From NCBI GenBank assembly GCA_001673575.1, contig LZME01000116.1:44087-108086 (forward strand): 64,000 nucleotides of DNA, given 5' to 3'. Made by a program: the position numbers and the translations under genes. Below are positions 1-64,000 of this stretch, piece after piece. Under the pieces are notes generated by a model. The model saw only the letters and a program-made list of their open reading frames with translations, was not told where the DNA came from and did no database searches. The DNA is from Mycolicibacter heraklionensis (lineage in GTDB: Bacteria; Actinomycetota; Actinomycetes; Mycobacteriales; Mycobacteriaceae). How positions within the stretch are numbered: position 1 is the first letter of the stretch; each line of letters starts with the position of its first letter.

Positions 1-350
1 GACAAGCACTCCAGCCCGCCCAGGTTCGCAGCGACCGCCCGGGCGACGACGTCGTCCCAGACCGCGCCGGCTTCGGCGCGCAGCAGATTGCCGTCGATGG
101 TGACGTCGTCGTTGGCCAGCACGACGGCGGTCAGGTCCTCCAGGTCGTCGGCGATCAGCACGTTGGAGCCCCCGGCGAGCAGCAGCGGACGGTCGCCGGC
201 CGCGTCGAGTTCGCCCAGCGTTGCCACGATCTGCTCGGTATTGGCACACGTGATGACCCGTCGGGCGACCGGTCCCACCCGCAGGGTGGTCAAGGGCGCC
301 AGCGGCACCGCCTCAGCGACACGCGCGCCCGCGAACTCGGAACCCGCCAC
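1..350 (-). CDS. murB: UDP-N-acetylenolpyruvoylglucosamine reductase, N-terminal part (cut by window edge)
   Basis: MurB is a cytoplasmic FAD enzyme that reduces UDP-GlcNAc-enolpyruvate to UDP-MurNAc in peptidoglycan precursor synthesis. About 116 residues of the N-terminal FAD-binding domain are visible. They include the TTLRVGP segment, the flavin-binding GGSNVL motif, the [11 protein letters not shown] segment and the start of GGLECL, all matching mycobacterial MurB closely. The gene runs off the left edge, so the catalytic C-terminal part is not seen. A GTG at 350 is the first usable start after an in-frame stop at 375-377. It is divergent from the DUF2505 gene, with only 26 bases between starts. 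The identification is firm; the start is moderately sure. Confidence 0.93.
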
Positions 351-376
351 GGCCGGTAACGGTAGCGTGACCAGCT

Positions 377-898
377 ATGCCGCGTACATTCACGCTCTCC
401 GAGCACTACTCGGCAACCGTCGAGCAGGTGTATGCCGTCTTCGCCGACGAGCACTACTGGCGTGCCCGGCTGGCCGACTCCGGAGCCGACGTCGTCGCGT
501 TGGACTCGATGACCGTCAGCCCCGATGGCGGCGTCGACGTCGCCACCACGCAGGGCATTCACCGGGAGAAGTTGCCCGCGCTGGCGGCCCAGTTTCATCC
601 GGGCAATCTGGACGTGGCGCGGCACGAGACATGGCATCCGGTGCGCGACGGGCGGGCACGCGCCCGGGTGACCGGCAAGGTCGTCGGCGCACCGGCGAAG
701 CTGTCCGGCGATGCGATCCTGGCGCCGACGGCCGGCGGCTGTGAGCTGCGGCTGACCGCGACCGTGCAGGTCGACATCCCGCTGGTGGGCGGCAAGATCG
801 AGAGTTTCATCGGCGGGCAGTTGGCCGAGCTGATGACCACCGAGCAGCGGTTCACCTCGACGTGGCTGCGGCAGGGCGGCGCAACACCGACGGCATAG
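377..898 (+). CDS. DUF2505 family protein (Rv0481c-like)
   Basis: This 173-residue protein has no established biochemical function. The sequence looks like a single compact alpha/beta domain, with an N-terminal FTLSEHYSATVEQVYAVF segment and a late glycine-bearing VGGKIESFIGGQL segment. That resembles the SRPBCC/START-like layout to which DUF2505 is usually related. No signal peptide or membrane segment is visible, so it is probably cytoplasmic. Length and position between murB and the nitrilase gene match Rv0481c. Its stop codon (TAG, 896-898) sits inside the likely -10 hexamer of the next gene. Family assignment is confident; the role is unknown. Confidence 0.85.
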   Translation: MPRTFTLSEHYSATVEQVYAVFADEHYWRARLADSGADVVALDSMTVSPDGGVDVATTQGIHREKLPALAAQFHPGNLDVARHETWHPVRDGRARARVTGKVVGAPAKLSGDAILAPTAGGCELRLTATVQVDIPLVGGKIESFIGGQLAELMTTEQRFTSTWLRQGGATPTA

Positions 899-901
899 GC
901 T
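896..901 (+). promoter_or_regulatory. Putative -10 box for leaderless nitrilase mRNA
   Basis: TAGGCT lies 6 bases before the ATG at 908, the TAnnnT-N6/7-start layout seen at leaderless mycobacterial genes. There is no Shine-Dalgarno sequence in front of this ATG. The box overlaps the stop of the preceding gene. Inferred from spacing only. Confidence 0.4.
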
Positions 902-907
902 GGGCCC

Positions 908-1726
908 ATGCGGATTGCGTGTGCGCAGATACTCAGCGGCGCCGACCCGGCCGCGAATCTGCAACTGGTGACCGACTACACCCAACGGGCCGCCGACCAG
1001 GGGGCATCACTGGTGGTGTTCCCGGAAGCGACGATGTGTCGGTTTGGGGTGCCGCTGGGCCCGGTTGCCGAGCCGCTCGACGGGCCGTGGGCCACGCAGG
1101 TTCGCGAAATCGCCGCACGGGCTCAGATCACCGTGGTCGCCGGGATGTTCGCCCCGGCCGATGATGGCCGCGTCACCAACACGTTGTTGGCGGTCGGCCC
1201 CGGAACCGACACGCACTATCACAAGGTCCACCTCTACGACGCCTTCGGTTTCACCGAATCACGCACGGTGGCACCGGGATTCGAGCCGGTGGTGATCGAT
1301 ATCAACGGCGTCGGTGTCGGGTTGTCGACCTGTTATGACATCCGGTTCCCGGCGCTGTACACCGAACTGGCCGACCGCGGCGCACAGCTGATCGCGGTCT
1401 GCGCCTCGTGGGGCGCCGGCCCCGGGAAGCTGTCCCAGTGGGAGCTGTTGGCCCGGGCCCGGGCGCTGGATTCGACCAGCTACGTCGTGGCGGTAGGGCA
1501 GGCCGACCCAGGCGTTCCGGAGGATTCCTCGGGCGCGCCGACCGGGGTGGGCCACAGCATGATCGCCTCGCCATGGGGTGAGGTGATCGCCGCGGCCGGC
1601 GCATCGCCGCAGCTACTGGTCTGCGACATCGACCTCGGCGCGGTCTCGGCCGCCCGCCGGACGCTGGCTGTGTTGAGCAATCGTGCGACCTTCCTTCAGG
1701 TCGGTAAGGCAGAATCGCGCGGGTGA
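908..1726 (+). CDS. Carbon-nitrogen hydrolase (nitrilase superfamily amidase, Rv0480c-like)
   Basis: This 272-residue enzyme of the nitrilase superfamily hydrolyses a non-peptide C-N bond. The nearest described group is the Nit1/deaminated-glutathione amidase branch, but the substrate is not proven. The catalytic triad is visible: Glu40 in VVFPEATMC, Lys106 in HYHKVHLYDAFGF and Cys142 in LSTCYDIRFP. There is no signal peptide, so it is cytoplasmic. The GTGA at its end gives a 4-base overlap with the next gene, suggesting translational coupling. Full length for the family and syntenic with Rv0480c. Family assignment is firm; substrate is inference. Confidence 0.92.
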   Translation: MRIACAQILSGADPAANLQLVTDYTQRAADQGASLVVFPEATMCRFGVPLGPVAEPLDGPWATQVREIAARAQITVVAGMFAPADDGRVTNTLLAVGPGTDTHYHKVHLYDAFGFTESRTVAPGFEPVVIDINGVGVGLSTCYDIRFPALYTELADRGAQLIAVCASWGAGPGKLSQWELLARARALDSTSYVVAVGQADPGVPEDSSGAPTGVGHSMIASPWGEVIAAAGASPQLLVCDIDLGAVSAARRTLAVLSNRATFLQVGKAESRG

Positions 1727-2787
1727 GCAATCCGCCCGGACCTCCCCACGGCGAGTCACCCTGGGCTCGCCCCGCCGACAAACCCGAAACGCAAGACGGC
1801 GCTACGCCGTCTCGTCCACCGGAGCCGTCCGCGTCGCCCACCCAGCAGATGCCGGCTGGCGGTCGTGAAGAGCCCACCACCCGAATCCCCGCGGCGCCCG
1901 CACAGCCCCCCATGCCGCCGCAGGCCCCGCCGCCCTCGCAGGCCGCCGTGCCGCCGCCCACGAACCCGGTGCCGCAGCCGCCCCCCGCGCCCGCCGGCGA
2001 GGCGCCTACCACCGTGATCGAAGCCCCGGCGGCCCCGTCACGGTCGGCTTCGGTGCTGCGTGACCCGCTGGCCCTGGTCCTGATCCTGGTCACGGTGATC
2101 GCGTTGGCGCTGGCCGGGGTGATCGGCGCCGAACTGATCGCCCGCCGTATCGGTGACAGCAAGGTGGCCAAGGCAACCGAGTGCGTGGTGAACGACAAGG
2201 CCAGCGCCTCGTTCGGGGTGACGCCGCCGTTTCTGTGGCAGCACATCACCGGCAACTACACCAACATCTCCATCCACACTGCGGGCAACCAGGTCAAAGA
2301 CGCCAAGCAGATGACCGCCGACCTGAGCATCTCCGATGTCGATCTGCACGGCACCGGCGACTCGCGGGGCACCATCGGTTCCCTGCAGGCGACGCTGACC
2401 TGGCCGTCCGCCGGAATCAAAGAGACCGTGCAGAACATGGTGCCGATCCTGGGCAACCTGGTCTCCGACCTCAAGACCAATGCACAAGACGGCACCGTCG
2501 AGCTGCGCGGTGCGTTTGGTCTGGCCACCGTCGTGGTCAAGCCCGAAGTCGTCAACGGCGGCCTGTCCCTGCAGGTGCAGAAGCTGACCGGCCTGGGCGC
2601 CCTGACCCTGCCGCGAGAGTCGCTGCAGCCCGAGTTGGACCGGTTCGCCTCGGAGCTGACCAAGCGTTATCCGCTCGGTCTGCGCGCCGACAGCATCGAG
2701 GTCACCGAGACCGGTGTGGTGGCGCGGTTCTCCACCCGTAACGCCTCCATTCCGCGGACGGATGACCCCTGCTTCGCTCATCTGTAA
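1723..2787 (+). CDS. DUF2993 (LmeA-type) membrane protein with proline-rich N terminus
   Basis: This 354-residue protein has three parts. Residues 1 to about 105 are a low-complexity, Pro/Ala-rich cytoplasmic region. Residues about 113-135 form one membrane segment (LALVLILVTVIALALAGVIG). The rest is a periplasmic DUF2993 domain beginning near TECVVNDKASASFG. The best known member of that family, LmeA, acts in mycobacterial lipoglycan metabolism, but that role cannot be transferred automatically. The GTG start at 1723 overlaps the nitrilase stop. Equivalent to Rv0479c. A shorter paralogue follows 9 bases downstream, so the two probably form one transcript. Confidence 0.85.
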   Translation: MSNPPGPPHGESPWARPADKPETQDGATPSRPPEPSASPTQQMPAGGREEPTTRIPAAPAQPPMPPQAPPPSQAAVPPPTNPVPQPPPAPAGEAPTTVIEAPAAPSRSASVLRDPLALVLILVTVIALALAGVIGAELIARRIGDSKVAKATECVVNDKASASFGVTPPFLWQHITGNYTNISIHTAGNQVKDAKQMTADLSISDVDLHGTGDSRGTIGSLQATLTWPSAGIKETVQNMVPILGNLVSDLKTNAQDGTVELRGAFGLATVVVKPEVVNGGLSLQVQKLTGLGALTLPRESLQPELDRFASELTKRYPLGLRADSIEVTETGVVARFSTRNASIPRTDDPCFAHL

Positions 2788-2796
2788 CCTTGCACA

Positions 2797-3561
2797 ATGA
2801 GCGCACCCGGACCCACACATCGGTTTTCCGGCCTGCCGGCGATCATGCTGGCCTTGACCGCGGTGCTCGCAATAGCACTGGTCGGGATGCTCGGCGGTGA
2901 GCTTTACGCCCGCCACCGGGCGAACAGCCTGGTCGCCGAAGCCGTCCAATGCGAGGCGCAGGACAGCGCCACCGTGTCCTTCGGGACCACGCCCCCGGTG
3001 CTGGCGCAGTACTTCAACGGCGAGTACTCCCACATCTCGGTCAAGACCGCGGGCAACCAGATCCGGCAGGCCAAGGGCATGCAGCTCGATCTGGACATCC
3101 GCAACGTGCGGCTGAACAAGGGTGCTTCGGACTCCAAGGGCACCATCGGGTCCTTGGATGGAACCATCACCTGGCCCGCGGACGGCATCAAGCAGTCGAT
3201 TCAGGAAGTGGTGCCGGTGATCGGCAGCATCGTCACCGGAAAGGTCACCACCGACCCGGGCGCCGGCACCGTGGAGCTCAAGGGCCTGCTCAACAAGGCC
3301 GTCGTCAAGCCGCAGATCGTGAACAACGGGCTGCAGCTTCAGGTGGTCGACCTCGAGGCGCTGGGCCACGATCTGGACACCGACACCGTGCAGCGTAACC
3401 TCAACGACCTGACCGGGAAGGTGACAGGAGACCTTCCGCTGGGAATCCACATCGACAGCTCGCAAGTCACCGATTCCGGTGTGGTGGTCAAGTTTTCGAC
3501 GCGCGACGCCGCCATTCCGTCTTCGTCGTCTTCGTCGAACGGGTGCTTCGACTCGCTGTAG
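2797..3561 (+). CDS. DUF2993 (LmeA-type) membrane protein, second tandem copy
   Basis: This 254-residue paralogue of the preceding gene lacks the long proline-rich tail. A short N-terminus leads into a membrane segment at about residues 13-35 (IMLALTAVLAIALVGMLGGELYA), then a periplasmic DUF2993 domain. Shared landmarks with the upstream gene include SFGxTPPxLxQxxxGxYxxISxxTAGNQ, SKGTIGSL and the closing VxxFSTRxASIP region, so this is a tandem duplication. The C-terminus ends in a serine run before a lone Cys (NGCFDSL); the upstream copy also ends with a Cys near its terminus. Function is unassigned. ATG start at 2797. Confidence 0.83.
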   Translation: MSAPGPTHRFSGLPAIMLALTAVLAIALVGMLGGELYARHRANSLVAEAVQCEAQDSATVSFGTTPPVLAQYFNGEYSHISVKTAGNQIRQAKGMQLDLDIRNVRLNKGASDSKGTIGSLDGTITWPADGIKQSIQEVVPVIGSIVTGKVTTDPGAGTVELKGLLNKAVVKPQIVNNGLQLQVVDLEALGHDLDTDTVQRNLNDLTGKVTGDLPLGIHIDSSQVTDSGVVVKFSTRDAAIPSSSSSSNGCFDSL

Positions 3562-3564
3562 GCG

Positions 3565-4059
3565 TCAGCTTCGGGTGAGCCGGAAATATCCGTAGAGCTG
3601 AGCGTCGGGGTCCGGACCGCGGTTGAACCCCGCGACCAGGATCAGGTCGTTGTTGAACCAACGCCGAAGCCCGCTGCCGCGTCCGTACACGCTGTATTCG
3701 ATGGCGAAGTCGCTCGAGAAACCGTCCGCCGTCAGCCCATAGCCGGACGGGGCGAGGCACGGCCCGACGAAGTGCCGCAATGCATCCCAGACCAGCGGTG
3801 CCCCGGAAGCGAGAAACCGTTCGTCAGCGACGCGGTAGCCGGGCTGTATGCCGTCGGCGAACTCCCGCAACCGCTTCTCGGCACCGGCGTGATCGGGCAC
3901 CGATGTGACGGGGATGTCGGTGCTCTGGGCGTACACCCGAATGTCCCCCAGCGCGGGCGGCGCAGCGCTTCGGTACTGCCAGAAGCCGTATCCGGCAAGG
4001 ACTATGACGACTCCCACGAGAACCGCTGCGCTTATCACCATCGCCCTGTTTGCCTTCAT
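3565..4059 (-). CDS. Single-pass membrane protein, putative partner of the calpain-type protease
   Basis: I do not recognise this 164-residue protein as a named family. It begins MKANRAMVISAAV, has one membrane segment (about residues 7-28) and then an exported domain of roughly 135 residues. Only one Cys is present, in VGPCLAPSGYG. The ATG at 4059 overlaps the TGA of the upstream protease gene by 3 bases (ATGA), so the two are almost certainly co-transcribed and translationally coupled. A longer reading from 4197 is rejected because it would run through the protease C-terminus. An immunity, anchoring or inhibitor role is only inference from the coupling. Confidence 0.7.
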   Translation of the reverse strand: MKANRAMVISAAVLVGVVIVLAGYGFWQYRSAAPPALGDIRVYAQSTDIPVTSVPDHAGAEKRLREFADGIQPGYRVADERFLASGAPLVWDALRHFVGPCLAPSGYGLTADGFSSDFAIEYSVYGRGSGLRRWFNNDLILVAGFNRGPDPDAQLYGYFRLTRS

Positions 4060-5258
4060 CCGAGTGAACCGATGTTGACGCACGACATCGGGTGCGTGCC
4101 GAGCGGGCCGGGCAGCCCGGAGCCGATAAGGTCGCCGAGCCGAACGGTGACCAACGCCTCGGGGGTGTCGATCGGCGTGCCGGCATTGGTTTCCCACGGA
4201 TTCCGCAGGGTCACCACGGCATCGCTGCCGGTGCCGCTGATGCCTTCGACCACATACACGTGGCTTTGCGTCAACGGTGTTCCCTGCGGTGTCGTCGAGA
4301 TCGTCACCGGCTGATGATCGGCCAGGGCGCCGGAAATCGCTTGGTCGATATGCTGATTGGTGAACCAGACGCTCTCCGGGTTGATCACGGTGCCGCGGTT
4401 GCCGGTCAGCGCCTCCATCGCATCCTTGGCGTAGCCGCCCTGCCCGATCCCCACGTCATTGCCGAGGGCATCGGCCAGATCCCGTCCCGGATATTTGAGT
4501 TTCGCGTATGCCGACTCCAACACCGCCGGCCACAGCGCCGCATCCGGCCGGCCGTTGTCGAGCCAACTTGCACCGTTGTGTCTGATGTCGGTGCCGATGT
4601 CGGCCTGCGTGACATCGATGTGCTTCCACTCATGGCCGTCCCAGAGGGTGACACCGAAAGTCCCGGTCTGGTCGTCGAAATGAATGCGGTCTTTGATCCA
4701 TTGCGGGTTGGCGTTGGCGATGGCACCCATGGTGGCAACCAGATAACAGTCACCGACGCTGTCCTGTTTCACGTCCGCGGCGGTCGGGTCATGGGGGTAG
4801 AGATCTTTATCGGTCCACCGGCGTTCGTCGCCGAGGGTGTCGATCGGAGGAGCCAACGGCACACCGTCGCCCGTCGGATACCGCAGCGCCCGCAGCAGCC
4901 CCGTTCTGCTCGTGCTGTCCGCGGAGACCTCGTCTACCACCAGGTGGATCTCTCTGGCCTTGGTGGCGAGGAATGCCTGGAACTGCCGAGCGCCCGCCGG
5001 GGTGTCGAGGCCCCGTACGCCGTGGCGGGCAACGACGTCACTGATCTCGACCTCAATGGCGTCCAGGCGCCGACGCCCCCACACCGCCTTTCGGCACGCC
5101 CCACGCAGCGCCTCGACGAAAACGCGATCCACCTCGACAGCCGTCGCCAGGCGTTGCGCCAAATCCTGCTCGCGCGCACGCGCGGCATCGGCGAATGCAC
5201 CACGTACATCGGGCATAGCCGCAAAGGCTATCGGCGGTCTGCAGACTTGGGTAGTCAC
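4056..5258 (-). CDS. Calpain-type (C2) cysteine protease with mycobacterial helical N-terminal domain
   Basis: This is a predicted papain-fold protease of the calpain family, 400 residues from a GTG at 5258; an ATG at 5216 (residue 15) is also possible, and neither has a good Shine-Dalgarno. Residues 15 to about 125 are helical, rich in Ala/Arg/Asp, with RRLDAIEVEI and LDTPAGARQFQAFLATKAREI. They resemble the N-terminal domain I recall from mycobacterial DUF4226 proteins (moderate certainty). Residues about 150-395 are the protease domain: oxyanion Gln165, catalytic Cys171 in VGDCYL, the calpain landmark LWPAVLESAYAKLKYPG, His333 in QSHVYVVEG and Asn353-Pro-Trp355 in LRNPW. The full triad is present. 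No classical signal peptide. It starts 9 bases after deoC and overlaps the small membrane-protein gene. Confidence 0.85.
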   Translation of the reverse strand: MTTQVCRPPIAFAAMPDVRGAFADAARAREQDLAQRLATAVEVDRVFVEALRGACRKAVWGRRRLDAIEVEISDVVARHGVRGLDTPAGARQFQAFLATKAREIHLVVDEVSADSTSRTGLLRALRYPTGDGVPLAPPIDTLGDERRWTDKDLYPHDPTAADVKQDSVGDCYLVATMGAIANANPQWIKDRIHFDDQTGTFGVTLWDGHEWKHIDVTQADIGTDIRHNGASWLDNGRPDAALWPAVLESAYAKLKYPGRDLADALGNDVGIGQGGYAKDAMEALTGNRGTVINPESVWFTNQHIDQAISGALADHQPVTISTTPQGTPLTQSHVYVVEGISGTGSDAVVTLRNPWETNAGTPIDTPEALVTVRLGDLIGSGLPGPLGTHPMSCVNIGSLG

Positions 5259-5267
5259 CCAGCCGGG

Positions 5268-5951
5268 CTACACCAGTCCGTCGAGCACCGCCCGAGTGCC
5301 GGACAGCCCCAGCCGAGTCGCCCCGGCCGCGATCATGGCCAGCGCATCGTCGGCACTGCGGATACCGCCGCTGGCCTTGACCCCTAACCGGCCATCGACC
5401 GTGTCGGCCATCAGTGCCACCGCGTGCACGCTCGCCCCGCCGGACGGATGAAATCCGGTGGAGGTCTTCACGAAATCCGCGCCGGCGTCTTCGGCGACCC
5501 GGCAGGCGGCGACCAGGGCGGCGTCGCCGGCGAACTCCAGCAGCGCGGCGGATTCCACGATCACCTTGAGCACCGCCCGGGGCAGCGCGGCGCGCACGGC
5601 GGCGATGTCGGCGCTCACCGCGGCCAAATCACCTGCCAGTGCCGCGCCGACGTCGATGACCATGTCGATCTCGGCCGCCCCATCGGCTGCGGCCAGTGCG
5701 GCCTCCTGGGCTTTGACCACCGACCGATGCTTGCCGGATGGGAAGCCCGCGACCGCGGCGATCGGGACGCCGGAGGGGTTGGCCCCAGCCGCGATAGCCA
5801 CCATTGACGGCGATACGCACACCGCGGCCACACCGAGTTCGGCGGCTTCGGCGACGACGGCGACCACCTGCTCGGCGGTGGCTTCGGGTTTGAGCAGGGT
5901 GTGGTCGACCAGTTTGGCCACCTGGTCGCGGCCCCATCGGGTGGTGGGCAT
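5268..5951 (-). CDS. deoC: Deoxyribose-phosphate aldolase
   Basis: DeoC reversibly splits 2-deoxyribose-5-phosphate into glyceraldehyde-3-phosphate and acetaldehyde, in cytoplasmic deoxynucleoside catabolism. The 227-residue protein is a class I aldolase. The Schiff-base lysine is Lys162 in VKTSTGFHP, with Lys192 in VKASGGIR and Asp97 in EIDMVIDVG completing the catalytic set; the opening [12 protein letters not shown] is typical. The ATG at 5951 is chosen because it forms an ATGA overlap with the upstream stop and matches homologue starts, whereas the open frame runs back to 6026. It corresponds to Rv0478, within the hbhA-deoC gene string. Confidence 0.96.
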
Positions 5952-6358
5952 CAGAAAGCCTCCTCGGCGGCACCAGGATTGCATCCGGATTCGAGCATGG
6001 TCACGCCGTCGACGACGGGGCGCCACGGCTCAAGGTTCCAGCTGGTCTTGCCGGGTCGGGCGAACTCGGCGTAGCTCCAGTGGCAGAGGAATTGGTCGCG
6101 CATGCCGGGAGTATCGGCGTCGGGGGCGCTGGCAAGCACCTCCCGCCAAGCCTGTTCGCCCGCACCGTCGGCGTCGAGCCGCAGTGCCGCCGCCCGCGCA
6201 GCGGGGGTTGGGTACACCCGCAGACTCGACCGGCCGTCGTAACTGACCCACTCGATGTGGTCGACATAGCCGAACAACCCGGTGTCAGCGGTGGCCGGCG
6301 CCGCACCCAACACCGCGGCCGTGGCACCGGAGGCCGCAAGGACGAACGCACGCAGCAT
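5951..6358 (-). CDS. Secreted DUF2599-type protein (Rv0477-like)
   Basis: This protein is about 135 residues with a clear Sec signal peptide: [24 protein letters not shown] followed by a probable cleavage before DTGLFG. The mature part carries two cysteines, in [12 protein letters not shown] and MLESGCNPG, likely to form one disulfide outside the cell. The WNLEPWRP segment and cysteine pattern agree with the DUF2599 family to which Rv0477 belongs. Function is unknown. The ATG at 6358 lies 4 bases after the upstream stop; an alternative TTG at 6388 would remove the clean signal peptide and is less likely. Its stop overlaps deoC. Confidence 0.85.
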
Positions 6359-6362
6359 GGGG

Positions 6363-6644
6363 CTAGTGGGACTTGCCTTGGACCTCAAGGAGTCGGGGCC
6401 GCACGTCCACCAGGTAGACCCCGGCCGCGCAGGCCGCGATCGCCATCCCCATCACCTGCAACACCAAAGCCAACAGCCCGCACACCCCGAGGATCACCAG
6501 CCAGACCGGCTTGGTGAGCTTGTCGGCGGCGGTGTAGGCGTCGGCGCGCTGCATCGCCGCGTGGACGAAGGCGTACACCGACGTCGCGAAGACGGCGATC
6601 TGCAAAACGCCAAGGACGGTACCTACCAGGTTCGCAGCGATCAC
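6363..6644 (-). CDS. DUF2516 family small membrane protein (Rv0476-like)
   Basis: This 93-residue protein has two clear hydrophobic segments: residues about 5-30 ([23 protein letters not shown]) and about 47-78 ([29 protein letters not shown]). A polar stretch between them contains [12 protein letters not shown], and a short basic tail follows. It matches the DUF2516 family found next to hbhA throughout mycobacteria. No enzymatic residues stand out and the role is unknown. It lies 44 bases downstream of hbhA on the same strand and 4 bases before the secreted-protein gene, so it belongs to the same transcription unit. Confidence 0.85.
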
Positions 6645-6688
6645 GCTGCAAGCCTAGGCGGGCACCGTCCCGGGCGTCGAACTGCGAC

Positions 6689-7306
6689 TTACTTCTGGGT
6701 GACCTTCTTGGCCGGAGCCTTCTTGGCGGCCGGGGCCTTCTTCGCCGGAGCCTTCTTGGCAGCCGGGGCGGCCTTCTTGGCAGCCGGAGCCTTCTTGGCG
6801 GGAGCCGGCGCGGGCTCGTCCTTCTTCGGCAGCTCGATGCCGACCAGCTTGGCGGCGCGCTCGCCGACCTCACGGGTCTGCGACGCGACGTTGCCCAGCA
6901 CCTCCTGGGTCAGCTCGACGGCCTGGTCGACGTAGCCCTCCACCTGCGCCGAGGCGTCGTCGAGACCGGACTGGTTGCGCAGCCGCACCAGGGCAGCCTC
7001 ACCGCGCGCCACCAGGTCGTTGTACCGGTCGCTGGCAGCCTCCACGTAGCCCTCGGCAGCCTTGCGCAGCTCCTCGGCGGTGAAGCGCTCCCGCAGCTCA
7101 GCGAGCTGCTCGGGCAGTTCCTCCTGCAGCTTGGTCAGGCGAGCGCGGCTCTCCTCAACGCGGGTGCTGGCGTCCTCGCGGGCTTCGCCGGCGCGATCGC
7201 GCAGGTTGGCGACGAGGTCGTTCACGGTGGCCAGCGCCAGGTCGGCGGCGCCAAGCGCGGCGAGCAGCGGGGCCTTCAGTTCATCGATGGTCGGGTTCTC
7301 GGCCAT
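6689..7306 (-). CDS. hbhA: Heparin-binding hemagglutinin adhesin
   Basis: HbhA is a mycobacterial surface protein that binds heparan-sulphate proteoglycans on epithelial cells and is also linked to lipid inclusion and septum-associated roles. The 205-residue protein starts [22 protein letters not shown] and has a long charged coiled coil to about residue 115. It then has a short linker and a Lys/Ala/Pro-rich tail from about residue 160, built from imperfect AAKKAPAKK-type repeats. That tail is the heparin-binding region and is normally lysine-methylated. There is no signal peptide, as usual for HbhA. GAAAGGAA lies a suitable distance before the ATG. The repeat number differs between strains and species. 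Confidence 0.97.
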
Positions 7307-7367
7307 GTCGGGTTCCTTTCGGGTTGAAATCGTGCGTAGGTAATTCGGTCAGGAGAACGACAGAGGA

Positions 7368-7760
7368 TCAGTCAGGTGGCGTCTCCTCACCGTCGGCTTC
7401 GTTCTGCTGGACGAAGGAGGTGTAGATGTCGAGCAGAACCTGCTTCTGCCGTTCCGTGATCGCCGCGTCGGCAATGACGGCGTCACGGACCTCGCTCTTC
7501 TCGCTCGGCTCCAAAATTCCCGCCCGGACGTAGAGCACCTCGGCGGAAACCCTGAGGGCCTTGGCGATCTGGTTGAGGACGTCAGCGGAAGGCTTACGCA
7601 GTCCACGCTCAATCTGGCTCAGATACGGGTTGCTGACGCCGGCCTTGTCGGCCAGCTGACGCATGGACACCTGCGCGGCTTCGCGCTGGGACCGGATGAA
7701 GCTACCGATATCCGCCGCTGCCGTGGAGACCACCGCGGCGAGCTTGTCATCCTGCGACAC
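7368..7760 (-). CDS. XRE-family transcriptional regulator (Rv0474-like)
   Basis: This is a 130-residue cytoplasmic DNA-binding protein. The helix-turn-helix lies at about residues 31-52 (SMRQLADKAGVSNPYLSQIERG), followed by a helical C-terminal part ending in an acidic tail. The GTG at 7760 is preferred because AAAGGGG lies about 7 bases upstream; a longer frame opens at 7796. From recalled literature, M. tuberculosis Rv0474 is a copper-responsive regulator that affects rpoB expression; transfer here is inference. It precedes hbhA, with 61 bases between genes. A palindrome at 7827-7838 in its upstream region may be its own operator. Confidence 0.88.
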   Translation of the reverse strand: MSQDDKLAAVVSTAAADIGSFIRSQREAAQVSMRQLADKAGVSNPYLSQIERGLRKPSADVLNQIAKALRVSAEVLYVRAGILEPSEKSEVRDAVIADAAITERQKQVLLDIYTSFVQQNEADGEETPPD

Positions 7761-7826
7761 CGGTGACCCCTTTCGTGGACTGGCAATTGCTGACACGTGC
7801 CACGATACGGCCCAGTGCTAACTTTT

Positions 7827-7838
7827 GCAAGCACTTGC
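7827..7838. promoter_or_regulatory. Palindrome upstream of the XRE regulator gene
   Basis: GCAAGCACTTGC is an inverted repeat with 5-base arms and a 2-base centre. It lies about 67 bases upstream of the GTG at 7760, next to TTGCAAAAGTTAGCA on the minus strand. The position fits an operator or promoter element for the XRE gene and hbhA. No binding protein can be assigned from the sequence. Confidence 0.35.
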
Positions 7839-7847
7839 TAGCGCAGG

Positions 7848-9200
7848 TCAGAACATAAGTTGAGCTATGGCGTAGATCGCCAGGCCGGCCAGCGAGCCGA
7901 CCACCGTGCCGTTGATCCGGATGAACTGCAAATCACGCCCGACGTGCAGTTCGATGCGCCGACTCGCCTCGGCGGCATCCCAGCGCTCGATGGTCTCGGT
8001 GATGATCGCGGTGATCTCCACCCCGTAATGGCCCACCAGATGCTGGGCGGCCCGCACAATCCAGTTGTCGACCTTGTCGCGCAGTTCGGCCTTGTCGCGC
8101 AACGATTCTCCGACCTGGACCACGGTCGCGGCCACCCGCGTGCGCAGCGCGCTGGACGGGTCGTCGACACCTTCGAGCACCAGTCGCTTGAGCGTCCGCC
8201 AGGCCGTCGCCGCGGCGTTGGCGACTTCCTCTCGGGCCATCAGCTGCTCTTTGACCGCATCGGCCTTCGCGATGGTCGCCTGGTCGTGCTGCAGATCGTC
8301 GGCGAATTCGAACAGGAATCGGGTCGCGCTGCGCCGCAGTTCGTGATCGGGATTACGCCGCACCTTGTCGGTGAAATCCATCAGTTCACGGTGGATGCGG
8401 TCGCCCACGAGGTGGTCGACGAATCGCGGCGACCAGGTCGGCGAGTCACGCTCCACTACTCGCTGGATGACTTCGCCGGCATTGAGCGACCACTGGAAGG
8501 CCCGGTCGGCCAGCAGCTGGATCAGCGCCTCCTGCCGGTTCTCCGCTAGCAGCGAACCCAGCACCCGGCCGACCGGCGGACCCCAGTGCGGCTCGGCGAT
8601 GCGTTGCACGATCATCCGGTCGATCACGTCCTGGACGTCGTCGTCGCGCAGCATCTCGATCAGGACCCGCAGCACGGTCGCGGTCTCGGCGGCCACCCGT
8701 TCGGCGTGCGTCGGCTCCGACAGCCATTTACCCACTCGTCCGGCGATCTGGGCGTCGCGCAGCTTGGTCTCGATCACCGGAGGCGACAGAAAGTTCTCCC
8801 GCACGAAGGTGCCCAGCCCCTCCCCGAGCTGATCCTTCTTGCGCTTGATGATCGCGGTATGCGGGATGGGAATGCCCAGCGGGTGCTTGAACAGTGCGGT
8901 GACCGCGAACCAGTCCGCCAGCGCACCGACCATGCCGGCCTCGGCCGCGGCGCCGACGTAGCCCACCCAGACCGGAGCGGTGCCGTCAGCCTGCGCCCAT
9001 CGGCACAACAGGAAGACCACCGTCGCGCCAAGCAGGAAACTCAGCGCCACCACTTTCATCCGGCGCAGATCACGCAATCGAACCGCGTCCGCGTCCGGAT
9101 CGGCGCCCGCGAACGACTCCGCCAACGACTGCACGGTTTGCGCGGCACCCGGCCAACTCGACGGGTTCTCTGGATGCACCACCCCACCATCATCCGCCAT
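7848..9200 (-). CDS. DUF445 family membrane protein (Rv0473-like)
   Basis: This 450-residue protein of unknown function belongs to a family of membrane-associated helical proteins. A hydrophobic segment at about residues 52-72 (KVVALSFLLGATVVFLLCRW) is followed by AEAGMVGALADWFAVTALFKHPLGIPIPHTAII, the signature stretch of DUF445. A long helical region with many charged residues comes next, and a second membrane segment lies at the extreme C-terminus (GTVVGSLAGLAIYAIAQLMF). The ATG at 9200 is chosen because the reading frame further upstream runs through a repeat and low-quality sequence. It is divergent from the TetR gene at 9370, with a palindromic operator and a dispersed repeat between them. 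Confidence 0.86.
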   Translation of the reverse strand: MADDGGVVHPENPSSWPGAAQTVQSLAESFAGADPDADAVRLRDLRRMKVVALSFLLGATVVFLLCRWAQADGTAPVWVGYVGAAAEAGMVGALADWFAVTALFKHPLGIPIPHTAIIKRKKDQLGEGLGTFVRENFLSPPVIETKLRDAQIAGRVGKWLSEPTHAERVAAETATVLRVLIEMLRDDDVQDVIDRMIVQRIAEPHWGPPVGRVLGSLLAENRQEALIQLLADRAFQWSLNAGEVIQRVVERDSPTWSPRFVDHLVGDRIHRELMDFTDKVRRNPDHELRRSATRFLFEFADDLQHDQATIAKADAVKEQLMAREEVANAAATAWRTLKRLVLEGVDDPSSALRTRVAATVVQVGESLRDKAELRDKVDNWIVRAAQHLVGHYGVEITAIITETIERWDAAEASRRIELHVGRDLQFIRINGTVVGSLAGLAIYAIAQLMF

Positions 9201-9220
9201 CCGCGCGGCGGGGTATATGC

Positions 9221-9238
9221 GGCAGTTCCGGCTTCGCC
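9221..9238 (+). repeat. Partial copy of the 47-bp dispersed repeat
   Basis: GGCAGTTCCGGCTTCGCC matches the first 18 bases of the 47-bp repeat described at 59644, with two differences. It lies just before a full diverged copy at 9244-9290. It is probably a truncated unit. Confidence 0.45.
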
Positions 9239-9243
9239 TATGC

Positions 9244-9290
9244 GGCGGTTTCAGCGTCGGCTCGCCTCCGGTGCGCCTCGCTAAACCACC
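9244..9290 (+). repeat. 47-bp dispersed repeat, diverged copy
   Basis: This unit begins GGCGGTT and ends CTCGCTAAACCACC. It has the same length as the copies at 59644 and 59701 and agrees with them at most positions, including the block CTCGCTAAACC. It lies in the non-coding gap between two divergent genes, directly beside the palindrome at 9289-9305. Confidence 0.65.
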
Positions 9291-9305
9291 GGTAACTGTT
9301 ACCGG
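9289..9305. promoter_or_regulatory. Perfect 17-bp palindrome, probable TetR operator
   Basis: CCGGTAACTGTTACCGG is perfectly symmetrical around a central T. It lies about 65 bases before the TetR start (9370) and about 89 bases before the DUF445 start (9200). Symmetry, length and position between a TetR gene and its divergent neighbour are typical for autoregulation by a TetR repressor. Binding is inferred. Confidence 0.6.
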
Positions 9306-9369
9306 ACCACAAAGTTTGCTGGACCAGCCCGTATTATCTATTGCGTCTAGGGAATGGGAATCCGCGATA

Positions 9370-10092
9370 GTGGCAGAACAGCTCAAGGCCGGCACCGCCA
9401 AGACCGACGGTCGCAAACGGCGTTGGCACCAGCACAAGGTCGATCGCCGCAACGACCTCATCGACGGGACGATCGAGGCGATCCGGCGCCGCGGCCGCTA
9501 TGTGAGCATGGACGAGATCGCCGCAGAGATCGGCGTGTCCAAGACGGTCTTGTACCGGTATTTCGTCGACAAGAACGACCTCACCACCGCGGTGATGATG
9601 CGCTTCGCGCAGACCACCCTGATTCCGAATATGGCGGCGGCGTTGTCGGCGAACCTGGACGGGTTCGATCTGGTTCGCGAGATCATCCGGGTCTATGTGC
9701 AGACCGTGGCCAACGAACCCGAGCCGTACCGGTTCGTGATGGCCAACAGCTCGGCCAGCAAGAGCAAGGTGATCGCGGACTCCGAGCGCATCATCGCCCG
9801 GATGCTCGCGGTGATGCTGCGCCGCCGGATGAAGTCGGTCGGCATGGACACCCACGGGGTCGAGCCGTGGGCCTACATGATCGTCGGCGGGGTGCAGTTG
9901 GCCACCCACTCGTGGCTGCTGGATCCCCGGATGAGCGCCGACGATCTGATCGACTACCTGACGATGCTGAGCTGGAATGCGCTGTGCGGCATCGTCGAGG
10001 TGGGGGGATCGTTGGAGAAGTTCAATGCCGGCCCGCATCCCTCGCCGGTGCTGCCGTGGCGACGAGCGGCCAGCGCACAACCCGCCCGGTGA
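9370..10092 (+). CDS. TetR-family transcriptional regulator (Rv0472c-like)
   Basis: This 240-residue DNA-binding regulator starts from a GTG at 9370. The N-terminus is basic, and the helix-turn-helix occupies about residues 46-66 (SMDEIAAEIGVSKTVLYRYF). The remainder is a helical ligand-binding and dimer domain containing MANSSASKSKVIADSE. The open frame extends much further upstream, but that part is antisense to DUF445 and is not credible. The perfect palindrome at 9289-9305 is the obvious candidate operator, implying control of itself and perhaps of the DUF445 gene. The ligand is unknown. Confidence 0.88.
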   Translation: MAEQLKAGTAKTDGRKRRWHQHKVDRRNDLIDGTIEAIRRRGRYVSMDEIAAEIGVSKTVLYRYFVDKNDLTTAVMMRFAQTTLIPNMAAALSANLDGFDLVREIIRVYVQTVANEPEPYRFVMANSSASKSKVIADSERIIARMLAVMLRRRMKSVGMDTHGVEPWAYMIVGGVQLATHSWLLDPRMSADDLIDYLTMLSWNALCGIVEVGGSLEKFNAGPHPSPVLPWRRAASAQPAR

Positions 10093-10205
10093 CCCGACCC
10101 TGATACCGCCGGGCGGCTTGACCCGCACCGCGTCACCGTTCGACTCACTCGTGGAGGGCGAACCGTGCTGGTTCGCGTTCGGCGTGAGCCCCACGCACCA
10201 GCGGA

Positions 10206-11060
10206 TCAGTAGGTGTAGAAGCCCCGACCGGACTTCTTGCCCAGCTGGCCGGCCTCGACCATGCGCAGCAGCAGCGGCGGCGCGGCGTAGAGCGGCTCCT
10301 TGAACTCCTCGTACATCTTGTCCGCGATCAGCTTCAGCGTGTCCAGGCCCACCAGGTCGGACAGCCGCAGCGGGCCCATCGGGTGCGACAGGCCGGCGAC
10401 GATCGCCTTGTCGATGTCCTCGACGGTGGCAAACCCGGACTCGAGCATGCGAACCGCCGACAGCAGGTAGGGCACCAGCAGGGCGTTCACCACGAAGCCG
10501 GAGCGGTCCGAGCAGCGCACCACCTGCTTGCCCAGCACCGCGCTGGCGAACTGCTCGGTGCGGTCGGCGGCGGCGGGGTCGGTGACCAGCGTGCTGACCA
10601 GTTCGACCAGCGGCAGCACCGGAACCGGGTTGAAGAAGTGCAGGCCCAACACCCGCTGCGGGTTCTGCGTGGCAGCGGCGATCTTCATGATCGGGATGGA
10701 CGAGGTGTTCGACGCGAGCACGGCGTCCGGGTCGGTGATCACCCGGTCCAGCTCGGCGAAGATCTTCGACTTGACCGTGTCGTCTTCGATGACGGCCTCG
10801 ATGACCAGCTGACGGTCCGCCAGCTCGCCGAGGTCGGTGGTGAAGGTCAGGTTGCCGACGGCGTCGTCTCGCTCGCGCTCGGTGATCTTGCCGGCGCTCA
10901 CGCCGCGCTCGAGCGACTTGACGATCCGGTTACGGCCCGCCGTGACCAGTGCGTCGGTGGTCTCGAAGATCTTCACCTCGACGCCGGCACGCGCCGACAC
11001 CTCGGCGATTCCGGCGCCCATCTGCCCGGCTCCGACAACACCTACTCGTTGGATCGACAC
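10206..11060 (-). CDS. fadB2: 3-hydroxybutyryl-CoA / 3-hydroxyacyl-CoA dehydrogenase
   Basis: FadB2 is an NAD(P)-dependent cytoplasmic dehydrogenase that interconverts 3-hydroxyacyl-CoA and 3-ketoacyl-CoA. The 284-residue protein begins with a Rossmann fold (VGVVGAGQMGAGIAEV, residues 6-21). The catalytic His lies in GLHFFNPVPVLPLVE, and the C-terminal dimer domain carries SDRSGFVVNALLVPYL and ends GKKSGRGFYTY. The GTG at 11060 follows a GGGAG Shine-Dalgarno at proper spacing; the frame upstream to 11153 is not coding. It lies downstream of icl1 on the same strand, separated by two strong hairpins, so it may be transcribed independently. Equivalent to Rv0468. Confidence 0.95.
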   Translation of the reverse strand: MSIQRVGVVGAGQMGAGIAEVSARAGVEVKIFETTDALVTAGRNRIVKSLERGVSAGKITERERDDAVGNLTFTTDLGELADRQLVIEAVIEDDTVKSKIFAELDRVITDPDAVLASNTSSIPIMKIAAATQNPQRVLGLHFFNPVPVLPLVELVSTLVTDPAAADRTEQFASAVLGKQVVRCSDRSGFVVNALLVPYLLSAVRMLESGFATVEDIDKAIVAGLSHPMGPLRLSDLVGLDTLKLIADKMYEEFKEPLYAAPPLLLRMVEAGQLGKKSGRGFYTY

Positions 11061-11087
11061 GGTCTCCCTTTCAGTCAACGGCAGCAA

Positions 11088-11120
11088 CAGGCCCCGCCCA
11101 GGCTGGCTGGGCGGGGCCTG
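11088..11120 (-). terminator. 13-bp stem-loop in the fadB2 leader
   Basis: A perfect 13-bp stem (arms 11088-11100 and 11108-11120, CAGGCCCCGCCCA and its complement) closes a 7-base loop. It ends 28 bases before the fadB2 start. There is no U-tract. It could be a second terminator behind icl1, an attenuator, or an RNA stabiliser for fadB2. Confidence 0.55.
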
Positions 11121-11186
11121 CGCTGTCAACTCCCCCGCGGTGCAATCCGACAAGCACCGCGGAAGCCATTCACCGGCGAGCAGACA

Positions 11187-11224
11187 CGAAAGCCCCTAAA
11201 AAGCTCTACGGGAAGGGGCTTTCG
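11187..11224 (-). terminator. Hairpin terminator after icl1
   Basis: A perfect 10-bp stem, CGAAAGCCCC (11187-11196) pairing with GGGGCTTTCG (11215-11224), has an 18-base loop. It lies 31 bases past the icl1 stop on the minus strand. No long U-tract follows, as is common for mycobacterial terminators. Confidence 0.6.
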
Positions 11225-11255
11225 CGACTGCTCGGCGGAAAGTCAGTGGCTCAGC

Positions 11256-12542
11256 TCAGTGGAACTGGCCCTCTTCGGTCGAGCCGGCCAGCGCCGTGGT
11301 CGACGAGGTCGGGTCGACGGTGGTGGCGATCCGGTCGAAGTAGCCGGCACCGACCTCGCGCTGGTGCTTGGTGGCGGTGTAGCCCCGCTCCTCGGCCGCG
11401 AACTCGCGCTCCTGCAGCTCGACGTAGGCGCTCATCTGGTTGCGGGCGTAGCCGTGGGCCAGATCGAACATCGAGTAGTTCAGGGCGTGGAAGCCGGCCA
11501 GGGTGATGAACTGGAACTTGAAGCCCATGGCGCCCAGCTCGTTCTGGAACTTCGCGATGGTCGCGTCGTCCAGGTGCTGCTTCCAGTTGAACGACGGCGA
11601 GCAGTTGTAGGCCAGCATCTGGTCCGGGAACTCAGCCTTGACGCCCTCGGCGAACTTGCGGGCCAGCTCCAGGTCCGGGGTACCGGTCTCCATCCAGATC
11701 AGGTCGGCGTAGGGCGCGTAGGCCTTGGCCCGCGCGATGCACGGCTCCAGACCGTTCTTGGTGTAGTAGAAGCCCTCCGCGGTCCGCTCACCGGTGATGA
11801 ACGGCTGGTCGCGCTCGTCGACATCGGAGGTGATCAGGGTGGCGGCCTCGGCGTCGGTCCGGGCGATCACCACGGTCGGCACGTCGGCGACGTCGGCGGC
11901 CAGCCGGGCCGAGGTCAGGGTGCGGATGTGCTGCTGGGTGGGGATCAGCACCTTGCCGCCCAGGTGGCCACACTTCTTCTCCGAGGCCAGCTGGTCCTCC
12001 CAGTGCGAACCCGCGACACCGGCGGCGATCATCGCCTTCTGCAGCTCGTAGACGTTGAGGGCGCCACCGAAGCCGGCCTCGCCGTCGGCCACGATCGGGG
12101 CCAGCCAGTTGTCCACCGAGGTGTCGCCCTCGACCTTGGCGATCTCGTCGGCGCGCAGCAGCGCGTTGTTGATCCGGCGCACCACCTGCGGCACCGAGTT
12201 GGCCGGGTAGAGGCTCTGGTCGGGGTAGGTGTGGCCGGACAGGTTGGCGTCACCGGCGACCTGCCACCCGGACAGGTAGATGGCCTTCAGGCCGGCCCGA
12301 ACCTGCTGGACGGCCATGTTGCCGGTCAGCGCGCCCAGGGCGTTGATGTAGTCCAGGTCGTGCAGCTGCTCCCACAGCACCTCGGCGCCCCGACGGGCCA
12401 GGGTGTGCTCCTCGACGACGTGGCCCTGGAGCGCGACGACATCCTCGGCGGAGTAGGTGCGGGTGACACCCTTCCAACGCGGGTTGTGGTCCCAGTCGTG
12501 CTGGATCTGCTCGGGGCTCTTCGGCGTGCCAACGGTCGACAT
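11256..12542 (-). CDS. icl1: Isocitrate lyase
   Basis: Icl1 cleaves isocitrate to glyoxylate and succinate in the glyoxylate shunt; in mycobacteria it also serves as methylisocitrate lyase during propionate use. The 428-residue protein has the length of the M. tuberculosis enzyme. The catalytic cysteine is Cys191 in [27 protein letters not shown] and NCSPSFNW mark the substrate and Mg2+ site, and the C-terminus has the helical [19 protein letters not shown] segment. AAAGGAG lies 8 bases before the ATG at 12542. The 300-base upstream region carries a RamB-type site. Equivalent to Rv0467. Confidence 0.97.
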
Positions 12543-12715
12543 AGGATGCGCTCCTTTGCGTTCTCGATCGGCCGGGGTCGCCGGACCCGAGAATTGCTTC
12601 CCGGCTTTGCTAACACCCCGATCGATTCACTGGTGTGTTAATGCGACCTTGGCACAGGACATCTCCCCAGGTCCAGCCGTTTCCGTTGCCAACTTCAGCC
12701 ATGCATCGCGAACAA

Positions 12716-12727
12716 ATTGCAAAGTTT
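12716..12727 (-). promoter_or_regulatory. Putative RamB binding site upstream of icl1
   Basis: On the minus strand this reads AAACTTTGCAAT, close to the RamB consensus known from Corynebacterium glutamicum (AA/CTTTGCAAA type), whose regulator controls acetate genes including isocitrate lyase. On the plus strand an adjoining AAAGTTTGCGAA gives a second overlapping half. It lies about 175 bases upstream of icl1, with ramB encoded about 1 kb away. Confidence 0.55.
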
Positions 12728-12770
12728 GCGAAGAACCGCAGGGAAACCCCGTCGCGAAATCGACCCAAAA

Positions 12771-12786
12771 GCTACCGACCGGTAAC
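12771..12786. promoter_or_regulatory. Imperfect palindrome between icl1 and the thioesterase gene
   Basis: GCTACCGACCGGTAAC is symmetrical at 12 of 16 positions and includes CCGGTAAC, the same half-site that forms the perfect palindrome at 9289-9305. It could be a second target of the TetR protein encoded at 9370. This is inference from shared half-sites only. Confidence 0.3.
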
Positions 12787-12842
12787 ATATCCACACTGGT
12801 CAGCGCAGGTTTTAGCAGTACGCTCGTACTGACTAGAACGTG

Positions 12843-13667
12843 TTACAGCGGGAAGATCGCGGCGAGGGCTTTGACCTCTTCGCCCACCAGGTATGTGAGC
12901 GTTCTAACAGTGCGATCGACCAGTGCAGGCCCGAACTGATCGGTCGATCCAGCCGGGTGGACGTGGGAGACGATCTCTAGTTTGTCGCCCAGCGCGACCG
13001 CCGCGTCGTGTTCCAGCGTGACCCGCAGCGGCGCGTCGAGCAGCTCGGGGTAACCCGACAGGTAGTCCTCGACCACGCTCCAGTACACCGAGTTGTTCAT
13101 GTGGTCGAACAGGTCGATGTCGGTGAACCGGATCGGGTATTCGTGGATCTCGTCCGCTCCGCTTCTCACGTCACGGTTCCCGCGACCCAGGTAGGCCTTC
13201 CAGCGCAGCCGGTCAACGGTGGTGGTGCGCTTGAGCCCGGCCAGGAAGTCCTCGGACATCCGCGCCGGCCCCTGCGTCTCGCGGTTGATGTTGATCCAGA
13301 ACGCTTCGGATTCGACCAGCCCGCCCTTGCGGCCATCGATGCGAACCCGCATCTCACACCAGCGGTTGGAGGTGCCCGAACACCAACGCCGCATCCGCAG
13401 CATGTCCTGGAACTCGATCGGACGGATCAGGTCCATCATGGTGCGCCGGACGATCCACAGCGGGTGGGTCTCCTGATATCCGCCCTCGCGCAACTGATCC
13501 TGGCCGATGTCCTGGATGTGGCGAGCGGCCGCATCCATCCGAAGGCGGCCCAGGCGGTCGATGTCGGCGACCCGCAGCGGCCACTGCCGGTCGAACACGT
13601 CGGGATGTGGGTCCGGCACCGGCATCAAAACCTTGGCCAGGCCGATCGGCTCCTGCATCTGCTGCAT
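12843..13667 (-). CDS. Acyl-ACP thioesterase-family protein (Rv0466-like)
   Basis: This 274-residue, double hot-dog-fold protein is related to acyl-ACP thioesterases, which release fatty acids from acyl carriers; the true substrate in mycobacteria is not known. The first hot-dog half contains LRMDAAARHIQDIGQDQL and THPLWIVRRTMMDLIRP. SGTSNRWCEMRVRIDGR follows, and the second half has RFTDIDLFDHMNNSVYWSVVEDYL, the hot-dog helix with the usual Asp/His/Asn cluster. No signal peptide. The start at 13667 (MQQMQEP) is uncertain by a few codons. It is divergent from ramB and upstream of icl1 on the same strand. Confidence 0.88.
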   Translation of the reverse strand: MQQMQEPIGLAKVLMPVPDPHPDVFDRQWPLRVADIDRLGRLRMDAAARHIQDIGQDQLREGGYQETHPLWIVRRTMMDLIRPIEFQDMLRMRRWCSGTSNRWCEMRVRIDGRKGGLVESEAFWININRETQGPARMSEDFLAGLKRTTTVDRLRWKAYLGRGNRDVRSGADEIHEYPIRFTDIDLFDHMNNSVYWSVVEDYLSGYPELLDAPLRVTLEHDAAVALGDKLEIVSHVHPAGSTDQFGPALVDRTVRTLTYLVGEEVKALAAIFPL

Positions 13668-13738
13668 CGCTGCTCCCGTGGTCTTTCCCTGAGCGGATCA
13701 TGCCATGCCAACAATGCGAATGCCGCCTTCGCAGCAGG

Positions 13739-13744
13739 TAGGCT
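13739..13744 (+). promoter_or_regulatory. Putative -10 box for leaderless ramB mRNA
   Basis: TAGGCT lies 7 bases before the ramB GTG at 13752, and no Shine-Dalgarno precedes that GTG. The spacing suggests transcription starting at or next to the start codon. Inferred. Confidence 0.4.
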
Positions 13745-13751
13745 CGATGAG

Positions 13752-15179
13752 GTGGCCAAGACGTATGTCGGCGCCCGGGTGCGCCAGCTGCGTAGCGAAC
13801 GCGGGTTCAGCCAGGCTGCGTTGGCCCAGATGCTTGAGATCTCACCGAGCTACCTCAACCAGATCGAGCATGACGTTCGTCCGCTGACCGTCGCGGTTCT
13901 GCTGCGAATCGCCGAGGTCTTCGGTGTGGACGCCAGCTTCTTCGCCTCCCAGGACGACACCCGGTTGGTCGCCGAGCTGCGCGAGGTCGCCATGGACCGC
14001 GACCTCGACATCGACGTGGACCTGGCCGAGGTCGCCGAAATGGTCAGTGCCCACCCGAAATTGGCCCACGCGATGGTCAACCTGCACCGCCGCTACCGCA
14101 TCACCACGGCCCAACTCGCCGCGGCCACCGAGGAGCGCTTCTCCGACGGCAGCGGCACCGGCGCGATCACCATGCCGCATGAAGAGGTCCGGGACTACTT
14201 CTATCAACGCCAGAACTACCTGCACGAACTCGACACCGCCGCAGAAGATCTGGCTACCCGAATGCGCAGGCACCAGGGCGAATTGGCCGTCGAGCTGGCC
14301 AATCGACTCACCGAGGTGCACGGGGTGCACATCAACCGCCGCATTGATCTGGGCGAAACGGTGCTACACCGCTACGACGCGGAAACCCGGACCCTGGACA
14401 TCTCCAACCACCTGTCCTGGGGGCAGCGTGTGTTCAAGATGGCCGCCGAACTGGCCTACTTGGAGTTCGACGATCAGATCTCGGCCATGGTGGAAGAGGG
14501 AAAGTTCACCTCGAAGGATTCCCGCACGCTGGCCCGGCTCGGGCTGGCCAACTACTTCGCGGCGGCGATCGTGTTGCCCTACGGTCAGTTCCACGACAGC
14601 GCCGAGACGTTCCGCTATGACATCGAACGGCTGTCGGCTTTCTACCGCGTCAGCTACGAGACCATCGCTCACCGGCTGTCCACCCTTCAGCGGCCGTCGA
14701 TGCGGGGCGTGCCGTTCTCCTTCGTCCGGGTCGACCGGGCCGGCAACATGTCGAAACGACAGTCAGCCACCGGCTTTCATTTCTCCTCCAGCGGCGGTAC
14801 CTGCCCGCTGTGGAACGTCTACGAGTCGTTCGGCAACCCGGGAAAGATCCTGGTGCAGATCGCCGAGATGCCCGACGGCCGCAAGTACATGTGGGTGGCG
14901 CGCACCGTCGAACGCCGCGCTTCCCGCTGGGGCCAGCCGGACAAGACCTTCGCGATCGGGCTCGGTTGCGAACTGCGCCACGCCCACCGGCTGGTCTACT
15001 CCGAAGGCCTGGATCTGGCGTCCGGCCACGACGTCCCGGCCACCCCGATCGGGGTGGGCTGCCGAGTCTGCGACCACGACAACTGCCCGCAGCGAGCCTT
15101 CCCGGCGTTGGGCCGTGACCTGGATCTCAACGAACATCGCAGCACTGTCTCGCCGTATCTGGTAAAGCAACAGCGGTGA
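13752..15179 (+). CDS. ramB: RamB transcriptional regulator of acetate/glyoxylate metabolism
   Basis: RamB is a DNA-binding regulator that in mycobacteria represses icl1 and its own gene. The 475-residue protein starts VAKTYVGARVRQLRS with an XRE-type helix-turn-helix at about residues 10-55 (SQAALAQMLEISPSYLNQIEH). A middle region is related to the IrrE/M78 fold (RVFKMAAELAYLEFDDQI) but lacks a full HExxH. The C-terminal domain has a short cysteine cluster, GCRVCDHDNCPQRAFP, typical of this family and possibly ligand- or metal-binding. The GTG start at 13752 matches homologue length (474 in Rv0465c). Its stop overlaps the next start by 3 bases. Confidence 0.94.
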   Translation: MAKTYVGARVRQLRSERGFSQAALAQMLEISPSYLNQIEHDVRPLTVAVLLRIAEVFGVDASFFASQDDTRLVAELREVAMDRDLDIDVDLAEVAEMVSAHPKLAHAMVNLHRRYRITTAQLAAATEERFSDGSGTGAITMPHEEVRDYFYQRQNYLHELDTAAEDLATRMRRHQGELAVELANRLTEVHGVHINRRIDLGETVLHRYDAETRTLDISNHLSWGQRVFKMAAELAYLEFDDQISAMVEEGKFTSKDSRTLARLGLANYFAAAIVLPYGQFHDSAETFRYDIERLSAFYRVSYETIAHRLSTLQRPSMRGVPFSFVRVDRAGNMSKRQSATGFHFSSSGGTCPLWNVYESFGNPGKILVQIAEMPDGRKYMWVARTVERRASRWGQPDKTFAIGLGCELRHAHRLVYSEGLDLASGHDVPATPIGVGCRVCDHDNCPQRAFPALGRDLDLNEHRSTVSPYLVKQQR

Positions 15180-15715
15180 CTGTTCGTATCCCCGATTCTC
15201 CCGGCCTGCGCGACCTCGGTGTCACGAACTGGCTGGTCTGCAAAGTCGTCGCCTTGCGCCAGCACGTGCCCCGGGCGCACCTGTTCACCACCCTCGGCCA
15301 GCACCGGCGGCTGATGTGGTCCTGGCTGCCGTTCGGCGGGGTGCTCATGCGTGGCGGCAAGCTCTCCAACCGCGACACCGAGTTGGTGATCCTGCGGGTG
15401 GGGCACCTGCGCGACAGCCAGTACGAACTGCAGCACCATCGCCGGATGGCCCGGGCGGTCGGTATCGACGACGCCACCCAGACACTGATCTTCGAAGGCC
15501 CCGGCGCCCACGGGCTCACCGACCGGCAGCGGGTCTTGCTGACCGGCGTCGACGAATTGGTTCAGACCCGCACACTCTCGGATGCCACTTGGGCGCTGCT
15601 GGCCGAACATCTGGATCGGCCCCGGCTGATCGAATTCGTCATGTTGACCAGCCAATACGACGCACTGGCCGCCACCTTGAGCGCACTACGGGTGCCGCTG
15701 GACTTCGATGAGTAG
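15176..15715 (+). CDS. AhpD-like / carboxymuconolactone decarboxylase-family protein (Rv0464c-like)
   Basis: This 179-residue, all-helical protein belongs to the AhpD/CMD superfamily. Recognisable segments are MWSWLPFGGVLMRGGKLSNRDTELVILRVG, the helix leading into YELQHHRRMARAVG, and LTDRQRVLLTGVDEL. The CxxC redox pair of true AhpD is absent, so a peroxidase-reductase role is not supported. It is related to the CMD-like proteins linked to alpha-helical decarboxylase or uncharacterised roles. GTG start at 15176 overlaps the ramB stop (GTGA), so it is translationally coupled to ramB. Equivalent to Rv0464c. Confidence 0.86.
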   Translation: MTVRIPDSPGLRDLGVTNWLVCKVVALRQHVPRAHLFTTLGQHRRLMWSWLPFGGVLMRGGKLSNRDTELVILRVGHLRDSQYELQHHRRMARAVGIDDATQTLIFEGPGAHGLTDRQRVLLTGVDELVQTRTLSDATWALLAEHLDRPRLIEFVMLTSQYDALAATLSALRVPLDFDE

Positions 15716-15721
15716 TCCTGC

Positions 15722-17179
15722 GTGACAGCGACCGTGAGCCACGACCTGGCCGTCGCCGGGGGCGGGGTGCTGCTGATCGCAGCGGTCCTGATCGTGGTCG
15801 GGCGCGCACTGGCACGACGGGGGGCCAGCCCGTTGGTCACCCGCAAGATCCCGCACGCGCTGTGCGGGTTGCTCGCCGCCCTGGCGGCCTTCCAGTTATC
15901 GCACGGCGTGGTGGTGGCCGGCGTGCTGGCGGCGGCGACGGTGGCCTTGACGGTCATCGTGGAGCGCGGCCTGATCCCGGTGCCCGGCGTCTTCGACGGC
16001 ACCCGGTCGCGCGACTACGGACTGGTGGGCTTCGCCGCCGGGGCGTTGATCGCGGTACTGGCGTTCTGGCCGGATCGGGTCGCCATCGCAGCCGGCGTGG
16101 TGGTGCTGGGGCTGGCCGACGCCGGCGCGGCGCTGATCGGGGACCGCTACGGCAGGCACCGGGTCGAAGCCGGTGGCGGGGTGCGCTCGCTGGAGGGGTC
16201 GGTGGCCTTCGTGGTCATCGCGTTCGCCGTCTCGTGGGTATTCTGCCGGGTCGGTCTTGAACTGAATACGTTTATGGCGGTGTCGGTTTCGCTGTTCGTC
16301 GCGATGACCACCGCCGCGGTGGAACTTCTGGTGCTGCCCGCGGCAGACAACCTGCTGATCACGCCGTGGGTCGCGCTGCTGCTGCACGTGGCGCGGGAGC
16401 TGTCGACCGACGACGCGCTGCGGTGGCTGGCCGCGGTGGTATTCGGCTGCGCCATCGTGCCGTTCATGCTTCGGATGCGCTGGCTGGATCTACCCGGCGC
16501 ACTCGGTGGCGGCCTGATCGCGGGAGTGGCCGTCGGCCTCGGCGGGTGGGCGTGGATCATCCCGGCCGCGTTGTTCTTCTCGCTGACCAGCTTGCTCACC
16601 GCGTATCGCCGCCCGGTCCGGACCGGGGGTATGCGCACCATGAGCCAGGTCGCGGTGAACGCCGGCCTTCCGGTGCTGGTTCCGGTGATCGGCTATGCGT
16701 TCACCGGAAACCCGCTGTGGTACGCCGTGTCGATCGGCGGGATCGCGGCCGGTATCGCCGATTCCTGGGCCTCGGAGATCGGCCGATTCTCGTCCCATGA
16801 GCCGCTGTCGCTGCGCACCTGGGCCCGGGTGCCCAAGGGCACCTCGGGAGCGGTATCCCCGCTCGGTTCGGGCGCGACGGTGCTGGGGGCGCTGGCCGTC
16901 GGCGCGTTCGGCGCCCTGTTCGGCGGGCTCGCAATGGTGCCGGTCGGTCTGGCGGCCGGCGTTGCCGGTTCCCTGCTCGACACCCTGATCGGCGCCACCG
17001 TGCAGGCCCGCTTCGTCTGCGCGACGTGCGGAGCCACGGTGGAAGACGACCTGCACTGCGGCGCGCCGACGCAGCCTTCCACCGGCTGGCGGTGGGTGGG
17101 CAACGACGCGGTCAACGCCTGCGCGAACGTGGCCGGGATGGTGGTGGGATACGGGGTTTTCGCGCTTCTCGTGGGTTGA
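15722..17179 (+). CDS. Polytopic membrane protein: phytol/dolichol-kinase-like domain fused to DUF92
   Basis: This 485-residue protein has about 12 hydrophobic segments. The N-terminal half (about 1-230) resembles the SEC59/VTE5 class of CTP-dependent polyprenol/phytol kinases: TRKIPHALCGLLAAL, then GLADAGAALIGDRYGRH and GGVRSLEGSVAFVV. The C-terminal half (about 235-485) is DUF92 (TMEM19/VTE6), the phytyl-phosphate kinase family: ADSWASEIGRFS, PKGTSGAVSPLGSGATVLGAL, SLLDTLIGATVQ and a Cys-containing loop CATCGATVEDDLHCG. The two halves would thus catalyse successive phosphorylations of an isoprenol. GTG start 6 bases after the upstream stop. I know of no such gene at this place in M. tuberculosis. 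Substrate is unknown. Confidence 0.82.
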   Translation: MTATVSHDLAVAGGGVLLIAAVLIVVGRALARRGASPLVTRKIPHALCGLLAALAAFQLSHGVVVAGVLAAATVALTVIVERGLIPVPGVFDGTRSRDYGLVGFAAGALIAVLAFWPDRVAIAAGVVVLGLADAGAALIGDRYGRHRVEAGGGVRSLEGSVAFVVIAFAVSWVFCRVGLELNTFMAVSVSLFVAMTTAAVELLVLPAADNLLITPWVALLLHVARELSTDDALRWLAAVVFGCAIVPFMLRMRWLDLPGALGGGLIAGVAVGLGGWAWIIPAALFFSLTSLLTAYRRPVRTGGMRTMSQVAVNAGLPVLVPVIGYAFTGNPLWYAVSIGGIAAGIADSWASEIGRFSSHEPLSLRTWARVPKGTSGAVSPLGSGATVLGALAVGAFGALFGGLAMVPVGLAAGVAGSLLDTLIGATVQARFVCATCGATVEDDLHCGAPTQPSTGWRWVGNDAVNACANVAGMVVGYGVFALLVG

Positions 17180-17188
17180 GCGCACTGG

Positions 17189-17527
17189 TCACGAATCGAG
17201 CGCGTCGAGCTGATGCGGGCAATATGTCCGCGCGGCGATGGTCACGAACATCGCCGCGCCGTGCAGAGTCAATGCCGGGTCAGCAGCGCGCAGGTCATTG
17301 AGCACTTGCAGAGCCGTTTCGCCGTGATTGGCCAATCGGCACACCGTTTTGCCGGCCTCGACAGCGCCGTTGTCGTCGGGGTAGGCGATCCCCGCCTTCT
17401 GCAGCTCGGCGAGGAAGGCTGAATCGTCGCCCGTCGGGTCGGCCGCATCACTGGGCTCCGCGTGCACGGGCACGGCGAGCCCGATCCCCGTCGCGATACC
17501 GAGAAGCACCAACCGCAACGTCCTCAC
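17189..17527 (-). CDS. DUF732 secreted protein
   Basis: This is a small exported protein of about 112 residues. It has a signal peptide (VRTLRLVLLGIATGIGLAVPVHA, cleavage before EPSDAAD) and a mature DUF732 domain. That domain contains FLAELQKAGIAYPDD, the first Cys in GKTVCRLA and the second Cys in ARTYCPHQLDAL near the end; the two probably form a disulfide. DUF732 proteins are abundant in mycobacteria and have no known function. The GTG at 17527 lies 7 bases beyond the PPE stop; an ATG at 17548 would overlap the PPE gene. It is convergent with the kinase-fusion gene, 9 bases apart. Confidence 0.85.
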   Translation of the reverse strand: MRTLRLVLLGIATGIGLAVPVHAEPSDAADPTGDDSAFLAELQKAGIAYPDDNGAVEAGKTVCRLANHGETALQVLNDLRAADPALTLHGAAMFVTIAARTYCPHQLDALDS

Positions 17528-17534
17528 GTCGCCA

Positions 17535-18890
17535 CTATGGTGCCGCATAGTCGCGGCCGTTCGTGCCTGCCTGACCGGGAAGCACCGCGGCCTCGTCCTC
17601 GTCCAGCACGTGAACCGCGTGGATACCGGGTTTCAAGGTCAGCTCCGCAACGAGGTCATCGAGCCCGGCTTCATCGACCGTCCAGTGCTGCACCGCATCG
17701 GGCTGCTCCTGCAGACACTCGATGACGCGGTCGAGTTGAACCGGCTCCTTGAGTCGCTTGGCGGTGGGTACCTTCGATGGGACTTTGGCCGAGCTGACGA
17801 CCCGAGCGACCGGGCTGCCCAGCATGCCGCCCGTCATCGCGCCCAATGCCGCCTCGGTGGGCAGGGCCGCCGGCAATCCGGGTGCCGGAGCCGCTGTCGC
17901 GCCGGCGCCCGGGAGGGCCGCGGAGGCCAGCCTGATGGCCGGGGTGGCGCCTGCCCAGCTCGGTGGCACCGACAGCGCCCCGACCGCCGGGGCGCTGCCC
18001 ACACTGCCCGAGACGGTGGTTGTGCCACCGCCAGCCGGGGATCTCAGTCCCGGCCCGGAAAGGCCGGCCTGTAGCGGCGACTTCGAGACGGTGACCACCG
18101 GTGCTCGGTAGAAGTTCTTGAACTGCCCGATGCCTAGGCTGGTCGTGCTGTTGACGACGTTGGTCCAGGTCGCTTGGTTGCCCACGGTCTGGGCCAAACC
18201 GAAGAATGCCTCCCACAGGGCCGATGCAGGTGCTCCCAGCAATGCCTCCCAGAAACTCTCGTAGCCCGCGGTGAGGTCGTTGATGAGATCGAGGATCGGC
18301 TGCAGGGCGCCCGCCGCAGCGGCACCAGGCGCATTGGTGGCCTGCGCGCCGCCGCTGCTGGTTTGAGGTGGTTTGGTGAACAGCGTCAACCGGGTCCCGG
18401 TGGCGGTCGACGCGTTGGCGTAACCGATCATCGCGACGACATCTTGCGCCCACATCTGTCCGTACTGAGCTTCGGTGGCTGCGATCGCCGCGGAGTTCTG
18501 CCCGACGAAGTTGGTTGCCATTAGCGACATCAGCTGACTGCGGTTGGCCGCGATCATCGCGGGTGGCACAGTGGCCGCGAGCACCGCCTCATAGGCCGCG
18601 GCGGCGGCCCGGGCCTCGGCCGCGGCCTGCGCTGCCTGACCGGCCGTGGTCGACAGCCAGATCAGATAAGGCGCGACGGCGGCCGCCATGGACACCGACG
18701 AAGGCCCCAGCCACGCCTCGCCGGCCAGCCCAGCGATCACCGAGCCATAGGCAGCCGCCGACGAGTTCAGCTCCGCGGCCAACAGGTCCCACGCGGTGGC
18801 CGCCTCCAGCAGTGATCCGGCACCCGGTCCGGTATGGATCTGACCGGAGATGATCTCCGGCGGCCGCGCGGCGAAATCCCCAAGGACCAT
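17535..18890 (-). CDS. PPE family protein (PPE-SVP subgroup) with unusual C-terminal domain
   Basis: PPE proteins are mycobacterial proteins exported by type VII (ESX) systems to the cell surface or outer membrane. The 451-residue protein has the Pro-Pro-Glu motif at residues 10-12, the W60-L-G62 helix turn and the conserved helical domain up to about residue 180. The SVP motif (GALSVPPSWAG) sits in the C-terminal half, placing it in the PPE-SVP subgroup. After it comes an atypical tail of about 70 residues rich in acidic residues and Val/Leu (LDRVIECLQEQPDAVQHW, KPGIHAVHVLDEDE). No PE partner gene lies alongside. A second PPE gene is 33 bases upstream. Confidence 0.92.
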   Translation of the reverse strand: MVLGDFAARPPEIISGQIHTGPGAGSLLEAATAWDLLAAELNSSAAAYGSVIAGLAGEAWLGPSSVSMAAAVAPYLIWLSTTAGQAAQAAAEARAAAAAYEAVLAATVPPAMIAANRSQLMSLMATNFVGQNSAAIAATEAQYGQMWAQDVVAMIGYANASTATGTRLTLFTKPPQTSSGGAQATNAPGAAAAGALQPILDLINDLTAGYESFWEALLGAPASALWEAFFGLAQTVGNQATWTNVVNSTTSLGIGQFKNFYRAPVVTVSKSPLQAGLSGPGLRSPAGGGTTTVSGSVGSAPAVGALSVPPSWAGATPAIRLASAALPGAGATAAPAPGLPAALPTEAALGAMTGGMLGSPVARVVSSAKVPSKVPTAKRLKEPVQLDRVIECLQEQPDAVQHWTVDEAGLDDLVAELTLKPGIHAVHVLDEDEAAVLPGQAGTNGRDYAAP

Positions 18891-18923
18891 TGCTCTTTCC
18901 TTCCTTAGCCCCGTAGCCGAGGG

Positions 18924-20189
18924 CTATGTCCGGTTCGGCGGGATGACGATGACGGTGGATGTGGTGGCGATTTCCTCGGCAACCTCCTCGCTGGTGAGGC
19001 GGCCGGACCCGCCAGCGAGCACGCGGCTGACCGGGCGGCCGGCCACGCGGGCGCCCGCGGGCGCACTCCGGCCTGCCGGCCCCGACATCGCCGTAGTGGC
19101 ACTCCCTCCGAGCGCCCGCCCGGCGACGCTCGACAGGGCCATCTCGCCGAACATGGCACTCTGCGCCTCGCCGGCAAGCGCAGGACCGGTGCTGGCCGCT
19201 ACTTCATCGAAGGCCGTGGTCACCGCACGGATCGCGGGCACGGTCGCGGCCCAATTCTGCGGAACAGACAGCGATCCGATCAGCCCCGCCCGTGCCACCA
19301 CTGCCGTCGGCGTCGCCAGGTGCGGGAATGACTTGGTCAGCAGCTCGCTGGAGAGCAGCGGCGTCAGGAGGCCCGTCGGAAGCTTGGGATTGAGGAACGG
19401 CCCCAGACTTTGTATGCCGGTGCCCAGGTTGGGAATACTGATGCTGACCTGCCACCAGCTCTTCAGCAGACTCGCGAAGCCCAGCGGGGTGTAGGGCCCC
19501 GAAATCGTGTTGATGAGATTGGTCAGAGTGTTCATGATTTCGGTCAGTCCGGCCCCAGGCGTCGTGGGCGCAGCAGCGCCGGCGGCAAGGCTGTGCACGG
19601 CGGCGGCCGCGGAACCGGCGGCCGACGCCATCGCGTTCGGCGCAGCGGATTGGCCGGCACCGTCGGTGGTGGGTGGCGGTGAGGCAAACATCCCCAGCCG
19701 GGTCGCGGCCGCGGAGGCTGCGGCATAGCCGTACATCGCCACGGCATCCTGGGCCCACATCTCGGCATAGTGCGCTTCGGCGGCGGCGATTGCCGCGGTG
19801 TTTTGCCCCAGAATGTTGGTCGCGATCAATGTCGCGGTCAGAATCCGGTTGTCCACGATCACCGGCGGTGGCACCGTCGCCGCAAAGGCGGCCTCGTAGG
19901 CGCCTGCCGCCGACTTGGCCTGCACAGCGGTCCGCTCGGCCTGCACCGCCGTGGCAGCCAGCCACGCCGCATACGGTCCCGCCGCGGCCGCCATCGACTC
20001 CGACGAGGGGCCATGCCAACCCGCGCTCGTCAAGTCTGAGATCACCGTCTCATAAGAGGCTGCCGCGGAATGCAGCTCAGTGGCCAACCCCGCCCAGGCA
20101 CTGGCGACGGCAAGCATGGGCGCCGAACCGGGCCCGGAATAGATTCTGCCGGAGTTGATTTCGGGCGGTAAAGCTCCGAAGTCGACCAA
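18924..20189 (-). CDS. PPE family protein (PPE-SVP subgroup)
   Basis: This PPE protein of about 421 residues starts from a TTG at 20189, giving [20 protein letters not shown], the classical PPE opening. PPE is at residues 8-10 and WHG at 58-60. AGGG lies 4 bases before the TTG. The frame stays open to an ATG at 20240, but that would add 17 residues that PPE proteins lack. The conserved helical domain extends to about residue 180, followed by a Gly/Ala/Pro linker and the SVP motif [11 protein letters not shown]. The C-terminus ends [15 protein letters not shown]. It forms a same-strand pair with the downstream PPE gene. Probable export by an ESX system is family knowledge. Confidence 0.9.
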
Positions 20190-20426
20190 CCAACCCTGAA
20201 CACCCACCTGAACATTCCTCCGCGTCACGAAGGACTGCATGACTGGCAGTCCGGCACCCGATCCCCCCGCAGGGACCGTTGGCCGTCATTGACTCGTGAC
20301 CGCGGTTCTGGCGACCCCACCGCCTCGTCGCGTCCACATGTCGGCGACACGCCCAAAACTACGCGCAGTCTCCAAACACTTGGCAGTTTCCCCGAAATTG
20401 CACCTGCCGGGCCCGCCGTGCCGCCG

Positions 20427-21821
20427 TCAGAAGTTGATCATGTGGCCGGTCAGGCCGTGGAAGCACTCCTGCAGCGCCTCGGACATGGTCGGGTGGGTGT
20501 GTACGTTGCGGGCCAGCTCGTTGGCTGTCAGATCCCACTTCTGCGCCAGGGTCAGCTCCGGCAGCAACTCCGACACATCGTGGCCGACCAGGTGCCCGCC
20601 GATCAGCTCGCCGTAGCGGGCGTCGGCGATCAACTTCACGAACCCGCTCGGGTCTCCGACGCCGTGCGCCTTGCCATTGGCGGTGAACGGGAATTTGACC
20701 ACCTTGACGTCGTAGCCCTCGGCCTTGGCCTGCTCCTCGGTGAGCCCGAAGCTGGCTACCTGCGGCTGGCAGAAGGTGGCCCGCGGCATCATCCGGTAGT
20801 CACCCAGCGACATGGTTTCGGCGCCGCCGATGGTCTCGGCGGCCACCACGCCCTGCGCCTCGGCGACGTGCGCCAACTGCAGCAGTCCGGTGACGTCACC
20901 GATGGCATAGATGTGCGGCACCGAGGTCTGCAGGTACTCGCCGACACCGATGGCGCGGCGCTCGGTCAGCGCGACGCCCGCCGCCTCCAGCCCATAGCCG
21001 TCGACGTTGGGGGCAAATCCGATGGCCTGCAACACCTTATCGGCCTGCAGCGTTTCGGTCTGACCGTCCTTGCTGACCACCACCGACACCGTGGATCCGT
21101 CATCGGTGATGGACTCGACCTTGGTTCCGGTGCGGATCTTGACGCCGAGTTTCTTGAACTGCTTCTCGATCTCCTTGGACACATCGGCGTCCTCGTTGGG
21201 CAGCGCGCGCGGCAGGAACTCCACCACGGTGACGTCCACGCCGTAGTTGGCCAGCACGTAGGAGAACTCCATGCCGATCGCCCCGGCACCGGCGATGATG
21301 ATCGAGCTGGGCAGCTCCCGGCTCAGGATCAGCTGCTCGTAGGTGACCACGTTGTCCGACAGCGAGGTGCCCGGCACCAGTCGGGTGCTCGACCCGGTGG
21401 CAATGATCGCGTTGGCGAACGTAACCGTCTCGGTACCACCGTCATTGAGCGCCACCGACAGCGTGTTCGGATCGGTGAACGTGCCGTAGCCGTGGATCTC
21501 GGTGATCTTGTTCTTCTTCATCAGGAAGTGCACGCCGGCCACCCGGCCCTCCGCGACCTTGCGGCTGCGGTCGAACGCGGCACCGTAGTCGAAGGTGGCG
21601 GTGCCGCTGATCCCGAACGTGGCGGCCTCCCGCGAGAAGATATGCGCCAGCTCGGCATTGCGCAGCAGCGCCTTCGAGGGAATGCAGCCGACGTTGAGGC
21701 AGACCCCGCCCCAGTACTTCGGCTCGATGATGGCGGTGTTCAAGCCCAGCTGGGCGGCGCGAATGGCCGCTACATATCCGCCGGGACCAGCTCCGAGAAC
21801 GACGACGTCAAAGTGGGTCAC
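20427..21821 (-). CDS. lpdC: Dihydrolipoamide dehydrogenase
   Basis: Lpd is the FAD-containing E3 enzyme that reoxidises dihydrolipoamide with NAD+. In mycobacteria it serves pyruvate dehydrogenase, branched-chain ketoacid dehydrogenase and the AhpD/AhpC peroxidase system. The 464-residue protein has the FAD motif [12 protein letters not shown] (residues 8-19), the redox pair Cys41/Cys46 in [14 protein letters not shown], the NAD motif [15 protein letters not shown], and the catalytic His in [11 protein letters not shown] near the end. The GTG at 21821 gives the same start and length as Rv0462; the frame to 21830 adds three residues. A purine-rich TAGGGTGGGG lies upstream. Confidence 0.96.
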
Positions 21822-21855
21822 GTGCCCCACCCTAACGGGCCAGCGTCGCGGTGGC

Positions 21856-22404
21856 TCAGTACGGGATGATTCCGGCGACGCAGCGACTCACATGCTGGCA
21901 GTAGTAATGCCCGTAGAGCGGCGCAGCGGCGACCGCGGCGGCGAACACCGCCGACATCAACGCGATTGCCACCGCAGACACCAGCGGTTTCTCCCCCACC
22001 ATCGCCACAATCAGCCCGGCGACCACACACACCACGGCAAAGATCAGCGTCACGAAGACGGCTGGCGTCTTGTCGGCCAGGCCGTACCACCAGGAGAACA
22101 GTCCCAGGCCGATCCCGGCGGCCGGAATCCACACCGCTAACAGCATCAGGGCCAGCTGCCACCACTTCAGAAATTGGTATTGGCCGGTGAGGACCACCGG
22201 TTTGGGTGGTTTTGCCGGCGGCAGCGCGGATGCCGGCGCGGGGCTGTCCGGGTCGGGCCACGGAATCGGCTCGTCACCGGCGTTGGGTTCGTCCAGCGTC
22301 TCGGCCGGCCCGGGCAGCGGGACCGGGTGCGGCCCGGTGTCGAAGATCGGCGCCATATGCGGCTCGGTCATGGGCAGCGAACCGGTGTCGGTGGTCTCAG
22401 GCAC
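21856..22404 (-). CDS. Proline-rich membrane protein (Rv0461-like)
   Basis: This 182-residue protein has a Pro/Asp-rich cytoplasmic N-terminus of about 70 residues. Three hydrophobic segments follow ([65 protein letters not shown]). A short tail has two cysteines in [10 protein letters not shown]. The GTG at 22404 overlaps the upstream stop by 8 bases. Length and position match Rv0461, a conserved mycobacterial membrane protein with no known role. Confidence 0.78.
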
Positions 22405-22675
22405 CCGACACCGCCTGAATCGCGGCCAGTGCGCCGAACCACCCGACCGCCATCGCGAGCAGAAACGCACCCAGGGCGGTTACCCACCGGCGCGAGGAGA
22501 CGAACACCAGCACCAGGCCCGCGATGCTGGGCGCGCCGAGCACCAGCGTGATCGCGACGTCCGGGCGCAGCGGAGCGGTGATGACCAGGCTCAAGCCGAT
22601 CCCAGCCAAGACGCCGACCGCTACCCCGACCAGCATGGCGCTGCTCAACAACCAGGGGCGTGGCAGCGGAATCAC
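22397..22675 (-). CDS. Small hydrophobic membrane protein (Rv0460-like)
   Basis: This 92-residue protein is almost entirely hydrophobic and has three likely membrane segments (about residues 9-32, 39-60 and 66-88). It corresponds in place to the small hydrophobic protein Rv0460. No motif suggests a function. It overlaps the downstream membrane-protein gene by 8 bases and lies 29 bases after the DUF779 gene on the same strand, so the string DUF779 - this gene - Rv0461-like is probably one transcript. Confidence 0.72.
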   Translation of the reverse strand: MIPLPRPWLLSSAMLVGVAVGVLAGIGLSLVITAPLRPDVAITLVLGAPSIAGLVLVFVSSRRWVTALGAFLLAMAVGWFGALAAIQAVSGA

Positions 22676-22704
22676 ACCACCAGATTTTACGGCGATCGCG
22701 CCGG

Positions 22705-23121
22705 TCAGCGCGGTAACGACCCGGTGATCACCGGGATTGTTTCCAACAGCGTGTTCTCGTCGTCGGTGAAGGCCCGGCTACGCGTCAGGAACCGGATGCC
22801 CTCGGGTGCCTCCAGGCTGAACCCGGCCCCGCGGCCCGGGACCGCGTCGATGATCAGCTGGGTGTGCTTCCAGGCGGCGAACTGTGGACCGGAGATCCAA
22901 ACCGGCACTTCGATGCCGACTCCCCCGTTTTCCAGGTCCAGGACGCCCAGCAGTACGTCGTGCTCGCCGATGATGAAGTCACCGTCGGGGTAGCACATCG
23001 GTGCCGACCCGTCGCAGCAGCCGCCGGACTGGTGGAACATCACCGGACCGTGGCGCGCCACCAGCCGCGCCACCAGTTCGGCGGCCGCGTCGGTGATCAG
23101 CACCCGGTCCGGTGCGCCCAT
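22705..23121 (-). CDS. DUF779 family protein (Rv0459-like)
   Basis: This 138-residue cytoplasmic protein has a conserved Cys/His-rich core: FHQSGGCCDGSAPMCYPDGDF, followed by WISGPQFAAWKHTQLIIDAVPG. The CC-GS-MC pattern suggests metal or redox chemistry. DUF779 genes are regularly found next to acetaldehyde/aldehyde dehydrogenase genes, as here, where the dehydrogenase stop is 30 bases upstream. A role supporting that dehydrogenase is therefore likely, but the mechanism is unknown. The homologue Rv0459 is slightly longer. Confidence 0.86.
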   Translation of the reverse strand: MGAPDRVLITDAAAELVARLVARHGPVMFHQSGGCCDGSAPMCYPDGDFIIGEHDVLLGVLDLENGGVGIEVPVWISGPQFAAWKHTQLIIDAVPGRGAGFSLEAPEGIRFLTRSRAFTDDENTLLETIPVITGSLPR

Positions 23122-23151
23122 CAGGCCGGTGCCTCCATCAGTACGGGCCCA

Positions 23152-24675
<1,524 letters not shown>

Positions 24676-24731
24676 CAATGCTGCTCCTTAGCCGTGGGTG
24701 TTACTCACCTCACACTACCGTCGTGGTCACA

Positions 24732-26783
24732 ATGACTTCCATGCCTGCGCATCCCGCCCGCGACTTTGACGACCCGTACCTGTGGCTGGAGGACGTTACC
24801 GGTGAGCAGGCACTGGCCTGGGTGCGCGCCCACAACGATCCGACCGTCGACGACTTCGCCGGCGACGACTTCGAAGCGATGCGCGCCACCGCGCGCGAGG
24901 TTCTCGACACCGACGCCCGTATCCCCTACGTGCGACGTCGTGGTGAATACCTCTACAACTTCTGGCGTGATGCCACCAACCCGCGCGGCTTGTGGCGACG
25001 CACCACCTTGGACAGCTACCGCACCGACAGCCCGGAATGGGATGTGGTCATCGATCTCGATGAGCTGGCCCGCACCGACGACGAGAATTGGGTCTGGGGC
25101 GGCGCCAATGTGATCGAACCCCACCACACCCGGGCCCTGATATCGCTGTCCCGCGGCGGATCCGACGCCGTGGTGGTACGTGAATTCGACATGGCGACAC
25201 GGGAATTCGTCGGACCCGACGGCCGCGGCTTCGAGCTTCCCGAGGCCAAGACGCGGATCGGCTGGGAGGACGACGACACCGTCTTGGTGGGCACCGATTT
25301 CGGCGCCGACTCGCTGACCGAGTCCGGATACCCCCGGATGGTGAAGCGATGGCGCCGCGGCCAGGATCTGGCGCAGGCGGAGACGGTGTTCACCGGGTCG
25401 GCCACCGATGTGGTGGTCGCCGCGGGCCGCGATCGCACCCCGGGATTCGAACGAACCATGGTGTCGCGCGCGATCGACTTCTTCAACGACGAAGTCTACG
25501 AGTTGCGCGGCCTCCCCGGCCAGCAAGAGCTGATCCGCATCGACGCGCCTACCGACGCCTCGGTCTCGGTACACCGGCAGTGGATCCTGATCGATCTGCG
25601 CACCGACTGGGTCACCGGCACCGCGACCTATCGGGCCGGCTCACTGTTGGCCGCGGACTACGACGAATTCCTTGCCGGCACAGCGCAGTGCAGCGTCATC
25701 TTCGAACCGGACGCCCATACCGCGCTGCATCACTACGCGTGGACCCGCGATCGACTGATCCTGGTCACCCTGCACGACGTGGCCAGCCGGGTGGAGGTGG
25801 TCAGACCCGGCGATTGGCAGCGGCGACCCATCGCTGAGGTACCCGCCAACACCAACACCGTGATCGCGGCCGCCGACGACACCGGCGACGAGATCTTCTT
25901 GGACTCAAGCGGATTCGATCGCCCGTCGCGACTGTTGCACGGCCCCGTGGACGGGACACTGACCGAGATCAAGTCCGCTCCGGCGTTCTTCGATGCCGAC
26001 GGCCTCGACGTCAGCCAGTACTTCGCCACCTCCAAAGACGGCACCGCGATCCCGTACTTCGTGGTGCGCCCGGCAAACGCCACCGGCGCCACACTGCTGG
26101 GCGGCTACGGCGGATTCGAGGTGGCGCGCACCCCGGGTTATGACGGCGTGCTGGGCCGGCTGTGGCTGGAGCGCGGCGGAACCTACGTGCTGGCCAACAT
26201 CCGGGGCGGCGGCGAGTACGGGCCGGGCTGGCACACCCAGGCGATGCGCGCCGGACGGCACCTGGTGGCGGAGGATTTCGCTGCGGTGGCAACCGATCTG
26301 GTAGACCGCGGCATCACCCGTGTCGAGCAGCTCGGCGCGGTGGGCGGTTCCAATGGCGGGCTGCTGATGGGCATCATGCTCACCGCTTACCCACATCTAT
26401 TCGGCGCACTGGTGTGCCAGGTGCCACTGCTGGACATGCGCCGCTACCACCTGCTGCTCGCCGGAGCGTCCTGGGTGGCCGAGTACGGCGACCCGGACGA
26501 CCCCGACGAGTGGGACTTCATCAGTAAGTACTCGCCGTACCAGAACATTTCGGCCGATGCCGACTACCCGCCGGTGCTGATCACCACCTCCACCCGAGAC
26601 GACCGGGTGCACCCGGGGCATGCCCGCAAGATGACAGCGGCACTGCAGGACGCCGGGCATCGGGTCTGGTACTACGAGAACATCGAAGGCGGGCACGGCG
26701 GCGCGGCCGACAACGCGCAGGCGGCGTTCAAGTCAGCGCTGAGCTTCTCATTCCTATGGCGGATGCTGGGCAAGCAAGGCTGA
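24732..26783 (+). CDS. Prolyl oligopeptidase family serine peptidase (Rv0457c-like)
   Basis: This 683-residue S9A peptidase cleaves short proline-containing peptides. The N-terminal region to about residue 70 (DPYLWLEDVTGEQALAWVRAHN) and a beta-propeller to about 400 gate access. The C-terminal alpha/beta hydrolase domain holds the triad Ser540 (GGSNGG), Asp624 (RDDRVHP) and His655 (EGGHGG), with the oxyanion tyrosine in GGYGGFEV. No signal peptide, so it is cytoplasmic. ATG at 24732 is used; a second ATG lies 9 bases later and the frame opens further upstream at 24660. Similar to Rv0457c in place and length. Confidence 0.94.
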   Translation: MTSMPAHPARDFDDPYLWLEDVTGEQALAWVRAHNDPTVDDFAGDDFEAMRATAREVLDTDARIPYVRRRGEYLYNFWRDATNPRGLWRRTTLDSYRTDSPEWDVVIDLDELARTDDENWVWGGANVIEPHHTRALISLSRGGSDAVVVREFDMATREFVGPDGRGFELPEAKTRIGWEDDDTVLVGTDFGADSLTESGYPRMVKRWRRGQDLAQAETVFTGSATDVVVAAGRDRTPGFERTMVSRAIDFFNDEVYELRGLPGQQELIRIDAPTDASVSVHRQWILIDLRTDWVTGTATYRAGSLLAADYDEFLAGTAQCSVIFEPDAHTALHHYAWTRDRLILVTLHDVASRVEVVRPGDWQRRPIAEVPANTNTVIAAADDTGDEIFLDSSGFDRPSRLLHGPVDGTLTEIKSAPAFFDADGLDVSQYFATSKDGTAIPYFVVRPANATGATLLGGYGGFEVARTPGYDGVLGRLWLERGGTYVLANIRGGGEYGPGWHTQAMRAGRHLVAEDFAAVATDLVDRGITRVEQLGAVGGSNGGLLMGIMLTAYPHLFGALVCQVPLLDMRRYHLLLAGASWVAEYGDPDDPDEWDFISKYSPYQNISADADYPPVLITTSTRDDRVHPGHARKMTAALQDAGHRVWYYENIEGGHGGAADNAQAAFKSALSFSFLWRMLGKQG

Positions 26784-26815
26784 CAACGCCGTTCACCCGG
26801 CCGCGGGCTTGGAAG

Positions 26816-27646
26816 TCAGGACTTGCGCAGGCCGCCGACCAGCGCGAGTCCCACCCCGACGAGCACCAACACCGCCCCCGTCGCCAGGGTCAGATTGAGC
26901 CACAGGTGCAGGCTGCCTTCGGCCACATCGGCCAGGGCATCGGCGATCCGGCGAATGTCGCCGGTCGCCTGGCGGAGCACCTGGTCAAGGAGGCGGCGCG
27001 CCACTTCGACACCCGACCAGCCGACCGCGCCCACCAGCAGCGCCGAAACGCCCAGGCTCGCCAAGGCCCTGCCGCGGTGACGTGCCGAGATCAGCGTCAG
27101 GATCGCGCACAGTCCGGCCATCGCGCCCAGTACGACGGTGAGCAACGGCCCCCATACCGCGAGTCGATGCAACCCTCCGGGACGCATCACCTCGGTGGAC
27201 GTCGAGGTCAGCGGCACCGTCAACGAGGCGGGCAACGTAATGGGGTAGTCGGACAACAGCGACGCGAACGCGTCGTCCCGCAGCATCGGTATCACGTCGA
27301 TCTCCCAGGGACCGGGATCGCCGACGTTGAGCAGCCACGCGTGCCCGTCCCGGTTGACCCGGACGAACTGCGCCGGAAACGACGGCCCGGCGGTGTATTG
27401 GCGGGCCGCCTGCCGTACCTCCGACGGGTCGATGTTGAAGCCGCTCCCCCGGATCAGCTGCACCGTCTGAGCGCTGAGTTCAGCCGCCACCGCGTCTTGT
27501 AGGGCCGGTTGAGCCGCGGCACGGGCCGCCAACCGCGCGTACCCGTCGGCATCGATGAGGTTGTACTGCGCCCACGCCGTCGGCAGCGCCACCGCAAGGG
27601 TTGCGGTGGCGAGCAGCCAGAACAGCGTCGCGGTGAAGACGCGCAC
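26816..27646 (-). CDS. Membrane protein of unknown function
   Basis: I do not recognise the family of this 276-residue protein. An N-terminal hydrophobic segment (VRVFTATLFWLLATATLAVALPTAWA) acts as anchor or signal. An exported region of about 130 residues follows, with IRGSGFNIDPSEVRQAARQYTAG. Three further hydrophobic segments sit near residues 165-190, 198-218 and 245-270. The GTG at 27646 shares its first base with the last base of the upstream aldehyde dehydrogenase stop, so the two genes are coupled. Function may relate to that dehydrogenase, but nothing in the sequence says so. Confidence 0.72.
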   Translation of the reverse strand: MRVFTATLFWLLATATLAVALPTAWAQYNLIDADGYARLAARAAAQPALQDAVAAELSAQTVQLIRGSGFNIDPSEVRQAARQYTAGPSFPAQFVRVNRDGHAWLLNVGDPGPWEIDVIPMLRDDAFASLLSDYPITLPASLTVPLTSTSTEVMRPGGLHRLAVWGPLLTVVLGAMAGLCAILTLISARHRGRALASLGVSALLVGAVGWSGVEVARRLLDQVLRQATGDIRRIADALADVAEGSLHLWLNLTLATGAVLVLVGVGLALVGGLRKS

Positions 27647-29166
27647 TATTTCGCGGTGCGGCGCGGCCGCGCCAGCGCCAGCTTGGTGAGCATCCGGTTG
27701 GTTCGGGCCAGCGTCTTCAGCGAGTTGTGGTAGAAGTTTCCGCCCGCGCCGACGTTGGTGCGCGGCACGACGACGGTCTCCTGCCGACAGAACTTGCGGA
27801 TGCCGTCCGCACCGCCGAAGCGCGCTCCGATGCCCGAGGTCTTCCAGCCACCCATCGGCGCCGTGGTGCACATCAGGTTCGAGATCACGTCGTTGACGTT
27901 CACCGCTCCGCAGTCCAGCTGCAGGGCAATGTCTTTGGCCCGCGCAACGTCACGAGAGAACACCGATGCGCTCAACCCGTAGGCGCTGTCGTTGGCGAGT
28001 CGGATCGCCTCGTCGACGCTGGCGACCTTCATGATCGGCAGGGTCGGACCGAAGGTCTCCTCGGTCATGCAGGCCATCGAGTGGTCGACGTCGACCAGCA
28101 CGGTGGGCGGGTAGAAGCTGCCCGGACCGCCTGCACGTTCCCCGCCGGTCAATGCGCGCGCCCCGGCGGCCACCGCTTCCTTGACGTGGCGCTCGGTGAT
28201 GGCGAGTTGCTGGTCGCTGATCAACGCCCCGAAGTGCTTGCCCTCGCCGGTGCCCATCTGTAGCGCCTCGACATCGCGAACGACCGCGGCGACGAACTTG
28301 TCATAGACGGGCTCCAGCACGTACACCCGCTCGACCGATACGCAGGTCTGCCCGGCGTTGAACATCGCGCCCCACACCGCGGCGTGCGCGGCCAGATCGA
28401 TGTCGGCGTCCTCGCACACGATCATCGGGTCTTTGCCCCCGAGTTCGAGGCTGACCGGCACCAGCCGGCTGGCGGCCCGCTCGGCGACCTTGCGCCCGGT
28501 GGCGGTGGAGCCGGTGAACTGCACGTAGTCGCTAGAGTCGATCACCGCTTCGGCCACTTCGCGCGCACCCTGCACCACCGCGAAGACGTCCGGGGCGCCG
28601 GAGGCCAGCCAGCCCTGGCGCAGCACTTCCGCGGTGAGCGGAGTCTGCTCGGACGGCTTCAGCAGCACCGCGCAGCCGGCCGCCAACGCGCCGATGGCAT
28701 CCATCAGCGCGTTGGCCACCGGGTAGTTCCACGGCGCGATCACGCCGACCACCGGCCGAGGCCGGAAATGGATGGCGATCTTCTTGATGCTCATCACCGG
28801 CAGCGGCGCCGGCCGGGTCTCCGGGGCCACCGCCTTCTCCATCACCTTGATCACGTACGACAGGATCATGATCAGCAGGGGCACCTCTTGCGCGGCGTCG
28901 GTGCTGGACTTGCCGGTCTCGGCGATCAGCAGCTTCTCGATCTCGTCCCGGTTGTCGCCGAGCCACAAGGCGAAACGGGCCAGGGCCTTGGCCCGGCCCT
29001 TGGCGCCGCGGTGTTCCCACTCCCGTTGCGCGGTGCGCAGCCCGGCCGCGATCTTTTCGACGTCAGCAGGGTCGGTCCACTGGACCTCGCCGGCAGTCTC
29101 CCCGGTGGCGGGGCTGAACACGGTTCCGGTGCCGGTGAAGGCGGCAACTGAGTTGGTGGCGGTCAT
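27646..29166 (-). CDS. Aldehyde dehydrogenase (succinate-semialdehyde-dehydrogenase-like)
   Basis: This 506-residue NAD(P)-dependent dehydrogenase has a complete active site: Asn147 in IAPWNYPVA, Glu241 in LELGGKDPM and Cys275 in NAGQTCVSVERV. It is a different branch from the enzyme at 23152 and is closer to the GabD/medium-chain aldehyde group; the substrate cannot be told from sequence. The C-terminal extension (HNSLKTLARTNRMLTKLALARPRRTAK) is basic and could touch a membrane or nucleic acid. The ATG at 29166 is the frame start. Coupled to the downstream membrane protein gene. Confidence 0.9.
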   Translation of the reverse strand: MTATNSVAAFTGTGTVFSPATGETAGEVQWTDPADVEKIAAGLRTAQREWEHRGAKGRAKALARFALWLGDNRDEIEKLLIAETGKSSTDAAQEVPLLIMILSYVIKVMEKAVAPETRPAPLPVMSIKKIAIHFRPRPVVGVIAPWNYPVANALMDAIGALAAGCAVLLKPSEQTPLTAEVLRQGWLASGAPDVFAVVQGAREVAEAVIDSSDYVQFTGSTATGRKVAERAASRLVPVSLELGGKDPMIVCEDADIDLAAHAAVWGAMFNAGQTCVSVERVYVLEPVYDKFVAAVVRDVEALQMGTGEGKHFGALISDQQLAITERHVKEAVAAGARALTGGERAGGPGSFYPPTVLVDVDHSMACMTEETFGPTLPIMKVASVDEAIRLANDSAYGLSASVFSRDVARAKDIALQLDCGAVNVNDVISNLMCTTAPMGGWKTSGIGARFGGADGIRKFCRQETVVVPRTNVGAGGNFYHNSLKTLARTNRMLTKLALARPRRTAK

Positions 29167-29219
29167 GGCGCCATGCTAGTCCGAGCTGTGACCCGGATCG
29201 CACCGGGCCTCGACACGTG

Positions 29220-29759
29220 TCAAGTCTGGGGAGAACCCTGGCTCTTTATGCCCCGCAGGTACGCGGCCTGCCCCAGATGCTGCGCGCAGTCGTCGATAAT
29301 GCTGACCAGCCGGACCCCCGCCGTCACCGGCGGATCCCAATGGGTGTCGACGACCCGAGCCAGCTCGTCGGCGGTGACGCCGTCGAGGTAGCCCAGAGTC
29401 AGCTGATGCACGTCGTGGTAATAGCCGGCCAGCAGGTCTGCCGGGGCATGAACCTTGGCGACATCGTCGGGGCTATGCCCATAGCCACTGTCATCGCGCG
29501 GCAGGTCCAGGCCGAACCGATCCACCCAGCCGTCCCGGGTCCACACCTGCTCGACGCCGGCTACCTGGGCAATCTGAATGTCCTGCACGCGCGCGCTGTG
29601 CCAGAGCAGCCAGGCGATGCTGTTGGCCTGCGCCGTCGGCCGATAGTCGGCCACCTCATCGGTGAGCCCGTCGGTCAGTTCGTCGGCGTGCTCGATCAAC
29701 CGAGTAAAAGCGTCGCGGAGCAGCACCTGCAGAGCGGCGTTTGGGTCGTTCTCCGTCAT
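29220..29759 (-). CDS. DinB-superfamily (DUF664-like) protein
   Basis: This is a 179-residue four-helix-bundle protein of the DinB/YfiT/mycothiol-dependent maleylpyruvate isomerase-like superfamily. It has the expected helix-capping histidines: WLLWHSARVQDIQIAQVAG, YYHDVHQLTLGYL and DDCAQHLGQAAYLRG, which would bind one metal. Members are typically metal-dependent thiol transferases using mycothiol or bacillithiol. ATG at 29759; the frame opens earlier, but that part overlaps the next gene. It lies 11 bases after the VOC gene on the same strand. Confidence 0.84.
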   Translation of the reverse strand: MTENDPNAALQVLLRDAFTRLIEHADELTDGLTDEVADYRPTAQANSIAWLLWHSARVQDIQIAQVAGVEQVWTRDGWVDRFGLDLPRDDSGYGHSPDDVAKVHAPADLLAGYYHDVHQLTLGYLDGVTADELARVVDTHWDPPVTAGVRLVSIIDDCAQHLGQAAYLRGIKSQGSPQT

Positions 29760-29770
29760 ACCGCCCGACG

Positions 29771-30157
29771 CTACGCCTGGTGGCAGACCGCCTCGACGTT
29801 GTTGCCGTCCGGATCGCGGACGAAGGCGCCGAAATAGCCGGGGTGGTACTCGGGCCACAGCCGCGGGGCGTGCAGCGACTCGGCACCCAGTTGCAGGGCG
29901 GTGTCGTAGAACGCCTGCACCTGCTCGGGGTCAGCGGCGCTGAACGCGACGTGGACCTCGCGGTTGGGGCCGGACGCATCGCCCGCCCCCGCGTCGGCGA
30001 TCCAGAACGTCGGCTTTCCGTCTCGTCCGTAGCCGAGAGCCACACCGACATCCAGCTGCCGCGTGTAGCCCAGGACGCCAAGCACCGCGTCGTAAAACTC
30101 CTGCGATTTGGCGTAGTCAGTGCAGTTGATGCCCACGTGGTCGATCACGGAATACAT
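29771..30157 (-). CDS. Glyoxalase/VOC family protein
   Basis: This 128-residue protein of the vicinal-oxygen-chelate fold has two beta-alpha-beta-beta-beta halves. It opens MYSVIDHVGINCTDYAKSQEFYDAVLGVLGY, with a metal-ligand His at residue 7. The end of the fold is FGAFVRDPDGNNVEAVCHQA, with a Glu in the usual metal-ligand position. It could be a small dioxygenase, isomerase or resistance protein; there is no specific evidence. ATG at 30157. It is divergent from the D-aminoacylase gene, 37 bases apart, and may be co-transcribed with the DinB-like gene. Confidence 0.86.
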   Translation of the reverse strand: MYSVIDHVGINCTDYAKSQEFYDAVLGVLGYTRQLDVGVALGYGRDGKPTFWIADAGAGDASGPNREVHVAFSAADPEQVQAFYDTALQLGAESLHAPRLWPEYHPGYFGAFVRDPDGNNVEAVCHQA

Positions 30158-30182
30158 CCTGGCATGAGGAACCGCGGGGTCG

Positions 30183-30188
30183 TAGATT
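30183..30188 (+). promoter_or_regulatory. Putative -10 box for leaderless D-aminoacylase mRNA
   Basis: TAGATT lies 6 bases before the ATG at 30195, with no Shine-Dalgarno. The spacing fits leaderless transcription. Inferred. Confidence 0.4.
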
Positions 30189-30194
30189 AACGAG

Positions 30195-31919
30195 ATGAGC
30201 CCCGACGTCGTGGTCCGCAACGGCACAATCGTCGACGGACTGGGCGGGCGGCCCTACGTCGGCGACGTTGCGGTCCGCGACGGCGTCATCACCCAGATCG
30301 GCGAGGTATCCGACGATTCTCACCACGTCATCGACGCCACCGGACTGCTGGTCACACCGGGATTCGTCGACCTGCACACGCACTACGACGGACAGTCCAT
30401 CTGGTCTGATCGGCTCAATCCCTCCTCGGCGCATGGCGTGACGACGGCCCTGATGGGCAACTGCGGAGTGGGTTTCGCGCCGTGCCGGATCGGCGACCAT
30501 GACGTGCTGGTGGATCTGATGGCCGGCGTCGAGGACATTCCCGGCGTGGTGATGACCGACGGGTTGCCGTGGACCTGGGAGACCTTTCCGCAGTTCATGG
30601 ACGCCGTGGACAAGCGTCCGCGCGATATCGATGTCGCAGCGTTCCTGCCGCATTCACCGCTGCGTGTTTACGTGATGGGCCAGCGCGGTGTGGACCGCGA
30701 ACCGGCTACCCCGGCAGATCTGGCACAGATGCGCCGCCTGGCCCAAGAGGCCGCCGAGGCTGGCGCACTGGGGTTCTCGTCGTCACGGTTGATGACCCAC
30801 CGCACCAAGACCGGCACGCAGATCCCCAGCTATGACGCCTCCTACGCCGAGATCCTCGCGATCAGCCGCGGCCTGGCCGACGGCGGGGGTGGGCTGATCC
30901 AGTTCGTCCCGGATCTGCCCGAAGGCACCTACCAGCCTGTCCTGCAACAGGTTTTCGACGCGGCTACCGAAGCAGGACTGCCCGTCACGTTCAGCTTGCT
31001 GATCGGCAACGCCGGCGCACGGCTCTGGCGTGACGCGATGGACATGGTGGAGAAGGCCAACAGAGCCGGGGCCGCGATCACCGCGCAGATCTTTCCCCGC
31101 CCGATCGGACTGATGATCGGACTGGACCTGAGCATCCACCCGTTCGTGCTGTACCCGAGCTACCAGAACATCGCTCGCCTGCCGCTGGCGGAACGGGTCG
31201 CCGAGATGCGTAAACCGGAGATGCGGCAACGGATCCTGTCCGATGGTCCGACGATCGTTCCGACCAACCCGCTCGCCTACCTGGCCCAGTCCTGGGAGTG
31301 GACTTTCCCACTCGGTGACGACCCCGATTACGAACCGGAGCAATCGAAAAGCATTGCGGCACGGGCCAGAGCACGCGGTGTCTCCCCGATTGAGGAGGTC
31401 TATGACCGGCTGCTCGACGACGGCGGCCACGCGATCCTGCTCGATGCACTGGCCAATTTCGAGAACAATTCACTGGACACCGTCGGTGCTCTGATGCAGC
31501 GCGACGACGTCGTGCTGGGCTTGGGAGACGGCGGCGCGCACTACGGAATGATCTGCGACTCCAGCTTTCCCACCTATGTGCTGACCCATTGGGCCCGCGA
31601 CCGCGCATCCGGACGACTCAGCATCGAGGCGGCGATCCGCGAACTGACGTCCACACCGGCCCGGATCGCCGGACTCGACGATCGGGGTCGCATCGAGGTG
31701 GGCTACAAGGCCGATCTCAACGTCATCGACCACCAGAACCTGCGGCTGCACAAGCCGGTGGTCACCTATGACCTCCCCGCCGGTGGACGCCGGTTGGATC
31801 AGACCGCCGACGGTTATGTCGCGACCATCGTCTCCGGCGAGATCATCGCCGAGAACGGCAAGCCGACCGCGGCCCGGCCCGGCAAGCTGGTGCGCGGCCG
31901 CCAACCCGCGCCGGCCTGA
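30195..31919 (+). CDS. N-acyl-D-amino-acid deacylase / amidohydrolase family protein
   Basis: This 574-residue metal-dependent amidohydrolase has a TIM barrel and a small beta-sandwich domain built from both ends of the chain. The first metal-ligand pair is His61 and His63 in GFVDLHTHYDGQSIW, and GVTTALMGNCGVGFAP is the typical D-aminoacylase segment. The late motif GLGDGGAHYGMICDSS holds the catalytic Asp, and GYKADLNVIDH closes the barrel family signature. It resembles M. tuberculosis Rv2913c. The likely reaction is removal of an acyl group from a D-amino acid or a related amide. No signal peptide. The methyltransferase gene follows 36 bases later. Confidence 0.9.
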   Translation: MSPDVVVRNGTIVDGLGGRPYVGDVAVRDGVITQIGEVSDDSHHVIDATGLLVTPGFVDLHTHYDGQSIWSDRLNPSSAHGVTTALMGNCGVGFAPCRIGDHDVLVDLMAGVEDIPGVVMTDGLPWTWETFPQFMDAVDKRPRDIDVAAFLPHSPLRVYVMGQRGVDREPATPADLAQMRRLAQEAAEAGALGFSSSRLMTHRTKTGTQIPSYDASYAEILAISRGLADGGGGLIQFVPDLPEGTYQPVLQQVFDAATEAGLPVTFSLLIGNAGARLWRDAMDMVEKANRAGAAITAQIFPRPIGLMIGLDLSIHPFVLYPSYQNIARLPLAERVAEMRKPEMRQRILSDGPTIVPTNPLAYLAQSWEWTFPLGDDPDYEPEQSKSIAARARARGVSPIEEVYDRLLDDGGHAILLDALANFENNSLDTVGALMQRDDVVLGLGDGGAHYGMICDSSFPTYVLTHWARDRASGRLSIEAAIRELTSTPARIAGLDDRGRIEVGYKADLNVIDHQNLRLHKPVVTYDLPAGGRRLDQTADGYVATIVSGEIIAENGKPTAARPGKLVRGRQPAPA

Positions 31920-31955
31920 CTGTCCGCGAAGTTCACCGGCGTACCGTCTGAAGTT

Positions 31956-32768
31956 GTGACTGAGCCCGCAGAGCCCAAATACACCCACGGCCACCACGAA
32001 TCGGTATTGCGCGCCCACCGCACCCGCACGGCGGAGAACTCCGCGCCCTATCTGCTGGGATCGCTGGCGCCGGGCTTGCAGCTACTCGATGTCGGCTGCG
32101 GACCCGGAACCATCACGGCGGATCTGGCCGCCCTCGTGGCGCCGGGACGGGTGACCGCCATCGAGCCGGTCGGCGAGGCACTGGATCTGGCGCGCGCCTT
32201 CGCAGCCGAGCGAGGGCAGCACAACATCGACTTCGTGGTTGCCGATGTGCACGCTTTGCAGTTCCCCGACAACAGTTTTGACGTGGTACATGCCCATCAG
32301 GTACTGCAGCACGTTGCCGACCCGGTGACCGCGCTGACCGAGATGCGTCGGGTGTGCAAACCCGGCGGGGTGGTGGCCGTGCGCGACAGCGACTATGCGG
32401 CGTTCACCTGGTATCCGGCGTCGGCGGAGCTGGACGACTGGCTTCGGCTCTACCGTGACGCCGCGCGAGCCAACGGCGGCGAGCCCGACGCGGGCCGGCA
32501 CCTGCTGGCCTGGGCGCATGCGGCCGGGTTCACCGACATCACCCCGACGACGAGCGCGACCTGTTACGGCACACCTACCGAGCGGGAGCACTGGGGCGGC
32601 ATGTGGGCCGACCGGATCCTGCAATCGGCCATCGCCGAGCAACTGCTCGACAGTGGTGCCGCCGATCAGCCGAAGCTGCAGGCGATTTCGCAGGCTTGGC
32701 GAGACTGGGCTGCCCACCCCGACGGCTGGCTGGCCCTGTTGCACAGCCAGCTCCTGTGCCGGGTATGA
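31956..32768 (+). CDS. SAM-dependent methyltransferase (class I, UbiE-like)
   Basis: This 270-residue methyltransferase has SAM motif I at residues 43-54 (LLDVGCGPGTIT). An acidic residue ends beta-2 (AIEPVGEALDLA), followed by FDVVHAHQVLQHVADP and LTEMRRVCKPGGVVAVRDSDYA, which is the UbiE/COQ5-like arrangement. It probably methylates a small molecule; the substrate is not visible. GTG start at 31956. It is convergent with the aldo/keto reductase gene, with 4 bases between stops. Confidence 0.88.
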   Translation: MTEPAEPKYTHGHHESVLRAHRTRTAENSAPYLLGSLAPGLQLLDVGCGPGTITADLAALVAPGRVTAIEPVGEALDLARAFAAERGQHNIDFVVADVHALQFPDNSFDVVHAHQVLQHVADPVTALTEMRRVCKPGGVVAVRDSDYAAFTWYPASAELDDWLRLYRDAARANGGEPDAGRHLLAWAHAAGFTDITPTTSATCYGTPTEREHWGGMWADRILQSAIAEQLLDSGAADQPKLQAISQAWRDWAAHPDGWLALLHSQLLCRV

Positions 32769-32772
32769 CTCC

Positions 32773-33789
32773 TTAGATCAGCCGGTTCGGTGGAGTGGAG
32801 CGCGCGACCAGTTCGGCGTCGCTGGTCACCGCGTCGCCCAGCACCTGGTCGATGCGCGCCAACAGTTCCTCGGGGATCCGCACACCGGCGGCCTTGACGT
32901 TCTCGGTCACCTGTTCCGGGCGCGACGCCCCGACCAGGGCGGCGGCGACGTTGTCGTTCTGCAGCACCCAGGCGATCGCCAACTGCGCCGTGGTCAGGTC
33001 CAGCTCCGCGGCGATCGGCGCCAGCTGCTGGACCCGGGTCAACACATCGTCGGTCATGAACCGTTTGATGAAGTTCGCGCCGCCCTTCTCGTCGGTGGCC
33101 CGCGACCCGGCCGGCGGCGGCTGGCCCGGCAGGTATTTGCCGGACAACACGCCCTGGGCCATCGGCGACCAGACGATCTGGCTCAGGCCGAGTTCGGCGC
33201 AGGTCGGGACCACCTCGGGTTCGATGATCCGCCACAGCATGGAGTACTGCGGTTGGCTGGAGATCAGCGATATGCCGAGCTGGCGGGCCATTCCGTGGGC
33301 TTGGCGGATCTGGTCGGCGGTCCACTCGCTGACACCGATGTAGAGCGCCTTGCCCGCCCGGACGATGTCGGCGAAGGCCTGCATGGTCTCTTCCAGCGGG
33401 GTGAAGGAGTCATAGCGGTGCGCTTGGTACAGGTCGACGTAGTCGGTCCCCAGCCGGCGCAGCGAGCCGTCGATGGCCTCCATCATGTGCTTGCGGGACA
33501 AGCCGGTGTCGTTGCGGCCCAACGGGGCCGGCCCGACCGGCCAGTACACCTTGGTGAAGATCTCCAGCGATTCACGCCGGCGTCCCTTCAGCGCGGCGCC
33601 CAGCACCTCCTCGGCGCGCCCGTTCGCATACACGTCGGCCGTGTCGAAGGTGGTGATTCCGGCATCGAGCGCGGCGTGCACGCACGCGGTGGCGACGTCG
33701 TTTTCGACCTGTGAACCATGGGTGAGCCAGTTGCCGTAGGTGATTTCGGAGATCTGCAGGCCGGAGTTGCCCAGGTAGCGAAAGTCCAT
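32773..33789 (-). CDS. Aldo/keto reductase
   Basis: This 338-residue NADPH-dependent oxidoreductase of the Kv-beta/YghZ-like branch has a TIM barrel. Catalytic Asp and Tyr lie in TTFDTADVYANGRAE and the Lys in LEIFTKVYWPVG. RRLGTDYVDLYQAHRYD holds the usual His, and the cofactor end is AALVGASRPEQVTENV. The ATG at 33789 matches family length. It is divergent from the split-barrel gene at 33851. Substrate unknown. Confidence 0.92.
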   Translation of the reverse strand: MDFRYLGNSGLQISEITYGNWLTHGSQVENDVATACVHAALDAGITTFDTADVYANGRAEEVLGAALKGRRRESLEIFTKVYWPVGPAPLGRNDTGLSRKHMMEAIDGSLRRLGTDYVDLYQAHRYDSFTPLEETMQAFADIVRAGKALYIGVSEWTADQIRQAHGMARQLGISLISSQPQYSMLWRIIEPEVVPTCAELGLSQIVWSPMAQGVLSGKYLPGQPPPAGSRATDEKGGANFIKRFMTDDVLTRVQQLAPIAAELDLTTAQLAIAWVLQNDNVAAALVGASRPEQVTENVKAAGVRIPEELLARIDQVLGDAVTSDAELVARSTPPNRLI

Positions 33790-33837
33790 AACGCCATCAT
33801 GGCTCACGACACTGGGACGTGTCTCCTGTCGGATCAC

Positions 33838-33843
33838 TATCCT
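33838..33843 (+). promoter_or_regulatory. Putative -10 box for leaderless split-barrel gene
   Basis: TATCCT lies 7 bases before the ATG at 33851, with no Shine-Dalgarno in between. This fits a leaderless transcript. Inferred. Confidence 0.4.
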
Positions 33844-33850
33844 GGACACC

Positions 33851-34237
33851 ATGGCCCGCTCCGTCGACCTCGCGCGCCTGGCCGAGCTGCTGCGCGGTTA
33901 TCGGTTCGCGTTCTTGGTCACCGTCGGTGACGACTACCGGGTCCGCACCACCGCGATCACCCCGAGTTTCGACGGCACCCGGCTGAACATCGGGCCGGTG
34001 GGGTCGCACGGCCGGGCGAACCTGTCGAGCCGGACCGCCGTCAGCCTGGTCTGGCCCGCCCGCGACGTCGGCGAATACTCGTTGCTCGTCGACGGCCAGG
34101 CCGAGCTTCCCGAGGATCCGGCCGGCCCGGTGCTGGTGACCCCGACCAAGGCGCTGCTGCACCGGCCGGTGTTCGAACCCGGCACCCAGCGGGCGGTCGG
34201 CACCGCCCATGACTGCGTGCAGCTCAAGGCAGATTGA
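33851..34237 (+). CDS. Pyridoxamine-phosphate-oxidase-like (PPOX, split barrel) protein, first of a pair
   Basis: This 128-residue split beta-barrel protein belongs to the group that binds FMN or F420 in mycobacteria. It starts MARSVDLARLAELLRGYRFAFLVTVG, with a barrel strand containing RLNIGPVGSHGRANLSSRTAVSLVWPA. It ends in an AHDCVQLKAD segment near the C-terminus. A paralogue follows 26 bases downstream and shares the closing Cys-Val-x-Leu-Lys pattern. A flavin- or F420-linked reductase role is likely but not proven. Confidence 0.82.
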   Translation: MARSVDLARLAELLRGYRFAFLVTVGDDYRVRTTAITPSFDGTRLNIGPVGSHGRANLSSRTAVSLVWPARDVGEYSLLVDGQAELPEDPAGPVLVTPTKALLHRPVFEPGTQRAVGTAHDCVQLKAD

Positions 34238-34263
34238 CAGCCAGCGGGTTTAGTGTCGAATTC

Positions 34264-34665
34264 ATGAGTTCTCCTGTGGATTTCGATCGACTTACCGAGA
34301 AGCTGGCGGGCCGCGACTACGCCTACCTGATCACCGTCGACGGTGAGAATCGTCCGCATCCGGTGCCGGTGATGCCGGTGCTGCGTGGCGACACCGTGCA
34401 CATCGGTGCGCTGGGCGGTCGGCGCAGCCGGGCGAATCTGGCGCGTACCGCGGAGGTGACCGTGATGTGGCCACCCCCGGTTCCGGGCGGCTACACCGTG
34501 ATCGTCGACGGCACGGCGCAGGTGTCCGATGTCGGTGAGCTGGCCGCTGTGACGATCTCCCCCACCCGTGCTGTGTTGATCCGGGTCGCCACGCCCGAAT
34601 CACCGGGCGAGACACCCTGTTACAGCGATTGCGTCGACCTCAAGGTCAGTCCGCAGGGAGCCTGA
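34264..34665 (+). CDS. PPOX split-barrel protein, second of a pair
   Basis: This 133-residue paralogue of the preceding protein shares the DFDRLTEKLAGRDYAYLITVDGENRPH opening. It also has a GALGGRRSRANLARTAEVTVMWPP strand equivalent to the cofactor-binding strand, and the ending CYSDCVDLKVSP. ATG at 34264 is used; an upstream frame start at 34234 would overlap the preceding stop. Its 3' end overlaps the CobU-fusion gene on the other strand by 20 bases. Function is likely a flavin/F420 oxidoreductase; substrate unknown. Confidence 0.82.
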   Translation: MSSPVDFDRLTEKLAGRDYAYLITVDGENRPHPVPVMPVLRGDTVHIGALGGRRSRANLARTAEVTVMWPPPVPGGYTVIVDGTAQVSDVGELAAVTISPTRAVLIRVATPESPGETPCYSDCVDLKVSPQGA

Positions 34666-35983
34666 GCGGTCGCCCGGCCACCATCAGCACGACCTCCTCG
34701 GAGACGCCGGCGATCCGCGCGTTGAGCACTCCCAGCAGGTCGCGGAACAGCCGTCCCGACGCGGTGGCTGGGACTACCCCGCTGCCCACCTCGTTGCTCA
34801 CCGCCACCACCGGAGCCGGGCAGGCCTGCCAGGCCGACACCAGCTCGTCAATATCGGCCGAGACGGCGTCCAATCCGTCGCCGCCGTCCCATACCTGGTG
34901 CAGATCCATCCGCGCGGTGAGCCAGGTGCCGAGGCAGTCCAGCAGCAGGGCGTGGGGCGCTGACCGCAGTTCCTCGGCGACATCGGTGGTCTCGACGGTG
35001 CGCCAGGAGTCGGGCCGCCGCGCTCGGTGCAGCCGCACCCGCTCTGCCCATTCCGGATCGCCCTCGCGTACTCCGCCGGTGGCCAAATACGTCACTGTCG
35101 ATTCTCCGGCCAGTAGCGCCTCGGCGTGGGCGGACTTGCCGGAGCGCGCTCCGCCCAGCACCAGGGTGCGGGTGGCACCATCGCCTGCTGCACCCACTCG
35201 CACCACCTCACCGTCACGCCCCGGTCGGGCGCCTGAATCTGACAGTACGGCAGTCAATTCCGGCTCGGAAGGATTGTGGTGGCTCAGGTGTACCGCGATG
35301 ACGTCGGTGGTGTCGGTGACGGCGCCACAGTCACGTAGCCGCGCCACTGTTGCCGCAAACGCCGGCAGGTCATGGTGTTCGGTGCCGTGCTCGGTGTAGG
35401 TCCCGAACGTCTCCTCCAGAAACAGCGCGTCGTAGCCGGCTCCGGCCACCGCGGCGTCTGTCTCCTCGGACAGCGGCCCGGTATCGGTGGCCCACAAGAT
35501 CCGGCCGCCAACCGATGCCAGGTCGTAAAGCACTGCGTCACCGCCTATGTCGGCGCCGTGGGCGGCGGCCAACACCCGCACGTCGTAGTCACCGAGCCGA
35601 ATCCGGTCACCGGCCCGCACGGTCACGAATCGGACTGGATCGTCGGGTCCGACCCAGTGCCGGCACTGGTCGATAGCGCTGGGCGGCCCGACCACATCCA
35701 GGGGCTCGCTGGCCCCGGCCCACATCCGCATGAGCAGCGCCATCGGCCCGACATGGTCCCAGTGGCCATGCGTGAACAGGGCGTGGCGCACCGAAGCCAG
35801 CGGTCGTCCGAAGCGCGCCGCCGCACGCGGCGCCTCCGGGCCGCAGTCCAGCAGCAGCACATCGTCGACCAGCGCGGCGGTCTGGCCGCGAACCTGCGTC
35901 GCCGAGGAGGTGCAGGACGCGCAGGAGCAGAACGGATTCGGCCAGCCGTCGGCGCTGCCGGTGCCCAGCAGCAGGATCTCCAT
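34646..35983 (-). CDS. cobU: Fusion: metallo-beta-lactamase-fold hydrolase + adenosylcobinamide kinase/guanylyltransferase (CobU)
   Basis: This 445-residue two-domain protein starts with a metallo-beta-lactamase fold (about 1-265) of the PhnP-like type. Metal ligands are visible: THGHWDHVG (His72, His74, Asp76, His77), an Asp in WATDTGP and a His in VHLSHHNPSE. Two Cys pairs lie in NPFCSCASC. Residues 272-445 are a complete CobU domain: P-loop GGARSGKS (277-284), the VTYLATG strand, and NEVGSGVVPATASGRLFRDLLGVLN. CobU phosphorylates adenosylcobinamide and transfers GMP for cobalamin assembly. The hydrolase may act on a cobinamide phosphate or nucleotide intermediate; that is inference. ATG at 35983 with AGGATGGG upstream. 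Confidence 0.9.
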   Translation of the reverse strand: MEILLLGTGSADGWPNPFCSCASCTSSATQVRGQTAALVDDVLLLDCGPEAPRAAARFGRPLASVRHALFTHGHWDHVGPMALLMRMWAGASEPLDVVGPPSAIDQCRHWVGPDDPVRFVTVRAGDRIRLGDYDVRVLAAAHGADIGGDAVLYDLASVGGRILWATDTGPLSEETDAAVAGAGYDALFLEETFGTYTEHGTEHHDLPAFAATVARLRDCGAVTDTTDVIAVHLSHHNPSEPELTAVLSDSGARPGRDGEVVRVGAAGDGATRTLVLGGARSGKSAHAEALLAGESTVTYLATGGVREGDPEWAERVRLHRARRPDSWRTVETTDVAEELRSAPHALLLDCLGTWLTARMDLHQVWDGGDGLDAVSADIDELVSAWQACPAPVVAVSNEVGSGVVPATASGRLFRDLLGVLNARIAGVSEEVVLMVAGRPLRLPAD

Positions 35984-36016
35984 GCACCCATCCTCGCGCA
36001 CGGGCGGCACAGGTAC

Positions 36017-36052
36017 GAAAAAGCCCGGCCCCCACCGCGGGGAGCCGGGCTC
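36017..36052 (-). terminator. Intrinsic terminator after groEL2
   Basis: On the minus strand, AGCCCGGC pairs with GCCGGGCT in a GC-rich hairpin followed by TTTTT. It lies about 17 bases past the groEL2 stop. This is a classical rho-independent terminator, rare in mycobacteria. Confidence 0.85.
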
Positions 36053-36068
36053 TTTCGTGCAACCAGAC

Positions 36069-37796
<1,728 letters not shown>

Positions 37797-37809
37797 TCAC
37801 CGTCCCGAC

Positions 37810-37836
37810 CTAGCACTCGCTGGTCGCGAGTGCCAA
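37810..37836. promoter_or_regulatory. CIRCE operator 1 upstream of groEL2
   Basis: CTAGCACTC - 9 bases - GAGTGCCAA closely matches the CIRCE consensus TTAGCACTC-N9-GAGTGCTAA bound by the heat-shock repressor HrcA. It lies about 116 bases before the groEL2 start. Confidence 0.92.
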
Positions 37837-37844
37837 CGTCATTT

Positions 37845-37871
37845 TTAGCACTCGCCTATGGAGAGTGCAAG
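37845..37871. promoter_or_regulatory. CIRCE operator 2 upstream of groEL2
   Basis: TTAGCACTC - 9 bases - GAGTGCAAG is a second CIRCE element, 8 bases past the first. The left arm matches the consensus perfectly, and the right arm differs at the end. It sits between groEL2 and the M24 peptidase gene. Confidence 0.9.
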
Positions 37872-37907
37872 GTCAAGAGGTCCGGTCATTGGGGAGCTGA
37901 CCGGGGC

Positions 37908-38609
37908 TCACGCCACGTCGAGCAGCTGCTCGTAGAAGCCGCCGAACCCGCGGGTCCGGTTCACCAGGTGCACCTCCAGGATCCAGTGACAGACCCGGCC
38001 GGTGGGGTCGGTTCGGCGCATCGGCGCGTCGGACCCGGGCGCGACGTAGAACCGGGCGTCGTCACCGGAGATCTTCTTGTGCGGAAACTCCCCGAGCAGG
38101 TGCCCGGCGATGGGAGCGCCGAACTCGAAGCCCGCGTCCCGGGCCAGGCCGACGACGTGGTCGAACAGCTGCGCGCCGGTGATCTCGGCGTGTGCCTCGA
38201 AGAAGGCGCGACCCGCGCGCCACACCCCAGGTAGCGCGTCGCGCAGCGCCAGCTTGTCCGGGTCTTCGCCGAGCACGAAGGTGCGACCGAAATCGGCCTC
38301 CCACTCCTCGAAGATCGGCCCCAGATCGAGGTAGGCGATGTCGTCGTCGGCCATGACTCGGTCGGGCGGATCGGCGTGGAACGGCAGCAGGCTGTTCTCC
38401 CCTGCCCGCACCACCCGCCGATGCCAGTGCCTCGTCACCCCGAACATGTCGGCGGCCAGATCCCGGATCTCATCAGAGAGCTGCCGCTCGCCGACCCCGG
38501 GCCGGACCATCCCGCGGCGTTCGATCTCGTCGAACAGTGCGACGGCCTTGGCCTGCGCGTCGCGAAGCCGCTCGACACGGACGGATTCCGGCTCGCGCGG
38601 GGTGGACAC
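37908..38609 (-). CDS. M24-family metallopeptidase-like protein
   Basis: This 233-residue pita-bread-fold protein is related to Xaa-Pro aminopeptidase and methionine aminopeptidase. Candidate metal ligands are seen in AYLDLGPIFEEWEADFGRTF (Asp pair), HLLGEFPHK (His) and HWILEVHLV (Glu). It lacks the N-terminal domain of aminopeptidase P, and the usual second Glu is not clear, so either a true peptidase or an M24-derived binding protein is possible. The gene reads toward groEL2 and is divergent from the helicase gene, 55 bases apart. Start ATG/GTG at 38609. Confidence 0.8.
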   Translation of the reverse strand: MSTPREPESVRVERLRDAQAKAVALFDEIERRGMVRPGVGERQLSDEIRDLAADMFGVTRHWHRRVVRAGENSLLPFHADPPDRVMADDDIAYLDLGPIFEEWEADFGRTFVLGEDPDKLALRDALPGVWRAGRAFFEAHAEITGAQLFDHVVGLARDAGFEFGAPIAGHLLGEFPHKKISGDDARFYVAPGSDAPMRRTDPTGRVCHWILEVHLVNRTRGFGGFYEQLLDVA

Positions 38610-38664
38610 GCCAGCGATCCTATCGGCTTGCCCTAGACTGCATCTCGATCAGATAGGAGACCGG

Positions 38665-40368
38665 GTGCGGGCTGAAGCAGCGCCCAGCACCCGGGCTTTG
38701 CGGGGCTGGCAACGCCGGGCTCTGGTGCGCTATCTAACAGCCAAGCCGCGAGATTTCCTGATGGTGGCCACCCCCGGCGCCGGTAAGACGACGTTCGCGC
38801 TGCGCATCGTGGCCGAACTGCTCGCCGACCGCACCGTCGAGCGCATCACCATCGTGGTGCCCACCGAACACCTCAAGGTGCAGTGGGCCTCGGCCGCCGC
38901 CTCCCACGGCATCGCGCTAGATCCCCGGTTTTCCAACTCCGACTCGCAGACCAGCTCGGAGTACCACGGCGTCGTCGTCACCTACGCGCAGGTCGCCAGC
39001 CACCCCAGCCGGCACCGGGTGCGTACCGAGGCCGCGAAAACCCTGGTGATCTTCGACGAGATCCACCACGGCGGCGACGCCAAAAGCTGGGGCGACGGCA
39101 TCCGCGAGGCATTCGACGACGCCACCCGCCGGCTGGCGCTGACCGGGACCCCGTTCCGCAGCGACGACAGCCCCATCCCCTTCGTCAACTACGAACCCGA
39201 CGGCGCCGGCCACCTGCGCTCGGTGGCCGACGACAGCTACGGCTACACCGACGCGCTGGCCGACGGCGTGGTGCGCCCGGTGGTGTTCATGGCCTACTCG
39301 GGCGAGGCTCGCTGGCGCGACAGCGCCGGGGAGGAGCACGCGGCCCGACTCGGCGAGCCTTTGACCGCCGAGCACACCACCCGGGCATGGCGCACCGCGC
39401 TGGACCCGGCCGGGGAATGGATGCCGGCGGTGATCACCGCCGCGGACACTCGGCTGCGCCAGCTGCGCGAGGGCGGCATGGCCGATGCGGGCGGCATGAT
39501 CATCGCCACCGACCAGAAGGCGGCGCGCGCCTACGCGGTGCTGCTCAAACGGCACACCGGCGAGGAACCCACCGTGGTGCTCTCCGACGATCCCAGCGCG
39601 TCGGACAAGATCGCCCAGTTCTCCGCGGCCACCAGCAAGTGGCTGGTGGCGGTGCGGATGGTGTCCGAGGGCGTTGACGTGCCGCGGCTGGCGGTCGGGG
39701 TCTACGCCACCAGTGCCTCTACCCCGTTGTTCTTCGCGCAGGCGATCGGCCGGTTCGTGCGGTCCCGGCGGCCCGGCGAGACCGCCAGCATCTTCTTGCC
39801 GTCGGTGCCGTCGCTGCTGGGTCTGGCCAGCGAGCTGGAGCAGCAGCGCAACCACGTGTTGGGCAAGCCGCACCGGGAATCCGAACGCGACGAGTTCGAG
39901 GAGGCCGCGCGCCGGCGCGACGAGCCCTCCGAGATGGAGAACAAGTTCGAGTCGCTGGGGGCCGACGCCGAGCTGGACCAGGTGATCTTCGACGGCGCCT
40001 CGTTCGGCACCGCGACCCCGGCCGGCAGCGAGGAGGAGGCCGACTACCTCGGCATCCCCGGGCTGCTCGACGCCGACCAGATGCGGGATCTGTTGCGGCG
40101 CAGGCAGGAAGAACAGCTGGACCGGCGGTCCAAGGCGGTCAACGACGGTGGGATTCCAGTGCCGGTGACCACCCACGGGCAGCTGCGCGAACTGCGTCAT
40201 GAACTCAACGCGCTGGTGTCGGCGGCCCACCATCGCCTCGGCAAGCCACATGGCTGGATTCATAACGAGCTGCGCCGGCGTTGCGGCGGCCCCCCGGTGG
40301 CGGCCGCGACCTCGGATCAGCTGCGGGCGCGGATCGTCGCCATTCGGCAGCTCAATCGCGAGTCGTAG
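38665..40368 (+). CDS. DEAD/DEAH-box (superfamily 2) helicase
   Basis: This 567-residue SF2 ATPase begins with a Q-like region (LRGWQRRALVRYL), Walker A ATPGAGKTT (residues 35-43), Walker B DEIH at 131-134 (FDEIHHGG) and motif III LALTGTPFRSDD. The second RecA domain holds VRMVSEGVDVPRLAVGVY and the arginine-finger motif FAQAIGRFVRSRRPGE. The C-terminal 150 residues are charged with no known domain. It is most like the XPB/RAD25-type helicases acting on duplex DNA. GTG at 38665 has AGGAG about 6 bases upstream; the longer frame from 38338 is antisense to the M24 gene. Cellular role unknown. Confidence 0.9.
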   Translation: MRAEAAPSTRALRGWQRRALVRYLTAKPRDFLMVATPGAGKTTFALRIVAELLADRTVERITIVVPTEHLKVQWASAAASHGIALDPRFSNSDSQTSSEYHGVVVTYAQVASHPSRHRVRTEAAKTLVIFDEIHHGGDAKSWGDGIREAFDDATRRLALTGTPFRSDDSPIPFVNYEPDGAGHLRSVADDSYGYTDALADGVVRPVVFMAYSGEARWRDSAGEEHAARLGEPLTAEHTTRAWRTALDPAGEWMPAVITAADTRLRQLREGGMADAGGMIIATDQKAARAYAVLLKRHTGEEPTVVLSDDPSASDKIAQFSAATSKWLVAVRMVSEGVDVPRLAVGVYATSASTPLFFAQAIGRFVRSRRPGETASIFLPSVPSLLGLASELEQQRNHVLGKPHRESERDEFEEAARRRDEPSEMENKFESLGADAELDQVIFDGASFGTATPAGSEEEADYLGIPGLLDADQMRDLLRRRQEEQLDRRSKAVNDGGIPVPVTTHGQLRELRHELNALVSAAHHRLGKPHGWIHNELRRRCGGPPVAAATSDQLRARIVAIRQLNRES

Positions 40369-40391
40369 CCCGTCTGGTTCCGCCCCCGTCC

Positions 40392-40454
40392 CGCCGAGTG
40401 TGCGGTTTGGTTGCCGACTCGCTGAATATTGCCGAGCAAACCGCACAGTCGACG
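40392..40454. terminator. Long hairpin between convergent genes (helicase / PH protein)
   Basis: TGTGCGGTTTG (40399-40409) pairs perfectly with CAAACCGCACA (40437-40447), and the stem extends outward to 18 bases per arm with few mismatches. The loop is 27 bases. No U-tract on either side. Position between two stops suggests bidirectional termination. Confidence 0.6.
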
Positions 40455-40472
40455 AAAACGTGCGGCCGAGGT

Positions 40473-41966
40473 TCAGCCCTGTCGAGTCCAGGCGCTGCCC
40501 GCCACCCACGGGGACGCCTGTGCGGCCACCGACCAGGCCCACTCGGCCGGCACGTCGATCACCCGGTACGCCTTGACGCCCGCGGCGGTCGCCGCGACCA
40601 GGGTGGCCACCCCGACGCGGCGCTGAAACCAGCTCTGGCGCACGGTCCAGCCGACGATGCCGGCGGTTTCGATGCAGTAGCGGCGCTGCTCCCAACTGCC
40701 GGTGCGGGCCGTCAGCCAGTGCGCGTCGACGCGATGCCCCAGGGCGCGCACCCGGTCGACGGCCAGCAGCGCGGCGCCCAGGATCATCGCCGCGCAGGCC
40801 GGCCAGCACCACTGCGGTAGCTCAACGAACGCCGCCGCGATCCCCAGCCCGGCCCCGGCGGCCACCGGCAGCAGCAGCGCCCGAGTCCAGCGTCGGCGGG
40901 CCGCCGCCGGACCGTGCTTGCGCAGCGGGCCGGTGACCACCACGGGGTCGGCGACCAACCCGGTCAAGACACCCTCCGCGGTGGCCCGCGGGCAGGGCGG
41001 CAGCAGGATCGACGACTCACCTTCCCTGTTGACCCCGGTCATTGCCGCGTCCAGCCGCGCGCCGCCGAACAACCGCACCAGCAGCGGCCGGCGCAGCGTT
41101 CCGCCGCGCAACCGGCGCATGTCGTAGTTGTGTTCGCGCACCCGCAGCAGGCCGTAGCTCAATGCCAGGACGTCACCGCCCGCCCCAGAGCTGCGGGACA
41201 ACACCAGATTTCCGTACGTCACCAGCGAGCGCAGCACCGCCAGCAGCATGGAGACCACCACCAGCAGGGCAGCGATCAGCGTCAGGCTCTGCTGGACACC
41301 GAACTGCTCAGTGGCCTCGAGCCAGGATCGGCTCACCGGCGAATCCTCCAGCGCCGCCCACACTCCGCTCTGATACAGCGCACCCACCGCGGCCCCGACC
41401 ATCACCAGCCCGGACAGGCTCAGCGGGCTGTAGCGCAACCACGACGGCCGCCACCGCGCCAGCACCGTCGCTGGGGCGGGCGCCGATCCGGTGGCAGCCT
41501 GCGCGGTTTGCCCGGTGTGGGACAGCAACGTCGCCCGCAGTCGAGGGACCTCGCTGCTCTCGACCGCGTTGAGCTCGAAGGCGCTATCCGCGGCGGCATG
41601 CTGACCCGTGCTGACTCGCAACACCGTCAGTCCCAGCATCCGATGCAACAGCCGGGCGTCGGTCTCCACCGAGCGAATCCGGTTGCGGGGCACCGAGAGC
41701 ACCTTGCGGCGCAACAGCCCGGAGCGCAGCTCGACCTGGCCGGTCTCGGGGTCGGGCTCGATGCGGTAGGTGGTGGTGAACCAGCGCGTCACACCGACCA
41801 CGGCGATCACCGACACCACCGCCAGCACCCAGGGCCGGTTATCGGTCGCCGAACCGAACACCACCACCGCGATCAGCAGCGGCAGTTCGCGCAGCACTTC
41901 GTGCAACGGGTGTACCAGCAGCATCCGGGGGCTGAGCCGATGCCAGGCCGGCTCCGCGGTACTCAC
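40473..41966 (-). CDS. Bacterial-PH (DUF304/YdbT-like) membrane protein
   Basis: This 497-residue membrane protein belongs to the YdbT/bPH2 family. It has hydrophobic hairpins near residues 25-60, around 178-205 and 220-250, and near 360-395, separated by soluble PH-like domains. Each domain begins with a pattern such as RVSTGQHAAADSAFELNAV or RKVLSVPRNRIRSVETD. The repeated PH-like domains face the cytoplasm. In Bacillus the YdbS/YdbT pair is linked to resistance to a class of bacteriocin. GTG at 41966 overlaps the upstream bPH gene by 4 bases, so the two form an operon. Confidence 0.85.
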   Translation of the reverse strand: MSTAEPAWHRLSPRMLLVHPLHEVLRELPLLIAVVVFGSATDNRPWVLAVVSVIAVVGVTRWFTTTYRIEPDPETGQVELRSGLLRRKVLSVPRNRIRSVETDARLLHRMLGLTVLRVSTGQHAAADSAFELNAVESSEVPRLRATLLSHTGQTAQAATGSAPAPATVLARWRPSWLRYSPLSLSGLVMVGAAVGALYQSGVWAALEDSPVSRSWLEATEQFGVQQSLTLIAALLVVVSMLLAVLRSLVTYGNLVLSRSSGAGGDVLALSYGLLRVREHNYDMRRLRGGTLRRPLLVRLFGGARLDAAMTGVNREGESSILLPPCPRATAEGVLTGLVADPVVVTGPLRKHGPAAARRRWTRALLLPVAAGAGLGIAAAFVELPQWCWPACAAMILGAALLAVDRVRALGHRVDAHWLTARTGSWEQRRYCIETAGIVGWTVRQSWFQRRVGVATLVAATAAGVKAYRVIDVPAEWAWSVAAQASPWVAGSAWTRQG

Positions 41967-42475
41967 GTGGCGTCCTCAACACCCAGCGCCGCGATGTCGG
42001 TCAGTTGGGCCACGATGCGGTCGGCGACGGCGGCATCCAGTGCCACGATGTGCACCGCGCCGGCCGACGAGGCGGTGGTGACCCGCACATTGGCCAGCCC
42101 CAGCAGACGGTCCACCGGGCCCCGGTAGGTGTCGACGGTCTGGACCCGCGAGATCGGCGCGATCCGGCGCTCCTGCACCAACCACCCGGTGCGGGTGTAG
42201 ACCGCCTGGTCACTGACGTCCCACCGGTGTACCCGGTAGCGCCACAGCGGCGCGATCACCGCCGACACCAGCAGCCCCACTGCGGTCACCGCGAGGGCAG
42301 CGCCGTGCAGCCAGGCCAGCCGCTCGTCGGCTATCGCCCAACCCACCTGCAACAGCGCCAGAAACAACCAGGGCACCGCACCGACCAGTGCCCAGACCAA
42401 CGGCGCTCGGGAGCTGGGCGGATTGGTGGGATCGACCAGGCTGATCGCCGGGGACCCGTCTGCGTGCTGCGCCAT
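41963..42475 (-). CDS. Bacterial-PH (DUF304/YdbS-like) membrane protein
   Basis: This 170-residue protein has two membrane segments near residues 27-50 and 57-80 (VWALVGAVPWLFLALLQVGW; GAALAVTAVGLLVSAVIAPLW). One PH-like domain follows (RWDVSDQAVYTRTGWLVQERRIAPISRVQTVDTYRGPVDRLLGL). This is the normal small partner (YdbS) of the larger YdbT protein downstream, with which it overlaps. Start ATG at 42475 is set by the membrane topology; a Shine-Dalgarno is not obvious. Divergent from the SDR gene at 42578. Confidence 0.84.
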   Translation of the reverse strand: MAQHADGSPAISLVDPTNPPSSRAPLVWALVGAVPWLFLALLQVGWAIADERLAWLHGAALAVTAVGLLVSAVIAPLWRYRVHRWDVSDQAVYTRTGWLVQERRIAPISRVQTVDTYRGPVDRLLGLANVRVTTASSAGAVHIVALDAAVADRIVAQLTDIAALGVEDAT

Positions 42476-42554
42476 GTAGGAGAGGATGTCAGGACCCAAG
42501 CCCCGCCGCACCGTCGACCGCACGACCGGCGAAAAACCATCCGGCGCACGATGC

Positions 42555-42584
42555 GTCACGTGAGTATCGTTTGTCACATGAGTA
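42555..42584 (+). repeat. Two 12-base direct repeats at the SDR start
   Basis: GTCACGTGAGTA (42555-42566) and GTCACATGAGTA (42573-42584) differ at one base and are spaced 18 bases start to start. The second contains the ATG start codon (42578) of the SDR gene. They could be binding sites for a regulator acting across the start, or chance. Confidence 0.45.
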
Positions 42585-43501
42585 GCCGGGATAAGTGGGC
42601 TGCGGAAGACGTGCCGGATCAAACCGGCCGCGTCGCGGTAATCACCGGCTCCAACACCGGAATCGGTTATCACACCGCGGAGATACTCGCCGGGCGCGGC
42701 GCGTTGGTGGTGCTGGCGGTGCGCGACCTTGAGAAGGGTGACGCCGCGGCGAAACGGATCCACAGCGCCAGCCCGCAGGCACGCGTCGAGGTACAGGAAC
42801 TCGATCTCAGCTCGCTCGCGTCGGTCCGCGAAGCCGCCGAGGCCATAAGCACCACCCATTCCCGCATCGATCTGCTGATCAACAACGCCGGCGTCATGTA
42901 CACCCCTAAACAGCGCACCGACGACGGCTTCGAGCTGCAGTTCGGTGTCAACCATCTGGGGCACTTCGCGCTGACCGGCCTGCTGCTGCCGCGGATGATG
43001 CGGGTAAAGGGGTCTCGCGTGGTGACGGTCAGCAGCATGGCGCACCGCATCATGGCCGCGATCCACTTCGACGACCTGCAGTGGGAGCACGGCTACAACC
43101 GGATCTCCGCCTATGGGCAGTCCAAGCTGGCCAACTTGATGTTCACCTACGAACTGCAGCGCCGACTGGCCGCCAAACGCCGCTCAACCATCGCCGTCGC
43201 CGCGCACCCCGGCACCGCCAACACCGAACTGAACCGGCACCTGCCGCCCTTACTGCGTCCCGCGGACCGCTTGCTGATGCCCCTGGTCGTGCAGAGCGCA
43301 GCGATGGGCGCGTTGCCCACGCTGCGTGCCGCGACCGACCCAGAGGTGACTGGTGGGCAGTACTACGGTCCGAGCGGCATCGGTGAGCAGCGCGGATATC
43401 CCAAGCTGGTGGACGCCAGCAAGCAGGCGCACGAAGTCGAGTTGCAGCAGCGGTTATGGGCGGTCTCGCAGGAGCTGACAGGAATCACCTTCCCGGTCTG
43501 A
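42578..43501 (+). CDS. Short-chain dehydrogenase/reductase (Rv0439c-like)
   Basis: This 307-residue SDR has the NAD(P) Rossmann motif TGSNTGIGYHT at about residues 23-33, the NNAGVM segment, and the active-site Tyr-Lys pair in SAYGQSKLANL, with the catalytic Ser in VVTVSSMAHR. The insert after the active site and the length match the retinol-dehydrogenase-like SDR group to which Rv0439c belongs. The substrate is probably a small alcohol or ketone. ATG at 42578. It precedes moeA2 by 14 bases on the same strand. Confidence 0.9.
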   Translation: MSSRDKWAAEDVPDQTGRVAVITGSNTGIGYHTAEILAGRGALVVLAVRDLEKGDAAAKRIHSASPQARVEVQELDLSSLASVREAAEAISTTHSRIDLLINNAGVMYTPKQRTDDGFELQFGVNHLGHFALTGLLLPRMMRVKGSRVVTVSSMAHRIMAAIHFDDLQWEHGYNRISAYGQSKLANLMFTYELQRRLAAKRRSTIAVAAHPGTANTELNRHLPPLLRPADRLLMPLVVQSAAMGALPTLRAATDPEVTGGQYYGPSGIGEQRGYPKLVDASKQAHEVELQQRLWAVSQELTGITFPV

Positions 43502-43515
43502 GTCAGACTGTCGGG

Positions 43516-44745
43516 ATGCGATCCGTCGAAGAGCACCAACGGGCCGTCACCGACCTGATCCAGCCCCGACCACCGGTCACGGTCGCACTGGCCGATGCCG
43601 AGGGACTGGTACTGGCCGCGGACGTGATCGCACCGATCTCGCTGCCGGTCTTCGACAACTCCGGGATGGACGGCTATGCCGTGCTCGCCGACGACATCGC
43701 CAATGCGACACCCGAAGCGCCGGTGAGTTTGCCTGTTACCGAAGACATTCCGGCCGGACGGACCGATATTCCCACGCTGACACCGGGCACCGCACACCGG
43801 ATCATGACCGGGGCACCGATCCCGTACGGCGCCGACGGGGTGATTCCCGTCGAGGCCACCGACGGCGGCGTCGACGTGGTCCAGATCAACGCCGCCACCG
43901 CCAAGGGCCGCCACATCCGTCGGGCCGGTGGCGATGTCGCCGAGGGCGCCACCGTGCTCTGGGCGGGGCAACCCGTCAGTGCGCCGGCGGCAGGCCTGGC
44001 CTCGGCGCTGGGTCTGGCCGAGCTGACGGTGCGGCCCCGGCAACGCGTGCTGGTGATCTCCACCGGTTCCGAACTGATCAAACCCGGCACTCCGCTGGCA
44101 CCCGGCCAGATCTATGAGTCCAACGGGGTGATGCTGTCGGCCGCGGTACGTGACGCCGGTGCAGAGGTGGTGGCCGCCGTGACGGTCGCCGACGACACTG
44201 CCGCGTTCACCGACGCCCTCGACCGCTACGGCGTACGGGACGGGGCGGTGGATCTGGTGATCACCAGCGGCGGAGTCAGCGCGGGCGCCTACGAGGTGGT
44301 CAAGGACGTCTTCGGCCGCGACGGCGACCAGGGCGTGCACTTCGTCAAGGTGGCGATGCAGCCTGGGATGCCGCAGGGCATCGGCCGCGTCGGCTCGCCT
44401 GGGTCCGGAGCGGCCATCATCACGCTGCCGGGCAACCCGGTCAGCGCCCAGGTGTCCTTCGAGGTCTTCGTCCGGCCCGCGCTGCGCCGCGCCATGGGTC
44501 TGGCCAAGCCGGATCGCCCGCGCCGCACCGCGGTACTGAGCGAGAAACTGGTCTCACCGGCCGGCAAGCGGCAGTTCCGGCGCGGGCTGCTCGACTACGA
44601 AACCGGGACGGTCACCAACTATGGGCCGCCGGCTTCGCACCATCTGCGCTACCTGGCTTCGGCCAACTGCCTCCTGGACATCGCCGACGAGGTGACCGAG
44701 CTGCCGGTGGGCACCGAGGTAGAGGTCTGGGACCTCACCGGGTAG
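43516..44745 (+). CDS. moeA2: Molybdopterin molybdenumtransferase MoeA
   Basis: MoeA inserts molybdate into adenylated molybdopterin to finish molybdenum cofactor synthesis. This 409-residue protein has the MoeA landmarks: the DNSGMDGYAVLADD segment, PVEATDGG-type barrel strands, the MogA-like domain VLVISTGSELIKPGTPLAPGQIYESN, VITSGGVSAGAYEVV and the LPGNPVSAQVSFEVFVRP segment. The C-terminal beta-domain closes the chain. ATG at 43516 is chosen. Equivalent to Rv0438c. A dispersed repeat begins 5 bases after its stop. Confidence 0.94.
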   Translation: MRSVEEHQRAVTDLIQPRPPVTVALADAEGLVLAADVIAPISLPVFDNSGMDGYAVLADDIANATPEAPVSLPVTEDIPAGRTDIPTLTPGTAHRIMTGAPIPYGADGVIPVEATDGGVDVVQINAATAKGRHIRRAGGDVAEGATVLWAGQPVSAPAAGLASALGLAELTVRPRQRVLVISTGSELIKPGTPLAPGQIYESNGVMLSAAVRDAGAEVVAAVTVADDTAAFTDALDRYGVRDGAVDLVITSGGVSAGAYEVVKDVFGRDGDQGVHFVKVAMQPGMPQGIGRVGSPGSGAAIITLPGNPVSAQVSFEVFVRPALRRAMGLAKPDRPRRTAVLSEKLVSPAGKRQFRRGLLDYETGTVTNYGPPASHHLRYLASANCLLDIADEVTELPVGTEVEVWDLTG

Positions 44746-44749
44746 ATAC

Positions 44750-44795
44750 GGCGGTTCACGAGGCTCGACGAAGGAGAGCCGAAGCTGGGACCGCC
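44750..44795 (-). repeat. 47-bp dispersed repeat, inverted copy (46 bp)
   Basis: Read on the minus strand this is GGCGGTCCCAGCTTCGGCTC... ending in GTGAACCGCC. It aligns with the copies at 59644/59701 with a one-base deletion and few substitutions. It fills most of the gap between the moeA2 stop and the psd promoter. Confidence 0.7.
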
Positions 44796-44814
44796 GCATA
44801 GAGACGGCAGCTTC

Positions 44815-44820
44815 TAAGAT
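44815..44820 (+). promoter_or_regulatory. Putative -10 box for leaderless psd mRNA
   Basis: TAAGAT lies 6 bases before the psd ATG at 44827, with no Shine-Dalgarno. Spacing fits leaderless transcription. It follows the inverted repeat at 44750-44795. Confidence 0.45.
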
Positions 44821-44826
44821 GGCCCA

Positions 44827-45534
44827 ATGGCCAGACGCCCCCGCGCAGCAGATGATCCCGGCGGTCTTCGGCACCTGATCGAGCTAGTGCGCTCGACGGT
44901 GCCGCCGATGCACAGCGCCGGGCTGCCGTTCGTCGGCAGTGCGCTGGGCGTGGCGCTGCTGGGCCGCAAGCAGCCTTGGCTGCGCGGCGCCGGGTTGCTG
45001 GCTGCGGGCGCCTGCGCCGGGTTCTTCCGGCATCCACACCGGGTGCCACCGACCCGTCCCGGTGTGGTGGTGGCCCCCGCCGATGGCGTGGTCTGCCTGG
45101 TCGACTCGGCACCGCCACCACCGGAGCTGGATCTCCCCGATACGCCGTTGCCGCGGGTGAGCATCTTCATGTCGGTGTTCGACGCGCACGTGCAGCGGGC
45201 TCCGGTCGGCGGTGAGGTGATCGAGGTGCTGCACCGGGCCGGCCGGTTCGGGTCCGCCGACCGCGCCGAAGCCGCCGAAGCCAACGAGCGCAACAGTGTG
45301 CGGATCCGCACCGCCGACGGCGCCGAGGTGATCGCCGTGCAGGTCGCCGGGCTGGTGGCGCGGCGGATTCTCTGCGAAACCCGGCCCGGGGATCATCTGG
45401 CGATCGGCGATACCTACGGCTTGATCCGCTTCGGTTCACGCCTCGACGTCTACCTGCCGGTCGGGACGCAGCCGCTGGTCGGCGTCGGCCAGCGCATGGT
45501 CGCCGGCGAGACCGTCCTGGCCGACCTGTCATGA
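44827..45534 (+). CDS. psd: Phosphatidylserine decarboxylase
   Basis: Psd decarboxylates phosphatidylserine to phosphatidylethanolamine at the membrane. It is a pyruvoyl enzyme made by self-cleavage of a proenzyme. The 235-residue protein has a hydrophobic stretch at about residues 33-66 and [20 protein letters not shown], which holds catalytic His. The autocleavage site Phe202-Gly203-Ser204 lies in [11 protein letters not shown], where Ser204 becomes the pyruvoyl group. The C-terminus is [14 protein letters not shown]. Equivalent to Rv0437c. Its last bases overlap the pssA start (ATGA), giving a psd-pssA operon for phosphatidylethanolamine synthesis. Confidence 0.95.
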
Positions 45535-46433
45535 CCACTCCTGCCCAGCAGGCCCGCAGCCGGGGCCCGGTGGGCCTGCACATTCTGCCCAGTTCCATGA
45601 CGGTGCTGGCGATCTGCGCCGGACTGACCTCGATCAAGTACGCGCTGGATGGGCAGCCGCACCTCGCGATGGCCCTGATCGCCGCCGCCGCCATCCTCGA
45701 CGGCCTGGACGGCCGGGTGGCACGCATCCTGGACGCGGAGTCGCGGATGGGCGCCGAGATCGATTCGCTGGCCGACGCCGTCGACTTCGGCGTGGCTCCC
45801 GCGGTGGTGATCTATGTGACGCTGCTATCGACGCAGCCGGCGGGCTGGATCGTGGTGCTGCTGTATGCGGTGTGCGTGGTGCTGCGGCTGGCCCGGTTCA
45901 ACACCCTGCTCGACGACGCCACCCTGCCGGCCTACACCCGGGAGTTCTTCGTCGGTATGCCCGCCCCGGCCGGTGCCATCACACTGATGGGCCTGTTGGC
46001 CGCCAAGCTGGAGTTCGGCGACGGATGGTGGACGTCGCAGTGGTTCACCTGCATCTGGGTGGTGGGCACGTCGATGCTGTTGGTCAGCCGAATTCCGATG
46101 CGCAAGATGCACGCCGTCTCGGTACCGCCGCACCTGGCCGCCGTGCTGCTGGCGGTGCTGGCGCTGGTGGCCGCGGCGGCGTTCCTGTTCCCCTACGTAC
46201 TGGTGCTGGTGCTGATCGGGACCTACCTGTGCACCATTCCGTTCTCGGTCCGCAGCCAGCGCTGGGTTGCCGCACACCCGGAGGCGTGGGAAGACGCCCC
46301 CAAGGAGCGCCGGGCCGCGCGGCGGGCGATCCGCCGTGCGCAGCCGAGCCGCCGTCCCGGCGTGCGGCGGGGCATCCGTCGGCCCAGTGGGCAGTCGATG
46401 GCCCGGTTGCGGCTGCGCAAGCCGGGTCGGTAG
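45531..46433 (+). CDS. pssA: CDP-diacylglycerol-serine O-phosphatidyltransferase
   Basis: PssA makes phosphatidylserine from CDP-diacylglycerol and serine. The 300-residue membrane protein carries the full CDP-alcohol phosphatidyltransferase motif: Asp57-Gly58...Asp60-Gly61..Ala64-Arg65, then Gly74, Asp78 and Asp82 (DGLDGRVAR to [10 protein letters not shown]). Several hydrophobic helices follow, and a strongly basic C-terminal tail ([16 protein letters not shown] and on) probably touches the membrane surface. It feeds the Psd enzyme encoded directly upstream, with which it overlaps by 4 bases. Equivalent to Rv0436c. Confidence 0.95.
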
Positions 46434-46441
46434 CGGCGCGG

Positions 46442-47002
46442 TTATCGGCCGCAGTAGTCCTGCGTCGCCGATGCCAACGCGCGCCGGTAGAACTCGTCGA
46501 GCTGGCGTGCGTCGCTGACGGTTCGGATTGCCTCGCCGAGTTCCCCGGCGCAATCCGGTGAATGCAGCAACTCCCACCGCTGGCCGATCTGGGCCAGCAT
46601 GACCTGGTTGAAGCCGTCGATGCGCGCCCGTGAGGCCGCCAGTTCGGGCGCGGTGGACGGGGCCGCCGCCGGGTCCAGCTTCCATTGAGCGAACCGGTAG
46701 TGCTCGGCGGCTTCGGTCGCAGTGATCTGGTCGGCGAAGATCCGCCGCACGTAGTCGGGGGCGAGGTCTTTCGCGGCGGCCTCAGCGGCCAGTTTCGCCA
46801 GCTGCTGCCCGACCCGAGCCGGGTCCTCGATGGCGCCGCCGGTCTGCCATTTGATCGCCGCCACGTCGTCGGCAACCTGCAGCCGCTGCGCGGCGGCGTC
46901 CACCAGGTCGGACAACGGGGACGCACCGTCGGCCCTGGCCGGGACCGGAACGGTCAGCAGGGTGATTGCACAGATCATCGAAATCGGCACGCCGGACCGC
47001 AT
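46442..47002 (-). CDS. Secreted chorismate mutase (AroQ gamma class, Rv1885c-like)
   Basis: Chorismate mutase converts chorismate to prephenate; this class is exported outside the cytoplasm. The 186-residue protein has a signal peptide ending ARA before DGASP (about residue 24). Compared with M. tuberculosis Rv1885c (whose catalytic residues I recall as Arg49, Lys60, Arg72, Thr105, Glu109, Arg134), the equivalent residues here are Arg40, Lys51, Arg63, Thr96, Glu100 and Arg125, a constant shift of 9. The disulfide cysteines Cys151 and Cys184 also fit. Unlike Rv1885c it lies between pssA and the AAA ATPase gene. ATG at 47002. Confidence 0.9.
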   Translation of the reverse strand: MRSGVPISMICAITLLTVPVPARADGASPLSDLVDAAAQRLQVADDVAAIKWQTGGAIEDPARVGQQLAKLAAEAAAKDLAPDYVRRIFADQITATEAAEHYRFAQWKLDPAAAPSTAPELAASRARIDGFNQVMLAQIGQRWELLHSPDCAGELGEAIRTVSDARQLDEFYRRALASATQDYCGR

Positions 47003-47065
47003 GGCTCTATTCAAACCTTCGCCGGCGATCCGCCTGTTACCGGGGAGGCCGCCCGGTGCTATGCC

Positions 47066-47071
47066 GATAAT
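47066..47071 (+). promoter_or_regulatory. Putative -10 box for leaderless AAA-ATPase mRNA
   Basis: GATAAT lies 6 bases before the GTG at 47078, with no Shine-Dalgarno. Spacing fits leaderless transcription. Inferred. Confidence 0.35.
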
Positions 47072-47077
47072 GGCCGG

Positions 47078-49270
47078 GTGGGTTCCACGCAAGAGCGCGA
47101 AGAAGACCGCCGGGTCGACACCTCCCGGCACCTGACGCTGATCGCCCGACTCAACACTTCTGCTGTCGATGCCCGCCGAGGCGTGGTTCGATTGCACCCC
47201 GAAGCCGTTGCCGCCCTGGGCATCCGGGAGTGGGATGCGGTCTCGCTGACCGGTTCGCGCACGACGTCGGCGGTGGCGGGGCTGACCGGACCGGAGGCCC
47301 CAACCGGTGTGGCGCTGCTCGACGACGTGACGCTGTCCAACGCCGGCTTACGCGACGGCACGCAGGTCGTCGTGGCCGCGGTGACCGTCTACGGCGCCCG
47401 GTCGGTGACGCTGAGCGGGTCAGCCCTGACCTCCCAGACGTTGTCGCCCACCACGTTGCGTCAGGCGTTGCTGGGCAAGGTGATGACTGTCGGCGACGCG
47501 GTCTCCCTGCTGCCGCGCGACCTCGGGCCCGGCACGTCCACCTCGGCGGCCACCACCGCATTGGCGTCGGCAGTCGGTATCAGCTGGACCTCGGAATTGT
47601 TGACGGTCACCGGCGTGGATCCGGCCGGGCCGGTCAGCGTGCAGCCCAACTCGCTGGTCACCTTTGGCAGCGCCCCCACCACCCCGGTGACGACGATCGC
47701 CAAGCAGCCCGTCCCGGCCCGCATCGCCATCGACGAGCTCAAGGGCTGCGAGGCCCAAGCCGCCAAGCTCGCCGAGTGGCTCAAACTCGCGCTCGATGAA
47801 CCGCAGCTGTTGAGAACCCTGCGTGCGGGAACGAATCTCGGCGTGCTGGTGTCCGGGCCGGCCGGGGTGGGTAAGACGACCCTGGTCCGGGCGGTGTGCG
47901 AAGGCCGCCGGCTCATCGAGTTGGACGGACCCGAGATCGGGGCGCTGGCCGCCGATGAGCGGCTGGCCGCAGTGCGTTCGGCGGCGACGCAGGTCTGTGA
48001 CGGCGGCGGGGTGCTGTTGATCGCCGATGTCGACACGCTGCTGCCGGAGCCGTCGGAGCCGGTCGCAACCCTGATCCTCGCCGAACTGCGCAGCGTGGTG
48101 GCCACCGAGGGAGTGGCGTTCATCGCGACCTCGGCGCTTCCAGACCATGTCGATCCCCGACTGCGGGGGCCCGAACTGTGCGATCGCGAGATCCGGCTGA
48201 GTCTGCCCGACGGCGCGACTCGGGCTGCACTGCTGGCCACCCTGCTCATCTCGGTTCCCACCGCGGAGCTGACGCTGGGTGAGATCGCCGACCGCACACC
48301 GGGTTTCGTGGCCGCAGATCTGGCCGCACTGGTTCGCGAGGCGGCGCTGCGGGCGGCGTCGCGGGCCAGCGACAACGATGAGGAACCCAAGCTCACCCAG
48401 GAAGACCTGGTCGGAGCGCTCAGCGTGATCCGGCCGCTGTCACGCTCGGCGGCCGCGGAGGTGTCGGTCGGCTCAGTCACCCTCGACGACGTCGGCGACA
48501 TGGTCGCCACCAAGCAGGCACTGACCGAAGCGGTGCTGTGGCCGTTGCAGCACCCGGACACGTTCACCCGCCTGGGTGTCGATCCGCCGCACGGGGTGCT
48601 GCTCTACGGCCCTCCCGGCTGCGGCAAGACCTTCGTGGTGCGCGCCCTGGCCGGGTCCGGTCGCGTCAGCGTCCATTCGGTCAAAGGCGCGGAGCTGATG
48701 GACAAATGGGTGGGCAGCAGTGAACGAGCGGTGCGGGACCTGTTCCAGCGCGCCCGCGACTCGGCGCCATCGCTGGTGTTCCTCGACGAGATCGACGCCC
48801 TGGCACCGCGGCGTGGGCAAAGCTTCGATTCCGGGGTCACCGACCGGGTGGTGGCCGCGCTGCTCACCGAGCTCGACGGCGTCAATCCGCTGCGCGACGT
48901 GGTGGTGGTCGGTGCCACCAACCGCCCCGAGCTGATCGACCCGGCGCTGACCCGCCCGGGCCGGCTGGAGAAGCTGGTATTCGTCGAACCGCCGGATGCC
49001 GATGCGCGCCGGCAGATCCTGCGGGTGTCCGGCAAATCCGTTCCGCTGCATGACGACGTCGACCTCGACGCGCTGGCCGCGGACCTGGAGGGTTACAGCG
49101 CCGCGGACTGCGTGGCGCTGCTGCGCGAAGCTGCCCTGACGGCGATGCGGCGCAGTATCGACGCCGCCGACGTCACCGTGGCCGACATCGCCGCGGCACG
49201 CGAAAACGTCCGCCCCTCACTGGATCCCGCACAGGTGGACGCGCTGCGCTCGTTCGCCGACAACCGCTGA
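47078..49270 (+). CDS. Cdc48/VAT-like double AAA+ ATPase (Rv0435c-like)
   Basis: This 730-residue protein has an N-terminal double-psi-barrel domain of the Cdc48 type (RGVVRLHPEAVAALGIREWDAVSLTG onward) and two AAA+ modules. D1 has Walker A at about 259-267 (GPAGVGKTT, Lys266). D2 has GPPGCGKTF (Lys517), Walker B FLDEIDAL, the pore-loop segment MDKWVGSSERAV and ATNRPELIDPALTRPGR for the sensor/arginine finger. D1's Walker B (LLIADVDTL) has Asp-Val-Asp in place of Asp-Glu, which may weaken hydrolysis there. It probably unfolds or remodels proteins. GTG at 47078. Equivalent to Rv0435c. Confidence 0.93.
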   Translation: MGSTQEREEDRRVDTSRHLTLIARLNTSAVDARRGVVRLHPEAVAALGIREWDAVSLTGSRTTSAVAGLTGPEAPTGVALLDDVTLSNAGLRDGTQVVVAAVTVYGARSVTLSGSALTSQTLSPTTLRQALLGKVMTVGDAVSLLPRDLGPGTSTSAATTALASAVGISWTSELLTVTGVDPAGPVSVQPNSLVTFGSAPTTPVTTIAKQPVPARIAIDELKGCEAQAAKLAEWLKLALDEPQLLRTLRAGTNLGVLVSGPAGVGKTTLVRAVCEGRRLIELDGPEIGALAADERLAAVRSAATQVCDGGGVLLIADVDTLLPEPSEPVATLILAELRSVVATEGVAFIATSALPDHVDPRLRGPELCDREIRLSLPDGATRAALLATLLISVPTAELTLGEIADRTPGFVAADLAALVREAALRAASRASDNDEEPKLTQEDLVGALSVIRPLSRSAAAEVSVGSVTLDDVGDMVATKQALTEAVLWPLQHPDTFTRLGVDPPHGVLLYGPPGCGKTFVVRALAGSGRVSVHSVKGAELMDKWVGSSERAVRDLFQRARDSAPSLVFLDEIDALAPRRGQSFDSGVTDRVVAALLTELDGVNPLRDVVVVGATNRPELIDPALTRPGRLEKLVFVEPPDADARRQILRVSGKSVPLHDDVDLDALAADLEGYSAADCVALLREAALTAMRRSIDAADVTVADIAAARENVRPSLDPAQVDALRSFADNR

Positions 49271-49287
49271 GCTCGGAACAGTCGAGT

Positions 49288-50088
49288 TCAGGAGACCTCG
49301 ACCAACGCGGCAAGCCGGGACAACGAGGCCGCGAGCTTGTCCGCGGTAGTGGCCCGGGCGCGCGCGAGACGATTCGGGTCCGATAGCTCCGACCAGTCGT
49401 AGGTGTGGGTTACTCGAGTGCGCGCCGGCCCGACCGGCTCGAGCTCCCACCGCCACAGGTGGCCCGGCGGCGCACACCCGGGGGCCGCCGGGCGCCAGGC
49501 GATACGGCGCCCCTCCTCGAACTCCACCACGTGGTTCTCCCGGACCGTTCCCATGGTCAGCGTCATGGTGAAAACGTCCCCGACGGCATGAACCCGTTGA
49601 CCGGGTGCGGCTTCGGCCAGATTCGCGTTGCCGTCCCAGCGCGGCTGCCGGGCCGGGTCGGCGATGAAGTCGAAGATCAGCTTCGCCGGCGCCGCGATCA
49701 CCCTGCTGGCGCTGACGACCTTCGCCGGCAGTGACGAGCCGACCCGATGCAAGGTGCCTTCGGGGTCGATATAGGCGAATTCCCGGAGCTGGTAGTCGGT
49801 GTCGACCGGTTCGACGAAGCGCCCCGGCACGCCCGACGCCGACCATTGCGCGTAGAGGGCGTCGGCGTCGTCGACATAGAAGTACACGCTGGCAGCGGTG
49901 CGCAGCGGATCATGACCGGCCCACTCGGAAAGGTGCAACGAAACCGGTCCGCGATCGGCGAATCCGTATCGGGCCGGGCCGCCGTAGTGGTTGACGGTGA
50001 AGCCGAGCCGGCGGTAGCGGTCCAGCGCAGCGTCGAGGTCTCGCACGGGAATGATCGGTGCGACCGAGGTGAACTCGATGTCGGCCAT
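49288..50088 (-). CDS. Fusion of a VOC (glyoxalase-like) domain and an SRPBCC domain
   Basis: This 266-residue protein is built from two separate folds. Residues 1 to about 120 form a VOC domain (SVAPIIPVRDLDAALDRYRRLGF and YFYVDDADALYAQW), similar to bleomycin-resistance proteins. Residues about 122-266 form an SRPBCC/START-like domain (ASRVIAAPAKLIFDFIADPARQPRWDG and THTYDWSELSDP), the polyketide cyclase fold for binding hydrophobic ligands. The junction has no stop or frameshift, so it is a true fusion. A role in sensing, sequestering or transforming a hydrophobic compound is likely. It borders the catabolic island. Confidence 0.88.
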   Translation of the reverse strand: MADIEFTSVAPIIPVRDLDAALDRYRRLGFTVNHYGGPARYGFADRGPVSLHLSEWAGHDPLRTAASVYFYVDDADALYAQWSASGVPGRFVEPVDTDYQLREFAYIDPEGTLHRVGSSLPAKVVSASRVIAAPAKLIFDFIADPARQPRWDGNANLAEAAPGQRVHAVGDVFTMTLTMGTVRENHVVEFEEGRRIAWRPAAPGCAPPGHLWRWELEPVGPARTRVTHTYDWSELSDPNRLARARATTADKLAASLSRLAALVEVS

Positions 50089-50117
50089 AGCGTCAGCGTA
50101 CGTCGAGGCGCCACCAG

Positions 50118-50684
50118 CTAGCGGCCGCGCTGTTGCTCGTATCCGCTGGTGAGCCAGTACACCGCTCGATCAAGGCTGGGCAGTATGTCGGTGATGGCGA
50201 TCTCGCCGGCGGCGAACCGTGCGGACAACCCGTACACCAGGTTGGAGATGATGACGTCCAGGTCGGCGATGAAGGTTTCGTCGACGTCGGACATTGCCGC
50301 CAGCATTGCGGGTCCCACCGCGTCCAGGCCGCGGCGCACCAAGGCGTCGCCGCCGGGGGCCGACCGTGCTCGCACGTAAGCCGTCAGCATCGCCGGATGC
50401 CGCTCCCAGGGCTCGAAAATGGTGCGGTACAAGCTCATCAGCGCCGAATAGATAGATTCTCCGGGCTCGCGTGCGTGCGGCGCGATACCCGAGTAGCGGT
50501 TCTGCTGCATCCAGGTGTCCAGCGCCGCCAGGATCAGTTCGTCGCGGGTGGCATAGCGCTTGTAGATGGTCGCGAGCGACATCCGGGCGCGCCGGGCGAC
50601 CTCACGCAGCTGGACCGCGTCATAGCCCTCGGTCTCCAGAATCTCGACCACGATGGCCAAGATCCGGTCTTCCGCACTGTCCAT
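50118..50684 (-). CDS. TetR-family transcriptional regulator
   Basis: This is a 188-residue TetR repressor. The helix-turn-helix is at about residues 24-44 (QLREVARRARMSLATIYKRY), and the C-terminal ligand domain contains FEPWERHPAMLTAYVRARSAPGG. Its start lies inside an inverted repeat (50684-50692 / 50703-50711), and a 13-bp palindrome lies beside it, so autoregulation together with control of the divergent SDR pair is likely. The TetR/KstR2-like group is possible. ATG at 50684. Confidence 0.88.
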   Translation of the reverse strand: MDSAEDRILAIVVEILETEGYDAVQLREVARRARMSLATIYKRYATRDELILAALDTWMQQNRYSGIAPHAREPGESIYSALMSLYRTIFEPWERHPAMLTAYVRARSAPGGDALVRRGLDAVGPAMLAAMSDVDETFIADLDVIISNLVYGLSARFAAGEIAITDILPSLDRAVYWLTSGYEQQRGR

Positions 50685-50711
50685 TACTCATCCCTTGCCG
50701 CCGATGAGTAA
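50684..50711. promoter_or_regulatory. Inverted repeat in the TetR/SDR intergenic region
   Basis: TTACTCATC (50684-50692) and GATGAGTAA (50703-50711) form perfect 9-base arms around a 10-base centre. The left arm overlaps the TetR start codon. It is a probable operator for the TetR protein encoded at 50118. Confidence 0.6.
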
Positions 50712-50720
50712 CCAGGTTAC
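50708..50720. promoter_or_regulatory. 13-bp palindrome GTAACCAGGTTAC
   Basis: GTAACC-A-GGTTAC is a perfect palindrome overlapping the right arm of the neighbouring inverted repeat and touching the -10 box (TACCGT, 50718-50723) of the SDR gene. It resembles the core of the palindrome at 9289-9305 (GTAACTGTTAC). Binding is not known. Confidence 0.5.
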
Positions 50721-50723
50721 CGT
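50718..50723 (+). promoter_or_regulatory. Putative -10 box for leaderless SDR mRNA
   Basis: TACCGT lies 7 bases before the SDR ATG at 50731, with no Shine-Dalgarno. It is overlapped by the palindrome at 50708-50720, so repressor binding would block transcription. Inferred. Confidence 0.35.
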
Positions 50724-50730
50724 AGGCCGC

Positions 50731-51561
50731 ATGGGTTCTCTGAATGGGCAGGTTGCGTTCATCACCGGCGCGGCGCGAGGGCAGGGCCGCAGTCATGCGG
50801 TGCGACTGGCCGCCGAGGGCGCCGACATCATCGGGGTCGATATCTGTGCTGATATCTCTTCCACCGGCTATCCGATGGGCTCGGCCGAAGAGCTCGACGA
50901 GACCGTGGCCTTGGTGGAAGCCGAAGGCGGCAAGATGCTCGCCTCAATTGCGGACGTCCGCGACTATCCGGCGCTGAAGGCAGTACTGGACGCCGGCGTG
51001 GAGCACTTCGGCCGCCTCGACATCGTCTGCGTCAACGCGGGTATCGCGACGATGGCGTTTCGCGAGCTGACCGACGACGAAGATCTGCAGTTGTGGACCG
51101 ACGTGCTCGACGTCAATCTCGTCGGCGCGTTCCACACCGCGAAGGCCGCGATTGGGCACCTGATCGCCGGCAATCGCGGCGGCTCGATCGTGTTCACCAG
51201 CTCGACTGCCGGGCTGATCGGATTCGGCGGCATGCAAGGCGGCGGCCTTGGCTACGCCGCCTCCAAGCACGGCATCGTTGGTCTGATGCGCACGCTTGCC
51301 AATGCTCTAGCCCCACACAGTATTCGGGTCAACAGCGTGCACCCGACCGGGGTGAACACCATGATGGCGGTCAACCCGGCGATGACCGAGTTCCTCGAGA
51401 ACTATCCCGGTGGCGGGCCACACCTGCAGAATCCACTGCCGGTGCAGTTGCTCGAGCCCGAGGACATCAGCGCCGCCATCGCCTACCTGGTGTCCGACGC
51501 CGGCAAGTACGTCACCGGGGTGACACTGCCCGTCGACGCAGGGTTCTGCAACAAGCTATGA
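50731..51561 (+). CDS. SDR oxidoreductase, mycofactocin-coupled type (1 of 3)
   Basis: This 276-residue short-chain dehydrogenase has the NAD motif TGAARGQGRSHAVRLAAEGADIIGVDIC, the opening of the mycofactocin-dependent SDR group (carveol-dehydrogenase-like). Those enzymes hold NAD tightly and pass electrons to mycofactocin. The VNAGIA segment, catalytic Ser in FTSSTAGL and YAASKHGIVGLM (Tyr-Lys) follow. The longer frame opens at 50653, but ATG 50731 fits the group. It overlaps the next SDR gene by 4 bases (ATGA), and both probably act on the same pathway. Confidence 0.9.
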   Translation: MGSLNGQVAFITGAARGQGRSHAVRLAAEGADIIGVDICADISSTGYPMGSAEELDETVALVEAEGGKMLASIADVRDYPALKAVLDAGVEHFGRLDIVCVNAGIATMAFRELTDDEDLQLWTDVLDVNLVGAFHTAKAAIGHLIAGNRGGSIVFTSSTAGLIGFGGMQGGGLGYAASKHGIVGLMRTLANALAPHSIRVNSVHPTGVNTMMAVNPAMTEFLENYPGGGPHLQNPLPVQLLEPEDISAAIAYLVSDAGKYVTGVTLPVDAGFCNKL

Positions 51562-52361
51562 GTGGGCGGGTCACCGGCAAGAGGGTGTTGGTCACCGGAG
51601 CCGCACGGGGAATGGGGCGCAGCCACGCGGTGCGCCTGGCCGAGGAGGGCGCCGACTTGATTCTGGTCGACGTCTGCGCATCTCTGCCCGAGGTCGACTA
51701 TCCGCTGGCCACAATCGAAGATCTCGACGAAACCGCTGATTTGGTGCGACAGCATGGCCGTCGTGCCATCAGCCACGTCGTGGACGTGCGCGACGCCGCG
51801 GCCCTGGCCGCCGCAGTAGCCGAGGGTGTCGCCCAGCTGGGCGGCCTGGACGCCTCGATCGCCAATGCCGGCGTGATCACCGCGGGGACCTGGGATACCA
51901 CCACCTCGGCACAGTGGCGCACCGTGGTCGATGTGAACCTGATCGGCACGTGGAATACCTGTGCGGCGGCGCTGCCGCATCTGGTTTCCCACGGGGGCAG
52001 CCTGGTCAACATCAGCTCGGTGGCCGGGCTGAAGGGCAGCCCTTTACACACGCCCTATACCGCGTCCAAGCACGGTGTCGTCGGCATGAGCCGGGCGCTG
52101 GCCAATGAACTTGCCGCAGTGAACGTTCGGGTCAACACCGTGCACCCCACGGGGGTGGAGACCGGGATGCGCCCGGACGGGCTGCACGGGCTGCTGGCCG
52201 AAACCCGCTCCGATCTGGCACCGATCTTCAGCAACGCCTTGCCGATCGTGATGACCGAGGCGCGCGATGTCAGCAACGCGGTGCTGTTCTTGGTCTCCGA
52301 CGAGTCCCGGCACGTGACCGGGCTGGAATTCAAAGTCGATGCCGGCGTCACCCTGCGGTGA
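51558..52361 (+). CDS. SDR oxidoreductase, mycofactocin-coupled type (2 of 3)
   Basis: This 267-residue SDR is paralogous to the one directly upstream. The nucleotide motif TGAARGMGRSHAVRLAEEGADLILVDVC is followed by IANAGVITAG, the catalytic Ser in NISSVAGLKG and the Tyr-Lys motif YTASKHGVVGMSRA. The long loop before the C-terminus and the VDAGVTLR ending fit the mycofactocin-type group. ATG at 51558 overlaps the previous stop, so the two SDRs are co-translated. They may oxidise successive alcohol groups or the same substrate in two steps; that is inference. Confidence 0.9.
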   Translation: MSGRVTGKRVLVTGAARGMGRSHAVRLAEEGADLILVDVCASLPEVDYPLATIEDLDETADLVRQHGRRAISHVVDVRDAAALAAAVAEGVAQLGGLDASIANAGVITAGTWDTTTSAQWRTVVDVNLIGTWNTCAAALPHLVSHGGSLVNISSVAGLKGSPLHTPYTASKHGVVGMSRALANELAAVNVRVNTVHPTGVETGMRPDGLHGLLAETRSDLAPIFSNALPIVMTEARDVSNAVLFLVSDESRHVTGLEFKVDAGVTLR

Positions 52362-53139
52362 GGCGGGGCGCGGTGCCCACGCCTTCGCCGAGCTGCTGAA
52401 GCTGGCGGTGCCCGCCGACACCACGACCGCGGCGGCGACCCTGCTGGATTTCGTGTTCGCGCAGGTTTGGCAACGGCCAGGATTGAGTCGCCGGGATCGG
52501 TGGTTCGTCGCGCTGCCGTGCGTCGCGGCCGCCGACACCGAGCAGCCGTTGCGTGACCACATCTACGCCGCCCTGATCAACGGCGACGTGACGATCGAGG
52601 AGATGCGAGAGACCGTCCTGCATTTCGCCGTGTATTCGGGCTGGCCCAAGGCCTCGCTGTTCAACATGATCGTCGACGAGCAATGGGCACGTATCCATGG
52701 CGAACGAGGCGAGCCGGTTCCTCCTGCGGCTCCACTGCTGCCGCTGACCACGCCGAGTGACCCCGAGGCGCGATTGCAGACCGGCGAGCAGGCCTTCCGC
52801 GACGTCAACTGTCTGCCCTTCGCGCCGGTGCGAGACGACCCGTATTCGGGTGCGGGCATTCTGAATTTCGTGTTCGGTGAGATGTGGCTGCGACCCGGGC
52901 TGGGCCGCAAACAGCGGCGTCTGGTGACCGTGGCGTGTGTGGCGTTTCAGGACGCGCCGTACCCGATCCTCAGCCACGTCTATGCCGCACTGAAGAGCAG
53001 GGACGTCTCGTTCGACGAGATGGACGAGGTTGCACTGCATTTCGGCGCCTATTACGGCTGGGCGAAAGCCTCACGGCTGACGCAGGTGATCGACGAACAG
53101 AAGCAGCGCGTCACGCAGGAGTGGGCCGCAGAGGGCTAG
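52339..53139 (+). CDS. Duplicated AhpD/carboxymuconolactone-decarboxylase-like protein
   Basis: This 266-residue protein is built from two CMD-like repeats. The first is about residues 15-120 (DFVFAQVWQRPGLSRRDRWFVALPCVAA to HFAVYSGWPKASLF) and the second about 145-260 (NFVFGEMWLRPGLGRKQRRLVTVACVAF to HFGAYYGWAKASRL). The equivalent sentences show an internal duplication. CxxC is absent. The start at 52339 overlaps the previous SDR by 23 bases, since no other start is in frame nearby. It ends tail to tail with the P450 gene, the stops overlapping by 4 bases. Confidence 0.85.
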   Translation: MPASPCGEAGRGAHAFAELLKLAVPADTTTAAATLLDFVFAQVWQRPGLSRRDRWFVALPCVAAADTEQPLRDHIYAALINGDVTIEEMRETVLHFAVYSGWPKASLFNMIVDEQWARIHGERGEPVPPAAPLLPLTTPSDPEARLQTGEQAFRDVNCLPFAPVRDDPYSGAGILNFVFGEMWLRPGLGRKQRRLVTVACVAFQDAPYPILSHVYAALKSRDVSFDEMDEVALHFGAYYGWAKASRLTQVIDEQKQRVTQEWAAEG

Positions 53140-54416
53140 CCCACCGGGTCGAATTCGATGTGCAGCTCTGTGAGCCCGCGTAGCAGGAAGGTGGGCTCGT
53201 AGGAGTAGCGTCGCTGTCCGGCGGGCCCGTGATGGGCCTCGCTGATCCTGATGTCGCGCATCCGGTCCAGCATCCGGTGAATCGTGATGCGACCCTCGAC
53301 CCGCGCCAGCGGAGCGCCGGCGCAGGTGTGGATGCCACGACCGAAAGCGATGTGCTCACGCACGTTCTTGCGATCCAGGCGGAACTCGTCGGGGTTGGCG
53401 AACTTACGCGGATCCCGGTTCGCCGCGCCCAGACACAGCATCAGCACGGTGCCGGCTTTGATCGGCACCCCGCCCAGCGTGGTGGTCTTACGGGCGAGCC
53501 GAAAGTCGATCTTGGTGGGACTCTGGATGCGCAGCGCCTCCTCAATGAAGGCCGGGATCAGTGCGGGGTTGTCGCGCAGCGTCTGCTGGAGCTCTGGTTG
53601 ATCACCCAGGGTTTGCACCGCCGCCCCCAGCAGCTTGGTGACGGTCTCCTGACCGGCACCGAACAGGAAGGTGGCCGGGCGAACCACCTCCAGCAGTTCC
53701 GGCGTGGAACCGTCGGGGTAGGTCGCGGCGGCCAGGGTACTGAGAACGTCACCACGAGGCTCCCGCCTCCGCTCGGTGAGGTAGCCGCTGAACTTCTCAT
53801 CGAGGTATTGCAGGGGATTGAGCCCCACCGGTGTGCCGTCGAGGGAGCCGACGTGTTGCCCCTCCTGATGCCCAGCACCCAGCGCGCTGCGGAACTCGGC
53901 GCGATCCTCCTCAGGGACCCCGAGCAGATCGGTGATGGCCAGGGTTGCATAGGGTTTGGCGTAGTCGAACAGGAACTCGCAGCGGCCCGTCCCGATGAAT
54001 TCGTCGAGCTGCGTATCGGTCAGCTTCCAGATGAACTCCTCGTTCTCCTTCAGCCGCTTAGGGGTCAGCAGCCCACTCAGCAGCGAGCGGGCCCGGGTGT
54101 GCGCCGGCGGATCCATCACCACGACGTGCTCGAAGATCGGGAATTCGTGCCGGTGCGCCTCGATCTGTTCGGTGATGTCGTCGCCCTCGGGCTCGAACGG
54201 CAGCGGGGGAAACGGCCCGCCGATGGCATTCACCGCAGAGAATGAGTCATGGTCTTTGAAGGCGGCGAGCACCTCGTCGTAGCCGGTGACGGCAACGACG
54301 CCGTGATGCGGCTCGGCGAACACCGGCCCAGACGCACGCAGGTATTCGTAGTAATCGTAGGGATCTTGGGTGACGGCTTGGTCGGAGAAGTAGTCCACCG
54401 CCGCGAGATCCACCAT
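53136..54416 (-). CDS. Cytochrome P450
   Basis: This 426-residue haem monooxygenase has the I-helix motif FGAGQETVT, the K-helix ExxR within IEEALRIQ, and haem ligand Cys365 in FGRGIHTCAGAPLAR. It is a soluble bacterial P450 of about the CYP class size and would need a ferredoxin partner, which is not in the window. ATG at 54416 is used, although a GTG at 54419 is adjacent. It is divergent from a TetR gene across a 130-base region with a shared operator, and borders three SDR genes, suggesting an oxidative pathway for a hydrophobic compound. Confidence 0.95.
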   Translation of the reverse strand: MVDLAAVDYFSDQAVTQDPYDYYEYLRASGPVFAEPHHGVVAVTGYDEVLAAFKDHDSFSAVNAIGGPFPPLPFEPEGDDITEQIEAHRHEFPIFEHVVVMDPPAHTRARSLLSGLLTPKRLKENEEFIWKLTDTQLDEFIGTGRCEFLFDYAKPYATLAITDLLGVPEEDRAEFRSALGAGHQEGQHVGSLDGTPVGLNPLQYLDEKFSGYLTERRREPRGDVLSTLAAATYPDGSTPELLEVVRPATFLFGAGQETVTKLLGAAVQTLGDQPELQQTLRDNPALIPAFIEEALRIQSPTKIDFRLARKTTTLGGVPIKAGTVLMLCLGAANRDPRKFANPDEFRLDRKNVREHIAFGRGIHTCAGAPLARVEGRITIHRMLDRMRDIRISEAHHGPAGQRRYSYEPTFLLRGLTELHIEFDPVG

Positions 54417-54455
54417 CACCCGATACGCCCTTCGCTCGCCCCGCGACCTCGTCGC

Positions 54456-54475
54456 GCTGATCGATCGATCAAATT
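54456..54475. promoter_or_regulatory. TetR operator between P450 and TetR (copy 1)
   Basis: GCTGATCGATCGATCAAATT contains the perfect palindrome TGATCGATCGATCA (54458-54471). It matches the site at 55201-55220 at 18 of 20 positions and lies in front of both divergent genes. Confidence 0.65.
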
Positions 54476-54477
54476 GC

Positions 54478-54483
54478 TAGAAT
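54478..54483 (+). promoter_or_regulatory. Putative -10 box for the TetR transcript
   Basis: TAGAAT lies just after the operator and 5 bases before an ATG at 54489, from which an 18-residue upstream ORF could be translated leaderless. Inferred from spacing. Confidence 0.4.
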
Positions 54484-54488
54484 GGGTC

Positions 54489-54545
54489 ATGCCTACCACG
54501 CGCGGCGCCGGACGGTCAAGCAATTGCAACCCCGGGCCGGCCTGA
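54489..54545 (+). CDS. Possible 18-residue upstream ORF (leader peptide)
   Basis: ATG at 54489 to TGA at 54543-54545 encodes MPTTRGAGRSSNCNPGPA. Its stop codon is followed directly by the TetR ATG (54546), so translation could be passed on to TetR, which lacks a Shine-Dalgarno. A -10 like box (54478-54483) sits in front. It may be a coupling leader, or simply an uncalled start region. Confidence 0.35.
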   Translation: MPTTRGAGRSSNCNPGPA

Positions 54546-55139
54546 ATGGCGGCTCCGCGCAAAGCCAAATCGACCGACAACGCCACCCGACGCCGCCTGA
54601 TCGAGGCGACGGCACGATTGATGCGCGACGAAGGCTATGCCGCCGCGACTTCGCGGCGGGTCGCCGCTGAGGCCGGCGTGCGCCAAGCCCTGGTCTACTA
54701 CTACTTCCCCACCATGGATGACCTGTTCGTCGAAGTGCTGCGGGCCGGCGCCGACGTCGCGCTGGACCGGATGCGCGCCGCCCTGACCGACGACGATCCG
54801 CTGCGCACACTGTGGACGATCAATAGCGATACCCGCATGACCAGCCTAAATACCGAGTTCATGGCACTGGCCAATCACCGCAAGGCCATTCGGACCGAAC
54901 TCAAGGCCTATGCCGAGCGAGTGCGCGATATCGAGACCGCAGCCGTCACGGTGGCGCTGCGCGCCAACGGCGTCGACCTGGAGGAATACCCGCCGATCGC
55001 GATCTCGATCCTGATCGCCCAAACCGCGCGCAACCTGTGCAACGAGAGCGCCGTCGGCGTCACCCAAGGGCACGACGAACTGCGCGCACTGATCGATCGG
55101 CAACTGAGCCGGTTGGCACCGCCGCCCGCCGCCTCCTAA
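54546..55139 (+). CDS. TetR-family regulator of the P450/SDR island
   Basis: This 197-residue TetR repressor has its helix-turn-helix at about residues 33-53 (SRRVAAEAGVRQALVYYYF). The C-terminal ligand domain includes MALANHRKAIRTELKAYAERV. Two almost identical operators flank the gene: 54456-54475 in front of it and the P450 gene, and 55201-55220 in front of the SDR gene. It would repress both sides until a ligand appears. ATG at 54546 directly follows a stop codon of an upstream ORF and has no clear ribosome-binding site. Confidence 0.9.
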   Translation: MAAPRKAKSTDNATRRRLIEATARLMRDEGYAAATSRRVAAEAGVRQALVYYYFPTMDDLFVEVLRAGADVALDRMRAALTDDDPLRTLWTINSDTRMTSLNTEFMALANHRKAIRTELKAYAERVRDIETAAVTVALRANGVDLEEYPPIAISILIAQTARNLCNESAVGVTQGHDELRALIDRQLSRLAPPPAAS

Positions 55140-55200
55140 CCCGCGCCGCCGCGGCGACTGTTGACAACCCCACCTGATTGGTGTCACCGTTGCCACCGTT

Positions 55201-55220
55201 GCTGATCGATCGACCAATTT
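55201..55220. promoter_or_regulatory. TetR operator in front of the third SDR (copy 2)
   Basis: GCTGATCGATCGACCAATTT differs from the site at 54456 at two positions. It lies 16 bases before the SDR start and just upstream of its GGAGG ribosome-binding site, where bound repressor would block transcription. Confidence 0.65.
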
Positions 55221-55235
55221 GTCGGAGGTGCGGAC

Positions 55236-56075
55236 ATGAGCGGAAGAGTCGAAGGCAAAGTCGCCTTCATCACCGGTGCGGCACGCGGCCAGGGCCGCAG
55301 TCACGCCGAACGGCTTGCGCAGGAGGGCGCCGACATCATCGCCGTCGACATCTGCGGCCCGATCAGTGCCGACAGTCCCATCGCTCCGTCGACGCCCGAC
55401 GATCTGGCCCAAACCGTGGACCTCGTCAAGGGATTGGGCCGGCGCATCGTCAGCGCCGAAGTCGACGTACGTGACTTCGACGCGCTGGCGGCCGCGGTGA
55501 ACAGCGGCGTCGAACAGTTGGGCCGGCTGGACATCATCGTCGCCAACGCCGGGATCGGCAACGGCGGCGCGACCCTGGACAAGACGTCTGAAGCCGACTG
55601 GACCGACATGATCGACGTCAACCTCTCGGGCGTGTGGAAGACGGTGAAAGCTGGCGTACCACACCTACTTTCAGCTGGAAAGGGCGGCTCGATCATTCTG
55701 ACCAGCTCGGTAGGCGGCCTCAAGGCCTACCCGCACACCGGCCACTACATCGCGGCCAAGCATGGCGTCGTCGGCCTGATGCGCAGCTTCGCCGTCGAGC
55801 TCGGGCAACATTCCATCCGGGTCAACTCGGTGCACCCCACCAACGTGAACACGCCGATGTTCATGAACGAGGGGACGATGAAACTGTTCCGGCCGGACCT
55901 CGAGAACCCCGGCCCCGACGACCTCAAGGCGGTCGCGCAGTTCATGCACACGCTGCCGATCGGCTGGGTCGAGCCGGTGGACATCAGCAACGCCGTGTTG
56001 TTCCTGGCCTCAGACGAATCCCGTTACATCACCGGGCTTCCGGTCACCGTCGATGCCGGCAGCATGCTGAAATGA
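55236..56075 (+). CDS. SDR oxidoreductase, mycofactocin-coupled type (3 of 3)
   Basis: This 279-residue SDR has the same group signature: TGAARGQGRSHAERLAQEGADIIAVDIC, VANAGIGNGG, the catalytic Ser in LTSSVGGLKA, and the Tyr-Lys motif HYIAAKHGVVGLM. The C-terminus ends PVTVDAGSMLK. GGAGG lies 7 bases before the ATG. It is the third such enzyme in 5.4 kb and is controlled by a TetR operator. Together with the P450 this suggests stepwise oxidation of a terpenoid-, steroid- or alcohol-like compound. A 21-bp hairpin begins 5 bases past its stop. Confidence 0.92.
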   Translation: MSGRVEGKVAFITGAARGQGRSHAERLAQEGADIIAVDICGPISADSPIAPSTPDDLAQTVDLVKGLGRRIVSAEVDVRDFDALAAAVNSGVEQLGRLDIIVANAGIGNGGATLDKTSEADWTDMIDVNLSGVWKTVKAGVPHLLSAGKGGSIILTSSVGGLKAYPHTGHYIAAKHGVVGLMRSFAVELGQHSIRVNSVHPTNVNTPMFMNEGTMKLFRPDLENPGPDDLKAVAQFMHTLPIGWVEPVDISNAVLFLASDESRYITGLPVTVDAGSMLK

Positions 56076-56079
56076 TGCA

Positions 56080-56138
56080 TTGACTCTGCGTCCAGGGCGG
56101 TAGCTACTCGCACTTTGCCGCCCTGGACGCAGAGTCAA
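56080..56138. terminator. 21-bp perfect hairpin between convergent genes
   Basis: The left arm (56080-56100, begins TTGACTCTGCG) and right arm (56118-56138, ends CAGAGTCAA) are perfectly complementary over 21 bases around a 17-base loop. The right arm contains the stop codon of the LON-domain gene on the minus strand. It is probably a bidirectional terminator. No U-tract. Confidence 0.7.
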
Positions 56139-56773
56139 CGAGGGATGTCGAATTCGACTCGCGCCGAAACGGTCTCGATCGCCTCGTGCAACGCCGCCAA
56201 GCGGTCGGACAGCGACGGCGCCGCCAGCACCGCGTAGCGGTCGGCCTCCCCCATCGGGACCCGGCAGGCCAACGAGTACAGCCGCTGCACCGGATCCAGC
56301 GAGCGCAGCCGTCGACCCCCCAGCAGACTGTTGCGCCCCGGCATCACCCACCGTCGCTGGGCTTGGGCCATTCGCTTGTGCAGCGCGACAATACGGTCCT
56401 CGAGCGCACCGAACTGCTTGTCAGTCACCGATTCTGACGGCTCGTCGGGCCACACCTCGGTGATCGCCCGCGGGTAGGGATCGTCGGCGAGCCATTCACG
56501 CACCCGGATCCGCTCCCCGGTCAGACAACGCAACGCGTACCGGCCTGCCCCGAGTTCGGTGCACTGGGTGATGCTGGCCATCGCGCCGATATCGTTGCGC
56601 TGCTCACCACCGCCCACCTCCCGGCCACGAGCGATCAACACCACCCCGAAACGCGGGTCGCCGCTGCGCATCAGGTCGCCGACCAACACCGTGTAGCGCA
56701 ACTCGAAGATCCGCAGCGACAGTTCCTCGCCGGGCAGCAACACCCACTCCAGCGGGAACATCGGCAGTTCCAT
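56135..56773 (-). CDS. LON-domain (LON substrate-binding) protein (Rv0434-like)
   Basis: This protein of about 212 residues consists of the LON N-terminal (substrate-binding) domain alone: ELPMFPLEWVLLPGEELSLRIFELRY and GDPRFGVVLIARGREVGG, followed by a helical part. The AAA+ and peptidase parts of Lon protease are missing, so it may bind or deliver substrates rather than cleave them. The ATG at 56773 shares a base with the upstream stop (TGATG). Equivalent to Rv0434. Confidence 0.9.
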   Translation of the reverse strand: MELPMFPLEWVLLPGEELSLRIFELRYTVLVGDLMRSGDPRFGVVLIARGREVGGGEQRNDIGAMASITQCTELGAGRYALRCLTGERIRVREWLADDPYPRAITEVWPDEPSESVTDKQFGALEDRIVALHKRMAQAQRRWVMPGRNSLLGGRRLRSLDPVQRLYSLACRVPMGEADRYAVLAAPSLSDRLAALHEAIETVSARVEFDIPR

Positions 56774-57960
56774 CACGAGATATCGAGCTCGCCCACCAGT
56801 GCATCGACCACGGCACGCAGATCGCCGTCGTGTTCCTCGGCGACCCGGCGCTGGCGCTGGTACGACGCGCCCGTGCGATAGATGTCGGCGACGGCGGCCA
56901 ACTCGTTGGCGCAGTGCAGTCGCGCGGCGACCGGTTCCAGCCGGTTGAGCAGCTCATCGAGGTCCTCGGTGACCAGCCGCTCGTTGCTGTCGGCATCGAG
57001 GATGATCTCGGCGTCCAACCCGTAGCGGGCCGCGCGCCACTTGTTCTCCTGCACATGCCAGGGCGGCATGGTGGGCAAGGATTCGTCGGCTTCCAGCCGT
57101 CGGTCCAGATCGACGATCAGGCAGTGCGTCAGCGCCACCAGGGCGCCCAGCTCACGCAGGTTGGACACCCCGTCACAGACCCGCACTTCGATGGTGCCCA
57201 GATGTGGGGACGGCCGGATGTCCCAACGAATCTCGTTGGTGTGATCGATGATCCCGGTCTTCTTCTGATCGTATACGAAACCCTCGAACTCTTCCCAAGT
57301 CTGGAATTGGAAGGGCAGCCCCGCGGTGGGTAACTGCTGAAACATCATCGCCCGGTTGCTGGCGTAACCAGTGTCGTGGCCGTCCCACCACGGCGACGAC
57401 GCCGACAACGCCAGCAGGTGCGGATAGTGCTGCAGCAGCGACGAGATGATCGGCATCACCTTGTAGGACGAGGAGACACCGACGTGGACGTGCACGCCCC
57501 AGATCAACATCTGCCGTCCCCACCACTGGGTGCGTTTGATCAGCTCGGCGTAGCGCGGGGCGTCGGTCAGCTTCTGTGCCGACCACCGCGCGAACGGGTG
57601 GGTGCCCGCGCCGAACAGCTCCATGCCCCGGGCGTGCACGATCGGCCGGGTGGTGGTCAGCGTCTGACGCAGATCCTCGATGGCCTCGCCGGTGTTGTCG
57701 CAGATACCCGTGACAAGCTCGACGGTGTTGCGCAGCAATTCCTTGTGTACACGCGGGTTCTCGCCAAGCTCGGACAAGACCGCGCTGGCTTCGTTGCTCA
57801 GATCACGCGTCTGGGCGTCGACAAGAGCCAGCTCCCATTCCACGCCGATGGTGGGGCGGGCGCTGCGAGCGAACTCGATTCGGGCTTCCGATCTCGCGGA
57901 AGCCCAGTTCGGCGGGCTATCCGGCGCCGATGACACCACACGCAATCCGCTTTCCGGCAT
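56773..57960 (-). CDS. GCS2-family carboxylate-amine ligase (YbdK-like, Rv0433-like)
   Basis: This ATP-dependent ligase of about 395 residues is from the glutamate-cysteine ligase 2 family; these form a bond between a carboxylate (often glutamate) and an amine. Motifs include [55 protein letters not shown] and [17 protein letters not shown]. Mycobacteria use mycothiol instead of glutathione, so the substrate is uncertain. The frame opens at 57960, inside sodC; a start near residues 8-27 of this frame would match Rv0433 length better. Coupled to the LON-domain gene. Confidence 0.9.
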
Positions 57961-58624
57961 CTCCGGTGGTCAGCGTGGTCTGGTCCGGGCCGGGAGTGCC
58001 GTTGACCTGGGTGTAGCGGTCCGCCGGAATGTTGGCGAAGTTGTCATCGTCGGCGTGGACGATGATCGAGGTCCCGTCGCCGGCCAGCAGTTCAGCTTTG
58101 GTGAACGAGTCGGTGGTGGTGACCAACAGCCCAGTGCCGTCGGAGCGCACCTGCAGCGACGTCAGGTCGCCACTCTGCGGGTGCTCGTTGTGGCCGGGCG
58201 CCTGGAAGTGTCCACCGGCCGACAGGAAGGCGCCGGGCGCGCCGCCGGTGGGGGCCACCGACTCTGCTTCGCACTTACCGACGGCGTGGATGTGCAGGCC
58301 GTGGAAACCGGGCGACAGCACCCCGCTACTGGTGGTCCGCACGGTCACGGTGGCGAACTCCTTGCCGCCGGCCTTGCTGAACTCAAACGTCGCGGTGGCG
58401 ACCTGGCCACCGTCGGGGGTCGTCAGGTGCGCGACGAGATTGTCCGAGCCGCCCGAGCCACCCGATTCGGACTCGGTGGCCGACGGCGCCGCCGACCCGG
58501 TCCAGATGGCCGGCGTGGTGCCGGGCGCGTCGGAAGGCAGCTGGTTGGGACTGCACGCCGCCAGCAGCATGGCCGGGGTGGCGAAGAAGACGGCGGTGAG
58601 AGCTCTGCGGTGACCTGTGACCAT
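57917..58624 (-). CDS. sodC: Cu/Zn superoxide dismutase (lipoprotein)
   Basis: SodC converts superoxide to H2O2 and O2 outside the cytoplasm. The 235-residue protein has a lipoprotein signal peptide with lipobox L21-A-A-C24. A Ser/Thr/Gly-rich spacer follows to about residue 60, then the Cu/Zn SOD domain: [12 protein letters not shown] (copper ligands and first Cys), [23 protein letters not shown] (Zn loop Asp) and RIACGVIG with the second Cys for the disulfide. The gene overlaps the GCS2 gene if its early start is used. Equivalent to Rv0432, a periplasmic or surface lipoprotein protecting against phagocyte oxidants. Confidence 0.96.
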
Positions 58625-58633
58625 GCGAGGAGC

Positions 58634-59104
58634 TTAACCCGCGACCACCACGATGACGCCCGGTGGTTGCTCGGCCACGTCTGGGATGCGCGGCTCGACG
58701 GCGGCTCCCAGCACCTGGGCCACCGAATGAGCCGCGTCCTGCTCGCCCTCGGCGTCGCTGAAGTAGACGGTGGTCTGGGTGACCTCGGGCAGTTCGAGGT
58801 TCCCGATCTCGGTCACGTTCCAGCCGGCCTCGCGCAGCCGGTCGGCGGTGTGCCCGGCCAGCCCCGCCTGTTCAGAGATGTTGAAGACCCGCACGTCGGA
58901 CTTGTGTGCCGGGCGTTCGGGTTTGGCCGGTGCCGAGGTCGTGGTGACGGGCTTGGCGGTCGTCGAGTGGTCGGCGTCGTCGTCGGTGCTCGACGATCCG
59001 AGGGCTTGAAACCCGACCAGCAGGAAGACGGTGCCCAAGAACAGCAGCACCATCACCATCGCCCGCAGCGGGAGGCGAGAGGAGTCAGGAACGTGGTCGT
59101 TCAT
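58634..59104 (-). CDS. virR: VirR (LytR_C-domain membrane protein, vesiculogenesis regulator)
   Basis: This 156-residue protein has one membrane segment (about residues 14-34, RAMVMVLLFLGTVFLLVGFQ). An exported Thr/Ser/Lys linker and a LytR_cpsA C-terminal domain follow (VRVFNISEQAGLAGHTADRLREAGW to ADAEGEQDAA). In M. tuberculosis, Rv0431 (VirR) limits release of membrane vesicles and affects the immune response and cell-envelope structure. Start ATG at 59104; the frame allows three more residues. It lies 9 bases upstream of sodC on the same strand. Confidence 0.9.
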   Translation of the reverse strand: MNDHVPDSSRLPLRAMVMVLLFLGTVFLLVGFQALGSSSTDDDADHSTTAKPVTTTSAPAKPERPAHKSDVRVFNISEQAGLAGHTADRLREAGWNVTEIGNLELPEVTQTTVYFSDAEGEQDAAHSVAQVLGAAVEPRIPDVAEQPPGVIVVVAG

Positions 59105-59169
59105 TGCGCCCACTGTATCGAGGAGCGGGCCATGACCTATAAACGCCCAGCAATCAAGGTGTCAGGCAA

Positions 59170-59478
59170 TCAGGTGATGTCGAAACCGAGCCGGCGCGCG
59201 GCACGCGCCTTCTGGCGACTGGACCGCAGCCTGCGCAGCCGCTTGACCAGCATCGGGTCGGCCGCCAGGGCCTCTGGCCGGTCGACGAGCGCGTTGAGGA
59301 CCTGGTAGTACCGGGTCGCAGACAGCGCGAAGCGTTCCTTGATGGCCTCTTCCTTGGCGCCGGCGTACTTCCACCAGTCCCGTTCGAAGGACAGGATGTC
59401 GTGTTCGCGACGGCTCAGACCGTCTGCGGGTTCCGAATCGTCCCCTGAGCGATTCGCCTGCGCCATGGCGCCGTCCAT
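59170..59478 (-). CDS. DUF3263 small protein (Rv0430-like)
   Basis: This 102-residue helical protein starts MDGAMAQANRSG. The conserved DUF3263 core is LSRREHDILSFERDWWKYAGAKEEAI and KERFALSATRYYQVLNALVDRPEAL, followed by a basic end (VKRLRRLRSSRQKARAARRLGF). The pattern of a helix-turn-helix-like core and basic tail suggests nucleic-acid binding, although this is unproven. ATG at 59478 gives the same length as Rv0430 (102 residues). The frame extends further upstream but not credibly. It is 65 bases before virR on the same strand. Confidence 0.88.
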   Translation of the reverse strand: MDGAMAQANRSGDDSEPADGLSRREHDILSFERDWWKYAGAKEEAIKERFALSATRYYQVLNALVDRPEALAADPMLVKRLRRLRSSRQKARAARRLGFDIT

Positions 59479-59643
59479 ATCGATTCCTGGACCCTTCCGG
59501 AAAGTTCTCTCGCTGCAAACGTTCGGTTGTTTTCGGCGGCGTGTTCTGAGCGAATATTGAATCACGGCAGGCTGTGTTGGGCCGGGAGCCCGCCCCGCGC
59601 GTCGCCGTGGCCGTGGCACTTGACACCCACCGGCCATCAACCC

Positions 59644-59690
59644 GGCGGTTCCAGCTTCGCCTCTCCTCCGTCGAGCCTCGCTAAACCGCC
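59644..59690 (+). repeat. 47-bp dispersed repeat, copy 1 of a tandem pair
   Basis: This unit starts GGCGGTTCCAGCTTCGCC and ends CCTCGCTAAACCGCC. Its ends (GGCGGTT and AACCGCC) are complementary, so it can fold into a hairpin. It is identical to the unit at 59701-59747, 57 bases away. Confidence 0.85.
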
Positions 59691-59700
59691 CGGCCCATGG

Positions 59701-59747
59701 GGCGGTTCCAGCTTCGCCTCTCCTCCGTCGAGCCTCGCTAAACCGCC
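59701..59747 (+). repeat. 47-bp dispersed repeat, copy 2 of a tandem pair
   Basis: Identical in all 47 bases to the unit at 59644-59690, separated by the spacer CGGCCCATGG. It lies 18 bases before the def start and just in front of its -10 like box. Confidence 0.85.
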
Positions 59748-59751
59748 CACC

Positions 59752-59757
59752 TAAGAT
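59752..59757 (+). promoter_or_regulatory. Putative -10 box for leaderless def mRNA
   Basis: TAAGAT lies 8 bases before the def ATG at 59766, with no Shine-Dalgarno. It is 5 bases after the second repeat. Inferred. Confidence 0.4.
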
Positions 59758-59765
59758 TTGCGGTC

Positions 59766-60359
59766 ATGGCCGTCCTACCCATCCGCATTGTGGGCGATCC
59801 CGTCCTGCACACCCCGACCAGCCCGGTGCCCGTCGCCGAGGACGGCTCGTTGCCGGCTGACCTCGGTGAGCTGATCACCTCGATGTACGAGACAATGGAC
59901 GCCGCTAACGGCGTCGGCTTGGCCGCCAATCAGATTGGCGTGGGGCTGCGGGTCTTCGTCTATGACTGCGCCGACGACCGCCGCTCCACCACGCGGCGCC
60001 GTGGTGTGGTGGTCAACCCGGTCCTGGAGACCTCCGAACGCCCCGAAACCATGCCTGACCCCGAAGAGGACGACGAAGGCTGCCTGTCGGTGCCCGGCGA
60101 ATCGTTTCCGACCGGCCGGGCGCAGTGGGCGCGGGTCACCGGGTTGGACGCCGACGGCAACCCGGTCACGTTGGAGGGCACCGGGCTGTTCGCCCGAATG
60201 CTGCAGCACGAGACCGGCCACCTCGATGGGTTGCTCTACCTGGACATGTTGGTGGGCCGGAACGCCCGCGCCGCGAAACGGACGGTGAAGGCCAACGGCT
60301 GGGGCGTGCCCGACCTGTCCTGGATGCCGGGTGACGTGCCCGATCCGTTCGGTCACTGA
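59766..60359 (+). CDS. def: Peptide deformylase
   Basis: Def removes the formyl group from the N-terminal methionine of new proteins. The 197-residue enzyme has all three family motifs: [10 protein letters not shown] (residues 49-58), EGCLSVPG with metal-ligand Cys106, and QHETGHLDG with His148, Glu149 and His152. The metal is Fe2+ (or Zn/Ni). The insertion between motifs 1 and 2 and the C-terminal tail ([13 protein letters not shown]) are as in mycobacterial Def. Same length as Rv0429c. The GNAT gene follows 8 bases later. Confidence 0.97.
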
Positions 60360-60367
60360 CGAGCCTT

Positions 60368-61303
60368 ATGTCCCCACCACCCGAACTCCCTGAGATCGGC
60401 GTCCGGGTGAGTCTGCGCTACCTGCGCGCCCCGGGTTCCGAGCCGCCGATGGGCGATGTGATCGGGCATCTGGTGCAGACCGGACCGCTGGTGCGGGTCC
60501 GCTCGGCCGACGGGGTGGTGCACGAGTGCCGGCACGCCGACGTGCTGTACGTGCGCCGGCTGACCGACCGGCCGGTGAAGAACTCGGCGATCCGTTCCGT
60601 CGAGCATGCCGCCGCGCTGGCCTGGCCGGGCAGTGCGTATCAGTGGCTGGACGGCTGGTTGCTCCGGGCGGGCCCTGGCGCCGACCTCGCGGCCAATTCG
60701 GCTGTGCCCCTCGACATGTTTGCCCACGCGAACGCCATCCCGGCGATCATCGACTGGTACGCGCAGCGGAATCTGTCAGCGACGCTGGCGGTCCCCGAGC
60801 GACTCCTGCGGCTGCCGGAGGACGTCCCGACGCGATACGAGACCCGCACCCTGGTGTGCGACCTGGGCGCTGCCGGCACGTCCGCTGGTGACGTGGTGAT
60901 GGCCGCCGAGCCCGACACCGGCTGGCTGGCGGTGTTCGGTCACGACGTGCCGGTGGCGGTGTTGACCGCGGTGGTCGACGGCGAGGTGATCTTCGCCTCG
61001 ATTCCCGGGGTGGCGGTCGGGCGTGGCGCGGTCACCGAGGGCCCGGACGGGCCCCGCTGGCTGGGGCTGACGGCGATTCGGGTGGCCGCCGACCGAGGCC
61101 GGCATGGCTACGGGCGGGCGATCTGCGCCGCGTTGCAGGCCTGGGGGGCCGAGCGCGGTGCCACCCGCGGTTACGCACAGGTGCCGACCACCGACGGGGT
61201 TTTCGAGTTCTTCGAAGCGATCGGATTCACAGGCCAGCACCGCAGCCGCTATATCGATGCCCGGCTGCTAGGCAGCGGGTCGGCGCCGTCGAACGAGCTT
61301 TAG
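60368..61303 (+). CDS. GNAT family acetyltransferase (Rv0428c-like)
   Basis: This 311-residue protein has an N-terminal part of about 80 residues resembling a small SH3-like beta-barrel (VSLRYLRAP to VRRLTDRP). A linker follows and then a GNAT fold, with the acetyl-CoA loop at about residues 233-250 (RVAADRGRHGYGRAICAALQAWG) and the closing FFEAIGFTGQHRSRY. It acetylates an unknown amine or protein. Equivalent to Rv0428c. The TAG stop (61301-61303) also forms a -10 like hexamer TAGGGT for the following xthA gene. Confidence 0.86.
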   Translation: MSPPPELPEIGVRVSLRYLRAPGSEPPMGDVIGHLVQTGPLVRVRSADGVVHECRHADVLYVRRLTDRPVKNSAIRSVEHAAALAWPGSAYQWLDGWLLRAGPGADLAANSAVPLDMFAHANAIPAIIDWYAQRNLSATLAVPERLLRLPEDVPTRYETRTLVCDLGAAGTSAGDVVMAAEPDTGWLAVFGHDVPVAVLTAVVDGEVIFASIPGVAVGRGAVTEGPDGPRWLGLTAIRVAADRGRHGYGRAICAALQAWGAERGATRGYAQVPTTDGVFEFFEAIGFTGQHRSRYIDARLLGSGSAPSNEL

Positions 61304-61306
61304 GGT
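61301..61306 (+). promoter_or_regulatory. Putative -10 box for leaderless xthA mRNA
   Basis: TAGGGT lies 6 bases before the xthA GTG at 61313. No Shine-Dalgarno is present. Overlaps the upstream stop codon. Inferred. Confidence 0.35.
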
Positions 61307-61312
61307 GGCTGC

Positions 61313-62125
61313 GTGACTGCTCTGCGACTGGCCACCTGGAACGTCAACTCCATCCGCTCTCGGGTGGACCGGGTGACCGACTGGCTGGCGCGCGCCGAAG
61401 TCGACGTGCTGGCCATGCAGGAGACCAAGTGCACCGACGCCCAGTTTCCGGCGCTGCCGTTTCACGAATTGGGCTACGAGGTCGCCCATGTCGGGCTGAA
61501 CCAGTGGAACGGCGTGGCGATCGCGTCGCGGGTCGGCCTGGACGACATCGAGATCGGGTTTCCCGGCCAGCCGGCGTGGGCCAAGGCCGACGCCGATCCC
61601 GCCGTAGAGGCGCGCGCGTTGGGCGCCACCTGCGGCGGGGTGCGGGTATGGAGCCTGTATGTCCCCAATGGTCGCGCCCTGAACGACCCGCACTACACCT
61701 ACAAGCTGGATTGGCTTGCGGCGCTGCGCGATACCGCCGAGGGGTGGTTGCGCGACGATCCGTCGGCGCCGATCGCGCTGGTGGGCGACTGGAACATCGC
61801 TCCCCAGGACGACGACGTATGGAGCATGGAGTTCTTCGAGGGCGCGACGCACGTTTCGCAACCGGAGCGCTTGGCCTTCCAGGCGATGGCCGACGCGCAG
61901 TTCCTCGACCTGGTGCGGCCCTTCACGCCCGGCCCCGGCGTCTACACCTACTGGGACTACACCCAGCTGCGGTTCCCGAAGAAGCAGGGCATGCGCATCG
62001 ACTTCATCCTGGGCTCCCCCGCGCTGGCGACTCGCGTCGCGCACGCCGAGATCGTCCGCGAGGAGCGCAAGGGCAAGTCACCGAGTGACCACGCCCCGGT
62101 GCTGGTCGAGATCCGCCGGGACTGA
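61313..62125 (+). CDS. xthA: Exodeoxyribonuclease III
   Basis: XthA is an exonuclease III-type AP endonuclease and 3'-5' exonuclease for base-excision repair. The 270-residue enzyme has the EEP-family motifs: TWNVNSIRSR (start), LAMQETKCTDAQFP with metal-ligand Glu, the VYVPNG-type region (SLYVPNGRALNDPH), GDWNIAPQDDDVW with catalytic Asp/Asn, YWDYTQLRFPKKQGMRIDFIL, and SDHAPVLVEI with the catalytic His. GTG at 61313. Equivalent to Rv0427c. Confidence 0.95.
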   Translation: MTALRLATWNVNSIRSRVDRVTDWLARAEVDVLAMQETKCTDAQFPALPFHELGYEVAHVGLNQWNGVAIASRVGLDDIEIGFPGQPAWAKADADPAVEARALGATCGGVRVWSLYVPNGRALNDPHYTYKLDWLAALRDTAEGWLRDDPSAPIALVGDWNIAPQDDDVWSMEFFEGATHVSQPERLAFQAMADAQFLDLVRPFTPGPGVYTYWDYTQLRFPKKQGMRIDFILGSPALATRVAHAEIVREERKGKSPSDHAPVLVEIRRD

Positions 62126-62232
62126 TTTACCCGCAGTTCTATGAATTCGGTGTGGATTTCGGACCGATCTCGAAATCACGCATAAGATAGGCGGATTATC
62201 CAATTTGCTCATTTGAAGGGCAGGGAATTCCC

Positions 62233-62721
62233 ATGAACGCCGTCGCAGGGACGGTAAGAAAGGTGGCCGGAGCGGCGAACCGCGCGGTCACCATGACAAC
62301 TGAGGCAGCCGGAGCGATCGGCGGGGCCGCAGTCAACGGGGTAATCGGCGGTGTCAAAGGGGCGGCCGGCGGCGTGCAGCGTGGGCTGCGCACCGGCAGC
62401 CACTCGACTCCCGCGGCCGCGCTGACCCTGGGCGCCCTCGGCGTGACCGGACTGGTCGAGTGGCCCGTGCTGGTCGCGGTGGGCGGCACCGCACTGGTGC
62501 TCAAGCAACTGACCAGCCGGTCCGATGACAGCAAGGCGCCGGCCAAGGCCCCCGCTGCGTCAGTGCGGCCGCTCAAGGCGGCGCCGCCGGCAAAGGCGAC
62601 CAAGCCGGTGAAGTCGGCGAGCTCGTCGACGTCGTCGCGTCGCAGCGCGCAGCCGAAGAAGACGGCGGCGCGCCAATCACGCAGCGGCGCCAGCAGCACT
62701 CGCACCCGTACCCGCCACTAG
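62233..62721 (+). CDS. Alanine/glycine-rich membrane-associated protein (Rv0426c-like)
   Basis: This 162-residue protein has an Ala/Gly-rich amphipathic N-terminus with short GG repeats (EAAGAIGGAAVNGVIGGVKGAAGG). One hydrophobic stretch follows at about residues 60-90 (AAALTLGALGVTGLVEWPVLVAVGGTALVL). A strongly basic tail rich in Lys, Ala, Ser and Arg completes it and could contact nucleic acid or acidic lipids. Equivalent to Rv0426c, whose function is unknown. It lies 11 bases before the P-type ATPase gene, so a shared transcript with ctpH is likely. Confidence 0.8.
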   Translation: MNAVAGTVRKVAGAANRAVTMTTEAAGAIGGAAVNGVIGGVKGAAGGVQRGLRTGSHSTPAAALTLGALGVTGLVEWPVLVAVGGTALVLKQLTSRSDDSKAPAKAPAASVRPLKAAPPAKATKPVKSASSSTSSRRSAQPKKTAARQSRSGASSTRTRTRH

Positions 62722-62732
62722 TCGGGTACCGA

Positions 62733-64000
62733 GTGAATTTAGACTCTCCCCTGCGTGCCGTCCGCCGCTCATGGCCGCTGCGCGCAGCGAATTTCGGTGT
62801 CCAACTGACGTCAGCGCTGATCGATGCCTCAGTCCAGACCGCTGCCGGGGTAGCCGGCGCGATTCTGCCGAACGGCGACGGGGGCCCGGTGCTGTCCCGC
62901 CGCTGCTTCCGCGGTGAGGGACGGGCCTGGGTGGAGATCCGTGGCCTCGACGGCCCCGCCGCTGACGAGCTGGCGACCGCCGTCCTAGACGCTGCCCGTG
63001 CACTGCCCGGGGTGATTTCGGTCCGCTTGAACCACCCGCTGTCGCGCCTGGTGGTCGGGCTCGACCCAACCGCCGACGGCGTCGTCTCAGTGCGTGAACT
63101 GTGTCAGGTGGTGGCGGACACCGAAAGCCAGTACCGCACGGATCGGATTCGGGCGGAATCCCACGGCCACGCCCCGGTGAGCCTGCCCGGCGACGGGATG
63201 ACAGAGACGCTGCGCGCCTTGACTGTCGGGGCCAACATCGCCGGCTTGGGCGCGGCGACGGTGGGCCGGTTGCTGCGCCTGCCGGGCCTGCCGCTCGGCC
63301 TGGAAGCCGGCGTCGTCGTCATCGACTACCAGCCGCGAGTGCGCCGACTGCTGGAGGACCGCATCGGCAAGCAGGCAACCGATACGCTGCTGGCACTGGC
63401 CAGCGCCGGCGTGCACACCCTCAACACCGCGCCGACCACGCTGGCGGTGGACTTATCGGTGGAGGCAATGCGCGCCGGGGAGGAACGCGCCGAGGCACGG
63501 GCCTGGCGCCGCCACGAGCCGGAGCTCGCTCAGCACGCCGATCATCCGCCGGTGACCGTCCCGGAGCGGCCGGCGCCGCGGCCGCCGGGTCCGGTGGAGC
63601 GCCACCTGACCCGCAGCGCCTGGGCGCAAGTCGTCGGGGCTGGGGTGATCGGCGCCGCGACCCGGAATCCGGATCTGGCCGGCACGGCCGCCGCGGTGAC
63701 CGCACCGAAGGCCACCCGCACCGCACGCGAGTCGTTCGCCGCGACCCTGGGCCGCGGTCTGGCCGATCAGCACGGCACGGTGGTGCTGCGGCCGGGCAGC
63801 CTGCGAGAGCTCGACCGCGTCGACACCGTGATCATCGATCCGCGCGTGCTGTGCGGTGAGACGTTGCGGGTGATGCAGGTGCGCGGCGCCGACGACGACG
63901 AACTGCGCGCCGTGTGGGCGCAGGCCCAGGCGCGACTGACCGACGCCGACCTCACACCGGGATGGCACCGCATCGGTCCGCGCTCCGGTGTGCAGGCGTC
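62733..64000 (+). CDS. ctpH: P-type cation-transporting ATPase, N-terminal part (cut by window edge)
   Basis: This is the start of a long mycobacterial P-type ATPase (CtpH, Rv0425c; about 1540 residues in M. tuberculosis) that moves metal cations across the membrane. About 422 residues are visible. They cover the CtpH/CtpI-specific N-terminal extension: two ferredoxin-like or metal-binding-like regions (GVISVRLNHPLSRLVVGLDP), a hydrophobic stretch GANIAGLGAATVGRLLRLPGLPLGLEAGVVV, and the region ending with TVIIDPRVLCGETLRVMQV. The phosphorylation motif lies beyond the window. GTG at 62733 follows Rv0426c-like by 11 bases. The identity rests on synteny and on this N-terminal region. Confidence 0.9.
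   Translation, partial: MNLDSPLRAVRRSWPLRAANFGVQLTSALIDASVQTAAGVAGAILPNGDGGPVLSRRCFRGEGRAWVEIRGLDGPAADELATAVLDAARALPGVISVRLNHPLSRLVVGLDPTADGVVSVRELCQVVADTESQYRTDRIRAESHGHAPVSLPGDGMTETLRALTVGANIAGLGAATVGRLLRLPGLPLGLEAGVVVIDYQPRVRRLLEDRIGKQATDTLLALASAGVHTLNTAPTTLAVDLSVEAMRAGEERAEARAWRRHEPELAQHADHPPVTVPERPAPRPPGPVERHLTRSAWAQVVGAGVIGAATRNPDLAGTAAAVTAPKATRTARESFAATLGRGLADQHGTVVLRPGSLRELDRVDTVIIDPRVLCGETLRVMQVRGADDDELRAVWAQAQARLTDADLTPGWHRIGPRSGVQA

What the first reader, a model, noticed from the sequence alone, without database searches (positions are those of the whole stretch)
3565..5258. Calpain-type protease with a mycobacterial N-terminal domain, coupled to a small membrane protein
The 400-residue protein at 4056-5258 has an intact calpain triad (Cys171, His333, Asn353) and the conserved LWPAVLESAYAK segment, fused behind a helical domain that resembles DUF4226-type mycobacterial proteins. 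Its stop overlaps the ATG of a 164-residue single-pass membrane protein. Protease plus overlapping small membrane gene is the layout of a toxin/effector with an immunity or anchoring partner. It sits directly after deoC, where M. tuberculosis has no such genes. Calpains are rare in bacteria and none with this partner is known to me.
Basis: partly seen in the sequence, partly recalled or inferred. Interest (0 to 1): 0.72.

Follow-up and report, generated by a model that had tools for sequence, protein, structure and literature searches.

The report
Likely calpain toxin and immunity pair
Next to an ordinary metabolic gene, this mycobacterium carries what looks like a secreted protein-cutting toxin of the calpain family, followed directly by the membrane-bound protein that probably protects the cell from it; related two-gene pairs turn up in distant bacteria.

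Summary
The gene at 4056-5258(-) encodes DUF4226 plus a calpain domain with Cys171/His333/Asn353 intact; its stop overlaps (ATGA) the start of a 164-residue single-pass membrane protein.

Best reading: a type VII (ESX) polymorphic toxin with its immunity protein. In 297 genus genomes, 17 carry this calpain and all 17 have the partner immediately downstream. The same calpain domain sits behind DUF4226, EspC or WXG100-like N-termini. The partner is duplicated in one genome, orphaned in another, and diverges about 1.7 times faster than the calpain. Calpains of Sphingomonas and Lysobacteraceae have a downstream gene whose profile matches the mycobacterial partner at 97.4%, against at most 0.4% in 11 scrambled or reversed controls. 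All 39 partner rows examined start with a hydrophobic anchor or signal-like stretch, so neutralisation probably happens outside the cytoplasm.

Toxicity, secretion and inhibition are inferred, not shown. T7SS polymorphic toxins are known; new are the calpain-partner module and DUF4226 as a proposed ESX carrier, as far as the searchable papers go.

The parts
4056..5258 (-). DUF4226-calpain gene, 400 codons from GTG 5258; possible ATG start at 5216 (386 aa)
4881..5204 (-). DUF4226 N-terminal helical domain (residues 19-126), proposed ESX/T7SS export domain
   Evidence: Pfam 1.5e-31; two long helices in the model, at low to middling confidence there; same calpain domain behind EspC or WXG100-like domains elsewhere
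4059..4817 (-). calpain (Peptidase_C2) catalytic domain, proposed toxin domain
   Evidence: Pfam 3.2e-16 over residues 152-356, Foldseek to calpain-9/-1 cores probability 1.00
4746..4748 (-). catalytic Cys171 codon
   Evidence: alignment A2, invariant 16/16; sequence
4260..4262 (-). catalytic His333 codon
   Evidence: alignment A2, invariant 16/16
4200..4202 (-). catalytic Asn353 codon
   Evidence: alignment A2, invariant 16/16
4056..4059 (-). ATGA overlap of the toxin stop and partner start
   Evidence: partner start -4 to +15 nt from the calpain stop in 17 of 17 mycobacterial loci
3565..4059 (-). proposed immunity protein, 164 aa, N-terminal membrane anchor plus alpha/beta domain
3967..4047 (-). 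transmembrane helix of the partner (about residues 5-31)
   Evidence: 19-residue Kyte-Doolittle mean 2.53; helix 5-31 in the model

Best explanation
The pair is a polymorphic toxin-immunity module. DUF4226 is an export domain used by a type VII (ESX) secretion system. It carries a C-terminal calpain cysteine protease out of the cell and into a neighbouring bacterium (less likely a eukaryotic host), where it cuts proteins exposed in the cell envelope. The partner is translated from the overlapping ATGA, sits in the inner membrane with its soluble domain facing outward, and binds the calpain domain to block it, protecting the producer and its kin from protease that reaches the periplasmic space. 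Shown here: domain content, intact triad, strict linkage, N-terminal domain exchange, an orphan and a duplicated partner, homology to partners with signal-like starts in other phyla. Inferred: secretion by ESX, toxicity, direct inhibition, outward topology, bacterial target.
For: Linkage: with profiles, calpain in 17 of 297 genus genomes, partner in 20, both in 17, calpain alone in 0, directly downstream on the same strand in 17 of 17. The profile was built from these very genes; the window partner as a single query, free of that circle, finds a match in 13 of the 17 calpain genomes and 1 of the other 280 (Fisher p 2e-18). Domain exchange: of 16 calpain proteins, 3 carry DUF4226, 9 match WXG100 and 2 match EspC at E 0.05; plus an EspC-calpain-partner set on a M. 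aubagnense plasmid. A second C-terminal domain, Abhydrolase_8, also occurs behind DUF4226 and behind a WXG100-like domain. On the calpain tree the DUF4226 and EspC groups lie in a well-supported set of 8 together with two rows that I labelled WXG. Immunity signs: tandem partners in L067, orphan partner in G094, whose genome has no calpain match; partner distances a median 1.67 times those of the calpain, mirror-tree r 0.85 or 0.91 over 15 pairs, 0 of 5000 permutations as high. Cross-phylum: A1 vs A4 97.4%, E 1.3e-11, against at most 0.4% in 10 column shuffles and one reversal and 0.1% for two unrelated, shallow alignments; L121, held out of both profiles, is hit by both. Export: 38 of 39 partner rows have an N-terminal 19-residue Kyte-Doolittle mean of 1.6 or more, the 39th 1.54, against 36 of 146 mycobacterial and 7 of 40 proteobacterial control genes of 100-200 aa. 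ESX link: one of six DUF4226 genes of this genome lies divergent to the first gene of an ESX-type locus.
Against: The canonical T7SS YxxxD/E signal is hardly enriched in DUF4226: 12 of 38 domains against 19% in shuffles (binomial tail 0.049); WxG in the turn in 11 of 38 (turn not located in 9, counted as misses). Only 2 of 9 WXG100 matches pass the curated cut-off, and L058 and L068 have none. No small WXG100 companion gene lies beside the window gene, unlike PEST cassettes. Two of the three partner-only genomes (G210, G221) are marginal, partial hits, so only one orphan is firm. In four calpain genomes (G141, G204, G217, G228) the single-sequence search missed the partner; they joined by position and alignment. 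Outward topology rests on hydropathy and a slight charge bias (2 K/R before, 1 after). One of 16 non-mycobacterial loci (L126) shows no partner. The order-level calpains outside the genus had no partner hit.
Confidence: 0.7

Rival explanations
1. The partner is not an inhibitor but a membrane anchor, activator or assembly factor that places the protease at the envelope for a housekeeping processing job.
For: Strict adjacency and overlapping or abutting genes fit a two-subunit enzyme equally well.
Against: Patchy presence (17 of 297 genomes), an orphan partner in G094 and tandem partners in L067, faster partner divergence, exchanged N-terminal domains and carriage on a plasmid fit a housekeeping enzyme poorly.
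Confidence: 0.15
2. The protease is an ESX effector aimed at eukaryotic cells (amoebae or animals), with the partner protecting the producer before export.
For: ESX systems are known for host interaction (established knowledge); EspC-type N-termini occur on some copies; several named carriers (M. triplex, M. colombiense, M. arosiense, M. houstonense) are recalled as species from clinical samples.
Against: Relatives with a matching partner occur in Sphingomonas, Lysobacter and Luteimonas; one carrier plasmid comes from mine sediment; an orphan partner with a membrane anchor suggests protection against incoming toxin. None of this excludes a host role.
Confidence: 0.25
3. The DUF4226-calpain protein is an intracellular toxin-antitoxin or phage-defence protease.
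For: The two-gene overlapping layout resembles toxin-antitoxin operons.
Against: All 39 partner rows examined have an N-terminal hydrophobic anchor or signal-like stretch; no match in phage records for the calpain domain and no PHROG match. PADLOC was not run.
Confidence: 0.06

Closest known systems
PEST cassettes of Mycobacterium abscessus prophages (PMC10654092: section 8 part 1 and passages read; PMC8092301: passages read)
   Same: ESX-type N-terminal domain, variable C-terminal toxin domain, adjacent immunity gene that follows the toxin domain; one immunity protein predicted as a lipoprotein, likely cell wall associated; toxicity without the immunity gene reported in M. smegmatis.
   Different: PEST has companion WXG100 genes and sits in prophages, almost all of the abscessus-chelonae complex. 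Here the N-terminus is DUF4226, no companion gene adjoins and the toxin domain is a calpain; the word calpain does not occur in the main text of either paper.
Bacterial calpains, including WXG100-calpain of Segniliparus and Herpetosiphon (PMC4631099: passages read)
   Same: C2 peptidase behind a WXG100 domain; the paper says such proteins may be toxins, and its reviewer calls them likely T7SS toxins.
   Different: The text has no word beginning mycobacter and no DUF4226 among its three DUF mentions; no partner family is described in the passages seen.
Tox-PL1 and Imm35 of polymorphic toxin systems (PMC3482391: passages read)
   Same: Papain-like protease toxin behind WXG domains with a dedicated, possibly protease-inhibiting immunity protein.
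   Different: Word calpain absent from the held part of the text; the window partner has no Pfam match at E 1; that Pfam holds an Imm35 model is recalled, not checked.
Interbacterial cysteine protease toxin acting on GyrB/ParE (PMC12136450: start of the abstract and passages read)
   Same: Cysteine protease toxin of bacteria neutralised by an immunity protein.
   Different: Its targets are cytoplasmic; calpain is mentioned only for comparison. Here the partner has a membrane anchor.

Membership tests
Calpain (Peptidase C2) family | C2 catalytic domain above the curated cut-off with Cys/His/Asn triad and oxyanion Gln | tested here: met
   59.7 bits vs 23.8 cut-off; triad and Gln165 invariant 16/16; fold match to calpain cores
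Calpain (Peptidase C2) family | proteolytic activity | not testable with these tools
   needs an assay
DUF4226 (PF10774) | domain match above cut-off | tested here: met
   109.4 bits vs 23.5
Type VII (ESX) secreted substrate | N-terminal helical domain that takes the place of known ESX-type domains (EspC, WXG100) | tested here: met
   EspC over its cut-off on L059, L060 and L170, WXG100 over its cut-off on L062 and L066 in front of the same calpain domain
Type VII (ESX) secreted substrate | YxxxD/E signal after the hairpin | tested here: inconclusive
   present in the window protein (YPTGD) but only in 12 of 38 DUF4226 domains, 19% expected by shuffling
Type VII (ESX) secreted substrate | ESX-dependent secretion | not testable with these tools
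   ESX machinery is present in the genome: three EccC matches over the cut-off
Polymorphic toxin system | conserved N-terminal export domain with variable C-terminal domains | tested here: met
   35 DUF4226 tails fall into 11 sequence clusters (taken from best-hit loci, not a full census; that the other tails are toxins is not shown)
Polymorphic toxin system | adjacent gene that follows the toxin domain, not the N-terminal domain | tested here: met
   partner beside the calpain behind all three N-terminal types
Polymorphic toxin system | protection by the adjacent gene | not testable with these tools
   needs expression tests
PEST cassette | companion WXG100 gene and prophage location | tested here: not met
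   neighbours are deoC and LmeA-type genes; no phage-record match for the calpain domain
Mog1/DcrB-like fold (partner) | significant structural match | tested here: inconclusive

The most novel reading that the evidence does not exclude
Calpains of this subfamily form a toxin-immunity module shared across phyla that works at the envelope of the target cell. The module comes with its own exported calpain-inhibitor family and is plugged onto whatever secretion domain each lineage uses: DUF4226, EspC or WXG100 in mycobacteria, another route in proteobacteria. DUF4226 then marks an overlooked family of ESX polymorphic toxins, whose members would, from recalled and untested gene names, include Rv0025/Rv0026 of M. 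tuberculosis.
Probability: 0.5. Interest if true: 0.75.

Novelty: new variant of a known kind. Interest (0 to 1): 0.62.

Why it matters
It would give a function to DUF4226, a name that no paper of the 5.39 million searched holds. It would give a group of bacterial calpains a concrete and testable job. It would also supply a candidate family of dedicated calpain inhibitors found in both actinobacteria and proteobacteria. In my judgement an envelope-acting protease toxin with a membrane-anchored immunity protein would be an unusual weapon among mycobacteria.

Tried and rejected
Considered and set aside: calpain as a chance ORF (rejected by Pfam, conserved triad and relatives). The deoC-calpain neighbourhood as ancient: 0 of 11 deoC loci in other genomes carry the pair there; in 6 deoC abuts an LmeA-type gene and in 5 other genes intervene. 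Pfam was run on the intervening genes of only two: an isochorismatase in L157 and PAD_porph in L165. YxxxD/E as proof of T7SS export: too weak. Partner fold: only weak Mog1/DcrB/START-like matches. Partner elsewhere in the order: 4 of 348 genomes, all of the same genus; 26 calpain-like loci outside the genus (L131-L156) gave no partner hit, but each holds only about 1.5 kb of flank. NCBIfam gave nothing for either protein, PHROGs likewise. Phage records: no match for the calpain domain; plasmids: two records, M. aubagnense (followed up) and Calothrix at 24.8% (not followed up). An XVIPCD signal (type IV effectors of Xanthomonadaceae, recalled) was not among the Pfam hits of eight proteobacterial calpains; I did not check that Pfam models it, so their delivery route stays unknown. 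The tree label count (2 changes for WXG) includes the step between phyla, and 2 is also the least possible for three N-terminal types among the mycobacterial rows; L058 and L068 were labelled WXG by my reading of their place and sequence, without a Pfam match. Literature searches on calpain with polymorphic toxin, type VII secretion, immunity protein/type VI, interbacterial/periplasm, Lysobacter, WXG100, and on C2 family cysteine protease listed no paper that describes this pair, judging from titles, starts of abstracts and passages; most listed papers were not opened, and subscription papers and preprints are mostly not in that library.

Full report
What is there. On the minus strand, 9 bases beyond the deoC stop, a 400-codon gene (4056-5258) encodes a DUF4226 domain followed by a calpain domain; its stop overlaps the start of a 164-residue gene (3565-4059) as ATGA. 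Pfam scores are far above the cut-offs (DUF4226 109.4 vs 23.5 bits; Peptidase_C2 59.7 vs 23.8). The triad Cys171/His333/Asn353 and Gln165 are invariant in the 16 aligned sequences. The model (mean pLDDT 69, low at the N-terminus and in the linker) matches human calpain cores at Foldseek probability 1.00. The start may be the ATG at 5216, judging by four of five paralogues. The nearest named relatives of the calpain are Mycolicibacter heraklionensis and kin at 90-91%, so the window probably comes from a Mycolicibacter-like species; this is inference.

The N-terminal half. The same genome holds six DUF4226 proteins. Over 38 distinct DUF4226 domains in the loci I held, the 35 tails of 60 residues or more form 11 sequence clusters, among them calpain and an alpha/beta hydrolase (Abhydrolase_8). 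One DUF4226 gene of this genome lies divergent to the start of an ESX-type locus (only EccC was tested by profile, the other ESX genes are read from size and order). In G016, at the matching place, a DUF4226 protein is followed by an ATGA-overlapping gene with a lipoprotein-like start. The usual YxxxD/E export motif is hardly enriched (12 of 38, 19% expected), so the export role rests mainly on domain exchange.

Domain exchange. Of 16 mycobacterial calpain proteins scanned, 3 carry DUF4226, 9 match WXG100 and 2 match EspC at E 0.05. Seen singly, WXG100 passes its cut-off in 2 of the 9 (L062, L066), EspC passes in L059 and L060, and L058 and L068 match neither. A plasmid of M. aubagnense has a further EspC-calpain (over the cut-off), followed 23 bases later by an annotated gene that matches the partner profile. 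On the calpain tree, rooted on the proteobacterial rows, the DUF4226 group (83/98) and the EspC group (100/99) lie in a well-supported set of 8 (98/96) with L058 and L062, while the other WXG-labelled rows lie outside; three N-terminal types need at least two changes, and the tree shows two. The simplest reading is that a WXG100-type calpain acquired new N-termini.

The partner. With profiles, 17 of 297 genus genomes have the calpain, 20 the partner, 17 both and none the calpain alone. The partner profile was made from these genes, so the Fisher value of 6e-25 is partly circular; the window partner alone as query finds 13 of the 17 and 1 of the other 280 (p 2e-18). In all 17 the partner is directly downstream, at -4 to +15 bases. 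Of the three partner-only genomes, G094 is a strong, nearly full-length hit without a calpain match in the genome; G210 and G221 are marginal partial hits. L067 (the contig matches M. iranicum AT2.18, L122) has two partners in tandem. Over 15 pairs partner distances follow calpain distances (r 0.85 or 0.91 depending on the L067 copy; 0 of 5000 permutations as high) at a median ratio of 1.67.

Other phyla. The named-genome scan gave 31 loci, 16 of them not mycobacterial: Sphingomonas, Lysobacteraceae and MAGs. 15 of the 16 have a small downstream gene matching profile A4, L126 does not. The 13 rows of A4 were taken by position from these loci, so their match is by construction; L111 (near-copy of L110), L114 and L121 were not in it. 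Profile-profile comparison of A4 with the mycobacterial partners gives 97.4%, E 1.3e-11. Ten column-shuffled versions and one reversed version give at most 0.4%, and two unrelated but shallow alignments 0.1%. The mycobacterial profile alone hits L113 (1.8e-6), L121 (9.9e-5) and L125 (6.1e-4) below 1e-3, and the proteobacterial one hits mycobacterial partners in six different loci, best 1.1e-6 (E-values for a small search space, and most cross-pairs were not hit at this level). Of 39 partner rows, near-copies included, 38 have an N-terminal hydrophobic mean of 1.6 or more and the last 1.54; two match the lipobox pattern, several more look like one by eye. Control genes of similar length reach 1.6 in 36 of 146 (mycobacterial loci) and 7 of 40 (proteobacterial loci). 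A signal-like or anchored inhibitor in each lineage is the main reason to place the action outside the cytoplasm.

How it probably works. Shown: architecture, active-site residues, strict linkage, domain exchange, an orphan and a duplicated partner, distant homologues. Inferred: DUF4226 takes the protein out through ESX; the calpain enters the envelope of a neighbour and cuts exposed proteins; the partner, anchored with its domain outside, blocks it. Rivals are a two-subunit housekeeping protease, a eukaryote-directed effector, and an internal toxin-antitoxin pair; their evidence is given in their sections.

What is known. T7SS polymorphic toxins with immunity genes are established, including PEST cassettes in M. 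abscessus prophages with toxicity tested in M. smegmatis (PMC10654092, section 8 part 1 read, passages; PMC8092301, passages). WXG100-calpain fusions were noted in 2015 and called likely T7SS toxins by a reviewer (PMC4631099, passages). Papain-like toxin families with Imm35 are catalogued without the word calpain in the held text (PMC3482391, passages); a 2023 classification of papain-like proteinases has no DUF4226 and, in the passages seen, no bacterial toxin role for calpains (PMC10318531). I found no paper on this calpain-partner pair or on DUF4226. Hence a new variant of a known kind.

Place in the chromosome. The pair lies between deoC and an LmeA-type gene. In 11 other deoC loci it is absent; in 6 deoC abuts an LmeA-type gene, in 5 other genes sit there, consistent with a variable insertion site.

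Noticed in passing
L109 1258-3400 (M. hubeiense), just upstream of its calpain pair: A protein with a WXG100-like start (below the cut-off) and Abhydrolase_8 is followed at once by an LppA-family lipoprotein (Pfam: confined to pathogenic Mycobacterium), i.e. LppA sits in an immunity-like position.
   Followed up: partly
L077 3618-5344 (G016): A DUF4226 protein with a HHEERH-type tail overlaps by ATGA a gene starting like a lipoprotein, beside a 499-residue gene placed like eccB of an ESX locus: a second protease-like candidate with an exported partner.
   Followed up: partly
L168 13103-15175 (own genome, contig C127): A short DUF4226 protein (142 aa, almost no tail) is divergent to the first gene of an ESX-type locus; other genomes carry longer versions at the matching place.
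   Followed up: partly
L112 1702-3497 and relatives (Sphingomonas): Next to the calpain pair lie a Lipase_3 protein (just over its cut-off in L112) and a gene with a lipoprotein-like start, possibly another effector-immunity pair.
   Followed up: no
L113 2263-5594 (Luteimonas panaciterrae): Two calpain-partner pairs in tandem.
   Followed up: no
L115 about 3989-5380 and L124 about 3941-4738: The calpain frames of these two loci look altered towards their ends (match ends early, frame runs on over the partner in L115); possibly decayed toxins with partner still intact. Left as they are.
   Followed up: no
window 1723-3561: Two adjacent LmeA-type genes on the plus strand, an apparent tandem duplication.
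   Followed up: no
deoC-LmeA junction in L157, L158, L162, L163, L165: The site filled by the calpain pair here holds other genes in other genomes, such as an isochorismatase (L157) or a PAD_porph deiminase (L165).
   Followed up: partly
L132 and L149 (G486): Several calpain-like stretches within one open frame of about 9000 codons in another genus of the family; no partner hit in the 1.5 kb flanks held.
   Followed up: no
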